From: Bradyrhizobium sp. NAS96.2
Lineage (GTDB): Bacteria; Pseudomonadota; Alphaproteobacteria; Rhizobiales; Xanthobacteraceae
Length of the DNA: 64,000 bases
Assembly (NCBI RefSeq): GCF_001908235.1
Contig: NZ_LGHK01000019.1
Span: forward strand, 1-64,000
Reading direction: 5' to 3'
Part shown: one piece after another, positions 1 through 64,000 of the stretch
How positions within the stretch are numbered: position 1 is the stretch's first letter
Layout of the letters: every line of letters begins with the position of its first letter
Position numbers and translations under genes: made by a program
Notes under the pieces: generated by a model
Database searches by the model: none
Told to the model about the DNA's origin: nothing
What the model saw: the letters and a program-made list of their open reading frames with translations, nothing else

Positions 1-97
1 CGGCCGGCGACTGGGCAGGCGCCGGGCTTGCCAATGCGATCGCGGCCAAAGGGAGCAGCGCGACCAGGGCCGCGCGGAGCGTGTTGATACGGTTCAT
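1..97 (-). CDS. Secreted protein of unknown function, N-terminal fragment
   Basis: Only the first 32 codons are in the window; the gene continues off the left edge. The visible part is a typical Sec signal peptide: MNRINTLR, a hydrophobic Ala/Leu core, then an APAQ region with a probable cleavage after Ala. A good Shine-Dalgarno (GGAGAAG) lies a few bases upstream of the ATG on the minus strand. The gene is divergent from dapF. The mature part is not visible, so no function can be given. Confidence 0.7.
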   Translation of the reverse strand, partial: MNRINTLRAALVALLPLAAIALASPAPAQSPA

Positions 98-200
98 TGA
101 TACTTCTCCATCCCCTTCCTCAGACGGCCGCTCGATCTGTCCCGGCGCGCGCGGTCCGCGAGGTGCGATATTCCTAACACGCGAGTTCTGCATTCGTCCC

Positions 201-216
201 ATGACAGATGTGTCAT
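201..216. promoter_or_regulatory. Perfect palindrome in the dapF upstream region
   Basis: The sequence ATGACA-GATG-TGTCAT is a perfect 6+4+6 inverted repeat lying between the divergent secreted-protein gene and dapF, about 67 bases before the dapF ATG. It has the size and symmetry of a dimeric regulator operator. No regulator is identified, and a 6-bp arm could occur by chance. Confidence 0.25.
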
Positions 217-282
217 AGGGCCATTCAGACTGGCCTTCCGGCCACCACTCGCCATATAACCGGGCAGAATTTGGGAAAATCG

Positions 283-1161
283 ATGAGCGCGCTCGCCAAT
301 CACGCATTCGCCAAGATGAACGGCATCGGCAACGAGATCGTCGTCGTCGACCTGCGCGATTCCGAAGGTCGGGCACAAGTCTCGGCGGCGGAGGCGCGCG
401 CGGTGGCGTCGCCGGCCGGAGCGCCCTATGACCAGTTGATGGTGCTGCAGCCGCCACGGCTCGACGGCACCGAAGCGTACATCACGATCTACAACAATGA
501 CGGGTCGGAGGCCGGGGCCTGCGGCAACGGCATGCGCTGCGTGGTGCGGCGGATCTTCGAGAAGACCGGCCAGACCACGGCGACGTTCCAGACCCGCGCC
601 GGCCTGCTCAATTGCTGGCAGGGGCCGGCGCCCGATCTCTACACCGTCGACATGGGTGCGCCGAAGTTCGGCTGGCAGGACATTCCGCTGGCTGAGGAAT
701 TTCGCGACACCCGCTACATCGAGCTGCAGGTCGGGCCGATCGACAATCCGGTGCTGCATTCGCCCTCGGTGGTCTCGATGGGCAACCCGCATGCGATCTT
801 CTGGGTCGATGACGTCAATGCCTATGACCTCGAACGTTTCGGGCCTCTGCTGGAAAACCATCCGATCTTCCCGGAGCGCGCCAACATCACGCTGGCCCAT
901 ATCGTCGATCGCGATCACATCACGATCCGCACCTGGGAGCGCGGCGCCGGCCTGACCAGGGCCTGCGGCTCGGCGGCCTGCGCCACGGCGGTCGCGGCGG
1001 CGCGGCTGAAGCGCGCCAACCGCATCGTCGAGATCACGCTGCCCGGCGGCAAGCTCGGCATCGAATGGCGCGAGCGCGACGATCACGTGCTGATGACCGG
1101 CACCGCCGATTTCGAATATGAGGGCCGCTTCGATCCGGCGCTGTTCGCCAGCGTAGCTTAA
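283..1161 (+). CDS. dapF: Diaminopimelate epimerase
   Basis: Converts LL-2,6-diaminopimelate to the meso form for lysine and peptidoglycan synthesis in the cytoplasm; the enzyme is cofactor-independent. The 292-residue product has both catalytic cysteines: Cys80 in the ACGNGMRC motif and Cys228 in the [13 protein letters not shown] motif. The N-terminal AKMNGIGNE motif is also present. The ATG at 283 is chosen because family members begin just before FAKMNGIGN; the frame stays open for 25 more codons upstream, but these do not look family-like. It is followed after 5 bases by mtaB, so the two are probably cotranscribed. This pairing, usually followed by ftsY, is common in alphaproteobacteria. 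Confidence 0.97.
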
Positions 1162-1166
1162 TTGCG

Positions 1167-2438
1167 ATGGGCGTCGATGTCGTCACCTTTGGCTGTCGCC
1201 TCAATTCGTTCGAATCCGAAGTGATTCGGCGCGAGGCCGAGCAGGCGGGACTTTCCGACACCATCGTCATCAATAGCTGCGCTGTCACCAATGAGGCGGT
1301 GGCGCAGGCCCGGCAGTCGATCCGCAAGCTGAAACGCGAACGCCCCGAGGCGCGCATCGTGGTCACCGGCTGCGCGGCGCAGACGCAGAGCCGGATGTTT
1401 GCCGAGATGGCCGAGGTCGATCGCGTCGTCGGCAATGACGAGAAGATGCGCGGCGACGCCTGGTGCGCGACACGTTCAGCATTCGATATCGGCGCAAGCG
1501 AGAAAGTCGCGGTCGCCGACATCATGGCGGTGAGGGAGATGGCACCGCATCTGCTCGACGGATTCGAGCGCGGCCTGCCGCGGGTGTTCGTGCAGGTGCA
1601 GAACGGCTGCGACCATCGCTGCACCTTCTGCATCATCCCCTATGGTCGCGGCAATTCGCGCTCGGTGCCGATGGGCGCCGTGGTCGACCAGGTCCGCACG
1701 CTGGTCGAGCGCGGCCACGTCGAGATCGTGCTGACTGGCGTCGATCTCACGAGTTATGGCGCCGACCTGCCCGGCGCGCCGAGGCTCGGCCAGTTGACCC
1801 GCCAGATCCTGCGCCATGTGCCCGAGTTGAAGCGGCTGCGCATCTCCTCGATCGATTCGATCGAGGCGGATCGTGATCTGCTCGATGTCATCGCCGACGA
1901 TGCGCGGCTGATGCCGCACCTGCATCTGTCGCTGCAGTCCGGTGACGACATGATCCTGAAGCGGATGAAGCGCCGCCATTCCCGCCGGGACGCGATCGAT
2001 TTCTGCGCGCAGGTGCGCCGGCTTCGGCCCGATATCGCGTTCGGCGCCGACATCATCGCGGGCTTCCCGACCGAGACTGACGAGATGTTTGCGCGCTCGC
2101 TCGATCTGGTCGAGGAATGCGATCTCACCTTCCTGCATGTGTTCCCCTATTCGAAGCGCCCCGGCACGCCGGCCGCCCGGATGCCGCAGGTCGCAGGCGG
2201 CGCGATCCGGGAGCGCGCGAAACGCCTGCGCGCAGCCGGCGAAGCCGCGCTGGCGCGACGGCTTGCGGCGGAAGTCGGCGCGACCCGCGGGGTGCTGATC
2301 GAAAGCGATAGGCAGGGCCGCACCGAACATTTCCTGCCCGTCGCGATCGATGGCGATGTGCCCGGCGTGGTGCGCCGGCTTGTGGTGACAGGCCATGATG
2401 GTGCCCGTCTCGTTGGGTCGTGCGACGACGCCACCTAG
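1167..2438 (+). CDS. mtaB: tRNA t6A37 C2-methylthiotransferase (MtaB type)
   Basis: A radical-SAM enzyme that adds a methylthio group to N6-threonylcarbamoyladenosine at position 37 of ANN-decoding tRNAs. The 423-residue protein starts with the UPF0004 [4Fe-4S] domain, with cysteines in VTFGCRLN, INSCAVTN and VVTGCAAQ. It continues with the radical-SAM cluster Cys148-x3-Cys152-x2-Cys155 (CDHRCTFC) and ends with a TRAM-like segment. The FGCRLN start and the length fit MtaB better than MiaB or RimO. It lies 5 bases after dapF. The TAG stop shares its last base with the first base of an intergenic repeat copy. Confidence 0.93.
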   Translation: MGVDVVTFGCRLNSFESEVIRREAEQAGLSDTIVINSCAVTNEAVAQARQSIRKLKRERPEARIVVTGCAAQTQSRMFAEMAEVDRVVGNDEKMRGDAWCATRSAFDIGASEKVAVADIMAVREMAPHLLDGFERGLPRVFVQVQNGCDHRCTFCIIPYGRGNSRSVPMGAVVDQVRTLVERGHVEIVLTGVDLTSYGADLPGAPRLGQLTRQILRHVPELKRLRISSIDSIEADRDLLDVIADDARLMPHLHLSLQSGDDMILKRMKRRHSRRDAIDFCAQVRRLRPDIAFGADIIAGFPTETDEMFARSLDLVEECDLTFLHVFPYSKRPGTPAARMPQVAGGAIRERAKRLRAAGEAALARRLAAEVGATRGVLIESDRQGRTEHFLPVAIDGDVPGVVRRLVVTGHDGARLVGSCDDAT

Positions 2439-2532
2439 AGCACGATCCGAAAAGTGCGAAGCGGTTTTCCTCGCGACAAACGCGGAGCGTTTGCGGGAAG
2501 ATCATGGTTAAACAACGAGCTGAAGCGCGATG
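2438..2532. repeat. Dispersed palindromic repeat, copy A
   Basis: A copy of a family seen at least six more times here. The element is a long imperfect inverted repeat whose outer arms resemble GAGCATGATC...GATCATGCTC, with a conserved inner part reading roughly GGAAAAGTGTGAAGCGGTTTTCC. In this copy the left arm is GAGCACGATC and the right arm GATCATGGTT. An extra internal hairpin (CGCGACAAACGC...GCGTTTGCGGG) and a short tail with AAGCGCGATG are present. It begins on the last base of the mtaB stop codon. Confidence 0.85.
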
Positions 2533-2707
2533 TCCGGTCGATCATCCAGTTCGCTCAACGGTGTTGCAAGAGGGCAGAGCGCCTCCTTGATCGGCCTGGG
2601 TCATTGTTTTCACGCTTTGTGAACGCGTCCAGTCTGAGGTAAACCATGCTCCGGCCTCGTCGTATGAGGCCCGTAGTCGCCGATCGCCCGCAGTCGGACG
2701 GATCACC

Positions 2708-5700
2708 ATGCCGGAGAAACAGCCAAGCGCGGATATGGAGGCTGCTCTCAAGCACTGGCTCGAAACCGTTGACCTCGGCCAGTACAGCGAGCTCTTTGTG
2801 CAGCATCGTATCGGTTTGGACGTCCTGCCCGATCTGACCGAGCAGGATCTGATCGAACTTGGACTTCCACTCGGAGATCGCAAGCGCTTGCAGCGCGCGG
2901 TCGCTTCCCTGACCCGTTCAGCAAAAAGTGCGGCCGGCAGTCGGAGCGATGTAGAAAGCGTAGCGGCGAGCGCCGAGCGGCGCCAGCTCACCGTGATGTT
3001 CTGCGACATGGTCGGATCGACCTCGCTGTCCGAACAGTTCGATCCCGAAGACGTCCGCGACATGATCGCGAGCTTCAGGGAAAAGTGCGTCAGCGTGGTC
3101 AAGCGGTACGAAGGCTTCGCGGCGCGCTACCTCGGGGACGGCATTCTGGTCTATTTCGGCTATCCGAGCGCCCATGAGGATGACGCAGAGCGGTCGGTGC
3201 GCGCAGCGCTCGAAATTGTGCGGAGCCTGTCGACGGCGAGAGCGAATGACGTCCACGGAGTCGCCAGTCATGGGCCCAGTGTGCGCATCGGGATTGCGAC
3301 CGGCCTTGTTGTCGTCGGAAATCTGGTTGGGCGGGACACCGAAGAGCGCGATTCAGCAGTCGGCGAGACGCCAAATCTGGCTGCCCGTCTGCAGACCCTG
3401 GCACCTCCAGACGGCGTCGTCATAGCGTCTTCGACGCAAGCCCTGCTGAAAGGAAAGTTCGACTACCAGGACCTCGGATTTCACGCGCTGAAGGGGATAT
3501 CCGCGAGGGCTCGGGCCTGGCTCGTAGTTCGACCCTCCCGCGCGGAAACGCGATTTGCGGCAGCCATGGGCCCCAGACTGACGCCGCTGGTCAACCGCAC
3601 CGAAGAGGTGGCGTTGCTGCTCACGCGCTGGCAGCAAGCGAAAGCCCGTGCGGGCCAGGTCGTGCTGCTGACGGGCGAGCCGGGGATTGGAAAGTCCCGG
3701 ATCGTCCAAGAGCTGCGGGAGCGGATCGCAAGCGATCCGCATGGACAGGTTTCGTTCCAGTGCTCTCCGTATTACAGCAGCACCGCCTTTCACCCCTTCA
3801 TCGAGCAGCTCAAATTCGCGCTCGGCCTTGATGGCGAGAACGCATCTGCGCTGTGGCTGACAAACCTCGAAGCTGATGTCGCCGCCTCGAACGGAAATGC
3901 GGAGACAGTGGTACCGATCCTTGCGGCATTGCTTTCAATTCCCACCGGGGATCGATATGCAGCCCTCGATCTCTCGCCGCAACAGCAGAAGGATGCGACC
4001 GTTGCCGCGCTCGTCAACCGTCTGCTCGCGCAAGCACGCAAGCAGCCGCTGCTGATCGATTTTGAGGACGTGCATTGGATCGATCCCACCTCGCAGGACG
4101 TGCTCGATCTCCTGGTGGAGAACGTTCGCAACGCGTCGATCCTCATCGTGGTCACCGGTAGATCGGAGTTTCAGCCCGGCTGGACCGGTCACGCGCATAC
4201 CATGACTGCGAACCTGAAACGCCTCGGTCGACAAGTCCGCACGACACTGGTCGAACGCGTGGCGGGAGACAGGCAACTCCCCCGGGAGGTGGTCGAGGAT
4301 ATCATCGTCAAGACGGATGGTGTGCCACTCTTCCTTGAAGAACTGACCAAAGCCGTCCTTGAGTCGGACGTCCTGACCGAGCAGCATGGACACTACGTCT
4401 TGTCCGGTCCATGGCATCAGCTCGCGATTCCCGCAACACTGAACGATTCCCTCATGGCCCGCCTTGATCGGATGGGGCCGTTCAAGAAAATCGCGCAGAT
4501 CGGCGCCACCATCGGCCGTGAGTTTTCCTACGAGATCCTTTGCGCGGTTGCCGATGCGCCAGCGGACCAGATCGAAGCTGCCCTGGACCATCTGGAGGCG
4601 GCCGGATTGATCGTCCGCTTCGGTTTCCTGCCGGAGGCGTTGTACTCATTCAGGCATGTGATGATCCAGAATGCGGCGCATGAAAGCCTGTTGCACAGGG
4701 AAAGACGAACGCTGCATGCGAACATCGCGCGTGTGCTGGCCGATAAATATCCGGAAAAGACCGAACGCGAGCCGGAACTCCTCGCCTACCACCTGACCGA
4801 ATCTGGCCAGAGCGAGCCGGCCGCGAGTTTCTGGCTCAAGGCAGGCAAGCAGGCCGCCATGAAGGGCGCCACTTTGGAGGCGATCGGCCATCTCCGTCGT
4901 GGGCTTGCCGTTCTGCAAGCCTCGCCCGGCATGCAGGGCCGAAACGAGTCCGAGCTCGAGCTTCGCATCGCCCTGGGCACGGCCCTGATCGCGGCCAAGG
5001 GATATGCCGTGCAGGAGGTCGAGGAAAATTATGTTCGAGCGCTCGAGCTCGGCCGGCATCTCGACGACAAGGCGAAGATCTTTGCGGCGACGCGCGGACT
5101 TTGGGTGTGCCATTTCATTCGCGGCGATCTCGCGCGGGCGCATGAGCTGAGCGCAGAGCTTCTGAAGTTCGCGAGGCGCGAGGCATTGAACCGAAAAATA
5201 TCTCAGGCGCAACAGACCGGATATCTGATCGAGGCGCATCGGGCGATTGCGATGACCATGCTGTACCGCGGGCGATTTGTCGCCGCCGAACATCATCTTC
5301 GGCGCTTCAGGAGCCTGTACAGTCCGGAACTGCATGGCGCGCTCACGGCAACGCACGGCATCCACCCTGGCGTCGTCTCGCTGTCGTACATGGGATATCT
5401 CTTGTGGTTTCTCGGCCATCCTGACGCGGCGCGCCAGTATAGCCAGCAGGCCATTTCGGAGGCTGAAAACCTTCGCCACCCATTCACGCTGTCGTTTGCT
5501 TTGACTTTCGGCGCTTACGTTTGCCAGCATCTCCGCGATGTCGAAGGGACCCGCGATTACACCAACAGGGCACTAGCCTTGTCATCGGAACACGGCTTCC
5601 TGCATTGGAAGCATCAGACGACCATCCTGCGAGGATGGGCGATGACCGAGCTTGGAGATGTCGATGAGGGATTGAACCAGATGCGAATGGGCATCGACGG

Positions 5701-6175
5701 CTACGAGGACATGAATGCCTGGCTCGCCAGTTGCTGGTTCAGGAGCCTGCTCGCGAAGGCTTTTGCAAGTGCCGGCTTGCTGGATGCTGCCTTGCGCGAA
5801 CTCGACACCGCATCGGCGATCGGCGGAAGAACGGGAGAGCATTTTTACGAAGCCGAGATCTATCGGCTGCAAGGTGAGATGACCCTCAATTACGCGAAAC
5901 CATCGTCCGTCGAATACGCCGAGCGATTATTCCTCGCCTCGGTCGAGCTGGCGCGCAGGCAAAGCGCGCGGTCCTTTGAGCTGCGGTCAGCTGTCAGCCT
6001 GGCGCGCCTATGGCGGCATTCCGGCAAACACGCGCGAGCGAGCGAGCTGCTCCTACCCGTCGTCCGAACGTTCACGGAAGGTCTGCTTACGTCCGACGTC
6101 AAGGAAGCGCTCGAGCTGGCGAATGAACTTGGCGCGGAAATGCCCGGAGATCATGAATGGAGCAGGCGTGACTGA
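2708..6175 (+). CDS. SAM-domain / class III nucleotide cyclase / STAND ATPase / TPR signalling protein
   Basis: A 1155-residue multidomain protein, probably cytoplasmic. Residues about 10-66 form a SAM (sterile alpha motif) domain, ending with LTEQDLIELGLPLGDRKRL. Residues about 93-265 are a class III adenylate/guanylate cyclase catalytic domain with metal-binding Asp100 (VMFCDMVGSTS) and Asp144 (RYLGDGILVYFG). An AAA_16-type ATPase follows, with Walker A GEPGIGKS at 323-330 and a LLIDFEDVHWID Walker B. Residues from about 690 to 1140 are helical TPR-like repeats. The family is thought to couple ligand or peptide sensing by the ATPase/TPR part to cyclic nucleotide production; the signal is unknown. 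It separates mtaB from ftsY, genes that are often adjacent. Its codon use looks less GC-biased than its neighbours', which suggests later acquisition. The domains are well supported; the role is not. Confidence 0.9.
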   Translation: MPEKQPSADMEAALKHWLETVDLGQYSELFVQHRIGLDVLPDLTEQDLIELGLPLGDRKRLQRAVASLTRSAKSAAGSRSDVESVAASAERRQLTVMFCDMVGSTSLSEQFDPEDVRDMIASFREKCVSVVKRYEGFAARYLGDGILVYFGYPSAHEDDAERSVRAALEIVRSLSTARANDVHGVASHGPSVRIGIATGLVVVGNLVGRDTEERDSAVGETPNLAARLQTLAPPDGVVIASSTQALLKGKFDYQDLGFHALKGISARARAWLVVRPSRAETRFAAAMGPRLTPLVNRTEEVALLLTRWQQAKARAGQVVLLTGEPGIGKSRIVQELRERIASDPHGQVSFQCSPYYSSTAFHPFIEQLKFALGLDGENASALWLTNLEADVAASNGNAETVVPILAALLSIPTGDRYAALDLSPQQQKDATVAALVNRLLAQARKQPLLIDFEDVHWIDPTSQDVLDLLVENVRNASILIVVTGRSEFQPGWTGHAHTMTANLKRLGRQVRTTLVERVAGDRQLPREVVEDIIVKTDGVPLFLEELTKAVLESDVLTEQHGHYVLSGPWHQLAIPATLNDSLMARLDRMGPFKKIAQIGATIGREFSYEILCAVADAPADQIEAALDHLEAAGLIVRFGFLPEALYSFRHVMIQNAAHESLLHRERRTLHANIARVLADKYPEKTEREPELLAYHLTESGQSEPAASFWLKAGKQAAMKGATLEAIGHLRRGLAVLQASPGMQGRNESELELRIALGTALIAAKGYAVQEVEENYVRALELGRHLDDKAKIFAATRGLWVCHFIRGDLARAHELSAELLKFARREALNRKISQAQQTGYLIEAHRAIAMTMLYRGRFVAAEHHLRRFRSLYSPELHGALTATHGIHPGVVSLSYMGYLLWFLGHPDAARQYSQQAISEAENLRHPFTLSFALTFGAYVCQHLRDVEGTRDYTNRALALSSEHGFLHWKHQTTILRGWAMTELGDVDEGLNQMRMGIDGYEDMNAWLASCWFRSLLAKAFASAGLLDAALRELDTASAIGGRTGEHFYEAEIYRLQGEMTLNYAKPSSVEYAERLFLASVELARRQSARSFELRSAVSLARLWRHSGKHARASELLLPVVRTFTEGLLTSDVKEALELANELGAEMPGDHEWSRRD

Positions 6176-6341
6176 GGCTACCGAGGTACCCTAGGGCGGG
6201 CGACCCAGTACGCCGCGGCCTCTCGATTCAAGCTCCGGTGTCTCTGCATGCGCGGGTGATGACACCGAGAGCGTGGCTGTTTGACAGGTCACGTCGGAAT
6301 GGGGCCGCGTCATCGCGCATGATGTACTCGGCGTGACGCAC

Positions 6342-7481
6342 TCAGTGCGTGCGTCCGCCGGGTCTTGCAGGCTGCGACGAGCGAACCTGCCAGAATCGCA
6401 GCAGGCGATCGGCGTTTTCGCGGGTCATTTTCGTGAACTGGCCTTTCGCATGGGCGAGCTCGACGGGGCCCATGGAGCCGGTCGTGTACCGGCATTCCAT
6501 CACCGCGGCGGTGGTTTCCCAGCTCAGGCCAGCCGCGCGGCACGGCACCAGCAGGCCCTCACTGCGCAGGCTTTGCATCAGCGAGCGGATCACCTCGATG
6601 CTCGACTGCGCAAGATCCGCCAGCGCGACGACGGTCTCTTCATATTTTCGCTGCCTGGCAAAGCCGAGCAGGGCCGCCTCGTCGAGCTCGCCGCTGTCTT
6701 TGAGCTTGGCGATGTGGCGCCTGGCCGCGGTGAAATCGCGGACCTGCGACATATCGCGCTCGACGCCGGCGGCGACCGCGGCGATCGCGTGCCGGATTTC
6801 CTCGAACAAATACGGCGGGGCGCGTTCCAGCAGACGGCCGCGAACCTCTTCCGTCGCGCGGCGCAGGAGCTGAAGGCGGAGCTCCGACGGCAGGTCGGCG
6901 CGGATGCCGGTCTCGACGGCGAGGACCGGATCGTACTCGGCCTGCGCGAGGATGACGGCAAATCCGTCCGGCGATACCTTGGCGCCGGGATTGCTGACCA
7001 GGCGGTGGCTCACGCTGGCAAAGCGACGCGCCAGAAGCGCATCGGTGACGACTTCCTTCAACCACCAGCGGCCGGCGACGGCGAGCAGATGCTGCTCGCT
7101 CTTGGTCTGCGCGATCTCGACCAGGTCGTCCGCGCTGAGCCGCGACGACTCCTGCAGAACCGGCCGCGCGATCCTGATCTCGTCATTGCCAGCGAGACGG
7201 CGAATGATCGCGGGCGGAGCCTGGGTCACCGGTGCGAGCTGCTCGCTGATGTCGGTGAGCGCCATCCGGGCGCTGATGTCGGCGAGCGCCCTCAGCTCGA
7301 TGGTCTTGACCAGCCGATCAAGCACGTTGTCGAACAGCTCGACCTGCTCGCTGTTGAAACTGCCGGCGGAGGCGAGGAAGAGGTCGGTGACGCGCTTGGC
7401 GCTCGCGATGCATTTTTCGGCGGAGCCGGCGCGTATCGCCGCCTCGACTTCGTCGATAATTGCCTGCCCGGCAGTCAGCAT
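6342..7481 (-). CDS. DUF2336 domain-containing protein
   Basis: A 379-residue soluble, largely alpha-helical protein with no signal peptide or membrane segment. The pattern of short helical repeats rich in Ala, Leu and Arg, with phrases such as LSADDLVEIAQ and RWWLKEVVTDALLARRF, is typical of the DUF2336 family found across Rhizobiales, whose function is not established. It is convergent with the large cyclase gene, leaving 166 bases between the stops. Nothing in it points to catalysis. A HEAT-like scaffold or regulatory role is possible but is inference only. Confidence 0.8.
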   Translation of the reverse strand: MLTAGQAIIDEVEAAIRAGSAEKCIASAKRVTDLFLASAGSFNSEQVELFDNVLDRLVKTIELRALADISARMALTDISEQLAPVTQAPPAIIRRLAGNDEIRIARPVLQESSRLSADDLVEIAQTKSEQHLLAVAGRWWLKEVVTDALLARRFASVSHRLVSNPGAKVSPDGFAVILAQAEYDPVLAVETGIRADLPSELRLQLLRRATEEVRGRLLERAPPYLFEEIRHAIAAVAAGVERDMSQVRDFTAARRHIAKLKDSGELDEAALLGFARQRKYEETVVALADLAQSSIEVIRSLMQSLRSEGLLVPCRAAGLSWETTAAVMECRYTTGSMGPVELAHAKGQFTKMTRENADRLLRFWQVRSSQPARPGGRTH

Positions 7482-7586
7482 TGCTCGTCCTGAGCCCGTC
7501 GTGATGCGCTTTTCTAAGCCGCCTGCAGGACTATCGGACGAGGCTGAAAGTTCCGTAAAGGATAATGGTCCGTAAAACCCCGGAGA

Positions 7587-8288
7587 TCACTGGCCGGTCC
7601 AGCCGCAGGCCCTGAGCCGCTGCCACATATGCTCCGGCGCCGGTGCGACCACATGGACCGGGTCCTTGTTGCGGGAAATCGGGATGCCGATTTCGCGGGA
7701 ATGCAGATGCAGGGTCGGTTCGCCGAAGCGGGGGCCATTGCCATAGATATTGTCGCCGACGATCGGCCAGCCCATCGCCGACGCATGCACCCGGAGCTGA
7801 TGGGTGCGGCCGGTGACCGGCTCCATCGCCAGCCAGGCGAGACCGTCGCCGCGTCCCAGCACCTTCCAGTTGGTGATCGCCTTCTGCCCGTCCGGATCCG
7901 GCTTCTGCCACCAGCCGCGCTCGGCGTTGAGCCGGCCGAGCGGCATGTCGATGGTGCCCTCGTCCTCGGCGGGGCCGCCCTCGACCACGGTCCAGTAGGT
8001 CTTCGAGATCTTGCTGTGCTTGAACAGCAGCCCGAGCGAGGCGGTCGCCTTGCGGTGACGTCCGAGGACGAGGCAGCCGGAGGTGTCCTTGTCCAGCCGA
8101 TGCGCCAGCACCGGCGGCCGCGGCAGGCCGAACCGCAACGCGTCGAAGGAGGCCTCCAGATTGGGGCCGCCCTTGGGGCCGCGATGCACCGGCATGCCGG
8201 CCGGCTTGTCGATCACCAGCATCAACCCGTCACGGTGGAGCACCCGGCCCAGGATTTCTTCCGCGGTCAATTGGGGAACATCGATCAA
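7587..8288 (-). CDS. RluA-family RNA pseudouridine synthase
   Basis: Isomerises uridine to pseudouridine in rRNA or tRNA. The 233-residue protein has the catalytic motif HRLDKDTSG with Asp66, the upstream IDKPAGMPVHRG motif and the later TGRTHQLRVH motif, all hallmarks of the RluA/RluD superfamily. There is no N-terminal S4 domain, so it resembles the shorter RluA/TruC-type members. The target base cannot be told from the sequence. It is divergent from ftsY, with only 49 bases between the start codons, so the two promoters must lie very close together. Confidence 0.9.
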   Translation of the reverse strand: MIDVPQLTAEEILGRVLHRDGLMLVIDKPAGMPVHRGPKGGPNLEASFDALRFGLPRPPVLAHRLDKDTSGCLVLGRHRKATASLGLLFKHSKISKTYWTVVEGGPAEDEGTIDMPLGRLNAERGWWQKPDPDGQKAITNWKVLGRGDGLAWLAMEPVTGRTHQLRVHASAMGWPIVGDNIYGNGPRFGEPTLHLHSREIGIPISRNKDPVHVVAPAPEHMWQRLRACGWTGQ

Positions 8289-8337
8289 TTCGTCGAGACT
8301 TTCGTTTGTGAGCCGAAACGGCTAACACGTCCGCGCC

Positions 8338-9285
8338 ATGAACGATACCACTGCAGGAACTCCAAAACAGAGCTGGTGGCAGCGCCTGAAGGGCGGCCTG
8401 AAGCGGACCTCGAGTTCGATCGGGACCGCGGTCGCGGACCTCGTCACCAAACGCAAGCTCGATTCGGCCATGCTCGATGACATCGAGGATGTGCTGCTGC
8501 GCGCCGATCTCGGGACCGATGTCGCGGTCCGCATTGCGGAGGCGGTCGGCAAGGGCCGCTACGACAAGGCGATCTCCGCCGACGAGGTCAAGGACGTCGT
8601 CGCGACCGAGGTCGAGAAGGTGCTGGCGCCGGTGGCGAAGCCGCTCGAGATCGATGGCTCGAAGCAGCCGTTCGTCATCCTGGTCGTCGGCGTCAACGGC
8701 TCCGGCAAGACCACGACGATCGGCAAACTGTCAGCCAAATTTGCCGCCGAGGGCCGCAAGGTCATGCTGGCCGCCGGCGACACCTTCCGCGCCGCCGCGA
8801 TCGAGCAGCTGAAGGTCTGGGGCGAGCGCACCAAATCGCCGGTCATCGCGGGCGCCCAGGGCTCGGATTCGGCAAGCCTCGCCTTCAGCGCGCTGACCGC
8901 GGCCAAGGAGCAGCAGCGCGACGTGCTGCTGATCGATACCGCCGGCCGGCTGCAGAACAAGTCCGAGCTGATGAACGAGCTCGAGAAGGTCGTGCGCGTC
9001 ATCAAGAAGGTCGATGCATCGGCGCCGCACGCGGTGCTGCTCGTGCTCGATGCCACCGTGGGACAAAATGCGCTGTCGCAGGTCGAAGCGTTTCATCGTA
9101 CGGCAGGCGTCACCGGCCTCGTGATGACCAAGCTTGACGGCACGGCGCGCGGCGGCATCCTTGTCGCGCTGTCGGAGAAGCACAAACTGCCGGTGCATTT
9201 CATCGGCGTCGGCGAAGGCGTCGAGGACCTCGCGCCCTTCACGGCGAAGGATTTTGCCAAGGCGATTGCCGGGATCGAGGCATGA
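8338..9285 (+). CDS. ftsY: Signal recognition particle receptor FtsY
   Basis: The SRP receptor GTPase that docks ribosome-SRP complexes at the SecYEG translocon. The 315-residue protein carries the NG domains: Walker [10 protein letters not shown] at 118-126, DTAGR from residue 200 and the G4 motif TKLDG at 264-268. As in many alphaproteobacteria, the long acidic N-terminal A domain of E. coli FtsY is missing; only a short basic stretch (KGGLKRTSS) precedes the N domain. It probably forms an operon with the next gene, 37 bases downstream. Confidence 0.97.
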
Positions 9286-9322
9286 CCTCGAAAATCATGC
9301 CTCAAACCAACACAGAGAATTA

Positions 9323-9922
9323 ATGGACAAGACCCAGCCGCATCCGCTGTTCAAACTTGCGACCGAGCTCGGGCCGCTGCTCGTGTTCTTCATCGCGAAC
9401 GCCAAGTACCATCTGTTCGTCGCGACCGGCGCATTCATGGTGGCGATCGTCGCGGCGATGATCGCATCCTATGTGGTGACCAGGCACGTGCCGATCATGG
9501 CGCTGGTGACCGGCGCGATTGTGCTGGTGTTCGGCACGCTGACATTGGTGCTGCACGATGAGACCTTCATCAAGGTCAAGCCGACCATCATCTACGGCCT
9601 GTTCGCGGCCGTGCTCGGCGGCGGGCTGTTGTTCGGGCGCTCCTTCATCGCCGTGATGTTCGACCAGATGTTCAACCTGACGCCGCAGGGCTGGCGCATC
9701 CTCACCATGCGCTGGGCGCTGTTCTTCGCCGGCATGGCCATCCTCAACGAGATCGTCTGGCGCACCCAGACCACGGATTTCTGGGTGAACTTCAAGGTGT
9801 TCGGCGTGACGCCGCTGACCATGATCTTCGCCATCGCGCAGATGCCGCTGACCAAGCGCTATCACCTGGAGCCGGTCTCGCTGGAAACCAGCGAGGCCGA
9901 CGCCGGCGATTTGCGGAAGTAG
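9323..9922 (+). CDS. Inner membrane septation protein A (YciB/IspZ family)
   Basis: A 199-residue polytopic membrane protein with about five to six hydrophobic segments and family phrases such as [29 protein letters not shown] and NEIVWR. Members of this family (YciB, also called IspZ or septation protein A) influence cell envelope integrity and intracellular septation. The ATG at 9323 is chosen because the protein there starts [18 protein letters not shown] as in homologues; the longer open frame overlaps ftsY and is Arg-rich nonsense. It is probably cotranscribed with ftsY and is followed by a hairpin that may end the transcript. Confidence 0.93.
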
Positions 9923-9927
9923 ATCGA

Positions 9928-9960
9928 AACGCAGCGCGGGCAATTGCGCCGCGCTGCGTT
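9928..9960 (+). terminator. Strong hairpin downstream of the septation protein gene
   Basis: AACGCAGCGCGG pairs with CCGCGCTGCGTT around a central GCAATTGC, giving a 12-bp GC-rich stem directly after the TAG at 9920-9922. There is no following T-run, so it may be a rho-dependent end or an mRNA 3' stabiliser rather than a classical intrinsic terminator. Confidence 0.5.
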
Positions 9961-9969
9961 CGAGGTCTC

Positions 9970-10094
9970 AAAGCGCGATGAGATTGGGTTGAATCGGCAT
10001 CGCGCTTTGGCTTCGTGTTTGAGCATGATCTCCGCGCAAACGCTTCGCGTTTGTCGCGAGGGAAAACCGCTTCGCACTTTTCCGGATCATGCTT
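9970..10094. repeat. Dispersed palindromic repeat, copy B (two modules)
   Basis: Module 2 is the inverted repeat AAAGCGCGATG (9970-9980) and CATCGCGCTTT (9998-10008). Module 1 is the core GAGCATGATC (10021-10030) to GATCATGCTT (10085-10094), with an internal hairpin around CGCAAACGCTTCGCGTTTGTCGCG. The module order is reversed relative to the copy at 37404, so this copy lies in the opposite orientation. It separates the septation gene from the convergent helix-hairpin-helix gene. Confidence 0.88.
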
Positions 10095-10100
10095 CAGAGC

Positions 10101-10478
10101 TCAGCTCCTCTGCTTGGCGACGATCTTGTCCTTGATCTTGTCGTAGGTCGCCTGCGGCAGGATGTTCTTCTGCACCAGTTCATCCTTGCCCTTGTAGGGG
10201 CGGCCCTTGATGATCGCGGCCGAATAGGCCTTGCCGACGCCAGGCAGCGCGTCGAGCTGGTCGGCGCTGGCGCTGTTGATGTCGAGCAGGTCGTCCTTCG
10301 CCATCCCCGTCGTCTTCGCGTCGGGTGCCGCCGTCTTCGGCGCCGGCGCCATCTTGCCGGTTTCCGATTTGGTGGCGGGCGTAGCCGGCTGAACGCTCTG
10401 GGCTATCGACGGCGTGGCCGTCAGCATGCCGAGCGTAAGCGCGGTGGCGAGCAGTGAAGCGAGCGTGGTCTTGCGCAT
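10101..10478 (-). CDS. Secreted helix-hairpin-helix (ComEA-like) protein
   Basis: A 125-residue protein with an N-terminal Sec signal peptide ([14 protein letters not shown]... to about Ala25), a low-complexity Ala/Lys/Thr/Pro linker and a C-terminal helix-hairpin-helix domain. The domain includes [19 protein letters not shown], as in ComEA-type DNA-binding proteins. The start at 10478 is preceded by an excellent Shine-Dalgarno (GGAGGGGAC). A periplasmic DNA-binding role, for example in DNA uptake, is possible, but no other competence gene is nearby. A 14-bp palindrome, CGTTGA-tg-TCAACG (10497-10510), sits in the leader and could be an operator. Confidence 0.85.
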
Positions 10479-10647
10479 ATGTCCCCTCCAAAGGAACGTT
10501 GATGTCAACGCTGCTGAGTTGGGGTTGCGTTCGTGGCGTTGCCGTGGCCGCGAAATGAACCGCAGATAAACGTGTCGAATTATTTTGTCGCAGGCATTTC
10601 GCTCGCCATTCACCAGCGGTTCACGGCACCGCTGAATGACGATGCGC

Positions 10648-11241
10648 TTACTGTCCGGCGCGCAGCGCCTTCTCGATCTCGGCCTTGAGCACGCTGTTGA
10701 CGTTCTCGTGCGTCACCGGTCCGACCAGCTTGTAGATGATGGTGCCCTCGCGTCCGACCAGGAAGGTCTCGGGCACGCCATAGACGCCCCATTCGATCGA
10801 GGCGCGGCCGTTGCCGTCGACGCCGACGATGCCGAACGGGTTGCCGTAGCGGCCGAGGAAGCGCCGCGCGTTCTCGGGCGAGTCCTTGTAGTTGATGCCG
10901 ATGATCTGGAAGCGCTTGTCCTGGCCGAGCTCGGTCAGCAGCGGCGCTTCGTCGTGGCAGGGTACGCACCAGGACGCCCAGACGTTGACGACCGAGACTT
11001 TGCCCTTGAACGCGGCGGGATCGAGACCGGGGACAGGTGCGCCGTCCTGCACCAGCCCGTCGAGCGCGGGCAGCGCGGTCTGCGGCGCCGGCCGTCCGAT
11101 CAGCGCCGACGGAATCCGCGAAGGATCGCCGCCATAGAGCCGCAGCAGGAACAGCCCTGCGAGGCCGAGGAAGATCAGCAGCGGCAGCACCACCAGCAGG
11201 CGGCGGGCTTGCGGCGGGCTGTTGGTCGCCTGTTCGCTCAT
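10648..11241 (-). CDS. ccmG: Cytochrome c maturation thiol:disulfide oxidoreductase CcmG/DsbE
   Basis: A membrane-anchored periplasmic thioredoxin-like protein that reduces the CXXCH haem-binding motif of apocytochrome c. The 197-residue product has one N-terminal transmembrane segment (about residues 13-36) followed by a thioredoxin fold with the active site WASWCVPC, Cys92 and Cys95. The start is the ATG at 11241, which overlaps the stop of ccmD in an ATGA arrangement, indicating translational coupling. It is the last gene of the ccm cluster; the secreted HhH gene follows 169 bases later. Confidence 0.95.
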
Positions 11242-11423
11242 CTGATATCCGCCGCGCTGCGGCCGGAGCGGCGCATGACGCCGCTGGCCTCGATCTCCTT
11301 GAGGCGTGCCTGCTGGCGGCGATAGTCGGCGATGATCCAGACGATCAGGAGCAGCACCACGGCTGCGACCAGCGCATAGGACGTCACGATGAAGGAAGCG
11401 TAGGGACCAAGCGACATCGTCAC
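11238..11423 (-). CDS. ccmD: Haem exporter protein CcmD
   Basis: A 61-residue single-pass membrane protein with a hydrophobic span (about residues 8-31), a charged [15 protein letters not shown] tail and the family-typical G-P-Y/H-A-x-F-I-V start. CcmD is needed to release haem-loaded CcmE from the CcmABCD complex. The start used here is a GTG at 11423 overlapping the ccmC stop; an ATG two codons later (11417) would give MSLGPYASF and is equally plausible. It overlaps ccmG by four bases. Confidence 0.9.
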
Positions 11424-12223
11424 GCCGCTCCAATTTCTTTCGAGGCGCCGGCATCACGCGAGCCGGCACCCGCCTCGCTCGTGAACGAGACGCGGCTGGC
11501 CTGCATCATCTGCAGGCTGCGCACACGCCGGCGCAGGATCTCGTTGCGCATCGCCGCGAGGTGCAGGGTGATGAACAGCAGCGAGAACGCGATCGCCATC
11601 ACCAGCAGCGGCCACAGGAACGCCTTGTCGAGCGTCGATCCGCCCATCCGGAGCACGGATGCCGGCTGATGCAGCGTGTTCCACCAGTCGACCGAGAACT
11701 TGATGATCGGGATGTTGATCGCGCCGACCAGGGTCAGCACCGCCGCCGCCCGTGCCGCGCGCGAGGGATCCTCCACCGCGCGCCACAGCGCCATCAGGCC
11801 GAGATACATCAGGAACAGGATCAAGACCGAGGTCAGCCGCGCATCCCACTCCCAATAGGTGCCCCACATCGGGCGGCCCCACAGCGAGCCGGTGACGAGC
11901 GCAAGGAAGGTGAAGGCGGCGCCGATTGGAGCTGCGGCTTTCGCGGCGACGTCGGCGAGCGGGTGCCGCCACACCAGCGTGCCGAGCGCAGCCACGCTCA
12001 TGACGCTCCAGACGAACATCGACAGCCAGGCGTTCGGCACGTGGATGAACATGATCTTAACCGTGGCGCCCTGCTGGTAGTCGTCGGGCGCCATCGCCGA
12101 CTGGTAGAGCCCGATCGCGAGCAGGAACGCGGTTGCACCCGCGAGCCAGGGCAGGATGCGCGCGGTCAGCGCCAGAAACCTGGTCGGGTTGGCGAGGTCG
12201 GTCAGCGTCTCGGTCAGCTTCAT
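11420..12223 (-). CDS. ccmC: Haem exporter protein CcmC
   Basis: An integral membrane haem-handling protein that presents haem to the chaperone CcmE. The 267-residue protein has six hydrophobic segments and the tryptophan-rich WWD-type motif [13 protein letters not shown] (Trp120, Trp124, Trp126). Conserved histidines occur in FIHVPNAW (His61) and in the LHQPAS motif. The start is the ATG at 12223 ([13 protein letters not shown]), since the frame continues upstream with no family similarity. It is 64 bases downstream of ccmB and overlaps ccmD. Confidence 0.95.
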
Positions 12224-12287
12224 GGCACCCTGATAGTCGTCCGCTGTGAGCGAGGCAATTGGCCGAATTCCCCTCGGCGAGATTTGA

Positions 12288-12956
12288 TCAGTCCAGCCCG
12301 TGCCGCAGGCTCGCGGCGGCCGCAAACGGGCCGATCACGAGGCTGGCAAGCGACAGCGCGCAGAGGATCGAGAACGGTGTTCCAAACGGCAGCGGCCCCG
12401 AAATCGCCGCCTGCGAGGCCGCGACGCCGAAGATCAGCACCGGGATCGACAGCGGCAGCACCAGCACCGCCAGCAAGAGGCCGCCGCGATGCAGCGTCAC
12501 CGCCAGCGCTGCCCCGATCATGCCGGTGAAGGTCAGTGCCGGTGTTCCCGCCAGCAGCGTGGCTCCGACCGCAAGCGTCGCGGTGCCGTCGAGATTGAGC
12601 AGCAGGCCGAGCACCGGGGTTGCGACGATCAGCGGCAGCCCGGCGGCGATCCAATGCGCCAGCGCCTTGGCCGCGCAGGCGAGTTCCAGCGGTGTCCGGC
12701 TCATCACGATCAGGTCGAGCGAGCCGTCCTCATGGTCGGCCGTGAACAGCCGGTCGAGGGTCAATAGGCTCGCCAGCAATGCGCCGAGCCACAGGATGGC
12801 GGGGCCGAGCCGCGACAGCAGCGCGAGATCGGGCCCCACCGCAAACGGCATCAGCACCGTGACGGTGAGGAAGAACAGCACGCCGATCAGCGCGCCGCCG
12901 CCGACGCGCAGCGCAATGCGGATGTCGCGGCGGATCAATGCGGCCAGCGCGCTCAT
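12288..12956 (-). CDS. ccmB: Haem exporter protein CcmB
   Basis: The permease subunit of the CcmAB ABC transporter, which drives release of holo-CcmE during cytochrome c maturation. The 222-residue protein has about six hydrophobic segments and the family-typical opening ALIRRDIRIALRVGGG, with FFLTVTVLMPFAVGPD following and an internal DGSLDLIVMSRTPLEL. It ends only 64 bases before ccmC but starts about 330 bases from ccmA, because a repeat block lies between; its normal partner is ccmA. Confidence 0.93.
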   Translation of the reverse strand: MSALAALIRRDIRIALRVGGGALIGVLFFLTVTVLMPFAVGPDLALLSRLGPAILWLGALLASLLTLDRLFTADHEDGSLDLIVMSRTPLELACAAKALAHWIAAGLPLIVATPVLGLLLNLDGTATLAVGATLLAGTPALTFTGMIGAALAVTLHRGGLLLAVLVLPLSIPVLIFGVAASQAAISGPLPFGTPFSILCALSLASLVIGPFAAAASLRHGLD

Positions 12957-13285
12957 GCCGCGCCTCCGTGTTGATGGCCGTGTGAGCCGATATCGTGCCG
13001 CGCGACTGGTGCGCTCCCTCCCCCACGCAACCGGGGTTTACCCCGGTTGCTCGTCGTAAGTTTGCGCAAGTCGGGCAGGCCCGACTTGCGTCGGGGGGAG
13101 GGCTGGGGAGAGGGGTGGCCCCGGGCGAGATCGTCGGCAGAGATGTCGCTTTTGCAATCTCGGTCGCTTGACGTTGAAGGTTGTGCGGGGAGCGCGTGCC
13201 GTGTGGCACCCCCCTCCCTGACCCTCCCCCACAAGGGGGGAGGGAACGGAGAGACCGGTGCTCGGCGCTGAGACGTGCTGCTTGC
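12957..13285. repeat. Intergenic palindrome-rich repeat block between ccmA and ccmB
   Basis: This 329-base stretch holds no credible gene. It contains two near-perfect hairpins, GCAACCGGGG/CCCCGGTTGC (13027-13050) and GCAAGTCGGGC/GCCCGACTTGC (13066-13089). These lie inside a larger inverted arrangement of CTCCCTCCCCC and GGGGGGAGGG. A second unit at about 13205-13245 reads CCCTCCCTGACCCTCCCCC followed by AAGGGGGGAGGGAA. Such C/G-tract elements are common intergenic repeats in GC-rich alphaproteobacteria. The block lies inside an operon where ccmA and ccmB are often close together or overlapping. Confidence 0.75.
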
Positions 13286-13888
13286 TCATACCGTGCCTCC
13301 CATCCGCAGGTCGCGCGCTTCGATGCCGAGCGGCAGATGGGTCGCGGCGACGATCAGGCCGCCGCTGGCCAGATGGTCGCGCATCAGGGCGACGAACAGC
13401 GCCTGTCCGGCCGTATCGAGCGCCGATGTCGGTTCGTCCAGCAGCCAGACCGGCCGCCGCACCGAGAGCAGGCGCGCGATCGAGAGGCGGCGGCGCTGGC
13501 CCGCGGAGAGGTAGGCCGCCGGCAGATGCGCGGCGTGGTCGAGCCCCACGGCGGCAAGGCACCGGCCGGCATCCTCGGTCTTGCCGCCGAGGAATTCCCG
13601 CCAGAAGGAAAGATTTTCCGCGACGTTGAGCGCCGGCTTCAGGGCATCGCGGTGGCCGAGATAGTGGGCCTGCTCGGGCAGGCTGAGCTCGGCGTCGCCG
13701 CCTTCGAGCGCGACCGTCCCCTCGGCTGGAACCAGGAGCCCGGCGAGCACCCGCAGCAACGAGGTCTTGCCCGCGCCGTTAGGGCCGGTGACGGCGAGCG
13801 CCTCGCCGGCCGTAGCCGAAACGTCGAGGCCGGAAAACACCTCGCGTCCGCCGCGCACGCATTTCAGATTTCGTCCCGAGAGCCGCAT
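13286..13888 (-). CDS. ccmA: Haem exporter ATP-binding protein CcmA
   Basis: The ATPase of the CcmAB complex. The 200-residue protein has Walker [10 protein letters not shown] (residues 35-43), the ABC signature [14 protein letters not shown], Walker [13 protein letters not shown] and a switch His in AATHLPL. The ATG at 13888 ([14 protein letters not shown]) is chosen as the family start; the frame continues 25 codons upstream without similarity. It is the first gene of the minus-strand ccm cluster and is divergent from acnA, sharing a 242-base promoter region. Confidence 0.95.
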
Positions 13889-13984
13889 GGTTCGTCTTGT
13901 CACAGCCCTCTGAAATCTTTCGCTACCGCGTGAGAATTTTTGGGTCGCGCGATGCCGGCGCACGCTTGTCGGTGTGGCGGTGCC

Positions 13985-14001
13985 TCTAGAAAGGTTCTAT
14001 A
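13985..14001 (+). promoter_or_regulatory. Iron control element (Irr-type ICE) upstream of acnA
   Basis: TCTAGAA-AGG-TTCTATA matches the ICE consensus TTTAGAA-N3-TTCTAAA at 12 of 14 defined positions. It lies about 130 bases before the acnA ATG and 97 bases before the ccmA start on the other strand. In Bradyrhizobium and relatives ICE motifs bind Irr, a haem-responsive Fur-family regulator that controls iron-dependent genes. Aconitase is an iron-sulfur enzyme, so repression under iron limitation would make sense. The match is seen in the sequence; Irr binding is inference. Confidence 0.6.
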
Positions 14002-14130
14002 AGCCCGGAACTTGATGCAGCACACACAATCGGCGGCCGCAACCCACCCCCCGGGCCATCCCTCGGCCAGTGTCGTTCGCCGGTGTTTAGTTACCCTTGC
14101 CGGGTATAACTGAGAATTGGGATTCCTCGT

Positions 14131-16851
<2,721 letters not shown>

Positions 16852-16863
16852 GGCCTTTTGTTT

Positions 16864-16889
16864 GAGCATGGTCCATTCGGGCCATGCTC
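16864..16889. repeat. Short palindrome related to the dispersed repeat
   Basis: GAGCATGG (16864-16871) pairs with CCATGCTC (16882-16889) just after the acnA stop. The outer arms match those of the larger dispersed repeat (GAGCATG...CATGCTC), but the interior is only about 10 bases, so this looks like a deleted or minimal copy. Confidence 0.55.
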
Positions 16890-16942
16890 CAACGCGGATT
16901 TGTGATCGGTGCCTCACTGCTTAGTGAGTAGCGGCTAAAAAG

Positions 16943-16968
16943 AAGGCGGCCTATGAAAAGGCCGCTTT
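16943..16968 (+). terminator. Probable terminator of acnA
   Basis: An AAGGCGGCCT arm pairs with AGGCCGCTT (one bulged base) around a short ATGAAA loop and is followed by TTTCT. It lies about 90 bases after the acnA stop. A second small hairpin, CTCACT/AGTGAG (16913-16928), precedes it. Confidence 0.5.
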
Positions 16969-17053
16969 CTCGCGTTTTGGGGCACGCAAGTTCAGGGACA
17001 GACTTCATGCTCCGTACAATTACGGATGGAAATCATCACGACTGGTTCGCAGT

Positions 17054-17815
17054 ATGACAGCGATGATGGCCTATAATTCGATCTCGCGATGGTCCAGTGC
17101 GCTCGGTATCTGCGCGATCGTCGCGATCATCCGCCCCGCTCACGCCGATCCGCGTGCTGTCGTTGAACTCTTCACCTCGCAGGGATGCTCGTCCTGTCCG
17201 CCCGCGGACAAGATCATCGGTGATCTCGCCAAAGACCCCAACGTCATCGCGCTCAGCATGCCGATCGACTATTGGGACTATCTCGGCTGGAAGGACACGC
17301 TGGCCGATTCCCGCTTCAGCGCGCGCCAGAAAGCCTATTCCCACATGCGCGGCGATCGCGACGTCTACACGCCGCAGGCCGTGATCAACGGCTCCGCGCA
17401 TGTCATCGGCAGCGATCGCGCCAGCATCGAGGACGCCATCGAGAGCACCGAGAAGAGCGGCACCGTGATGTCGGTGCCAGTGACGATGACGCTGACCGGC
17501 AAGCAGATCAACGTGTCGGTCGCGGCGTCGAAGTCGCCCGCGGTGTCGCGCGGCGAAGTCTGGATCTGCTCGATCTCGAAGTCGGTGCCGATCTCGATCT
17601 CGCGCGGCGAGAACCGTGGCCACGAGATCACCTACCACAATGTGGTGCGCAATCTGCTGAAGGTTGGTGACTGGAACGGCTCGTCCGGCAGCTGGACTGT
17701 GCCGCTGGAGAACATCACGCGCGATGGCGTCGATGCCGCCGCGGTGTACGTCCAGGACGGCAATCGCGACAAGCCGGGCCCGATGCTCGGCGCCGCATTC
17801 ACCTCGCTGCACTAG
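17054..17815 (+). CDS. DUF1223 secreted thioredoxin-like protein
   Basis: A 253-residue exported protein. A signal peptide or membrane anchor spans about residues 13-31, ending PAHA. The mature part begins with VVELFTSQGCSSCPPADK, the CxxC motif (Cys45, Cys48) and context that define the DUF1223 (COG5429) family, which has a thioredoxin-like fold. Other family phrases are PIDYWDYLGWKDTLAD and YTPQAVINGSAHVIGSDR. A periplasmic redox role is likely from the fold and CxxC but is unproven. It appears monocistronic, flanked by the acnA terminator and a 500-base intergenic region. Confidence 0.87.
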   Translation: MTAMMAYNSISRWSSALGICAIVAIIRPAHADPRAVVELFTSQGCSSCPPADKIIGDLAKDPNVIALSMPIDYWDYLGWKDTLADSRFSARQKAYSHMRGDRDVYTPQAVINGSAHVIGSDRASIEDAIESTEKSGTVMSVPVTMTLTGKQINVSVAASKSPAVSRGEVWICSISKSVPISISRGENRGHEITYHNVVRNLLKVGDWNGSSGSWTVPLENITRDGVDAAAVYVQDGNRDKPGPMLGAAFTSLH

Positions 17816-18320
17816 CGCGTTGCTGCGCGTTAGTCGCGTCGTTGAGCCGCACGCAGCTGCCGTGCAGCCTTTGCGTGGCGGCGAACATGCATTCAGAAAT
17901 CTGCTGCAATGAAAGCGCCGAGGCTTGCGAGCCTCATCGCGCTGGTCGAGCAGGCCCCAAAAACAAAAAGGACCAACTTTCGTTGGCCCAGTGTTGGGAT
18001 TTAACTCCCCTGCGAACAGGCCCGATCCCGACGGCCCCGGGGGGCTGGGGGCTGAGGAATCCGGAACCGAAAGGACCGGGCCAACGCAGGATTTCCTTTT
18101 CGCAGGGCAGCGGGGCGGGCGATGGGCGGAAGTGGGGCAGCAATATGATTCCGCTAACGTTCCCGTGAATCTTTTGGCGCGGCCCTGATTCAATCCCGCG
18201 GGGCCTAATTCGTGTTTGGGCGGCTTAATTCAAGCGGCCAGCCCCCTGGCTCTCGATTCCCGATCTGAACCAAGTACCGCAGCCGGTATTGTTTCAGCGG
18301 GAATTACTGAGGAGGAAGCC
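17816..18320. other. 505-base intergenic region, structured, no gene assigned
   Basis: Short open frames exist on both strands but look like GC-rich noise. The region shows local self-complementarity: CCAAC-tttc-GTTGG (17973-17986), and CCCTGCGAA (18008-18016) against TTCGCAGGG (18099-18107). Between these are G/C-rich tracts (about 18030-18055). An A-rich stretch (CCCCAAAAACAAAAAGG) begins near 17955. It could encode a structured RNA or be a decayed repeat; nothing decides between these. The last bases before 18321 carry the Shine-Dalgarno of the next gene. Confidence 0.4.
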
Positions 18321-18566
18321 ATGACGAAAGTTTTGGCGCTTGTTGCTGCGGTCGGCCTTATGGCCGCGACGTCTTCAACCGGCTACGCGCGCGGCGGAGG
18401 GGCCTCAATGGTCGCGCCCGGAACATCGTTCCATACACGTGGAGCGGTTGCAGGCCATCCGGGAGCGTCGGGTTATGCGCCGGGTCATTTGTTCCGCGCG
18501 CATGGTAGCCTTCGCGGCCATCCGGGCGCTTCGGGCTACGCGCCCGGACACAGGGCTATGAGGTAA
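18321..18566 (+). CDS. Small secreted protein with GHPGASGYAPGH repeats
   Basis: An 81-residue protein preceded by a strong Shine-Dalgarno (GGAGGAAG, 6 bases before the ATG). Residues 1 to about 20 are a signal peptide (MTKVLALVAAVGLMAA..., cleaved after TGYA or nearby). The mature part is Gly/His/Ala-rich and contains a 12-residue motif, GHPGASGYAPGH, twice in tandem, about 23 residues apart. It has no recognised fold and is probably periplasmic or extracellular. The real start is favoured over a longer frame from 18216 by the RBS and the signal peptide. The function is unknown. Confidence 0.75.
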   Translation: MTKVLALVAAVGLMAATSSTGYARGGGASMVAPGTSFHTRGAVAGHPGASGYAPGHLFRAHGSLRGHPGASGYAPGHRAMR

Positions 18567-18743
18567 CGAAGCCGGACCAAGGCGCAGATGGCGGGGGCCG
18601 GACTTGCGATGGCGTCGTCAGTCACCGACTGGGCACTTGCGGCGCCCCGCGCTTAGCGCGATCATGTCACTCTCGTGGCGATCCCGAAGCAGGGGGCACC
18701 AGCCTTCGGAACCGATCGTCACCGGGATGACAGGAGGCGCTCG

Positions 18744-19115
18744 ATGAGTTTGATCTCGGAGGACACCGATCCGAGCGGGAGCCGTGCCGCGGCGCGCCCC
18801 GCCGCCGCGACACCCCAGCCCAACCGCGTGACATTCAATCGACTTGAGCTCAACCGCATTCTCAATCTCTACGGCCGCATGGTCGCCGACGGCGAGTGGC
18901 GCGACTATGCGATCGACTTCCTGAAGGACCGCGCCGTGTTCTCGGTGTTCCGGCGCGCCTCCGAAATGCCGATCTACCGGATCGAGAAGGATCCGCGGCT
19001 GGCGCGCAAGCAGGGCATGTACAGCGTGATTTCGGCGACCGGCCTGATCCTGCGCCGCGGCCACGAACTCGAGCGCGTGCTGTTCGTGATCGACCGCAAG
19101 CTGTCGCTGGTGTAG
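18744..19115 (+). CDS. DUF2794 domain-containing protein
   Basis: A 123-residue cytoplasmic protein with a disordered N-terminus (about 30 residues rich in Ala, Pro, Ser) and a compact conserved domain. The phrases RLELNRILNLYGRMVADGE, RDYAIDFLKDRAVFSVFRR and YRIEKDPRLARKQGMYSV mark the DUF2794 family, restricted to alphaproteobacteria. The function is not established. The ATG at 18744 has an AGGAGG Shine-Dalgarno 5 bases upstream. The gene stands alone between a repeat-poor leader and a palindromic repeat. Confidence 0.88.
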   Translation: MSLISEDTDPSGSRAAARPAAATPQPNRVTFNRLELNRILNLYGRMVADGEWRDYAIDFLKDRAVFSVFRRASEMPIYRIEKDPRLARKQGMYSVISATGLILRRGHELERVLFVIDRKLSLV

Positions 19116-19132
19116 GCCGCGCCGGCCAGCTT

Positions 19133-19255
19133 CGTAGCCCGGATGCAGCGAAGCGCAATCCGGGGGCTGTCCCCGCGGATGATGCTGCCCCGGATTACGC
19201 GGAGTCCGTCATCGGGCGCGCGTTCGCGCGACCCGTCGGCTTCATCCGGGCTACG
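19133..19255. repeat. CGTAGCCCGGAT...ATCCGGGCTACG intergenic repeat
   Basis: A 123-base inverted element with outer arms CGTAGCCCGGAT (19133) and ATCCGGGCTACG (ending 19255). Inner complementary parts include GCGCAATCCGGGG with CCCCGGATTACGC, and a GGGCGCGCGTTCGCGCGACCC hairpin. This is a different repeat family from the GAGCATGATC type and is, from memory, common in Bradyrhizobium intergenic DNA. It lies between the convergent DUF2794 and Bax-inhibitor genes. Confidence 0.85.
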
Positions 19256-19289
19256 CCGTCTCTGATCTCATCCTTTCCACGCAAAACAA

Positions 19290-19315
19290 AAGCCCCGGCC
19301 GTGCGGCCGGGGCTT
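19290..19315 (-). terminator. Intrinsic terminator of the Bax inhibitor-1 family gene
   Basis: A perfect 11-bp stem, AAGCCCCGGCC/GGCCGGGGCTT, with a 4-base loop. Read on the minus strand it is followed by TTTGTTTTGC, a T-rich tail, 25 bases after the stop of the minus-strand gene. Confidence 0.85.
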
Positions 19316-19340
19316 GGATCCGTTTGCCTTGCTCGGGCGC

Positions 19341-20132
19341 TTAGTCGCGCTGGCCGAGCAGCTGCAGCAGCAGCGTGAACAGGTTGATGAAGTTCAGGTA
19401 GAGCGACAGCGCACCAGTGATTGCCGCACGCTCTGCCATCACGCCGCCCTGCGAGGCGTAGCCGTAGATGTAGTCGTTCTTCAGCCGCTGGGTGTCCCAG
19501 GCGGTGAGGCCCGCGAACACCAGCACGCCGACGATCGAGACGATGAACTGCAGCGCCGAGCTCGCCAGGAACAGGTTGACCAGGCTCGCGATGATGATCC
19601 CGATCAGGCCCATGAACAGGAACGAGCCCATGCCGCTCATGTCACGCTTGGTGGTGTAGCCGTAGAGGCTCAGCGCACCGAACGTCGCCGCGGTGATGAA
19701 GAACACGCGCACGATCGAGGTGTGCGTGTACACCAGGAAGATCGACGACAGCGACAAGCCCATCAGCGCCGAGAACACCCAGAACAACAGCTGGGCGGTC
19801 GCAGGCTGCAGGCGGTTGATGCCGGCCGAGATGACGAACACCATCGCAAGAGGGGCGAGGATGAACAGCCACTTCAGCGGGCTTACGAACATCGCGTAGC
19901 CGAACTGCGTCAGATAGGCGTTGCCGAACTTGGCGACGGCGGCCGACTGATCGGTGGTCACCGCGCCCATGTAGACGCCGAGCGCGGCCAGGCCGGTGAT
20001 GGCGAGGCCGATGCTCATGTAGTTGTAGATGCGCAGCATGTAGGCGCGCAGACCGGCGTCGACGGCCGCAGCGTCAATGCGCCCGGCGGCCCGGCCGAAA
20101 GGAGAAGCGTAGTTGCGGTCTAGGTCCGACAT
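19341..20132 (-). CDS. Bax inhibitor-1/YccA family membrane protein
   Basis: A 263-residue integral membrane protein with about seven hydrophobic segments, typical of the TMBIM/UPF0005 family. The C-terminal signature includes FAGLTAWDTQRLKNDY (with the conserved Asp) and GALSLYLNFINLF. Relatives act as pH-sensitive calcium leak channels, or in E. coli (YccA) modulate the FtsH protease; the role here is not shown. The start MSDLDRNYASPFGRAAG at 20132 matches the usual alphaproteobacterial N-terminus, so the longer frame to 20168 is not used. It is followed by a strong intrinsic terminator. Confidence 0.93.
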   Translation of the reverse strand: MSDLDRNYASPFGRAAGRIDAAAVDAGLRAYMLRIYNYMSIGLAITGLAALGVYMGAVTTDQSAAVAKFGNAYLTQFGYAMFVSPLKWLFILAPLAMVFVISAGINRLQPATAQLLFWVFSALMGLSLSSIFLVYTHTSIVRVFFITAATFGALSLYGYTTKRDMSGMGSFLFMGLIGIIIASLVNLFLASSALQFIVSIVGVLVFAGLTAWDTQRLKNDYIYGYASQGGVMAERAAITGALSLYLNFINLFTLLLQLLGQRD

Positions 20133-20366
20133 GGTCGAATTCCCGTGGTTGGTCCCGGTGGAGCGCAAGGGATTTGCGGCGCCGGTTATAAATCTATCTC
20201 AGATGGCTCGGTTTGCGGAGCATTAATTCCGTGTCATTCAAACCGACTATCCGACCCGATTGGTATGTGGGAAATTAACACATCCGACGCAAGCTTCCAC
20301 GCGCGGCCGAATGTCGCTCTGGCCTAGCATGACAGGCAAAAATGGCGCTTCCGCCGCTACAAATTG

Positions 20367-22949
20367 TCACAAATTCCGCAACACCGAGGCCGGCTTCTGG
20401 TTCAGCGCGAGCAGCGTCCCGGCCAGCCCCAATCCGACGGTGACGACCAGCGCGGCGGCCACGACCAGGGCGGCGCTGCCGGCCTGCCAGATGAAACTGA
20501 GCGTCATCAGCCGCGTCACGATCAGCCAGGCCGCGACCGAGCCGGCGATCACGCCGAAAATCGCGGTTGCAAAACCGATCATCAGATACTCCAGCGCGTA
20601 GGCGCCGAGCAATCGCACCCGTGTGGCACCGAGCGTCTTGAGGATCACGGCATCATAGACGCGGTGGCGATGCCCTGCGGCGAGCGCGCCGCCCAGCACC
20701 AGGATCGCCGAGATCAGCGTCACGGCGCTGGCGCCGCGGATCGCGAGCACGAGGTTGCTGACGACGCTGCCGATGGTCTCCAGCGCCTCGCGGACCCGCA
20801 CGCTGGTCACCATCGGAAATGCGTCGGCGACCTGCTTGATGATGCGCGCGTCGTCGTTAGGGCTGGCAGGTTGTTCCGTCAGGGTCGCGACGTGGCTGTG
20901 CGGCGCGCCCTTGAAGGCGTTCGGCGAGAACACCAGCACGAAGTTGATGCCGAGGCCCTGCCAGTCGATGTTGCGCAGATTGGCGATCTTCGCCGGCACA
21001 TCGCGGCCGAGCACGTTGACCACGATCTCGTCGCCGATCTTCAGGGACAGGCCGTCGGCGATCTTCTTCTCCATCGAGACCAGCGGAGGCCCGCTGTAGT
21101 CCGGCCCCCACCATTCACCCTCGACGATCTTCGATCCCTTGGGAATTTCACCGGTATAGGTCAGGCCGCGGTCGCTTTGCAGCACCCACTCGGAATCGAC
21201 CGACGGCTTGAGCTGGTCGGCCTTGACGCCGCGCGCGGCGACGATGCGCCCGCGCAGCATCGGCACGTCCTCGACGGTCGAGCCGGCGGCGATCTGCGCC
21301 AGGAAGGCATTGAAGCGGTCGGCCTCGGTGGAGGGAATGTCGATGAAGAAGAACGACGGCGCCCGTTCCGGCAATGCGGCCAGGAATTGCCGGCGCAGAT
21401 TGCCGTCGATCTGGGTGATGGTGACGAGCACGGCGAGCCCAAGGCCGAGCGACAGTACGACCGACGGCGTCAGCGCGCCCGGCCGGTGGATGTTGGCGAT
21501 GGCGAGCCGCAGCATGGTCATGCGGCTGCGCGGCAGCCGCCGTGCCACCGCCATCAGGATCTCGGCAATCCCGCGCAGCAGCAGGAACACCGCGATCGAG
21601 GCGACGACGAACACGGTGGCGACCCGCTTGTCATAGGCAAGCCCGATCGCGACGCCGATCAGCAGCGCGACCACCACGGCCATCAGCGCAAGATAGCTCC
21701 AGCGCGGCCGGTGCCACTCGCTGGCGACGGTCTCGCGGAACAGCGCGGCGACCGGCACGTCGTGGACCCGGCCGAGCGGCCACAGCCCGAACGCCAGCGC
21801 GGTGAGCTGGCCGTAGATGAAGGACAGCGCGAGCTCGTCGGGATGCAGGGCCGGCACCACCGGCAGCGGCAGCAGCTTGCCGAACAGGCCGACGATGACG
21901 AAAGGCAGCGCGGCGCCGAGCACGAGGCCGATCACCGAGCCGATCCCGGCCAGCACCACGACTTGCGTGCAGTAGATCGTGAAGACGTCGCGGCCGGTGG
22001 CGCCGAGCGCCTTGAACGAGGCGATGACGTCGCGGCGGCGGTCGATATGGCTCTTCACCGCGTTGGCGACGCCGACACCGCCGACCAGGAGCGCGGCAAG
22101 ACCCACGAGGGTCAGGAACTGGGTGAAGCGGTTGATGGTGCGCTCGAGCTGCGGCGAGGCGTTGCTGCGGCTACGGACCTCCCAGCCGGCCTCCGGTGCT
22201 GCGGCGCGCGCGCCGTCGATCAACGCGGTGGTGGCGCGATCGTCGTTGGCGCCGTCGGGCAGCTTTACCCGGTAGATCCAGCGCACCAGGCTGCCGGGCT
22301 GCAACAGGTCGGTGGCGCGCAGGCTGGCTTCGCTGATCAGGAAGCGCGGGCCGAGGCCGACGCCGCCGGCGAGCTTGTCGGGCTCGGCCGCCACCACGCT
22401 GCGGATCTGGTAGGTCGCGCTGCCGATGGTGACGCGGTCGCCGAGCTTCAGGTCGAGCCGCGCCAGCAGGGTCGAGTCGGCAGCCGCGCCAAAAACGCCG
22501 TCGCGCTCAGTGAGCAGATCGGCGATCGGCATGTTCGGCTCGAGCGTCAGCTCGCCGAGCATCGGATATTTGCCGTCGACCGCCTTGAGCTCGACCAGCG
22601 CCAGCTTGCCGTCGCCGCTGCGCGCCATTGCGCGGAGCGTGGCCGCAACCGAAACCTCGCCGCGGGTGCGCAGGTAGGCGACCTCGTCGGGCTTGGCCTC
22701 GCGTGAGATCAGCGAGAACGCGACGTCGCCGCCGAGCAGCGTGCGGCCCTCGCGCGACAGGCCATCGCCGAGACTCGCGGCGACCGAGCCGACGCCGGCA
22801 ATCGCCATCACGCCGAGCGCGATGCAGGCGATGAACACGTAGAAGCCGCGCAGGCCGCCGCGCAATTCGCGCAGCGCGTAACGGAAGGCAAGCGACGACG
22901 CGCGGCCCTGGGTACGGACCTGCACCGCGACTTCGGACGCGATGCTCAT
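20367..22949 (-). CDS. ABC transporter permease, YbbP/FtsX-like
   Basis: An 860-residue membrane protein with two FtsX-type permease modules. An N-terminal transmembrane helix (about residues 33-55) is followed by a large periplasmic domain, a central block of helices (about 260-480), a second periplasmic domain, and three C-terminal helices (about 725-845). This is the layout of E. coli YbbP and related MacB-like exporters that extract substrates from the outer leaflet of the inner membrane. Its start overlaps the stop of the ATPase gene by 4 bases (ATGA). With the divergent esterase the locus matches tesA-ybbA-ybbP. The substrate is unknown. Confidence 0.9.
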   Translation of the reverse strand: MSIASEVAVQVRTQGRASSLAFRYALRELRGGLRGFYVFIACIALGVMAIAGVGSVAASLGDGLSREGRTLLGGDVAFSLISREAKPDEVAYLRTRGEVSVAATLRAMARSGDGKLALVELKAVDGKYPMLGELTLEPNMPIADLLTERDGVFGAAADSTLLARLDLKLGDRVTIGSATYQIRSVVAAEPDKLAGGVGLGPRFLISEASLRATDLLQPGSLVRWIYRVKLPDGANDDRATTALIDGARAAAPEAGWEVRSRSNASPQLERTINRFTQFLTLVGLAALLVGGVGVANAVKSHIDRRRDVIASFKALGATGRDVFTIYCTQVVVLAGIGSVIGLVLGAALPFVIVGLFGKLLPLPVVPALHPDELALSFIYGQLTALAFGLWPLGRVHDVPVAALFRETVASEWHRPRWSYLALMAVVVALLIGVAIGLAYDKRVATVFVVASIAVFLLLRGIAEILMAVARRLPRSRMTMLRLAIANIHRPGALTPSVVLSLGLGLAVLVTITQIDGNLRRQFLAALPERAPSFFFIDIPSTEADRFNAFLAQIAAGSTVEDVPMLRGRIVAARGVKADQLKPSVDSEWVLQSDRGLTYTGEIPKGSKIVEGEWWGPDYSGPPLVSMEKKIADGLSLKIGDEIVVNVLGRDVPAKIANLRNIDWQGLGINFVLVFSPNAFKGAPHSHVATLTEQPASPNDDARIIKQVADAFPMVTSVRVREALETIGSVVSNLVLAIRGASAVTLISAILVLGGALAAGHRHRVYDAVILKTLGATRVRLLGAYALEYLMIGFATAIFGVIAGSVAAWLIVTRLMTLSFIWQAGSAALVVAAALVVTVGLGLAGTLLALNQKPASVLRNL

Positions 22950-23665
22950 GTCGTGGATTGTCCGTCGATGCGGCCGGAGCGCAGCCGCACCACGCGGTCG
23001 CAGCGCTGCGCGAGCGCGAGATCATGCGTCACCAGCACCAAGGTCATGCCGCGCTCGGCGTGCTTGGTGAACAGCAAATCGACGATCTGCTTGCCGGTCG
23101 TCTCGTCGAGATTTCCGGTCGGCTCGTCGGCGACCAGGATCGCCGGATCGGGCGCGAGCGCACGTGCGATCGCGACGCGCTGCTGCTCGCCGCCGGAAAG
23201 CTGCGTCGGATAGTGATGCAGCCGTTCGCCGAGACCGACCGATTGCAGCTCCTGCGCGGCGCGCGCGGCGGCATCGGGATTGCCGGCGAGCTCGAGCGGC
23301 ACCGCGACGTTCTCCAGCGCGGTCATGGTCGGGATCAGATGGAACGACTGGAAGACGATGCCGACCTGGCGGCCGCGGAAGCGCGCCAGCGCATCTTCAT
23401 CGAGGGCATTGAACGAGGTGCCGTCGACGACCACCTCTCCGCTGTCAGGACGTTCAAGCCCCGCCATCACCATCAGCAAGGTCGACTTGCCCGAGCCCGA
23501 CGGGCCGATCAGGCCGATGGCCTCACCCGCTGCCACACGAAGGCTGATATCTTTCAGGATATGAACCCGTGCCGCGCCGGTGCCGAGCGAGAGATTGACG
23601 TTCCTGACGGCAATGGTGTCCGGCTCGACGTCGGTCAGTGAAGAGGATTCGATGAGACTGTCCAT
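22946..23665 (-). CDS. ABC transporter ATP-binding protein, YbbA type
   Basis: The ATPase partner of the downstream permease, 239 residues, of the LolD/MacB class. Walker A is GPSGSGKST, with Lys60; the signature is LSGGEQQRVAIARAL; Walker B is ILVADEPTGNLD; the switch is VLVTHDLALA. The ATG at 23665 is the only sensible start before the conserved part. No clear Shine-Dalgarno precedes it. It overlaps the head-to-head esterase gene by 14 bases if that gene starts at 23652. Confidence 0.92.
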   Translation of the reverse strand: MDSLIESSSLTDVEPDTIAVRNVNLSLGTGAARVHILKDISLRVAAGEAIGLIGPSGSGKSTLLMVMAGLERPDSGEVVVDGTSFNALDEDALARFRGRQVGIVFQSFHLIPTMTALENVAVPLELAGNPDAAARAAQELQSVGLGERLHHYPTQLSGGEQQRVAIARALAPDPAILVADEPTGNLDETTGKQIVDLLFTKHAERGMTLVLVTHDLALAQRCDRVVRLRSGRIDGQSTT

Positions 23666-24380
23666 GGTTCGGTCATATGGCACTTCCGCGGCTGCGGTCG
23701 AGGCCCGGTTGAGAATCTTCGTGCACATACTCGTGTTGCTTATGGGCTTGATGACGACGGCCAGCGCGCAGACGCCAGACCCGGAGAAACCTCCCGGGAA
23801 AGCTTCCGCGAAACCGATCAAAATGGTGGTTCTGGGCGATTCCCTGAGCGCCGGTTACGGCCTTCCGGCCGAGGCGGCCTTTCCGGTCCGGCTGCAAAAA
23901 GCCTTGGAAGCCAAGGGGATAAAGGTCGACATGACCAACGCCGGGGTGTCGGGCGACACCGCCTCGGGCGGCCGTGAGCGGCTCGACTGGTCGGTGGCCG
24001 ACGGAACCGATGCGGTGATTGTCGAGCTCGGCGCCAACGATGCCTTGCGCGGCATCGATCCCGCGGTGACGCGTGCCGCGCTCTCGGACATCATCACAAA
24101 GTTGCAGACGCGCAAGATCGCGGTGCTCTTGTGCGGCATGCTCGCGCCACCGAACTATGGCAGTGAGTATGCGGCGAAGTTCAACGCGATCTATCCGGAT
24201 CTGTCGAAATCGCTTGGCGTGCCGCTCTATCCGTTCTTCCTCGACGGCGTTGCTGCTAATCCGAAGATCAATCAGGCCGACGGCATGCATCCGACGGCGG
24301 AAGGTGTGGACATCGTCGTGAAGAACATGCTGCCCACGGTGGAGGCATTTCTCGGCGCATTATCAGGGCAACGCAGTTGA
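23652..24380 (+). CDS. tesA: GDSL/SGNH arylesterase (TesA type)
   Basis: A 242-residue periplasmic esterase/lysophospholipase of the SGNH family. An N-terminal signal sequence runs to about Ala39. Block I is VVLGDSLSAGYG with Ser64; block III is LGANDALRG with the conserved Asn; block V is DGMHPTAEG with the catalytic Asp-His pair. The start at 23652 has a good Shine-Dalgarno (GAAGAGG), whereas the in-frame ATG at 23664 does not. The gene is divergent from the ybbA-type ATPase, as tesA and ybbA are in E. coli, and the coding 5' ends overlap. Confidence 0.92.
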   Translation: MRLSMVRSYGTSAAAVEARLRIFVHILVLLMGLMTTASAQTPDPEKPPGKASAKPIKMVVLGDSLSAGYGLPAEAAFPVRLQKALEAKGIKVDMTNAGVSGDTASGGRERLDWSVADGTDAVIVELGANDALRGIDPAVTRAALSDIITKLQTRKIAVLLCGMLAPPNYGSEYAAKFNAIYPDLSKSLGVPLYPFFLDGVAANPKINQADGMHPTAEGVDIVVKNMLPTVEAFLGALSGQRS

Positions 24381-24548
24381 ATCGCGGGCAGTGCGCCGCG
24401 TTGTGTCCGTAGGTTTACGAGCTGTTAACGCCTCATGCTTCGCAGAGTCACATATCTCGGGTACAAATAGGCATCGGTGATTCGTCACCGGGGTCGTTAT
24501 AGGCGCGGGCTCCCAAAACTCGCGCCACTGCATCGGAGGGTTCTTGCG

Positions 24549-25085
24549 ATGCCGCGTTTGTTCACTGGACTGGAAATCCCGGCCGAAATTGGCCAGACGC
24601 TTTCCAATTTGCGTGGCGGCCTTCCTGGCGCACGCTGGATCGATCCCGAAAACTATCACGTCACTCTGCGCTTCATCGGCGACATCGATGGCATGTGGGC
24701 CAACGAGATCGCGACGATGCTGTTTCGGGTGAACCGCAAACCGTTCGAGGTCAAATTGCAGGGCCTGTCAAGCTTCGGCGGACGCAAGCCGCGCGCGGTG
24801 GTTGCCGCCGTCGAGCCGAGCCGGCCGCTGATCGAACTGCAGGCCGAGCTCGAGCGGATGATGCAGCGGATGGGGCTCGATCCCGAGGGCAGGAAATTCA
24901 CACCACATGTCACGCTCGCGCGTTTGCACGACGCGTCGAGCCAGGACGTCGCGGATTATCTGTCCGTGCGCGGCTACTTCCCGAGCCGCACCTTCCTGGC
25001 GGACCGCTTCGTGCTGTTCTCGTCGCGTGCGTCGACAGGCGGCGGCCCCTACGTGGTCGAGGATGCTTACGAGCTCTGCGCGTAA
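24549..25085 (+). CDS. thpR: RNA 2',3'-cyclic 3'-phosphodiesterase ThpR (LigT)
   Basis: Hydrolyses RNA 2',3'-cyclic phosphates and can act as a 2'-5' RNA ligase in vitro. The 178-residue protein has the two HxTx motifs of the 2H phosphoesterase family, His37 in YHVTLRFIG and His120 in PHVTLARL. The length is normal. The start MPRLFTGLEIP at 24549 has a GGAGGG Shine-Dalgarno 8 bases upstream and matches the family N-terminus. A CtrA-like half-match (TTTA-N7-TTAA, 24414-24428) lies upstream. Confidence 0.93.
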   Translation: MPRLFTGLEIPAEIGQTLSNLRGGLPGARWIDPENYHVTLRFIGDIDGMWANEIATMLFRVNRKPFEVKLQGLSSFGGRKPRAVVAAVEPSRPLIELQAELERMMQRMGLDPEGRKFTPHVTLARLHDASSQDVADYLSVRGYFPSRTFLADRFVLFSSRASTGGGPYVVEDAYELCA

Positions 25086-25138
25086 GGCCTCCTAAGATCA
25101 CGGTTTGAGGCGCCGGCGAGGCGCGTGCGGTCGGCCAT

Positions 25139-25166
25139 GGTATGCAAGGGTTCGCGCTTGCATACC
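25139..25166. promoter_or_regulatory. Perfect 10-bp inverted repeat upstream of zapE
   Basis: GGTATGCAAG (25139-25148) and CTTGCATACC (25157-25166) are exact reverse complements with an 8-base spacer, 69 bases before the zapE ATG. No T-run follows, so it is not a classical terminator of thpR. It may be an operator for a dimeric regulator (GntR-type sites often look like this) or an mRNA hairpin. Confidence 0.45.
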
Positions 25167-25234
25167 TGCTGCATGCCCATTGGCACAATTCACGGCTTGC
25201 AATTTGCCGCGCACTAGGGCCGTAAGGTGGGCTG

Positions 25235-26422
25235 ATGCTGTCCGCCTCGCCCAGTTCGTTCCTCGAACACTACAAATCCCTGGTCGCCTCCGGCGCGATC
25301 GAGGCTGATCCCGCGCAGGCCGTTGCCGCCGATGCGTTCGGCGCGCTGGAGGAGCGGCTCGCGAGCTACAAGCCGCAGCGCAAGCAGGGTCTGTTCGGGC
25401 GGCTGTTCGGCGGCGACAAGGACGACAAGCCGCCGCGCGGGCTCTACGTCCATGGCGAGGTCGGCCGCGGCAAGACCATGTTGATGGATCTGTTCTTCCA
25501 GCAAAGCACGGTCGAGCACAAGCGCCGCGCGCATTTCCACGAATTCATGGCCGAGGCGCATGAGCGCATCTACGGCTACCGCCAGCAGATCGCGCGCGGC
25601 GAGATCGCGGACGGTGACGTGATCGCGCTCACCGCGCAGGCGATCTTCGACGAAGCCTGGCTGCTCTGCTTCGACGAATTCCACGTCACCGATATCGCCG
25701 ATGCGATGATCCTCGGGCGGCTGTTCGCAAAGCTGTTCGATCTCGGCACCGTCGTGGTCGCGACCTCGAACGTCGCGCCTGACGATCTCTACAAGGGCGG
25801 TCTCAATCGCGCGCTGTTCCTGCCGTTCATCGCACAGATATCAGAACACATGGACGTGCTGCGGCTCGATGCGCGCACCGACTTCCGGCTGGAGAAGCTC
25901 GTCGGCGTGAAAATGTGGCTGGTGCCCGCGGACGATGCGGCCGATGCCGCGCTCAACGCGGCCTGGCGCAAGATGACCGGCAATGCGCCGTGCAAGGCGC
26001 GCCTCATTCCGATCAAGGGACGCATCCTGAACGTGCCGTGCTCGGCGCACGGCGTCGCGCGCTTCAGCTTCATGGATATCTGCGAGAAGCCGCTTGCCGC
26101 GTCCGATTATCTGAGGCTTGCGCACGACTACCACACGATCCTGATCGACCATATTCCGGTGATGGACTACGCCGAGCGCAACGCCGCCAAGCGCTTCATC
26201 TCGCTGATCGACACCCTCTATGACAATGCCGTGAAGCTGATGGCCTCCGCCGAGGCCGATCCGGTGTCGCTGTACCTTGCTGAGGAAGGCGTCGAGGCGA
26301 TGGAGTTCAAGCGCACGTCCTCGCGCCTGATCGAGATGAGCTCGGAGTCCTACCTGGCTTTGCCGCACGGCCGGAAGGATTCGTCGGCGAGCGGTTCGAC
26401 GACCGGACTGGTCGAGACCTGA
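25235..26422 (+). CDS. zapE: Cell division protein ZapE (AFG1-like ATPase)
   Basis: An AFG1/LACE1-family P-loop ATPase that associates with the Z-ring and helps constriction in E. coli. The 395-residue protein has Walker A GEVGRGKTM (Lys80), Walker B LLCFDEFHVTD, and a C-terminal R-finger region around NAAKRFISLIDTLYDN. The family-typical opening SFLEHYKSLVASGAIEAD is present. A Shine-Dalgarno AAGGTGG precedes the ATG. It lies upstream of mdh with a 234-base gap, the same order seen in many Rhizobiales. Confidence 0.94.
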   Translation: MLSASPSSFLEHYKSLVASGAIEADPAQAVAADAFGALEERLASYKPQRKQGLFGRLFGGDKDDKPPRGLYVHGEVGRGKTMLMDLFFQQSTVEHKRRAHFHEFMAEAHERIYGYRQQIARGEIADGDVIALTAQAIFDEAWLLCFDEFHVTDIADAMILGRLFAKLFDLGTVVVATSNVAPDDLYKGGLNRALFLPFIAQISEHMDVLRLDARTDFRLEKLVGVKMWLVPADDAADAALNAAWRKMTGNAPCKARLIPIKGRILNVPCSAHGVARFSFMDICEKPLAASDYLRLAHDYHTILIDHIPVMDYAERNAAKRFISLIDTLYDNAVKLMASAEADPVSLYLAEEGVEAMEFKRTSSRLIEMSSESYLALPHGRKDSSASGSTTGLVET

Positions 26423-26650
26423 CATTCGGCCTGATATTTGGTCTCGAAATTTGCTCTTGCCCGCGGCCCGGTTCGGAGCAACTTTTCGTGTCTCCGGGCG
26501 GACGTTGCTGGCATGCCTGACCGAATTGCAGGCAGGGCCCGCAATCGGGCAGGCGCGACTTGCAGGCCCTGACTTGAATGGATCATTCGAAAGGGATAAC
26601 CACCCTTGCAACCGACTTCCCTCCCTCCTGCATCCAGTTCAAAGGACTGA

Positions 26651-27625
<975 letters not shown>

Positions 27626-27640
27626 TCTCGATCGGCAATG

Positions 27641-27672
27641 ACCCGATAGGCGATTCCAATCGCCTGTCGGGT
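27641..27672 (+). terminator. Hairpin between mdh and sucC
   Basis: ACCCGATAGGCGATT (27641-27655) pairs with AATCGCCTGTCGGGT (27658-27672) over 15 bp with a single U-G wobble. No T-run follows, so it may act as an attenuator or an mRNA end rather than a full terminator. Confidence 0.5.
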
Positions 27673-27785
27673 GCAAGATGATGAAATTCTGGCGGATTTT
27701 GTAGTTGCGCGAGCATTGGTATATGGTATGCCAGCGTCAGGGCTGACGTTAAGTTCGCCGCACGAGGGTTTGGGAGCGTCTTTCC

Positions 27786-28982
<1,197 letters not shown>

Positions 28983-28984
28983 CG

Positions 28985-29461
28985 ATGGCCGATCATCTCG
29001 ACGCTCCGACACCACTGGAAGAACACCGCAAGCTCGCGGTTTTCGCCGGCGAGTGGAACGGCGAAGAGATGGTCCTTCCGTCGCGCTGGACCGCCGGCGG
29101 TCCAGCCACCTCGCACGTCGTTGCGCGCATCGCGCTCAACGGCTTCTATCTGATCCAGGACAGCGTGCAGACCCGCGACGGCAAGGAAAGCTTCGCCACC
29201 CACGGCGTCTTCACCTACGACCGCGACGATCGGGCCTACAAATTGTTCTGGCACGATTCGCTCGGCTACTACCCGCCGTCGCCGGCCTCCGGCGGCTGGG
29301 CGGGCAAGTCGCTGATCCTGGTGCGCGGCTCGCTCCGCGGCAATGCCCGTCACGTCTACGAGGTCGTCGACGACAACACCTACAACATGAAGATCCAGTT
29401 CTCGCCTGACGCGGAAGGGTGGGCCGACGTGCTCACCGGCGTGTACCGGCGTATCCACTGA
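28985..29461 (+). CDS. DUF1579-like protein between sucC and sucD
   Basis: A 158-residue soluble protein without signal peptide. Its opening, EEHRKLAVFAGEWNGEEMVLPS, and the beta-rich middle (THGVFTYDRDDRAYKLFWHDS) resemble the DUF1579 family, whose members form small beta-barrels of unknown function. It starts 2 bases after the sucC stop and its Shine-Dalgarno lies within the end of sucC, so it is probably translationally coupled to sucC. Its stop codon is formed by the first bases of an intergenic repeat copy. A metabolic link to succinyl-CoA synthetase is only inferred from position. Confidence 0.8.
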   Translation: MADHLDAPTPLEEHRKLAVFAGEWNGEEMVLPSRWTAGGPATSHVVARIALNGFYLIQDSVQTRDGKESFATHGVFTYDRDDRAYKLFWHDSLGYYPPSPASGGWAGKSLILVRGSLRGNARHVYEVVDDNTYNMKIQFSPDAEGWADVLTGVYRRIH

Positions 29462-29508
29462 GCATGATCCGGAAAAGTGGCCCCCGGTTTTCCGATATGA
29501 TCATGCTC
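29460..29508. repeat. Dispersed palindromic repeat, copy D (short form)
   Basis: GAGCATGATC (29460-29469) to GATCATGCTC (29499-29508), with the conserved interior CCGGAAAAGTGG...CGGTTTTCCG. The first two bases of the element complete the TGA stop of the upstream gene. It lies between the DUF1579 gene and sucD within the operon. Confidence 0.88.
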
Positions 29509-29554
29509 AAATCATAGTGTCCTTCACCGCTGTCTCGCGAAAGCATCTCGAACC

Positions 29555-30436
29555 ATGTCCATTCTGATCGACAAGAACACCAAGGTCATCTGCCAGGGCT
29601 TCACCGGCAAGAACGGCACGTTCCATTCGGAAGCGGCGATCGCTTACGGCACCAAGATGGTCGGTGGCGTCGCGCCGGGCAAAGGCGGCTCGACCCATCT
29701 CAATTTGCCGGTGTTCGACACCGTCGCCGAAGCGCGCGAGAAGACCGGCGCCGACGCCAGCGTGGTCTATGTCCCGCCGCCGGGCGCGGCGGATGCGATC
29801 TGTGAGGCGATCGATGCCGAGATCCCGCTGATCGTCTGCATCACCGAGGGCATCCCGGTGCTCGACATGGTGCGCGTGAAGCGCTCGCTGTCGGGCTCGA
29901 AGTCGCGGCTGATCGGGCCGAACTGCCCCGGCGTGATGACCGCCGGCGAGTGCAAGATCGGCATCATGCCGGCCAACATCTTCAAGCCCGGCTCGGTCGG
30001 CATCGTCTCCCGCTCCGGCACCCTGACCTATGAAGCGGTGTTCCAGACCACCCAGGAAGGCCTCGGCCAGACCACCGCGGTCGGCATCGGCGGCGACCCG
30101 GTCAAGGGCACCGAATTCATCGACATGCTGGAGATGTTCCTGGCCGACGAGAAGACCAAGTCGATCGTCATGATCGGCGAAATCGGCGGTTCCGCCGAGG
30201 AAGACGCTGCCCAGTTCCTCAAGGACGAGGCCAAGCGCGGCCGCAAGAAGCCGATGGTTGGCTTCATCGCCGGTGTCACAGCACCTCCCGGCCGTCGCAT
30301 GGGCCACGCCGGCGCGATCATCTCCGGCGGCAAGGGCGACGCCGGTTCCAAGACCGCGGCGATGGAAGCCGCCGGCATCAAGGTCTCGCCGTCCCCGGCG
30401 CGGCTCGGGCACACCTTGGCCGAGATGCTGAAGTAA
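29555..30436 (+). CDS. sucD: Succinyl-CoA synthetase alpha subunit
   Basis: The CoA-binding, phosphohistidine-carrying subunit. The 293-residue protein has an N-terminal Rossmann CoA-binding domain ([16 protein letters not shown]), [25 protein letters not shown] and the phosphorylated His251 in [10 protein letters not shown]. The length is normal. It is separated from sucC by the DUF1579 gene and a repeat copy, and is followed by a strong intrinsic terminator, so sucA downstream probably has its own promoter. Confidence 0.98.
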
Positions 30437-30478
30437 TCGCCGTCCGGCGAGGTTCCCTTCGAGATTGGCGCGATTTCG

Positions 30479-30510
30479 GGCGGGTTCTCCTTGGAGAACC
30501 CGCCTTTTTT
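30479..30510 (+). terminator. Intrinsic terminator after sucD
   Basis: A perfect 12-bp inverted repeat, GGCGGGTTCTCC (30479-30490) and GGAGAACCCGCC (30493-30504), is followed directly by six T residues (30505-30510). It lies 42 bases after the sucD stop. The next 180 bases before sucA are unusually A/T-rich for this window (for example around 30540-30600), as expected for a promoter. Confidence 0.9.
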
Positions 30511-30692
30511 CATGCGCTTTGCCGTCAGAACGCCGATCAATAAAATATGAAAATAGATTCATTCTTTAGTTCTTTTAGGCAGGAATATCCGACCTAGATA
30601 GGGTAAGGATATCCATCCAGCCGGCGCTCTTCCCAGACCGGCACTTGCGCCGTCTCCTACGCGCGAACCGAAAAAATCACCAGGACTGCCTC

Positions 30693-33653
30693 ATGTCTCG
30701 CCAAGACGCGAACGCCGCTTTTGCTCTCTCCTCATTCCTGCAAGGCACCAACGCCGCCTATATCGACGACCTCTATGCCCGCTACGAGCAGGACCCGTCG
30801 TCGGTCGACGCCGAATGGCAGGATTTCTTCAAGAGCCTGAAGGACGCCCCGGCCGACGTGCAGAAGAACGCCGAAGGCGCCTCGTGGGGCCGGGCCAACT
30901 GGCCGGTGACACCGCGCGACGAGCTGACCTCGGCGCTCGACGGCAACTGGGCCCAGGTCGAGAAGGCGGTCGGCACCAAGCTCGCGGCCAAGGCGCAGGC
31001 CAAGGGCGCCGAGCTCTCCGACGCCGACGTGCACCAGGCTACGCGCGATTCGGTCCGCGCGCTGATGCTGATCCGCGCCTACCGCATGCGCGGTCATTTC
31101 CACGCCAAGCTCGATCCACTCGGCATCGAGGCGCCGCGCGATCGCGAGGAACTCGATCCGCGCTCCTACGGCTTCACCGAGGCCGACTTCGACCGCAAGA
31201 TCTTCCTCGATCACGTGCTCGGCCTCGAATACGGCACGCTGCGCGAGATCGTGCAGATCTGCGAGCGCACCTACTGCCAGACGCTCGGCGTCGAGTTCAT
31301 GCACATCTCCAACGCCGCGCAGAAGGCGTGGATCCAGGAGCGCATCGAAGGTCCGGACAAGGAGATCAGCTTCACGCCCGAGGGGCGCCGCGCGATCCTC
31401 AACAAGCTGATCGAAGCGGACGGCTTCGAGAAGTTCTGCGACACCAAGTTCACCGGCACCAAGCGCTTCGGCCTCGACGGCGGCGAATCGCTGATCCCGG
31501 CGCTCGAGCAGATCATCAAGCGCGGCGGCAATCTCGGTGTGAAGGAGATCGTGTTCGGCATGCCGCATCGCGGCCGCCTCAACGTGTTGACCCAGGTGAT
31601 GGGCAAGCCGCACCGCGCGCTGTTCCATGAGTTCAAGGGCGGTTCGGCCAACCCGGACTCGGTCGAAGGCTCCGGCGACGTCAAGTATCACCTCGGCGCC
31701 TCCTCGGACCGCGAGTTCGACGGCAACAACATCCATCTGTCGCTGACCGCAAATCCCTCGCATCTCGAGATCGTCGATCCCGTCGTGATGGGCAAGGTGC
31801 GCGCCAAGCAGGACCAGCACGGCGATCCGCCGGACATGCGCATCTCCGTGCTGCCGCTCTTGATGCACGGCGACGCGGCGTTCGCCGGCCAGGGCGTGGT
31901 GGCGGAGTGCTTCAGCCTGTCCGACCTGAAGGGTTACCGCACCGGCGGCTCGCTGCACTTCATCGTCAACAACCAGATCGGCTTCACCACCTATCCGCGC
32001 TACTCGCGCTCGTCGCCCTATCCGTCCGACGTCGCGAAGATGATCGATGCGCCGATCTTCCACGTGAATGGCGACGATCCGGAAGCCGTGGTGTTCGCGG
32101 CCAAGGTCGCGATCGAGTTCCGGCAGAAATTCCACAAGCCGGTCGTCATCGACATGTTCTGCTACCGGCGTCACGGCCACAACGAAGGCGACGAGCCGGC
32201 GTTCACCCAGCCGGTGATGTACAAGAAGATCGCCTCGCATCCGTCGACGCTCGAGATCTACGCTAAGCGGCTGGTCGCCGACGGCGTATTGACCGAGGGC
32301 GAGGTCGACAAGGCCAAGGCCGACTGGCGCGCACGGCTCGATGCCGAGCTCGAGGCCGGCGCCGGCTACAAGCCGAACAAGGCCGACTGGCTCGACGGCA
32401 AGTGGGCGGGCTTCAAGATCGCCGACCAGGAAGAAGACGCCCGCCGCGGCGTCACCGGCGTCGATCTCGCGGTGCTCAAGGACATCGGCCGCAAGATCAC
32501 CAAGGTGCCCGATGGTTTCCGGGTTCACCGCACGATCCAGCGCTTCCTGGACAATCGTGCCAAGGCCATCGATACCGGCGAAGGGATCGACTGGGCGACC
32601 GGCGAGGCGCTGGCGTTCTGCACGCTGCTGCAGGAAGGCCATCATGTGCGGCTGTCCGGCCAGGATTCCGAGCGCGGCACCTTCTCGCAGCGCCATTCGG
32701 TCCTGATCGACCAGGAGGATGAGAGCCGCTACACGCCGTTCAACCATCTCGGCGGCGAAGACACCGGCCATTACGAGGTCATCAACTCGCTGCTGTCGGA
32801 AGAGGCGGTGCTCGGCTTCGAATATGGCTACTCGCTGGCCGAACCGAATGCGCTGGCGCTCTGGGAAGCGCAGTTCGGCGATTTCGCCAACGGCGCCCAG
32901 GTGGTGTTCGACCAGTTCATCTCGTCGGGCGAACGCAAGTGGCTGCGCATGTCGGGCCTCGTCTGCCTGTTGCCGCACGGCTATGAAGGGCAGGGACCGG
33001 AGCACTCTTCGGCGCGCCTCGAGCGTTATCTGCAGATGTGCGCCGAGGACAACATGCAGGTGGTCAATCCGACCACGCCGGCGAACTACTTCCACGTGCT
33101 GCGGCGCCAGCTGCATCGCGAAATCCGCAAGCCGCTGATCCTGATGACGCCGAAGTCGCTGCTGCGCCACAAGCGCGCGGTGTCGCGGCTCGACGAGCTC
33201 GGCAAGAACGCCACCTTCCACCGCATCCTGTACGATGACGCGCAGATGCTGCCGGACGAGAAGATCAAGCTGGTGCCGGAAGACAAGATCCGTCGCGTCG
33301 TGCTGTGCTCCGGCAAGGTCTATTACGACCTGTACGAGGAGCGCGAGAAGCGCGGCATCGACGACATCTATCTGATGCGCATCGAGCAGCTCTATCCGGT
33401 GCCGCTCAAGGCGCTGGTGCAGGAGTTCGGCCGCTTCAAGAACGCGGAGATGGTCTGGTGCCAGGAAGAGCCCCGCAACATGGGCTCCTGGCACTTCATC
33501 GAGCCCTATCTGGAATGGGTGCTGAACCAGGTCCACGCAGCCAACAAGCGTCCGCGCTATGCCGGCCGTCCGGCATCGGCGGCGACCGCCACCGGGTTGA
33601 TGTCGAAACATCTCGCGCAGCTCAAGGCGCTGCTCGACGACGCACTGAACTAA
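30693..33653 (+). CDS. sucA: 2-oxoglutarate dehydrogenase E1 component
   Basis: Thiamine-diphosphate-dependent decarboxylase of the 2-oxoglutarate dehydrogenase complex. The 986-residue protein has the E1 N-terminal segment [21 protein letters not shown] and the active-site region [18 protein letters not shown]. It also has [17 protein letters not shown], the ThDP/Mg motif through [11 protein letters not shown], and the C-terminal transketolase domains ([41 protein letters not shown]). The ATG at 30693 ([10 protein letters not shown]) is preferred over the 16-codon extension. Transcription probably starts in the A/T-rich region after the sucD terminator. Confidence 0.98.
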
Positions 33654-33826
33654 CGACCTTCACCAACTCCATGCCCCGCCTTGTGCGCAATCGCGCACCG
33701 GAGCGGGGCATCCGGTATCCCGCGTCATCCAGCACAAGCGCTGTCGTCACGGAGTACCGGGTCGTTCGCTTTGGCGGATGGTGGCCGGATGAATTTTTCG
33801 ACCGCAAGGTTATCGAGGAAAAGACC

Positions 33827-35065
33827 ATGACTGAAATTCGCGTTCCAACGCTCGGCGAATCCGTAACCGAGGCCACGATCGGCCGCTGGTTCAAGAAGGC
33901 CGGTGAGGCCGTTGCGGTGGACGAGCCGTTGGTGGAGCTCGAAACCGACAAGGTCACCATCGAGGTGCCCGCGCCGGTCGCCGGTACCCTCGGCGAGATC
34001 ATCGCCAAGGATGGCGAGACCGTCGCCGTCGGCGCGCTGCTCGGCCAGATCAATGACGGTGCTGTCGCGGCGGCCAAGCCCGCTGTCGCGGCCGCCGCTC
34101 CCGCCAAGGCCGCAGCGCCAGCTCCCGCCGCGGCGCCTGCCGCACCCAAGGTGCCGCCGGCGGATGCGCCGCTCGCGCCCTCGGTGCGCAAGCTGTCTGC
34201 CGAGAGCGGCGTCGACGCCTCCACCGTTCCGGGCTCGGGCAAGGACGGGCGCGTCACCAAGGGCGACATGCTGGCCGCGATCGAGAAGGCCGCCTCGGCG
34301 CCCACCCCGATCAACCAGCCGGCCGCCGCCGTGCAGGTTCGTGCGCCGTCGCCGGCGGACGACGCCGCGCGCGAGGAGCGGGTGAAGATGACCCGGCTGC
34401 GCCAGACCATCGCGCGCCGCCTCAAGGACGTGCAGAACACCGCCGCGATGCTGACGACCTTCAACGAGGTCGACATGACCGAGGTGATGAAGCTGCGCGC
34501 CCTCTACAAGGACACGTTCGAGAAGAAGCACGGCTCGAAGCTCGGCTTCATGGGGTTCTTCACCAAGGCGGTGGTGCAGGGGCTGAAGGACATTCCGGCC
34601 GTCAACGCCGAGATCGACGGCTCTGACCTGATCTACAAGAACTACTACCACATCGGCGTTGCTGTCGGCACCGACCGAGGCCTCGTGGTGCCTGTCGTGC
34701 GCGACTGCGATCACAAGTCGATCGCCGAAATCGAGAAGTCGATCGCCGATTACGGCAGGCGTGCCCGCGACGGCCAACTCAAGATCGACGAGATGCAGGG
34801 CGGCACCTTCACCATCACCAATGGCGGCATCTACGGCTCGCTGATGTCGACGCCGATCCTCAACGCGCCGCAGTCCGGCATCCTCGGCATGCACAAGATC
34901 CAGGAGCGGCCGATGGTGGTCGGCGGCAAGATCGAGGTGCGCCCGATGATGTATCTGGCGCTGTCCTACGATCACCGCGTCATCGACGGCAAGGAAGCGG
35001 TCACCTTCCTGGTGCGCGTCAAGGAGAGCCTGGAGGACCCGGCCCGCCTGGTGCTGGACCTCTAA
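33827..35065 (+). CDS. sucB: Dihydrolipoyllysine succinyltransferase (E2) of 2-oxoglutarate dehydrogenase
   Basis: The E2 core that transfers the succinyl group to CoA. The 412-residue protein has one N-terminal lipoyl domain with the lipoylated Lys42 in [10 protein letters not shown]. An Ala/Pro-rich linker follows (about 80-115), then the E3/E1-binding domain ([17 protein letters not shown], about 120-155). The C-terminal catalytic domain has His383 and Asp387 in [12 protein letters not shown]. The start is the ATG at 33827 ([16 protein letters not shown]); the frame extends far upstream inside sucA without similarity. The gap to sucA is 173 bases. Confidence 0.98.
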
Positions 35066-35137
35066 GGTCATATCGCACGCGGCGTCCGATCGGATCGGGC
35101 GCCGCGATTCGTTGGGTGCTTACCTTTGGGGATCAAT

Positions 35138-35887
35138 GTGACGGACAAGGTCGTTGTCATCACCGGCGGTAGCCGCGGCATCGGCCGCGCCACCGCGCTT
35201 GCAGCTGCCGCGCGCGGCTATCGCATCGTCGTCGGCTACGCATCCAACCAGGGTGCGGCCAATGAGGTCGTCGCCGCGATCGAGGCCAAGAACGGCAAGG
35301 CGATCGCGGTGAAATGCGACGTCGGCAGCGAGCAGGACATCCTGGCGCTGTTCAAGGCCGCCGATGGCTTCGGCACGCTCGGCGCGCTCGTCAACAATGC
35401 CGGCATCGTCGGCAAGAGCGGCGTGCGCGTCGACGAGATGTCCGCCGAGCGCATCCAGCAGATGATGGCGGTCAACGTCACCGGCAGCATTCTGTGCGCG
35501 CGCGAGGCGGTGAAGCGGATGTCGACCAAGCACGGCGGCAAGGGCGGCGTCATCGTCAACCTGTCCTCGGTCGCGGCGAAGCTCGGCGCGCCCAACACCT
35601 ATGTCGACTATGCCGCCTCCAAGGGCGCGATCGATTCCTTCACGATCGGCCTCGGCTACGAGGTCGCGGCTGAAGGCATCCGCGTCGCTGGCATCCGGCC
35701 CGGCCTGATCGACACCGACATCCATGCCGCGGGCGGTGAGCCCGATCGCGCGCATCGGCTCGCCCATATGGTGCCGATGAAGCGCGTCGGCACCGCGGAT
35801 GAAATCGCCAACGCCATCGTCTGGCTGATCTCGGACGAGGCGTCCTACGTCACCAGCGCGATCCTCGACGTGTCGGGCGGCCGCTAG
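35138..35887 (+). CDS. Short-chain dehydrogenase/reductase between sucB and lpdA
   Basis: A 249-residue NAD(P)-dependent SDR. The cofactor motif TGGSRGIG is at residues 9-16, NNAG at 86-89, the catalytic serine in NLSSVAA (143-144), and Tyr158/Lys162 in YAASKGAID. The start is taken as the GTG at 35138 ([11 protein letters not shown]) because GGGGATC, a good Shine-Dalgarno, precedes it; a TTG at 35126 is the alternative. The Ala at the cofactor-selecting position (GYASNQGA) does not decide between NAD and NADP. It lies 72 bases after sucB and 86 before lpdA, so it is probably cotranscribed. The substrate is unknown. Confidence 0.9.
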
Positions 35888-35973
35888 GGCACAATCCAAA
35901 CGCGGGTGCCGGACTGCCAATCGGCTCGGACCCGCCCAATCTGTCACAGAATTTAGCTACAGGACCTTCCATC

Positions 35974-37374
35974 ATGGCTTCTTACGATCTCGTCGTCATC
36001 GGCACTGGCCCCGGCGGTTATGTCTGCGCGATCCGCGCGGCACAACTCGGCATGAAGGTCGCCGTCGTCGAGAAGAATGCGACGCTGGGCGGCACCTGCC
36101 TCAATGTCGGCTGCATGCCGTCGAAGGCGCTGCTGCACGCCTCCGAGATGTTCGAGGAAGCCGGGCACTCCTTCGCCAAGATGGGCGTCAGCGTCCCGGC
36201 GCCGAAGCTCGATCTGCCCGCGATGATGAACTTCAAGCAGCAGGGCATCGACGGCAACGTCAAGGGCGTCGAGTTCCTGATGAAGAAGAACAAGATCGAC
36301 GTGCTCAAGGGCACCGGCAAGATCCTCGGCGCGGGCAAGGTCGAGGTCTCCGGTGACGGCAAGTCCGAGACCGTCGAGACCAAGAACATCGTGATCGCCA
36401 CCGGCTCCGACATCGCGCGGCTGAAGGGCATCGAGATCGACGAGAAGCGCATCGTATCGTCGACTGGCGCGCTGTCGCTGGAGAAGGTGCCGGAGAAAAT
36501 GTTGATTATCGGTGCCGGCGTGATCGGGCTCGAACTCGGCTCGGTCTGGCGTCGCCTCGGCGCGGAGGTCATGGTCGTGGAATTCCTCGACCGCATCCTG
36601 CCCGGCATGGACGGCGAGGTCGCCAAACAATTCCAGCGCATGCTGGAGAAGCAGGGCTTTGTCTTCAAGCTCGGCACCAAGGTCACCGCGGTCGACACCT
36701 CGGGCAAGACGCTGCAGGCCAAGGTCGAGCCGGCCGCCGGCGGCGCTGCGGAGACCATCGAGGCCGACGTCGTGCTGGTGTGCATCGGCCGCGTGCCCTA
36801 CACCGAAGGCCTCGGGCTGAAGGAAGCCGGCGTCGCGCTCGACAATCGCGGCCGCGTCGAGATCGACGCGCACTTCTCGACCAATGTGAAGGGCATCTAC
36901 GCGATCGGCGACGTCGTCGCCGGGCCGATGCTCGCGCACAAGGCGGAAGATGAGGGCGTTGCCTGCGCCGAGATCATCGCGGGCCAGGCCGGCCATGTGA
37001 ACTACGACGTCATTCCAGGTGTTGTGTATACCACGCCGGAAGTGTCGTCGGTCGGCAAGACCGAGGAAGACCTCAAGCAGGCCGGCATCGCCTATACCGT
37101 CGGCAAATTCCCGTTCACCGCGAACGGCCGCTCCAAGGTCAATCAGACCACCGACGGCTTCGTGAAGGTTCTCGCAGATGCGAAGACGGACCGGGTGCTC
37201 GGCGTCCACATTGTCGGCATCGAGGCCGGCGAAATGATCCATGAAGCCTGCGTTCTGATGGAATTCGGCGGTTCGGCGGAGGATCTGGCGCGCACCTGCC
37301 ACGCACATCCGACCCGCTCCGAGGCGATCAAGGAAGCTGCGCTTGCGGTAGCCAAGCGCGCCATCCATATGTGA
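35974..37374 (+). CDS. lpdA: Dihydrolipoyl dehydrogenase (E3)
   Basis: FAD-dependent reoxidation of E2-bound dihydrolipoamide with NAD. The 466-residue protein has the FAD motif [11 protein letters not shown], the redox disulfide Cys42/Cys47 in [16 protein letters not shown], the NAD motif [15 protein letters not shown], the second FAD motif [19 protein letters not shown], and the C-terminal catalytic His445/Glu450 in HPTRSE. It completes the 2-oxoglutarate dehydrogenase complex encoded here. It is followed by a full copy of the dispersed repeat. Confidence 0.98.
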
Positions 37375-37403
37375 TGATCGAACGTCCGGCGCGAGCCGGG
37401 CTC

Positions 37404-37499
37404 GAGCATGATCCGGAAAAGTGTGAAGCGGTTTTCCGAGAAGATCATGCTCAAACAAGGAGCTGAAGCGCGATGATTCAACTCGGTCTCATCGCGCTT
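37404..37499. repeat. Dispersed palindromic repeat, copy E (reference copy)
   Basis: The cleanest copy. Module 1 runs from GAGCATGATC (37404) to GATCATGCTC (37443-37452), with the interior CCGGAAAAGTGTGAAGCGG and TTTTCC. Module 2 is AAGCGCGATGA (37466-37476) and TCATCGCGCTT (37489-37499). The modules are joined by AAACAAGGAGCTG. It lies between lpdA and the next membrane-protein gene. Confidence 0.9.
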
Positions 37500-37512
37500 T
37501 AGGATCAAAGCG

Positions 37513-38052
37513 ATGTTGCGCCGCCTGCTTCAGCCGTTCTGGGTCCTGCTTGCGATCATCTTCCTGATCGAGGCTTGGCTGTGGGACCACCTCGAGCCGA
37601 TCGTGGCCCGGGTGGTCGCCTGGATCCCGCTCCGTGCGCTCAAGCAATGGCTTGCCGACCGGGTCGATTCGCTGTCGCCGGCGATGACGCTGATCGTCTT
37701 CGTCGTGCCGCTGATCCCGCTGTTTCCGCTCAAGCTGGTCGGGCTCTGGCTGCTGGCGAACCAATATTGGTTCAGCGCAGTCTCGCTGATCCTGTTCGCC
37801 AAATTCCTCGGCGTCGGCGTCACGGCCTTCCTGTTCGACGTGACACGGTCGAAGCTTTTGGAGATGCCCTGGTTCGAGGCGCTCTATAATTACGTGATGG
37901 CGCTGCGCGCCAAGGCCACCGCGCTGGTCGACCCGATCAAACTGCGCATCCGCGAGATGATCGGCGGCGACGGCGAGGGCTGGGCCGCGCGCACGCTGCG
38001 CCTGATCGCCCGCTTCCGCAAGAGCGTGCATCAGACCAGCAAGGTTCTTTAA
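37513..38052 (+). CDS. Conserved hypothetical membrane protein
   Basis: A 179-residue protein with an N-terminal hydrophobic helix (about residues 8-24), a central hydrophobic pair (about 58-105) and a basic C-terminal tail ending RFRKSVHQTSKVL. The phrases LWDHLEPIVARVVAWIPLRALK and PLIPLFPLKLVGLWLLA look conserved and suggest an inner-membrane protein. I do not recognise a characterised family. It follows lpdA but is separated by a repeat, so cotranscription is uncertain. Confidence 0.75.
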   Translation: MLRRLLQPFWVLLAIIFLIEAWLWDHLEPIVARVVAWIPLRALKQWLADRVDSLSPAMTLIVFVVPLIPLFPLKLVGLWLLANQYWFSAVSLILFAKFLGVGVTAFLFDVTRSKLLEMPWFEALYNYVMALRAKATALVDPIKLRIREMIGGDGEGWAARTLRLIARFRKSVHQTSKVL

Positions 38053-38067
38053 GCGGCACTCTCGCTT

Positions 38068-38175
38068 CCGTCACCCTGAGGCGCGAGCGGAGCGAGCCTC
38101 GAAGGATGCACGGCCCCGCTAGTGGCCGTCGACCCTTCGAGACGCGCGCAAATGCGCGCTCCTTCAGGGTGACGG
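38068..38175. repeat. CCGTCACCCTGAGG...TCAGGGTGACGG intergenic repeat
   Basis: A third repeat type: outer arms CCGTCACCCTGA (38068) and TCAGGGTGACGG (38164-38175), with inner complementary parts CCTCGAAGGATG and CCCTTCGAGACGC. It lies between two convergent genes. A small hairpin TGAGAGAG/CTCTCTCA (38176-38199) follows and overlaps the stop of the minus-strand gene. Confidence 0.82.
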
Positions 38176-38196
38176 TGAGAGAGAAGCCTCACTCTC

Positions 38197-38787
38197 TCAA
38201 TGCAGATGCAGCAGGTGCGGCTGGAGCAGGCCGAGCAACGTCATCGCGACGCCGGCGAGCGTCACGAGGCCCGACACCCAGACGAGCGCGGCAATACCGG
38301 TGATGATGGTCGCGGACGCCAGCACAATGGCGATCTGGAAGGCGGCGGAAGCAAGCTCGAAGTGATGATATTTCGCAGTCGCCTCGTCGCGCTCATGCTC
38401 GGCGTGCTTGGCGCGTTCGGAGAGCTGCTCTGAACCTTCCCCGGTGTCCGGCTCCGAGCGATAGCGCGCCGCGGTCTTCTGCCAGTCGTCAATCTGCTTC
38501 TGCAGCGCAGCCTTGGCCGCCTCGTCGGTGGTGGTCGCGAGGTTCAGCTTGCCCTGTTCGGCGGCGGTCTGCACCGTGGTGCGGCGGATGCTCTTGGCCT
38601 GGAAGAAGGCCCAGAGGTTGGAGGCTTCGACGTTCTTGCTGATCGATTCGGTCTGGGCGCCCTTGCCGAGCGTTTCCGACAGCGCCAGGCAGAGCGCGAT
38701 CACGGCAATCAGGAGCGCGATCTTTTTGTTCTCGCCCGACGCATGCTCGGCATGCTCCGCTTGCTCCATACTTTCATGTGCGCTCAT
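38197..38787 (-). CDS. DUF4337 domain-containing membrane protein
   Basis: A 196-residue protein with an acidic/His-rich N-terminus (MSAHESMEQAEHAEHAS), a first transmembrane segment (about 23-42), the family phrase NLWAFFQAKSIRRTTVQTA, a charged coiled-coil middle, and two C-terminal transmembrane segments (about 145-190). This is the DUF4337 layout; the function is unknown. The ATG at 38787 is preferred; the upstream frame lacks family features. It is convergent with the preceding gene. Confidence 0.87.
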   Translation of the reverse strand: MSAHESMEQAEHAEHASGENKKIALLIAVIALCLALSETLGKGAQTESISKNVEASNLWAFFQAKSIRRTTVQTAAEQGKLNLATTTDEAAKAALQKQIDDWQKTAARYRSEPDTGEGSEQLSERAKHAEHERDEATAKYHHFELASAAFQIAIVLASATIITGIAALVWVSGLVTLAGVAMTLLGLLQPHLLHLH

Positions 38788-38933
38788 GATTCCCCTCCGA
38801 TGAGACTGTGCCACGATTGCCGAATGCGGTGCACAAGGCAAGGGGCGGCAGTGTGGGGTTAGCCGCATGAAGATGAACGCAGCATGACGGCGAGCCAAAT
38901 CCAGCGTCTTATCTGGACCTGGGTCCGGCCGTT

Positions 38934-39905
38934 TCAGCCGCGCGGGTGCGCGGAGCGATAGACCTCAAGCAGGCGCTCGCTGTCGATGCCGGTGTAGATC
39001 TGCGTGGTCGACAGCGACGCGTGGCCGAGCAACTCCTGGATCGCGCGCAGGTCGCCGCCGCGGCTCAGCAGATGGGTGGCGAAGGAGTGCCGCAACGCAT
39101 GCGGCGTTGCGCTGTCGGGCAGGCCGAGCGCGCCGCGCAGCCGCTCCATGGTGAGCTGGATGATGCGCGGGCCTAACGGGCCGCCGCGCGCACCGACGAA
39201 CATCGGTCCGGGCGGGCTGAGTTGGTGCGGGCAGATCGCCGCATAGTCCGCGATCAGTTGCAGCACGTTTTGCAGCACCGGCACCATGCGGGTCTTGTTG
39301 CCTTTGCCGGTCACGACCAGCACGTCGCCTTCGCCGGGCTTCGGCACGTCGCGGCGCTTCAGCCCCAGCGCCTCGGAGATGCGCAGGCCCGAGCCATAGA
39401 GCAGCGCCATCACGGCGGCGTCACGCACCAGGATCCAGGTCTCGCGCTCCTCGCCGGCACGCTCGTCGGCATCGGCAAAGCGTTTCGCCGCTTCCATATG
39501 GATTGGCTTCGGCAGGCTCTTCGCCACCTTGGGCGCGCGGATCGCCGAGAGTGCGCCGACCTTGCCCTTGCCTTCGCGTTCCAGGAAACGTCCGAACGAG
39601 CGCAGCCCCGCCAGCGCCCGCATCAGCGACCGTCCGCCGATCTCGTCCGCGCGGCGCATCGCCATGAAGGCGCGGACGTCAGTCGCTTGGAGCGCGGAGA
39701 AGGCCGCAAGCGTCACGCGTGCGCCCCAGTGCTCGGCCAGGAAGGCCAGGCACTGCCGCACGTCGCGGGCGTAGGCCTCGAGCGTCTTCGGCGACAGCCG
39801 CCGCTCCGCACGCAGATGCGACAGCCAGCGCGTCATCTCCTGCGTCACTGATGCGTCGGCGCAGTCGAGCTCGAGCGGTCGGATGGGTTGATCGGTCCGG
39901 GCCAT
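38934..39905 (-). CDS. xerC: Tyrosine recombinase XerC
   Basis: Resolves chromosome dimers at dif during cell division together with XerD. The 323-residue protein has the N-terminal SAM-like core-binding domain ([22 protein letters not shown]) and the catalytic residues of tyrosine recombinases: Arg in [12 protein letters not shown], Lys in [12 protein letters not shown], His and Arg in [12 protein letters not shown], His in [10 protein letters not shown] and the nucleophile Tyr in IYTGID. The start may be the ATG at 39905 or a GTG at 39950. It is divergent from priA, a common alphaproteobacterial arrangement. Confidence 0.95.
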
Positions 39906-40028
39906 CTGTAAAGGGCTATTGGCGCTGCTAATCTCCTGATTATATCGCACTGCCTTCGTTTACCGATCGCTAAGACCGCGCAGCGGTGCTAGCCCGGTGC
40001 AAAGTTCCGATTCCAAAGCTCTGATTTA

Positions 40029-42239
40029 ATGGACCACACCACGCGCCCCAGCCCAGCCGCCGCATCGACGACACGTGTCGTCGACGTGCTGGTGCCTGTC
40101 GCGCTGAACCAGACCTATTCCTACCGCGTGCCGCGGGGCATGGAGCTTGCGCCGGGCGATGTGATCTCTGTTCCGCTCGGACCGCGCGAGGTCGTCGCGG
40201 TGGTGTGGGCCGAGAATGCCAAGCCGGATCCGCGGCTGCACAACCGGCTTAAGGACGTCAGCGAAAAGCTCGATGTTCCGCCGCTCCGAGCGGAGCTGCG
40301 CCAGCTGGTCGACTGGGTCTCCACCTACACGTTGTCGGCGCGCGGCATGGTGCTGCGGATGACGCTGCGGATGGGCGAAAACCTCGGGCCGGAGCGGACG
40401 CGCCTCGGCGTCCGCCTCATCGGCGAGCCGCCGCGGCGCCTGACGCCGGCGCGCCGGCGGGTGATCGAGGTGCTGTCGGACCGCTTGCTGCACGGCAAGT
40501 CGGAGGCGGCACGGGAGGCCGGGGTCAGTTCGGGCGTGATCGACGGCCTGGTCGACGAGGGCACGTTGACGGTCGAGGCGATGCCGCCGCCCGCGGCGCC
40601 GCCCGTTCCGGATCCCTCCTACGCCCAGCCGGATTTCTCGCGCGAGCAGCGCAGTGCGGTCGATGTGATGCGGACGCTGGCGGCGAGCGGCAGCTTTCAC
40701 GTCGCGCTGCTCGACGGCGTCACCGGTTCCGGCAAGACCGAGGTCTATTTCGAGGCGATCGCGGAGAATATCCGTCGCGGCAAGCAGACGCTGATCCTGA
40801 TGCCGGAAATCGCGCTGACCGGCCAGTTCCTCGACCGCTTCGCGCAACGCTTCGGCGTGCGGCCGCTGGAATGGCATTCGGAGCTGACGCCGCGCACGCG
40901 GGCGCGCAACTGGGCGGCGATCTCAGAGGGCAAGGCGCCGGTCGTGGTCGGCGCCCGCTCGGCGCTGTTCCTGCCCTATGCCGATCTCGGGCTGATCATC
41001 GTCGATGAGGAGCACGACCAGGCCTACAAGCAGGACGACGGCGCGCATTACCACGCGCGCGACATGGCGGTGGTCCGCGCCCATATCGCAAAAATCCCGA
41101 TCGTGCTGGCGTCGGCCACGCCGTCGGTCGAGAGTGAGGTCAATGCGCGCAAGGGGCGCTACCAGCGCGTCGCGCTGCCGTCGCGGTTCGGCGGCCAGCA
41201 CATGCCGCATATCGAGGCGATCGACATGCGCCGCGCGCCGCCACCACGCGGGCGGTTCATTTCGCCCGTGCTGGCCGAGCAAATTCGCCACGCCATCGAG
41301 CGCCGCGAGCAGGCGCTGCTGTTCCTCAACCGCCGCGGCTATGCGCCGCTGACGCTGTGCCGCGCCTGCGGCCACCGCTTCGCGTGCACGATCTGCGACG
41401 CATGGTTGGTCGATCATCGGTTCCGGCAGCGGCTGGTCTGTCACCACTGCGGTTTCTCGATGCCGCGCCCGAACATCTGCCCGCATTGCGCGGCCGAGGA
41501 ATCGCTGGTCGCCGTCGGGCCCGGCGTCGAGCGCCTGCAGGAGGAGGCCGCAAGCGTCTTCCCCGAATCCCGCACCATGGTGCTGTCGAGCGATCTCATC
41601 ACCTCGATCGAGACCATGCGCAGCGAGCTCAACGAGATCGCCGAGGGCCGCGTCGACATCATCATCGGCACCCAGCTGGTGGCCAAGGGGCACAATTTCC
41701 CGCGGCTCAATCTGGTCGGGGTCATCGACGCCGATCTCGGCCTCAGCAACGGCGATCCGCGCGCCGCCGAGCGGACGTTCCAGCTGTTGAACCAGGTGGT
41801 CGGCCGCGCCGGCCGCGAGCAGGGCCGCGGCGTCGGCTATCTGCAGACCCATCAGCCGGAACATCCGGTCATCAAAGCTCTGATCGCGAACGACCGCGAG
41901 GCGTTCTACGCCAGTGAGATCGATATCCGCGAGCGCACCGGCTATCCGCCGTTCGGCCGGCTGGCGAGCCTGATCGTCTCCGCCGGCGATCGCCCGACCG
42001 CGGAAGGATTTGCCCGCAAGCTCGCCGCGGTGGCGCCGCTCGATGAGCGGATCCAGGTGCTCGGTCCCGCCGAGGCGCCGCTGGCGGTCATCAAGGGCCG
42101 CTACCGGTTTCGCCTGCTGGTGAAGTCGCTGCGCAATGTCGACTTGTCGCAATATCTGCGCGAATGGCTCGAGGCGGGCCCGAAGACCAAGGGCAATCTG
42201 AAGCTCGAGATCGACGTCGATCCGCACAGCTTTCTGTAG
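40029..42239 (+). CDS. priA: Primosomal protein N' (replication restart helicase PriA)
   Basis: A 3'-to-5' DNA helicase that restarts collapsed replication forks. The 736-residue protein has the N-terminal fork-binding domain, Walker A GVTGSGKTEVY and the DEEH-type box VDEEHDQAYKQ. It also has the zinc-binding cluster beginning CRACGHRFACTICD and ending with HHCGFSMPRPNICPHC, plus the C-terminal helicase motifs GTQLVAKGHNFP and QVVGRAGREQGRG. The length is normal. An intrinsic terminator follows. Confidence 0.97.
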   Translation: MDHTTRPSPAAASTTRVVDVLVPVALNQTYSYRVPRGMELAPGDVISVPLGPREVVAVVWAENAKPDPRLHNRLKDVSEKLDVPPLRAELRQLVDWVSTYTLSARGMVLRMTLRMGENLGPERTRLGVRLIGEPPRRLTPARRRVIEVLSDRLLHGKSEAAREAGVSSGVIDGLVDEGTLTVEAMPPPAAPPVPDPSYAQPDFSREQRSAVDVMRTLAASGSFHVALLDGVTGSGKTEVYFEAIAENIRRGKQTLILMPEIALTGQFLDRFAQRFGVRPLEWHSELTPRTRARNWAAISEGKAPVVVGARSALFLPYADLGLIIVDEEHDQAYKQDDGAHYHARDMAVVRAHIAKIPIVLASATPSVESEVNARKGRYQRVALPSRFGGQHMPHIEAIDMRRAPPPRGRFISPVLAEQIRHAIERREQALLFLNRRGYAPLTLCRACGHRFACTICDAWLVDHRFRQRLVCHHCGFSMPRPNICPHCAAEESLVAVGPGVERLQEEAASVFPESRTMVLSSDLITSIETMRSELNEIAEGRVDIIIGTQLVAKGHNFPRLNLVGVIDADLGLSNGDPRAAERTFQLLNQVVGRAGREQGRGVGYLQTHQPEHPVIKALIANDREAFYASEIDIRERTGYPPFGRLASLIVSAGDRPTAEGFARKLAAVAPLDERIQVLGPAEAPLAVIKGRYRFRLLVKSLRNVDLSQYLREWLEAGPKTKGNLKLEIDVDPHSFL

Positions 42240-42258
42240 GAGTGCCTGCAAAGAAAAA

Positions 42259-42290
42259 GCCTGCCGTCATTCGCGACGGCAGGCCCTTTT
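42259..42290 (+). terminator. Intrinsic terminator after priA
   Basis: GCCTGCCGTC (42259-42268) and GACGGCAGGC (42275-42284) form a perfect 10-bp stem with a 6-base loop followed by CCTTTT. On the minus strand it is followed by an A/T-poor stretch but could also serve the convergent rlpA gene. Confidence 0.85.
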
Positions 42291-42341
42291 GGCGCGAAGC
42301 AGGCCTCGCGGCCGTTACGCAACGCAACGCTTACTGAACGC

Positions 42342-42833
42342 TTAGGACACGACCTCGGCGGTGACGCGGCCGACGCCGGCGCCGGTCAGGCCGATGGCGC
42401 GGGCTGCGCCGGTCGAGAGGTCGAGCACGCGGCCGCGGACGAACGGGCCACGATCGTTGATGGTGACGACGACGCTGCGGCCGCCATGGGTGACGCGGAC
42501 TTTGGTGCCGAACGGCAGCGAGCGGTGGGCGGCGGTCATGGCGTTCTGATTGAAGCGCTGACCGGAAGCGGTGCGGCTGCCCGACTCATTGCCGTAGAAC
42601 GAGGCCATCCCCGAGAACGTGTGGCCGCCGGACGGCTGGATCGATGCATTGGCGTCGCGCCAGGAGGAACCTTCGGCGCGGGCCTGGTGATGATGGTGGT
42701 GGCGATGATGATGGTGCCTGGACTTCGCGGACGCCTCGGTCACGCTGCCCCCGACCAGGATAGTTGCGGCTACAAACGCAAGCGCCGTGCGCGAGCGGGT
42801 TACATTGCCCGCCGCCTTCTTGATATTCAGCAT
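42342..42833 (-). CDS. rlpA: RlpA-family septal ring lytic transglycosylase-like protein
   Basis: A 163-residue exported protein. The signal peptide spans about residues 1-36 (ending EASA), then a striking His cluster of nine histidines interrupted by one Arg ([14 protein letters not shown]). The C-terminal double-psi beta-barrel has the family phrases [20 protein letters not shown] and [16 protein letters not shown], and continues with [18 protein letters not shown]. The conserved His and Asp of the DPBB active site are present. No SPOR domain is present, so septal targeting as in E. coli RlpA is not assured. The His cluster may bind metal. A perfect CtrA-type box lies 182 bases upstream. 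Confidence 0.9.
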
Positions 42834-43463
42834 TGATAAGACCCTCAGACAGTATTGCCACTAACGCGGCAAGTGGAACCCCCGTCCCTTCGTTGACCAA
42901 GGCCGTTTGATTTCGCAATGAGGCACGAATTAGGCAGTAAATCCTGATTGTCTCGGGCTGAAATATCTTGTTACCGCTTTGCGGTATTCAATCGAGGTTC
43001 CGTAACCTTGGCCGTTAACGAATTTTTAATGATATGAATACTTGCGAATACTGATTATCCGCTCGCTTGTAAGGTTTCGGTAAGTAATCGCGAAATGAAA
43101 CTGCGGCCCGCTCAGGGTTCCTTGCGCCTGAGCCCACAGGCCCATGCAAATTCCGATGGAACAAAATCGAGGGACGCGAATCGGAGGCGCTTGGGCCGGA
43201 TTTCCGGGCGTCGATTTTTTCCGATTTGACCGCCGGCCGCGGTCGCGAAAAACCACATGCGACAAGGCGGCTCTCACGATGCCGTCATGTTGCACCTGCG
43301 CGATTGCTATGTTAGCAAAGCCGCGATTTTAACGGTCCCGGCATGTCCTGTGCCGGTCGAAAATCGAAGTCCCGCTTGAATTCCAAGGGCTTGGATCGCT
43401 AGGCGCTGCTTTGGTGGCGACGGTTTTTCCCTTGCGAATTTGACAGCAAAAAAGAGCGAGCTC
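42834..43463. other. 630-base region between rlpA and atpH; promoter-containing, no gene
   Basis: The divergent rlpA and atp operon promoters must lie here. The part from about 42960 to 43080 is A/T-rich for this genome and holds TTAA-N7-TTAA (43015-43029). Short open frames on both strands show no protein-like character. A hairpin CCACT...AGTGG (about 42858-42876) lies in the rlpA leader. I cannot assign -35/-10 elements with confidence. Confidence 0.5.
43015..43029. promoter_or_regulatory. CtrA-type box
   Basis: TTAA-CGAATTT-TTAA is an exact match to the TTAA-N7-TTAA core bound by the alphaproteobacterial cell-cycle regulator CtrA, and on the minus strand it is followed by C, as in the extended consensus. 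It lies 182 bases upstream of rlpA and 435 upstream of atpH. The match is in an A/T-rich patch, which raises the chance of coincidence. Confidence 0.4.
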
Positions 43464-45553
<2,090 letters not shown>

Positions 45554-45565
45554 CGAATGGGGCGT

Positions 45566-45625
45566 CGCCCGGCTCGCCGCCGGGCGTGACGAACGGAGGC
45601 TTGCGGTCTGACCATTGTGGTCGGA
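45566..45625 (+). other. Two hairpins in the atpA-atpG gap
   Basis: CGCCCGG/CCGGGCG (45566-45586) and TCTGACCA/TGGTCGGA (45607-45625, 3-base loop, one wobble) lie between atpA and atpG. Neither has a T-run. In F1 operons, unequal subunit needs (three alpha, one gamma) are often met by mRNA structure at this junction; that role here is inference. Confidence 0.4.
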
Positions 45626-45644
45626 TCGCCGGGGTGAACGAAGA

Positions 45645-47992
<2,348 letters not shown>

Positions 47993-48001
47993 GCTTTGGG
48001 A

Positions 48002-48086
48002 TGTCGTCATCGCCGGACTTGATCCGGCGATCCATCGAACGAGAAGTATTTTGACTGATGGACCCGCGGGTCAAGCCCGCGGGTGA
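48002..48086. repeat. Palindromic repeat between atpD and atpC
   Basis: Two hairpins form a nested inverted element: TCGCCGGA/TCCGGCGA (48010-48030) and ACCCGCGGG/CCCGCGGGT (48062-48084), with outer complementary parts GTCATC/GATGGAC...GTGACA. It is of a fourth repeat type (GTCAT-CGCCGGACTTGATCCGG) and sits inside the atp operon, just before the atpC leader. Confidence 0.78.
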
Positions 48087-48108
48087 CAGCGCAAAGAACG
48101 GAAAGACC

Positions 48109-48516
48109 ATGGCCACCTTCCACTTCGATCTCGTCTCTCCCGAAAAGCTCGCCTTCTCCGGCGAGGTTGATCAGGTCGACGTTCCCGGCGTGGAGGGTGA
48201 TTTCGGCGTGCTCGCCGGCCACGCTCCCGTCGTCGCCACCGTTCGTCCGGGAATCCTGACGATCACGACCGCCGGCAAGCGCGACAAGGTGATCGTGCTC
48301 GGCGGCCTTGCCGAGATGTCGGACAAGGGCCTCACCGTACTCGCCGACGTCGCGACCACGATTGCCGAACTCGACCGCGCGAAGTTCGCCGAGACCATCA
48401 AGGAGATGGAAGAGAAGCTCGCCGAGAAGGAGGGCTCCGAGCTCGACCACGCGATCGAGCGGCTCGACCACTTCAAGAGCATCCAGAACGAGCTCAACAC
48501 CACGGCTATGCACTAA
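48109..48516 (+). CDS. atpC: ATP synthase F1 epsilon subunit
   Basis: The rotor-associated inhibitory subunit. The 135-residue protein has the N-terminal beta-sandwich with [20 protein letters not shown] and [22 protein letters not shown], and a C-terminal helical hairpin. The start at 48109 follows GGAAAG. It closes the operon; no Fo gene (atpB, E, F) is in the window, in line with the split ATP synthase loci of alphaproteobacteria. Confidence 0.97.
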
Positions 48517-48721
48517 GGCGCGATTGCCGACCAGCGATCGCGCCGATGTGTCGAGTGAGCCGGCTCCCTTTGTGAAATCGCTCACAGTTTTCCAGTCATC
48601 GTCCGCCAGGACTTGAGTTGTTCAACGCTCGCCGCACCCCGGCGGGCGTTGAATGCTTATTGCACCCGCGAACGTCTGGCGGCATTCTCCCCGGCATATT
48701 TGGATTCCGGGGCTGGTGCTC

Positions 48722-50376
48722 ATGAAGCGCAAGATCGCGGCGATCTTTGCGGCCGATATTGCAGGCTATAGTCGATTGGTTGCCGAGGATGAGGAAGAGA
48801 CGCTGCGGCGGCTCGCCTCCTATCGTCAGGTCACCGATGACTTCATTGCAAAATGCGGTGGCCGCATCTTCAACACCGCGGGCGATGCGGTGCTCGCCGA
48901 ATTTCCCAGCGCCGTCGAGGCCGTGCGTTGCGCGATCGACATCCAGGAAAGCCTGCGCACGCGCAACATGGCCTATCCGCCAAGCCGGCAGATGTCGTTC
49001 CGGATCGGTATCACCATCGGCGATGTGGTCGAGCGCGACGGCGATCTGCTCGGTGACGGCGTCAATATCGCAGCCCGGCTCGAGGGCCTCGCCGAGGTCG
49101 GCGGCATCTGCGTGTCGCGCGCCGTGCACGAGCAGGTCGCCAACAAGCTGTCGGTGCAATTCGCCGACATCGGTGCGCAGGAAGTGAAGAACATCCCGAC
49201 CCCGGTGCACGCCTACATGGTGGCGATGCGGCGCGAGGACGGCAGCTACGCAACGCCGCAGGTCAAGAAGCCGGTCAAATCAGCGCCGTCAGCTGCGTCA
49301 GCCTGGATGTGGCCCGCTGCCATCACCGTGGTGCTGCTGGCCGCGATCGGCGTCGGCGGCTTCCTCTATTACACCAAGCTGGAGACCTCGGCGGCGAAGC
49401 CCGCTTCCGTGGCGAGTTCTACGCCGGCGTCCACGCCCCTGGTATCGGCTTCACCGGCGCCGTCGCCGCCGGCATCGACGGCGCCATCTGCCCCTTCGAA
49501 ACCCGCGCCGGCATTGGCGGCGACGGCTTCGACTGCGCCAAGTGATAAACTCGGTGACAAACTCGCGGCCGACATCGTTCCGTTCGTCAGCGACCGCACC
49601 CGCAACATGCTCGCGACCGAGTATTTGCCCGCAGGCGATTCCAAGGCGGTCGCTCTCAACATCAATGGCTTCGTCGGCTGGAGCGTCGCGCAGCCCAGTG
49701 AGGACGCGGCGAAGACGGCTGCGCTGGATCTGTGCCAGAAGCGCGCCGACAATGCGGCTCGCCGCGCAAATGCGAACTGTACGCCGTCGGCAACACGATC
49801 GTGTACACCCATGGCCAGCCTCCGGTGCCGGCCTTGCCGTGGGTCAAGCGTGACGTGCTGGTCGAGAAGCCGTACGCCACCAAGGACGTGCCGCTGCTGC
49901 GCGACGCGGCCAGGGCCCGGCTCGACAGCCTGTTCGTGCCGGGCCGCAAGACGCGAACCATCGCGCTCGGTCCGGGCGGTCACTACTTCTTCAATGCCGG
50001 CATCGATTCGCTGGAGGAATCGGCGCGGCGCAATCTGCAAGCCTGTGGCGCGGTCGCCGGCGTGCCCTGCACGATCGTCGTGGTCGACGACGTCTTCGTG
50101 GTGCCGATTCCGGCGACGTTGCGCGTCACCGGCTTCCTCAGGGCGGCTGACAGCTCGGTCATCGCTCCGAGCGAGCGGGCCGATGTCGTCCGCAAGCTTG
50201 CCGATGCGACGGCAGGCTGGAATGCGGTCGCGGTCGGGACGCAGGGACGGCCGGGACTTGGATTGAAGGCGGAGAACGAGCAGGGCGCCGTCGACGCCGC
50301 GCTCGGCGCGTGCGCCAGGCGCGACAGCGATTGTCATGTCATCGCGATCGGCCCGTTCACGGTCGGCCCGAACTAG
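48722..50376 (+). pseudogene. Membrane-bound adenylate/guanylate cyclase, interrupted by a frameshift
   Basis: Residues 1 to about 170 are a class III cyclase domain opening MKRKIAAIFAADIAGYSRLV, with metal-binding Asp12 and Asp55 (NTAGDAVLAEF). A transmembrane helix follows (196-217), then a Ser/Pro/Ala-rich linker. A C-terminal domain holds two similar Cys-paired units (LCQKRADNAA...KCELYAVGNTIV and ACARRDSDCHVIAIGPFTV). The frame of the first part passes into Arg/Cys-rich nonsense after 49,760. The continuation, from KCELYAVGN to VGPN, is in the -1 frame. The break lies within about 49757-49767 and would be healed by one added base, giving about 551 residues. It could be a true pseudogene or a sequencing error; without a shift the product runs to 50266. 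The C-terminal part resembles DUF4189-like modules, with low certainty. Confidence 0.82.
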
Positions 50377-50506
50377 AACATGGTCCGCAACGTGCAAAGC
50401 GGTGAACCATCCGGAAAATGTGAAGCAGCTTACAGCTGAGATCGGGCACAAATGACAAGCTGCAGCGCAACGACGAGCCGACTCGATCGGGTCGCGATTC
50501 CACTTT
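50376..50506. repeat. Degenerate copy of the dispersed repeat
   Basis: After the cyclase stop, ACATGGTCCG, AAAGCGGTG, CCGGAAAATGTGAAGCAG and GCTGCAGCGCAACGA follow the order of the GAGCATGATC family, including a remnant of the module-2 part (CGACTCGATCGGGTCGCGATTCC), but with many changes. I read it as a decayed copy (F). Confidence 0.5.
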
Positions 50507-50527
50507 GGACGTAATGGACAAGATTCC

Positions 50528-51526
50528 GTGCTGACCTTCTCCACCGATGCGCTCCGCCCGCAGGATCGTTTCGAGCACTGGTGCGATGTGCGCGGCAGGA
50601 GCCTGTTCGGGGTCACGATCGAGCTCGAGCGCGACAAGCGGCCTGATTTCCGCGGGCATTTTTCCGCGACGCCGGTCGGCGATGCCGTGCTGGCGGAAAT
50701 GTCGGCGTCCTCCTATCGGGTCAGCCGTACCTCATCGGACATTACGCGCGTCCCGAGCAACAGCCTGCAGCTCGCCTGGCAGGTGCGTGGCCCCGGCCGG
50801 CTGAATATCGGTCGCGATCGTGTCCAGTTCGTGCGCAACGGAGATCTGGTGTTCGGCCACTCCAATCGCCCGTATTTCTCGACGCCCGAACGGACCGACG
50901 GTTTTCATTTCTTCAGCCTCAAGATCCCCGTCACCAGCGAGCTCGTGCTCGGTGCGCGAATCGAGGATGCGCCGCCAGTCGCGCTGGCGCGTGATGCGCG
51001 CCTGACCCGGCTGGTCGGCGCCATGTTCCGCGCCATGACCCGCGATCCGGCGCAAGCCGGGCAGTTCGCCGACGAAGTCACACATATGGTGCGCCTGGCG
51101 CTGCTCGCGCGCGGACGCCTGCGGCCGCGGCAGGATGAAATCCGTGCCGCGCTGCATGCGGGCTACCTCCATGCCGCGCGCGAAATCCTGCTGCGCGATC
51201 TGCATCGCGCCGCGCTGATGCCGGCCGCGGTCGCCACCGAGCTCGGCATTTCACTGCGGCAATTGCATGCGCTGTTCGAGCCGACCGGCCTGTCGTTCGC
51301 GCGAACGCTGACGGCGACGCGGTTGCGGGAGGCGAGGCGGCTGCTCTACGGCATGCAGGAACGCGGCATCGACGAGATCGCGTTCGCATGCGGCTTCGCC
51401 AGCATCGCGACCTTCTATCGTGTGTTCCGCGCGACCTACGGCATGACGCCAGGCGATGCGCGGCGCATTCCGCCGCCAGAGCGAGATGACGTTTCTTCGA
51501 ATCGTCATCCCGCCCTGGCTCTTTGA
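50528..51526 (+). CDS. AraC-family transcriptional regulator
   Basis: A 332-residue regulator. The N-terminal about 190 residues resemble the AraC-binding-like domain of AraC_binding_2 (RPQDRFEHWCDVRGRSLFGV). The C-terminal about 100 residues form the two-helix-turn-helix DNA-binding domain, with AAVATELGISLRQLHALFE and IDEIAFACGFASIATFYRVFRATYG, the conserved second HTH signature. The start is a GTG at 50528. The target genes and inducer are unknown; it follows the broken cyclase and ends at a repeat and a convergent Nudix gene. Confidence 0.92.
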   Translation: MLTFSTDALRPQDRFEHWCDVRGRSLFGVTIELERDKRPDFRGHFSATPVGDAVLAEMSASSYRVSRTSSDITRVPSNSLQLAWQVRGPGRLNIGRDRVQFVRNGDLVFGHSNRPYFSTPERTDGFHFFSLKIPVTSELVLGARIEDAPPVALARDARLTRLVGAMFRAMTRDPAQAGQFADEVTHMVRLALLARGRLRPRQDEIRAALHAGYLHAAREILLRDLHRAALMPAAVATELGISLRQLHALFEPTGLSFARTLTATRLREARRLLYGMQERGIDEIAFACGFASIATFYRVFRATYGMTPGDARRIPPPERDDVSSNRHPALAL

Positions 51527-51529
51527 TTC

Positions 51530-51605
51530 GAGCATGGTCTCCGCGCAAACGCGTTCCGCGTTTGTCGCGAGGGAAAACCGCTACACACTTTTCCGGACCA
51601 TGCTC
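51530..51605. repeat. Dispersed palindromic repeat, copy G
   Basis: GAGCATGGTC (51530-51539) to GACCATGCTC (51596-51605), with interior hairpin CGCAAACGCGTTCCGCGTTTGTCGCG and GGGAAAACCGCTACACACTTTTCCGG. The arms differ from the other copies by a compensated pair (GGTC/GACC instead of GATC/GATC), which argues that the structure itself is maintained. It fills the 82-base gap between two convergent genes. Confidence 0.9.
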
Positions 51606-51608
51606 AGA

Positions 51609-52109
51609 TCAGTCGGCGAACTCCGCGAACCGGACAGCGACCGCGCGATAGACGTCGCGGCGGAACGGCACCACGAGGTCGGCGACGCGATCGAGGCGCT
51701 CCCAGCGCCATTGATCGAATTCCGCAGGCTGGCCGTTGCGCGGCGTCAACGGATCGATCTCCTGGTCGCGTCCGGTGAAGCGCAGCGCAAACCATTTCTG
51801 GCGCTGGCCGCGGAATTTGGCCAGCCGATGCGATGCCGGTCCGTCATAGGCGGGGAATTCGTAGGTCATCCAGTCGGTCTCGCCGAGATAGTCGGCGCTG
51901 ACCGCCCCGGTCTCTTCCCACAATTCGCGCATCACGGCCTGGCGCGGATCCTCGCCCGCGTCGATGCCGCCCTGCGGCATCTGCCATTCGAGGCCGGGCA
52001 GCACGATCTCCGGACCATCGTCCTTGATCCGGTGGCCGATCAGCACGCGTCCAAAGCTGTTGAACAGCGCGATGCCCACGTTGGGGCGATAGGGCTTATC
52101 CGATGACAT
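51609..52109 (-). CDS. Nudix hydrolase, RNA pyrophosphohydrolase RppH-like (copy 1)
   Basis: Members remove pyrophosphate from RNA 5' triphosphate ends or hydrolyse dinucleoside polyphosphates. The 166-residue protein has a complete Nudix box, GGIDAGEDPRQAVMRELWEE plus TGA, preceded by EWQMPQG, and the RppH-type [15 protein letters not shown]. It opens YRPNVGIALFNSFGRVLIGHR. The ATG at 52109 is preferred over the 15-codon extension. It lies 45 bases downstream of a paralogue. Confidence 0.92.
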   Translation of the reverse strand: MSSDKPYRPNVGIALFNSFGRVLIGHRIKDDGPEIVLPGLEWQMPQGGIDAGEDPRQAVMRELWEETGAVSADYLGETDWMTYEFPAYDGPASHRLAKFRGQRQKWFALRFTGRDQEIDPLTPRNGQPAEFDQWRWERLDRVADLVVPFRRDVYRAVAVRFAEFAD

Positions 52110-52154
52110 CTCGATGGCTGCGCCGCGCGTTGATTGGGCCGGTCCCCCGGCCAC

Positions 52155-52658
52155 CTACTTCGCCGCCAGACCGGCGAATTCCTGCACGACGCGCTCATAG
52201 ACCGGGCGCTTGAACGGCACAATCAGTTCCGGCAAATTCTTCATCGGCTCCCAGCGCCAGGTGACGAACTCGGCCTTGTGGCCGCCGCCGGGGTTGGCGA
52301 CGTTGATCTCGTTCTCGTCGCCGGTGAAGCGCAACGCGAACCACTTCTGCCGCTGGCCGCGATAGCGGCCCTTCCAGGCACGGCCCGCAACGGTGCGCGG
52401 GATGTCGTAGATCAGCCAATCGGAGACCTCGCCGAGCTTCTCCACCGACTTGACGCTGGTCTCTTCATAGAGCTCGCGCCGTGCGGCCTGAAACGTATCC
52501 TCGCCGGGATCGACGCCGCCTTGCGGCATCTGCCAGACATGCGCGTCGTCGACATGCTCGATGCCGCCCGCGCGGCGTCCGATGAAGACCAGCCCGGCCG
52601 TATTCAGCAGCATGATGCCGACGCAGGTTCGATAGGGCAGGTCCTCATAACGTGCCAT
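52155..52658 (-). CDS. rppH: Nudix hydrolase, RNA pyrophosphohydrolase RppH-like (copy 2)
   Basis: A 167-residue paralogue of the next gene downstream, opening [21 protein letters not shown]. The Nudix box reads [20 protein letters not shown] plus TSV; the terminal Gly of the consensus (EExGU) is Ser here, while all Glu ligands are kept. The RppH motif [15 protein letters not shown] is present. The start is the ATG at 52658 ([12 protein letters not shown]). Which of the two copies is the true RppH is not certain; this one is closer to the upstream envelope genes. Confidence 0.9.
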
Positions 52659-52738
52659 GCTGCCGCTACCTCGCATTTCCTGATGCCGCCTGACCCGGCC
52701 CCCCGGCAAGGTCGAAAGCGGCACCAACAGATTGATCT

Positions 52739-53962
52739 CTAGCCCGATTTTGATTTCAGCATCGCCGTTGTCAATGGCACAAGCATAATGCCCTTGGAAT
52801 CCAGTGTCTTGAGCCAGGCGCTGAGCCGCTCGATCGAGACCGGCAGCGCCGAGGCGACGCCCACGGCGGTGCCGCGCTCCTTGGCGATGGTTTCCAGCTT
52901 GACCAGCGCGCGGTCGATCTCCGCCGAGGTCGGCACCGCGTCGATGGCGAAATCAGCCTTGGCGAACGGCAGCGACTGGCCGGCGGACAGGGTCTGCGCG
53001 ACGCTGCGCGGGGTGGAACCGTCGTCGAAATAGCTCAGGCCGCGCTTGGCTGCTTCGCGCACGATGGGCTGCATCACGGGATCGGTCGCGACGAACCGGG
53101 CGCCCATGAAATTGGCGATCCCGGCATAGCCCTGCAGGCGGCTGAGGTGCCAATAGAGCCGGTCGAGGTTCTGTTCGCCGCTCAGCGTGGTGAGCAGGGT
53201 CTGCGGCCCCGGATCGTTGTCGGGATAGTCGAACGGCTCCATCGGGATCTGCAGCAGGATCTCGTGGCGCTGCGCCCGGGCGCGTTCCGCGAGCTTGCCG
53301 GGGTCGGCGCCATAGGGCGTGAAGGCCAGCGTCACGGCCGGCGGCAGCTTCATGATCGCATCGGCCGTCTTGGCGGCGCCGACGCCGAGGCCGGCGACCA
53401 CGACGGCCACCACCGGCATCCGGGCCGCCTTGGCGCGGTCAGCCTCAGCCGCATAGACCGTGAACGGCTTCAGGCCGTCGGCGACCACGGGGATCATGCC
53501 GTAGCGCGACTTTTCCAGCAGGCGCGGGTCGATGCCGGTCATCGCGAGCGGCGGGGTGTCGCCATCGACCTTCTCAGCCGGGTCGCCGGCGCCGATCACC
53601 ACGTCCTGACGCTTGCCGCTGGAACCGTCGATGATGGTGACCGTCCTGGCGTCGTTCTTCGTGTCGTTCTTGGCATCGCCGGCCGCGGCCGGTGCCGTGG
53701 CGGCGGATTTGACCGCCGGTTCGGCCGGGGCGTGCTTGTCGTCGGCGGACGCGGGTGGCGGATTGCGGAGGGCGATCCGGGCCATCGGCTCGCCGCCGAG
53801 CGGGTTGTCATTGAACAGCGCAACGCCAACGAAACCGACCAGCACGAGCCCCAGCAGCACGGCGAGCGCCTGCATCGCCGTGAATGGCAGGCGGAAACGG
53901 CGCGTCCTGCCCGCGGTCTGCTGCCCAAGCGGCGTGCTCAGTTCGTCGGCCGCTTCTGCCAT
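52739..53962 (-). CDS. Divergent polysaccharide deacetylase family protein (YibQ type)
   Basis: A 407-residue membrane-anchored periplasmic protein. A single transmembrane helix (about 29-50) is followed by a disordered Ala/Asp/Lys linker. A divergent polysaccharide deacetylase domain (DUF610) then runs from about residue 185, with [51 protein letters not shown] and the later [11 protein letters not shown] and LSYFDDGST. Catalytic metal ligands of true deacetylases are not clearly preserved. In E. coli the homologous gene yibQ neighbours envC and ctpA-like genes, as here. The start is at 53962 ([13 protein letters not shown]). Confidence 0.9.
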
Positions 53963-54061
53963 GACCCTCCCCGAATCAACAGCGCGAACGATAGCACGAT
54001 GCGGTGCATTCCCGCGCGCCGGCCTCCCCGGCAAAGCACGGGTGGGTGGATCCAACAGCAG

Positions 54062-54088
54062 AAAGGGCGGCCCGAGGGCCGCCCTTTT
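54062..54088 (-). terminator. Terminator downstream of ctpA
   Basis: AAAGGGCGGCCC (54062-54073) and GGGCCGCCCTTT (54076-54087) form a perfect 12-bp stem with a 2-base loop. Both flanks are T- or A-rich by one to four bases, so it could act in both directions. It lies 22 bases beyond the ctpA stop, so the deacetylase gene downstream may need its own promoter. Confidence 0.75.
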
Positions 54089-54109
54089 CGCCTAGACGAT
54101 TGAATTGGA

Positions 54110-55486
54110 TCAGTTCGCGGACTTGTTGGCCGGCTTGTCGGCGGCGGCCTTGTCACCGGGCGCCTTGTCACCGGCCGGTGCCGGCGTGGCGTTCGAGGTC
54201 GACTTGATGCCGTGCAGCAGGTCGTCCGCCATCTTCAGCGCCTTGTCGTCCTTGGCGTCCGGCGGAACGTAGGACTGCGAGCCGGTCTTCTCGTCGCCGT
54301 CGTTCTTCAGATGGCCGCGCAGCGAAGCCTCGCCCTTGGTGTCGGTGCGCGCCTTCAGCTCGTCCGGCACGTCCTGCAGCACCTCGATATCGGGCACGAT
54401 GCCCTTGGCCTGGATCGACTTGCCCGACGGCGTGTAGTAGCGCGCGGTGGTCAGGCGCAGCGCGCCGTTGCCGGAGCCGAGCGGAATGATGGTCTGCACC
54501 GAGCCCTTGCCGAACGAGCGGGTGCCGACCAGCGTCGCACGCTTGTGGTCCTGCAGCGCGCCGGCGACGATTTCGGAGGCCGACGCCGAGCCGCCGTTGA
54601 TCAGCACGATGACCGGCTTGCCCTTGGTCAGGTCGCCGGGATGCGCAGCGCGGCGCTGGGTTTCCTCGGCATTGCGCCCGCGAGTCGAGACGATCTCGCC
54701 ACGCTCCAGGAAGGAGTCGGACACGGTGACCGCTTCCTCGAGCAGGCCGCCGGGATTGTTTCTGAGGTCGATGATGTAGCCCTTCAGTTTGTCGCCGATC
54801 TGGCCCTGTAGATTGGCGACCTCCTTCTTCAGGCCTTCGGTGGTCTGTTCGTTGAAGGTGGTGATGCGGATATAGGCGATGTCGTCGGCCTCGACGCGCG
54901 CACGCACCGAGCGGACGCGGATGTTGTCGCGCACCAGCGTGACGTCGATCGGATTGTCCTGGCCCTTGCGGATGATCTTGAGCTTGATCTTGGTGTTGAC
55001 CGGACCGCGCATCTTCTCGACGGCCTGGTTCAGCGTCAGGCCCTGCACCGCCTCGTCGTCGAGATTGGTGATGATGTCGTTGGCCATGATGCCGGCCTTC
55101 GAGGCCGGGGTATCGTCGATCGGCGAGACGACCTTGATCAGCCCGTCTTCCATCGTGACTTCGATGCCGAGGCCGCCGAACTCGCCGCGGGTCTGCACCT
55201 GCATGTCGCGGAAGCTCTTGGCGTCCATGTAGCTCGAATGCGGATCAAGGCCGGACAGCATGCCCGAGATCGCGGATTCGACCAGCTTGGAGTCGTCGGG
55301 CTTCTCGACATAGTCGCTGCGCACACGCTCGAACACGTCGCCGAACAAATTGAGCTGGCGGTAGGTGTCCGACGTCGCGGCGCGCGCGCTCGATCCCATC
55401 AGCACAGCGCGGGGCTGCGTGACGAAAAGCGTCAGGGCCGCGCCGGTGGCGGCGCTAAGGAGAATTACCGAAGTCTTGCGCATCAT
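54110..55486 (-). CDS. ctpA: Carboxyl-terminal processing protease CtpA (S41 family)
   Basis: A 458-residue periplasmic serine protease. The N-terminal signal/anchor spans about residues 5-25, the PDZ domain about 95-170 (with GGLGIEVTMEDGLIKVVSP), and the S41 catalytic domain carries the dyad Ser302 (GGSASASE) and Lys327 (GTRSFGKGSVQT), 25 residues apart as in other members. The Lys/Asp/Ala-rich C-terminal tail is low complexity. Its ATG overlaps the envC stop by 4 bases, so the amidase activator and the protease are coupled. Confidence 0.96.
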   Translation of the reverse strand: MMRKTSVILLSAATGAALTLFVTQPRAVLMGSSARAATSDTYRQLNLFGDVFERVRSDYVEKPDDSKLVESAISGMLSGLDPHSSYMDAKSFRDMQVQTRGEFGGLGIEVTMEDGLIKVVSPIDDTPASKAGIMANDIITNLDDEAVQGLTLNQAVEKMRGPVNTKIKLKIIRKGQDNPIDVTLVRDNIRVRSVRARVEADDIAYIRITTFNEQTTEGLKKEVANLQGQIGDKLKGYIIDLRNNPGGLLEEAVTVSDSFLERGEIVSTRGRNAEETQRRAAHPGDLTKGKPVIVLINGGSASASEIVAGALQDHKRATLVGTRSFGKGSVQTIIPLGSGNGALRLTTARYYTPSGKSIQAKGIVPDIEVLQDVPDELKARTDTKGEASLRGHLKNDGDEKTGSQSYVPPDAKDDKALKMADDLLHGIKSTSNATPAPAGDKAPGDKAAADKPANKSAN

Positions 55487-56889
55487 CCGCGAACCTTTTC
55501 GCCTTCATTTGTGGCCCACCATGGACCTGGATCGATTGGAGTGCCGTCTTTCCGGAACTCTACATAGAGCACTGGCTGGCTCGCATTGGTCGCGAGAATG
55601 GATGCAACTTGGGACGTCGACCCCATGGTCGCAACCGGCTCCCCCGTAAGTACAAACTGGCCGATGTTTACCGAAATACGCTCCATCCCGGCGATCAGGA
55701 CATGATACCCGCCCCCGGCATTGAGGATCAAGAGTTGTCCATAGCTGCGGAAAGGACCCGCGTAAACAACCCAGCCGTCACACGGGGTTGTGACCTGCGC
55801 GCCCGGTTTGGCCGCCAAAGAAATGCCTTTTTGTACGCCCCCCGCGCCGTCGGAACCGCCAAATTCGCGAATCTTGGTGCCATTCACGGGATAGGCGAAC
55901 AGGCCTTTGGCCGAGGCGAAGGCGACCGCCGGGCTCATGCGCGCCGGGTCCTTGAGCGCCCCGAGATTGGGTTTACCGTTAACGGTCGCCGGCGCCCCCT
56001 GGAGGCTGGCCGTGGCGGCGGCCTTGGCCGCGCTCTTGAGGTCCTGCTCCATCTTGGCGATCAGGCTCTGCAGATTGTCGGCCTGCTTCGACAGCGCGAT
56101 GGCGCGGGCGCCCTCCGCCTCCATGTCCTTTTCGGCCGCGCTCTGCTGCCGCTGCCGCTCATCGACCAGCGCCGCAAGGCGGGTCTGGTCTTCCCTGAGC
56201 TTGTCGCGGTCGGCCGCCAGCGCGTCGCGCTCGGTCGAGATGGTCTTGCGCAGCGCGACCAGTTCGCCGAGATCGGCGGCAAGCTTCTCGGCGCGGACGC
56301 GCAACTCGGGCACCACGGCGCCGAGCAGCATCGCGGTGCGCAGCGATTGCAGCGCGTCCTCGGGCCGCACCAGCAGTGCCGGCGGGGTGCGCCGTCCGGC
56401 GCGCTGCAAGGCGGCCAGCACCTCGATCACTTCGGAGCGGCGTGAATCGAGCGAGCTGCGGATCTCGCGCTCGCGGCCGTCGAGCGGCTGCAGGCGTGTC
56501 TCAGCGTCGGCGATCCTTGTCTCGACGCCGCGCACCTGGCCGGCAATGTCGATCAGCTGCTGATTGAGCTTGCTGCGGTCCTGGCCCATCGCGGCGATGT
56601 CGGCCTTCAGCTTCTCCTGCAACTCGGTCGCCTTGCGCTGCTGCTCGCGCGCGGCCTCGAGCTCCTGCTCGCGCTGCTTGATGGCGTCGGGCGACGTCTC
56701 CGCGGTCGCGGCCTGCTGTGCAGGTGGCGCGGCTTGCTGTGCGGCTGGTGTCGCTTGCGCATGCAGCGCGGCCAGCGGAGCAGCGGCGAACAGGGCGATC
56801 GACAAAGGCAGCGACACCGGCAGCCAGCGGCGGCGCGCGGCGCCGAGAGCCGAAGGCAAATACGAAGCTATGTCCTGCCGGTGCTGCAT
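55483..56889 (-). CDS. envC: EnvC-like murein hydrolase activator (degenerate LytM domain)
   Basis: A 468-residue periplasmic protein: signal peptide to about Ala44, then a long coiled coil (about 68-300, rich in Glu, Arg, Ala, Leu), then a LytM/M23 domain (about 345-465) ending DGTPIDPGPWW, close to the NPQPW end of E. coli EnvC. The first zinc-ligand motif is degenerate (GGVQKGISLAAKPG instead of HxxxD), as in EnvC, so it should activate amidases rather than cut peptidoglycan itself. The start is at 56889 (MQHRQDIASY). It overlaps ctpA and follows rlmH by 37 bases. Confidence 0.93.
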   Translation of the reverse strand: MQHRQDIASYLPSALGAARRRWLPVSLPLSIALFAAAPLAALHAQATPAAQQAAPPAQQAATAETSPDAIKQREQELEAAREQQRKATELQEKLKADIAAMGQDRSKLNQQLIDIAGQVRGVETRIADAETRLQPLDGREREIRSSLDSRRSEVIEVLAALQRAGRRTPPALLVRPEDALQSLRTAMLLGAVVPELRVRAEKLAADLGELVALRKTISTERDALAADRDKLREDQTRLAALVDERQRQQSAAEKDMEAEGARAIALSKQADNLQSLIAKMEQDLKSAAKAAATASLQGAPATVNGKPNLGALKDPARMSPAVAFASAKGLFAYPVNGTKIREFGGSDGAGGVQKGISLAAKPGAQVTTPCDGWVVYAGPFRSYGQLLILNAGGGYHVLIAGMERISVNIGQFVLTGEPVATMGSTSQVASILATNASQPVLYVEFRKDGTPIDPGPWWATNEGEKVRG

Positions 56890-56926
56890 TCGTTTGCGTT
56901 CACGCTTTCGACGGTCCGTCACCGCG

Positions 56927-57409
56927 TCACGCGCGGTGGTAGGGATGGCCGGCCAATATGGTCGCGGCCCGATAAATCTGTTCCAGAAGCATGACGCGGA
57001 CCATTTGGTGCGGCCAGGTCGCGGAGCCGAATGCAATACGCAACGAAGCCTTGCGCTGCAATTCAGGCGAAAGTCCGTCGGCGCCGCCGATCACGAAGAC
57101 CGTATGTGCTGCCCCCTCATCGCGCCAGCGGCCGAGCTGCTGCGCAAAGCTTGCGCTGTCGATGCTCTTGCCGCGTTCGTCGAGCGCGACCAGCATGTGC
57201 TTGTCCGGCACCAGCGCCGCGATCGCCGCAGCTTCTTCCGCGATGCGCGCGGCCGTATCGCGCGCGCGGCTCTCCGCGATCTCATGAATCTCGAGGCCGC
57301 GAAAGCCGAGCTTGCGGCCGATATCCTCGAAGCGCTCGCGGTAACGCTCCGCGAGCTCCCGTTCAGGGCCCTGTTTCAGACGGCCGATGCAAATCACGAC
57401 GAGGCGCAT
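56927..57409 (-). CDS. rlmH: 23S rRNA pseudouridine-1915 N3-methyltransferase RlmH
   Basis: A SPOUT-fold methyltransferase modifying m3Psi1915 in helix 69 of 23S rRNA. The 160-residue protein opens MRLVVICIGRLKQGPE, with LVALDERGKSIDSASFA and the knot-forming VFVIGGADGLSPEL, and ends LLEQIYRAATILAGHPYHR, the family C-terminus. The ATG at 57409 is preferred over a 6-residue extension. Confidence 0.97.
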   Translation of the reverse strand: MRLVVICIGRLKQGPERELAERYRERFEDIGRKLGFRGLEIHEIAESRARDTAARIAEEAAAIAALVPDKHMLVALDERGKSIDSASFAQQLGRWRDEGAAHTVFVIGGADGLSPELQRKASLRIAFGSATWPHQMVRVMLLEQIYRAATILAGHPYHRA

Positions 57410-57538
57410 ACACGCGTTTTCCGGCAAAGTGGAATCCGGTTTGCCGTAGAAAACGCGTCAAGTCCATGACTCGCACGCCTCAGGGCGCGCGCATAAGCTA
57501 TATGCGCCGCAGCCGATTCGCATCGGCTTCGATACCCC

Positions 57539-57973
57539 TTAGACCGCCGCGACCGCCGGGTTCTGAGTCCACAACCGTTCGAGATTGTAGAACTCGCGCA
57601 CCTCAGGCCTGAATACGTGCACGATCACCTCGCCGGAATCGATCAGCACCCAGTCGCAATTGGGCAAGCCCTCGACGTGGATGTTCTTGACCCCGTTTTC
57701 CTTGAGGCTCTTCGTCACATTCTCCGCGATCGCGCCAACGTGCCGGTTCACCCGGCCGGTGGTGACGATCATGTAGTCGGAGTATGCGGATTTGCCCCGA
57801 AGGTCGATGGTGACCGTCTCTTCCGCCTTCATGTCCTCGAGGCGGGAGAGGATCAGGCTCAGCGTCTTGTCGGCATCCGGTTTGTCGGCGTCCGGTTGCG
57901 CCTGCAAGGCCGCGGTTTTCGTCGTTGTTTTACGCGCAGTCTTTGGAACCTTGGGTAAAACAGACTTTGACAA
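57539..57973 (-). CDS. rsfS: Ribosomal silencing factor RsfS
   Basis: Binds ribosomal protein L14 (uL14) and blocks subunit joining under starvation. The 144-residue protein has a Lys/Thr/Ala-rich N-terminal extension of about 35 residues and the conserved RsfS domain (MKAEETVTIDLRGKSAYSDY, TTGRVNRHVGAIAENV, NCDWVLIDSGEVIVHVF). The start at 57973 is a TTG; no ATG is available before the domain, so the N-terminus is uncertain. It lies 130 bases from rlmH and downstream of nadD, the usual order. Confidence 0.95.
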   Translation of the reverse strand: MSKSVLPKVPKTARKTTTKTAALQAQPDADKPDADKTLSLILSRLEDMKAEETVTIDLRGKSAYSDYMIVTTGRVNRHVGAIAENVTKSLKENGVKNIHVEGLPNCDWVLIDSGEVIVHVFRPEVREFYNLERLWTQNPAVAAV

Positions 57974-58093
57974 TACAGATGTGGCCAGGGACCATTCCTT
58001 TCACTGTATCGCGGGTGCCGAATCCTCGGCCCCACGCGCCATATTACGCATGTGGGGTTAATGGTTTCAATATTCCAGTAACCCTTTTGCGCT

Positions 58094-58759
58094 TCACGCC
58101 GTCCTCCAGCTCCCGTCCGGGTTCCGGAGTCCGGTCGAAGACAAATTGGATTTCATTCCTGTCAGGAAGACCCAGGCCGGCGCCTGTTGGTCGGCCAGCC
58201 GTGTCGCCTGATTTTCGGGCATGCGATAGCGCGTGAGCGCCTGCGCCGCCGGTGCGGCAAGGGCGCGGAAGCTTTGGGGCGGTCGGTCGATCACGGCAAT
58301 CGGCACATCGGACGCGATGCGCCGCCAATCTTTCCAGCGATGAAATTGCGCGAGATTGTCAGCGCCCATGATCCAGACGAAGTGCACGCCGGAGACACGG
58401 CGGCGCAAGTGGATGATCGTGTCGACAGTGTAGCGGGTGCCGATGACAGCTTCGAGACAGCTGATGTCGATGCGCGGATCGTCGGCAACGCGGCGCGCGG
58501 CGGCGGCGCGCTCGTTGAGCGCATGCAGGCCGTCATGGTTCTTCAGCGGATTGCCCGGCGTCAGCAGCCACCACACCCGGTCGAGCTGCAGGCGCTTCAG
58601 CGCGAATTGGCTGATGGCGCGATGCGCGGCGTGCGGCGGATTGAACGAGCCGCCGAGCAGCCCGATGCGCATGCCGTTGGTATAGAACGGAAGCGCCTGG
58701 GCTGCGGACAACGACACGGGCGAGGCTTGCTGCAAGGGTCTACCGTGTGCGTGCGACAA
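58094..58759 (-). CDS. nadD: Nicotinate-nucleotide adenylyltransferase NadD
   Basis: Forms deamido-NAD from nicotinate mononucleotide and ATP. The nucleotidyltransferase motif [11 protein letters not shown] follows MRIGLLG, and the C-terminal motif is LSSTGLRN in place of the ISSTxIR consensus. The start is uncertain. A TTG at 58759 lies just after the proA stop (3-base gap) and gives 221 residues, whereas the ATG at 58672 gives 192. The former suits translational coupling to proA. The NadD length range covers both. Confidence 0.93.
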
Positions 58760-58762
58760 TGA

Positions 58763-60055
58763 TCACGGCCGTGTCTGCCCGGTGCCGTGGACGCGGTACT
58801 TGAAGCTCGTCAGCTGCTCGGCGCCGACAGGGCCGCGGGCGTGGAATTTGCCGGTGGCAATGCCGATCTCGGCGCCGAAGCCGAACTCGCCGCCGTCGGC
58901 GAACTGGGTCGAGGCGTTGTGCAGCACGATCGCCGAATCGACCTCGTTGAGGAATCTCTGCGCGGCAGCGGCATCCTCGGTCACGATCGCATCGGTGTGA
59001 TGCGATCCGTGATTTTGAATATGCGCAATCGCTTCATCGAGACTGTCGACGATCTTCGCCGAGATGATCGCGTCCTCGTATTCGGTGGCCCAATCCTCGT
59101 CGGATGCGGGCTTCACCCGGGCATCGACGCCTTGCACGATGTCGTCGCCGCGCACCTCGCAGCCGGCCTCGATCAACAACTCGACCAGCGGTTTCAGCGT
59201 GGTCGCGGCAGCGCCACGATCGATCAGCAGGGTCTCGACGGCACCGCAGACGCCGGGACGGCGCATCTTGGCGTTCAGCACGACCGACTTGGCCATGTCG
59301 AGCTTTGCGCTGGCATCGACGTAAATGTGGTTGACGCCTTCGAGATGCGCGAACACCGGCACGCGCGCCTCCGCCTCGACGCGACCGACCAGGCTCTTGC
59401 CGCCGCGCGGCACGATCACGTCGATGCCCCCGTTCAATCCCGTCAGCATCAGGCCGACGGCCGCGCGGTCGCGGGTCGGCACCAGGGTGATCGCGGCCTC
59501 GGGCAGACCGGCTTCATGCAGGCCCTGCACCAGACATTGATGGATCGCGCGGCAGGAGCGGAAGCTGTCGGAGCCGCCGCGCAGGATCACCGCGTTGCCG
59601 GACTTCAGGCACAGCACGCCGGCGTCGGCGGCGACATTGGGACGGCTTTCGAAGATCACGCCGATCACGCCGAGCGGCACGCGCACGCGCTCGATGGTCA
59701 TGCCGTTCGGACGCTGCCAGCTTTCGGTGACGGCGCCGACCGGATCGACGATCTCGCGCACCGTCGCAACGCCATCGGCCATGCCGTCGACGCGCGCCTG
59801 CGTCAGTGTCAGGCGGTCGACGAAGGCTGAGGTCATGCCGCCCGCGCGCGCCTCGGCAACGTCCTCGGCATTGGCGGCGAGAATCGCCGGCGCATTGGCG
59901 CGGATCGCGCGTTCGATCGCGGCGAGCGCCCGGTTCTTCTGCTCCGGCGGCGCCAGCGCCAGCACGCGCGCAGCAGCGCGCGCCTTGGCGGCGAGGTCGG
60001 TCATCAGGGCGGCGAGATCGGCGTCGCCGTCGATCGCCTTCAGGGGGGCGCTCAT
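58763..60055 (-). CDS. proA: Gamma-glutamyl phosphate reductase ProA
   Basis: The second step of proline synthesis, NADPH-dependent reduction of gamma-glutamyl phosphate to the semialdehyde. The 430-residue protein has the aldehyde-dehydrogenase-like fold with [36 protein letters not shown] and the catalytic Cys in [15 protein letters not shown]. The start ATG at 60055 follows a purine-rich stretch. It lies 123 bases downstream of proB. Confidence 0.97.
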
Positions 60056-60178
60056 GGAAGTCCCAGCTTTGGAATAAGGCCATGTTCTAGCATGGCAATT
60101 GGGGAGTGGCGAGGCGCGGAACCGACATGGCAGGTGGGCGGCTGGCCGCCCCGCTCGGCCAATGGCCTACCCAATGGC

Positions 60179-61321
60179 TTACTTGGCCGGGATGGCCCCG
60201 GCCGGGCCGATCACGAGGTCGTCGCGATGGATCATCTCGGACCGGCCGCTGATGCCCAGAATGGCCATCACGTCCGGCGAGGAGCGGCCCTTGATCTTCT
60301 CGGCATTGTCGGCGTCGTAGGCGACCAGGCCGCGGCCGATCTCATGGGTATCGGGGCCGCGCACCACCACGGCATCGCCGCGGGCGAACTGGCCGTCGAC
60401 CCGGATCACGCCGGCCGGCAGCAGGCTCTTGCCGGCGCGCAGCGCGGCCACCGCGCCGGCATCGATGGTCAGCGTGCCCTTCGGCTCGAGCGAGCCCGCG
60501 ATCCAGCGCTTGCGCGCGGTGACTGGATTGGCCGGGGTCAGGAACCAGGTGCAGCGGCCGCCGTCGGCGATCGCCTGCAAGGGATGCTCGATCTTGCCGG
60601 AGGCGATCAGCATGTGGGTGCCGGCGGTGGTCGCGATCTTCGCGGCCTCGATCTTGGTGGTCATGCCGCCGCGCGACAGTTCGGAGCCGGCCGAGCCCGC
60701 CATGCCCTCGATCTCCGAGGTGATGCTCTCGACGACAGGAATCAGCTTGGCGTCGGGATCGACCGCGGGCGGCGCGGTGTAGAGGCCGTCGATATCGGAC
60801 AGCAGGATCAGAAGATCCGCGCTCGCCATGGTGGCGACGCGGGCGGCGAGGCGGTCATTGTCGCCGTAGCGGATCTCGGTGGTGGCGACGGTGTCGTTCT
60901 CGTTGATCACGGGCACCGCGCCCCATTCGAGCAGCTTGGCGATGGTCGAGCGCGCGTTGAGATAGCGGCGGCGCTCCTCGGTGTCCTGCAGCGTCACCAG
61001 GATCTGTCCGGCGCCGATGCCGTGATGGCCGAGCACCTCCGACCAGATCCGCGCCAGCGCGATCTGGCCGACCGCCGCGGCAGCCTGGCTCTCTTCGAGC
61101 TTCAGCGGGCCGCGCGGCAGCTTCAGGCGGCTGCGGCCGAGCGCGATCGAGCCCGAAGACACCACCATGACCTCGCAGCCCCGCTTGTGCAGCTTCGCGA
61201 TGTCCTCGACCAGCGCCGCGAGCCAGGAGGCGTGCACCTCGCCGGCCTGCGAGTCGACCAGCAGCGAGGAGCCGACCTTGACGACGATGCGGCAAAAGTT
61301 CTTGAGCGCGGGGCGTTTCAT
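60179..61321 (-). CDS. proB: Glutamate 5-kinase ProB
   Basis: The first, feedback-regulated step of proline synthesis. The 380-residue protein has the amino-acid-kinase domain ([51 protein letters not shown]) and a C-terminal PUA domain (about 285-375). The ATG at 61321 ([12 protein letters not shown]) is chosen; the frame is open 37 codons further upstream without similarity. It follows obgE by 83 bases. Confidence 0.97.
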
Positions 61322-61404
61322 GGGTTCGGTCTGGCAGGAAGGTGGAAGCAAGAGGCGCCACGAGGTGGCATGGACGTGAAGTGGCTTGGGAAGTCGAGAT
61401 GCCG

Positions 61405-62469
<1,065 letters not shown>

Positions 62470-62565
62470 TTAGGGCAGGGTGGCCGCGGCGGCAACCCGG
62501 AAAGGCCCTGACTTCGGCGAAAAGCCTTAATTTTCGGGCCTTTTTGCGGCCCAAGCTCCTTGTTT

Positions 62566-62614
62566 GAGCATGATCTTATCGGAAAACCGCTTCACACTTT
62601 TCCGGATCATGCTC
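62566..62614. repeat. Dispersed palindromic repeat, copy H (short form)
   Basis: GAGCATGATC (62566-62575) to GATCATGCTC (62605-62614), with interior GGAAAACCGCTTCACACTTTTCC. It ends one base before the stop of the minus-strand MaoC gene and fills much of the gap to obgE. Confidence 0.88.
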
Positions 62615-63094
62615 CTAGCTGGGCCGCTTCCGCACCAGGAATTTCTGTATCCCCTCCAGCACCAGCTCGCGGCGCTGGTTGTGCACGGTGGAGCGCAGCG
62701 TCACGACGCCGGTGGTCTTGCCCGGTGACAGCTCGATCACCTCGAGCGCCGGGTAGATGGTGTCGCCGGCATAGACCGGCTTCAGGAACTTGCTCGACTG
62801 CTCCAGGAAGCCGACCAGCGACTCCTCCACGACATAGGGAAACAGCCCGGCGCCGGGCGCGGTGTGCACCAGGGTCTGGAAGCCGTGGGCGAGCAAATCA
62901 GGCATGCCGCGGCTGCGGCAATATTCCACGTCGTAATGGATCGGATGGGTGTCGCCGCTCGCGGTCTGGAACGCGGCGAATACCGCCGAGGTCTGGGTCC
63001 GGCTCGGAATCACGAAACGCTCGCCGAGCACGAAATCCTCGAACCAGCGCTGCGCGGGGACCATGCGATGCTGGGTGGGGTCGAAGTCGCTCAT
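62615..63094 (-). CDS. MaoC-family dehydratase
   Basis: A 159-residue protein with a hot-dog fold typical of (R)-specific enoyl-CoA hydratases and related MaoC proteins. The key motif FQTASGDTHPIHYDVEYC carries the catalytic Asp and His; LAHGFQTLVHTAPGAGLF follows. The ending SFxL/KFLVRKRP is a usual strand. The substrate is unknown (acyl-CoA or similar). The start is at 63094 (MSDFDPTQHRMV). It lies upstream of obgE on the same strand, with a repeat copy between them. Confidence 0.9.
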   Translation of the reverse strand: MSDFDPTQHRMVPAQRWFEDFVLGERFVIPSRTQTSAVFAAFQTASGDTHPIHYDVEYCRSRGMPDLLAHGFQTLVHTAPGAGLFPYVVEESLVGFLEQSSKFLKPVYAGDTIYPALEVIELSPGKTTGVVTLRSTVHNQRRELVLEGIQKFLVRKRPS

Positions 63095-63256
63095 GCGGCG
63101 TTTCCTGCTCTGTTTCTTGAATGGCTGGCCTACCGGTAGCGCAGGGACCGCACTGCGACAATTGGTTCGATCTGCCGCCATCGGGGTTGTCCTGCACGGC
63201 TACGTCGGTAAAACCGAGGACCTGCCCGACTCAGAGGCGGCGATAACAAGAGAACA

Positions 63257-64000
63257 ATGAGCCTGTTCGCAAAACTGTCCTCCTATGACGATCGATCGGC
63301 GCGGCTCGCCGGCATCGGCTTGATGCTGCTCTCGATCTTCATGTTCTCGTTCGGCGACGCGATGGGCAAATTCATCGTCGCCACCTATTCGGTCGGGCAA
63401 TTGTTGTGGCTGCGCGCCTGCGCGGCGCTGCTCGTGCTGCTGCCGATCGTGTGGCAGCGGCGCGCGGATTTCCTGCATCTGGAGCGGCCGTGGCTGCAAT
63501 TGCTGCGGGTCACGCTGTCGACGCTGGAGGTCGCGGCGTTCTTCCTGGCGACGGTCTATCTGCCGCTCGCCGACGTCATCACCTACTACCTCGCCGGACC
63601 GATCTTCGTCACCGCGATGTCGGGCCTCGTGCTCGGCGAGCATATCGGCTGGCGGCGCTGGACCGCGATCCTGGTCGGCTTTTGCGGCGTGCTGATCGCG
63701 CTCAGGCCATCCGCACAGACCATCAGCTGGCCGGCGATGATCGCGCTCGGCGGCAGCCTGTCGTTTGCGGTGTTGATGCTGATCACGCGCTCGCTGCGCG
63801 CGACGCCCGATATCGTGTTGGCGACATCGCAATTCGGCGGCACGTTCATCCTCGGCCTCGTGCTCTCGCCGTTCGGCTGGGTGACGCCATCGGCCGGCAG
63901 CCTCGTGCTGTTCTTCACCGCCGGCATCATCTCGGTCGCGGCGCTGCTTTGCGTGAACCGGTCGCTGAAGCTCGCGCCGGCGAGCGTGGTGGTGCCGTAC
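63257..64000 (+). CDS. EamA/DMT-family transporter, partial
   Basis: The first 248 residues of a gene that runs off the right edge. It opens MSLFAKLSSYDDRSARLAGI and is followed by about seven or eight hydrophobic segments, with the drug/metabolite-transporter pattern ADVITYYLAGPIFVTAMSGL and GEHIGWRRWTAILVGFCGVLIALRP at the end of the first EamA repeat. A second repeat begins after residue 155. It was not in frame with any stop within the window. The substrate is unknown. It is divergent from the MaoC gene, with 162 bases between the starts. Confidence 0.88.
   Translation, partial: MSLFAKLSSYDDRSARLAGIGLMLLSIFMFSFGDAMGKFIVATYSVGQLLWLRACAALLVLLPIVWQRRADFLHLERPWLQLLRVTLSTLEVAAFFLATVYLPLADVITYYLAGPIFVTAMSGLVLGEHIGWRRWTAILVGFCGVLIALRPSAQTISWPAMIALGGSLSFAVLMLITRSLRATPDIVLATSQFGGTFILGLVLSPFGWVTPSAGSLVLFFTAGIISVAALLCVNRSLKLAPASVVVPY

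Follow-up and report, generated by a model that had tools for sequence, protein, structure and literature searches.

A probable Irr operator overlapping the predicted acnA promoter in a Bradyrhizobium genome

Results

The acnA-ccmA locus

The window, by which we mean the whole 64,000-nucleotide (64 kb) stretch of DNA that was analysed, comes from an 8.9-Mb Bradyrhizobium genome close to B. tropiciagri, and its AcnA is 100% identical to the AcnA of Bradyrhizobium tropiciagri SEMIA 6148 (L090). Aconitate hydratase and the haem exporter ATP-binding protein CcmA are divergent neighbours (Table 1). Both gene calls score over their NCBIfam cut-offs and agree with the first-pass annotation, which had placed an iron control element (ICE, or Irr box) between the two genes. 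The palindrome in question reads TCTAGAAAGGTTCTATA and has two mismatches to the ICE consensus TTTAGAA-N3-TTCTAAA, one in each half, exactly as that annotation had described it. The box lies 129 nt from the ATG of acnA and 96 nt from that of ccmA.

Table 1. Features of the acnA-ccmA region, with positions given in the window
Feature	Position	Strand	Basis
ccmA, haem exporter ATP-binding protein, 200 aa, ATG start, divergent neighbour of acnA	13286-13888	-	TIGR01189 over cut-off (NCBIfam)
TGTGGCGG, conserved block ~18 nt before the proposed -10; non-consensus -35 region or activator site	13973-13980	+	alignment
ICE / Irr-box-like palindrome TCTAGAA-AGG-TTCTATA, proposed Irr operator	13985-14001	+	motif search, matrix, conservation
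CTATAA, proposed acnA -10 box overlapping the right ICE half-site	13997-14002	+	TATA-type hexamer counts and alignment, from which the -10 assignment is drawn
ACTTGATGCAG, highly conserved block directly after the predicted acnA transcription start	14010-14020	+	alignment
acnA, aconitate hydratase, 906 aa	14131-16851	+	TIGR01341 over cut-off (NCBIfam)

The 5' region of acnA, the conserved block downstream of the predicted start included, had no Rfam match at the gathering threshold. A structured leader RNA in this region was considered and rejected, as 187 of 200 shuffles were at least as stable (fold z 1.45). The sole Rfam match in the window at the gathering threshold is the Bradyrhizobiaceae sRNA BjrC174 (RF02355, 179.8 bits), which lies on the reverse strand at 17966-18169.

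Match to the ICE consensus and to other Irr targets

Taken alone, the consensus match is weak evidence. The box is the only place in the window with three or fewer mismatches, with 0.18 expected, and 18 of 100 shuffles also held at least one such match. Genome-wide, matching at this threshold is uninformative because a reversed control pattern gives more sites (74) than the ICE itself (56), with no enrichment, and genome-wide consensus counts were rejected as proof on this ground. When eight relatives were pooled and up to two mismatches allowed, the excess was modest (75 ICE sites versus 41 control sites). Simulating the 400 bp before acnA with a first-order Markov model gave a site with at most two mismatches in 1 of 3000 sequences, and one with at most three in 6 of 3000.

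Because consensus counting is insufficient genome-wide, we built a matrix from other genes. Among 30 mbfA and 30 bfr family loci, 24 and 21, respectively, have a site with at most three mismatches in the 150 bp upstream, and these 45 sites gave a symmetric matrix from whose training acnA was excluded; as the sites were picked by mismatches to the consensus, the matrix is not independent of it. The acnA box ranks first in the window with 17.7 bits, the next place reaching 9.6; a second-order simulation of 4 Mb gave no score as high as 17.7. The training sites span 17.1 to 33.2 bits (median 26.2), which puts the acnA box close to their lower end; in this genome the boxes of bfr and mbfA reach 28.5 and 30.3 bits. 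The half-sites TCTAGAA and GTTAGAA are found in bfr/mbfA boxes too, where TTTGGAA and ATTGGAA are also present as the right halves TTCCAAA and TTCCAAT. The Markov simulations, the bfr/mbfA matrix and the position-conserved occurrence in relatives described below are what lift the acnA box above chance.

Conservation upstream of acnA

The first-pass annotation had proposed looking for the motif upstream of acnA in relatives, and there it is widespread. Across the named relatives (80 loci examined, 79 counted, with L031 left out for its 9 nt of upstream DNA), a site with at most two mismatches occupies the same place in 52 of 79 loci and one with at most three in 63 of 79, all 63 of them 104-146 nt before the acnA ATG. 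These counts include the upstream box of L094, despite a break in its acnA frame that gives it a false long branch in the AcnA tree; this gene, from Bradyrhizobium lablabi CCBAU 23086, spans 2720 bases, which reflects a frame break or an assembly error. The dominant Bradyrhizobium forms of the box are TCTAGAAAG(A/G)TTCTATA and GTTAGAAAGCTTCTATA.

At the level of the genus, the matrix gives at least 13 bits in 30 of 30 genomes scored, a set made up of the best 30 among 59 matching genomes and including our own. Beyond the genus, 13 bits are reached in 20 of 65 genomes of the family (0.25 expected from shuffles), in 5 of 40 at the order level (0.10 expected) and in 0 of 35 sampled at the class level (0.55 expected), where the expectations are somewhat too low since shuffling destroys promoters. 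The upstream regions sampled come from 65 of the 140 matching family genomes (7 of these 140 being of the genus), from 40 of 85 at the order level and from 35 of 117 at the class level. They were chosen either by hand, so as to sample across genera, or according to rank; within the class-level 35, L197 belongs to the same order, and L200 and L203 are short. In distant genomes the query match, in place of a start codon, defined where acnA begins, so distances there are approximate.

The form of the box varies among relatives. Several sister genera have TNTGGAA, ACTGGAA or a similar left half, and their boxes score ~12-17 bits, under all 45 training sites (lowest 17.1), with the Rhodopseudomonas type at 13.3 and the Afipia type at 14.6, and other sister genera retain TCTAGAA (20.6). 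Three g43/g45 genomes, together with L088 and L091, have lost the inner G and C of the half-sites (TTTAAAAAGATTATAAA and similar). The g43/g45 form still scores 14.5-20.7 bits because its outer arms are good, and canonical boxes occur elsewhere in all three g43/g45 genomes. In other families of the order, L247, L232 and L235 carry the ICE-like acnA boxes TTTAGAAATGATCTATA, CTTAGAAATTCTCTATA and TTTGGAAAGAGTCTATA, again ending in CTATA.

Overlap with the predicted acnA promoter

An alignment of 29 upstream regions revealed elements that follow each other in a near-fixed order in most of them: the upstream conserved block of Table 1, the box, CTATAA at the right end of the box, CCGGA, and the downstream conserved block. 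A TATA-type hexamer lies 30-220 nt before acnA in 62 of 65 family loci, versus 9.5% of Markov sequences. More distant members lack the palindrome and yet retain CTATA or TTATAA, often with GAAAG or AAAAG in front. Because the hexamer is kept in relatives that lack the palindrome, the CTATAA overlapping the right half-site is most likely the acnA -10 box. If the right half doubles as a promoter element in this way, part of its conservation would be owed to the promoter and not to Irr. A promoter scan of the region recognised no consensus sigma-70 promoter, and the acnA -35 is non-consensus. In 1996 Thony-Meyer and Kunzler reportedly mapped the acnA start of B. japonicum beside cycV and described a -10 of typical form but no -35. 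The promoter motif described for B. japonicum is TTG-N(16-18)-TATA (PMC4842269).

Three loci (L063, L065 and L095) show a second TTCTATA(A) ~10 nt downstream of the box, and their first right half reads TTCTAAT, CTCTAAA and TTCTAAA, respectively. They are adjacent in the AcnA tree, so this insertion perhaps reflects one event. It would fit a half-site freed from its -10 role, a case in which -10 and operator may have become separated naturally. The box of L065 is weak (5.1 bits).

Irr and its predicted targets in the genome

Three Fur-family proteins are encoded in the genome (L016, L017 and L018). L017 is Irr: it scores over the cut-offs of NF045677 and NF045678 (NCBIfam) and has both GCPWHD and HHH, the haem-binding motifs of Irr (PMC11442138). 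The genome has 11 sites with at most two mismatches, five of which precede bfr (TIGR00754), mbfA (NF045676), a TonB-receptor plug domain gene, a PepSY_TM gene and acnA. Three ICE-like sites, two of them overlapping, are packed into 52 bp before a TonB-receptor plug gene (L006 1466-1517; C188:8369-8420).

Work on B. japonicum provides the regulatory context. There, Irr builds up at low iron and is degraded with iron present; acnA, sdhC, leuC and sufA are repressed by Irr, and their mRNAs are raised 2-3 fold where Irr is almost lacking; and bfr and mbfA bind Irr over 200-fold tighter than other Irr promoters (PMC4902296). acnA is also listed among the genes for which a putative Irr site is given in B. 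japonicum; of the predicted sites, those of blr7895 and bfr are reported to bind Irr in vitro, and binding at acnA is not mentioned in the consulted part of that paper (PMC3413700). The first-pass annotation, which named acnA as Irr-controlled in Bradyrhizobium, was right on this point (PMC4902296, PMC3413700). Placement of an Irr box at the start site is in keeping with repression (PMC3413700). In Rhodobacter sphaeroides, a more distant alphaproteobacterium, acnA, leuC, lguL and fumC had no significant iron response according to the consulted part of PMC3413700.

Discussion

Is the palindrome an Irr operator of acnA? We consider that it is, with a probability of about 0.8, and that Irr bound there would repress acnA at low iron. 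The fit to a matrix derived from other Irr targets, the conservation in relatives, the presence of Irr in the genome and the repression reported for B. japonicum lend good support to this part of the first-pass interpretation. Against it weigh the missing genome-wide enrichment of the consensus at up to three mismatches, the weaker boxes of several sister genera, the loss of the inner G and C in some relatives, the absence of boxes of at least 13 bits among the 35 class-level genomes, and the lack of a significant acnA iron response in R. sphaeroides. An unlikely alternative is that the conserved block is the acnA promoter and nothing else, with CTATAA as -10 and a favoured GAAAG upstream, and that the likeness to the ICE is a by-product without Irr binding. 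Such a reading would explain why the TATA-type hexamer persists across the family, often after GAAAG or AAAAG, at loci without the palindrome. However, the left half-site falls outside the -10 and still has 6 of 7 ICE positions: 7-mers scoring at least as well as TCTAGAA occur at a frequency of 0.00002 in the window (both strands) and of 0.0021 in the intergenic region, figures that include the site itself. CTATA occurs 14 times on the two strands of the window, and the acnA copy alone is accompanied by a good half-site at the ICE offset, scoring 10.5 where the next best scores 0.5. This rare ICE likeness outside the -10 argues that the palindrome is more than a -10 box. The B. japonicum-labelled genomes L038 and L053 hold the equally ICE-like GTTAGAAAGCTTCTATA, and in B. 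japonicum itself acnA is reported to be repressed by Irr (PMC4902296). It is highly improbable that another Fur-family protein is the real ligand. The genome does encode two candidates, L016 (closest to Fur) and L018 (closest to Zur), both below curated cut-offs, but the box fits a matrix made from bfr and mbfA promoters only, which are Irr targets in B. japonicum, as acnA is reported to be (PMC4902296).

The first-pass annotation went further and suggested that a single element could couple aconitase to cytochrome c maturation. This would have one Irr site act in both directions, repressing acnA and either repressing or activating ccmA, and so linking the TCA cycle to cytochrome c maturation. 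The arrangement of the genes speaks for it: ccmA lies within ~900 bp upstream of acnA in 62 of 65 family loci, the two genes are divergent in 35 of 40 order loci, and the box is 73-197 nt from ccmA, a distance at which an upstream factor could act. However, the gene pair is kept in many genomes without the box (30 of 35 divergent order loci score under 13 bits), and the promoter scan recognised none for ccmA. The spacing between box and ccmA is looser (sd 19) than that between box and acnA (104-152 nt, sd 8), as calculated from 74 of 80 rows (79 loci plus the window), with L044 and L061 left out for an unmapped ccmA start and L065, L092, L093 and L097 for a weak box. In the second ccm operon of the same genome, nothing before ccmI (PF23914 match) scores above 5.3 bits, this best place lying 42 nt before the start. 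A separate ICE-like site of 11.8 bits occurs at the end of the reading frames following ccmF (L346 1585-1601; C368:53584-53600).

In the R. sphaeroides irr mutant, ccmD falls to 0.53-fold at normal iron and is at 1.00 at low iron (PMC3413700), which might be taken to favour control of ccm genes by Irr. The drop is non-specific, because 44.6% of reliably measured genes are also at or below 0.57-fold in the mutant at normal iron; only mbfA and ccpA are given predicted Irr boxes there in the consulted part of PMC3413700. Irr control of ccmA is not reported in the consulted parts of PMC11442138 and PMC9409073. The lack of a recognised ccmA promoter, the looser spacing and the absence of a recognisable ICE before ccmI thus leave the coupling of acnA and ccmA through one Irr site as possible but unsupported, and we regard it as improbable. 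Of the first-pass interpretation, the acnA operator is well supported and the coupling is a guess. A combined version, in which the operator is a low-affinity compromise between -10 and Irr half-site and bound Irr also tunes ccmA, seems to us decidedly improbable.

How might an Irr operator of acnA work? When iron and haem are low, Irr would be stable and would bind the box. The box would cover the acnA -10 region, where TTCTATA shares CTATA(A), and because it sits over the -10, RNA polymerase would be excluded and less of the iron-sulphur enzyme made. With haem available, Irr would be lost and acnA expressed. We propose that the right half is off-consensus (TTCTATA, an imperfect TTCTAAA) because it must also serve as the -10 box, at the price of an operator weaker than the bfr and mbfA ones. 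Less iron would then be needed to turn on acnA than to turn on the storage and export genes. The mismatched base of the right half is the very one that CTATAA requires, which suggests such a compromise of promoter and operator and would put acnA among the Irr promoters that the literature describes as weaker.

The probable acnA operator would belong to an established regulon and occupies an orthologous location; Irr control of the gene is already known in a close relative, which makes the finding largely known. It supports the known iron-sparing circuit in another Bradyrhizobium and offers a concrete anatomy for it, in the form of a half-site that appears to double as the -10 box. It also yields a prediction as to why the iron level at which acnA responds would differ from that of bfr and mbfA.

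Comparison with the acnA member of the B. japonicum Irr regulon shows the same orthologous gene, 7-3-7 palindrome and genus (PMC4902296, PMC3413700). The species differs, and the left half is TCTAGAA here and GTTAGAA in the B. japonicum-labelled genomes L038 and L053. The overlap with the -10 is spelled out here, and the primary B. japonicum papers may already note it. The bfr and mbfA ICEs, which are high-affinity Irr operators, share the motif class and the genome (TTTAGAAGCATTCTAAA and ATTAGAATTATTCTAAT) and differ in their higher matrix scores (28.5 and 30.3 bits, as against 17.7 for the acnA box). Other regulators, such as Fur with RyhB, also lower aconitase when iron is short, as a form of iron sparing. 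The proposed Irr circuit is alike in that aconitase would go down at low iron, and differs in its regulator and operator.
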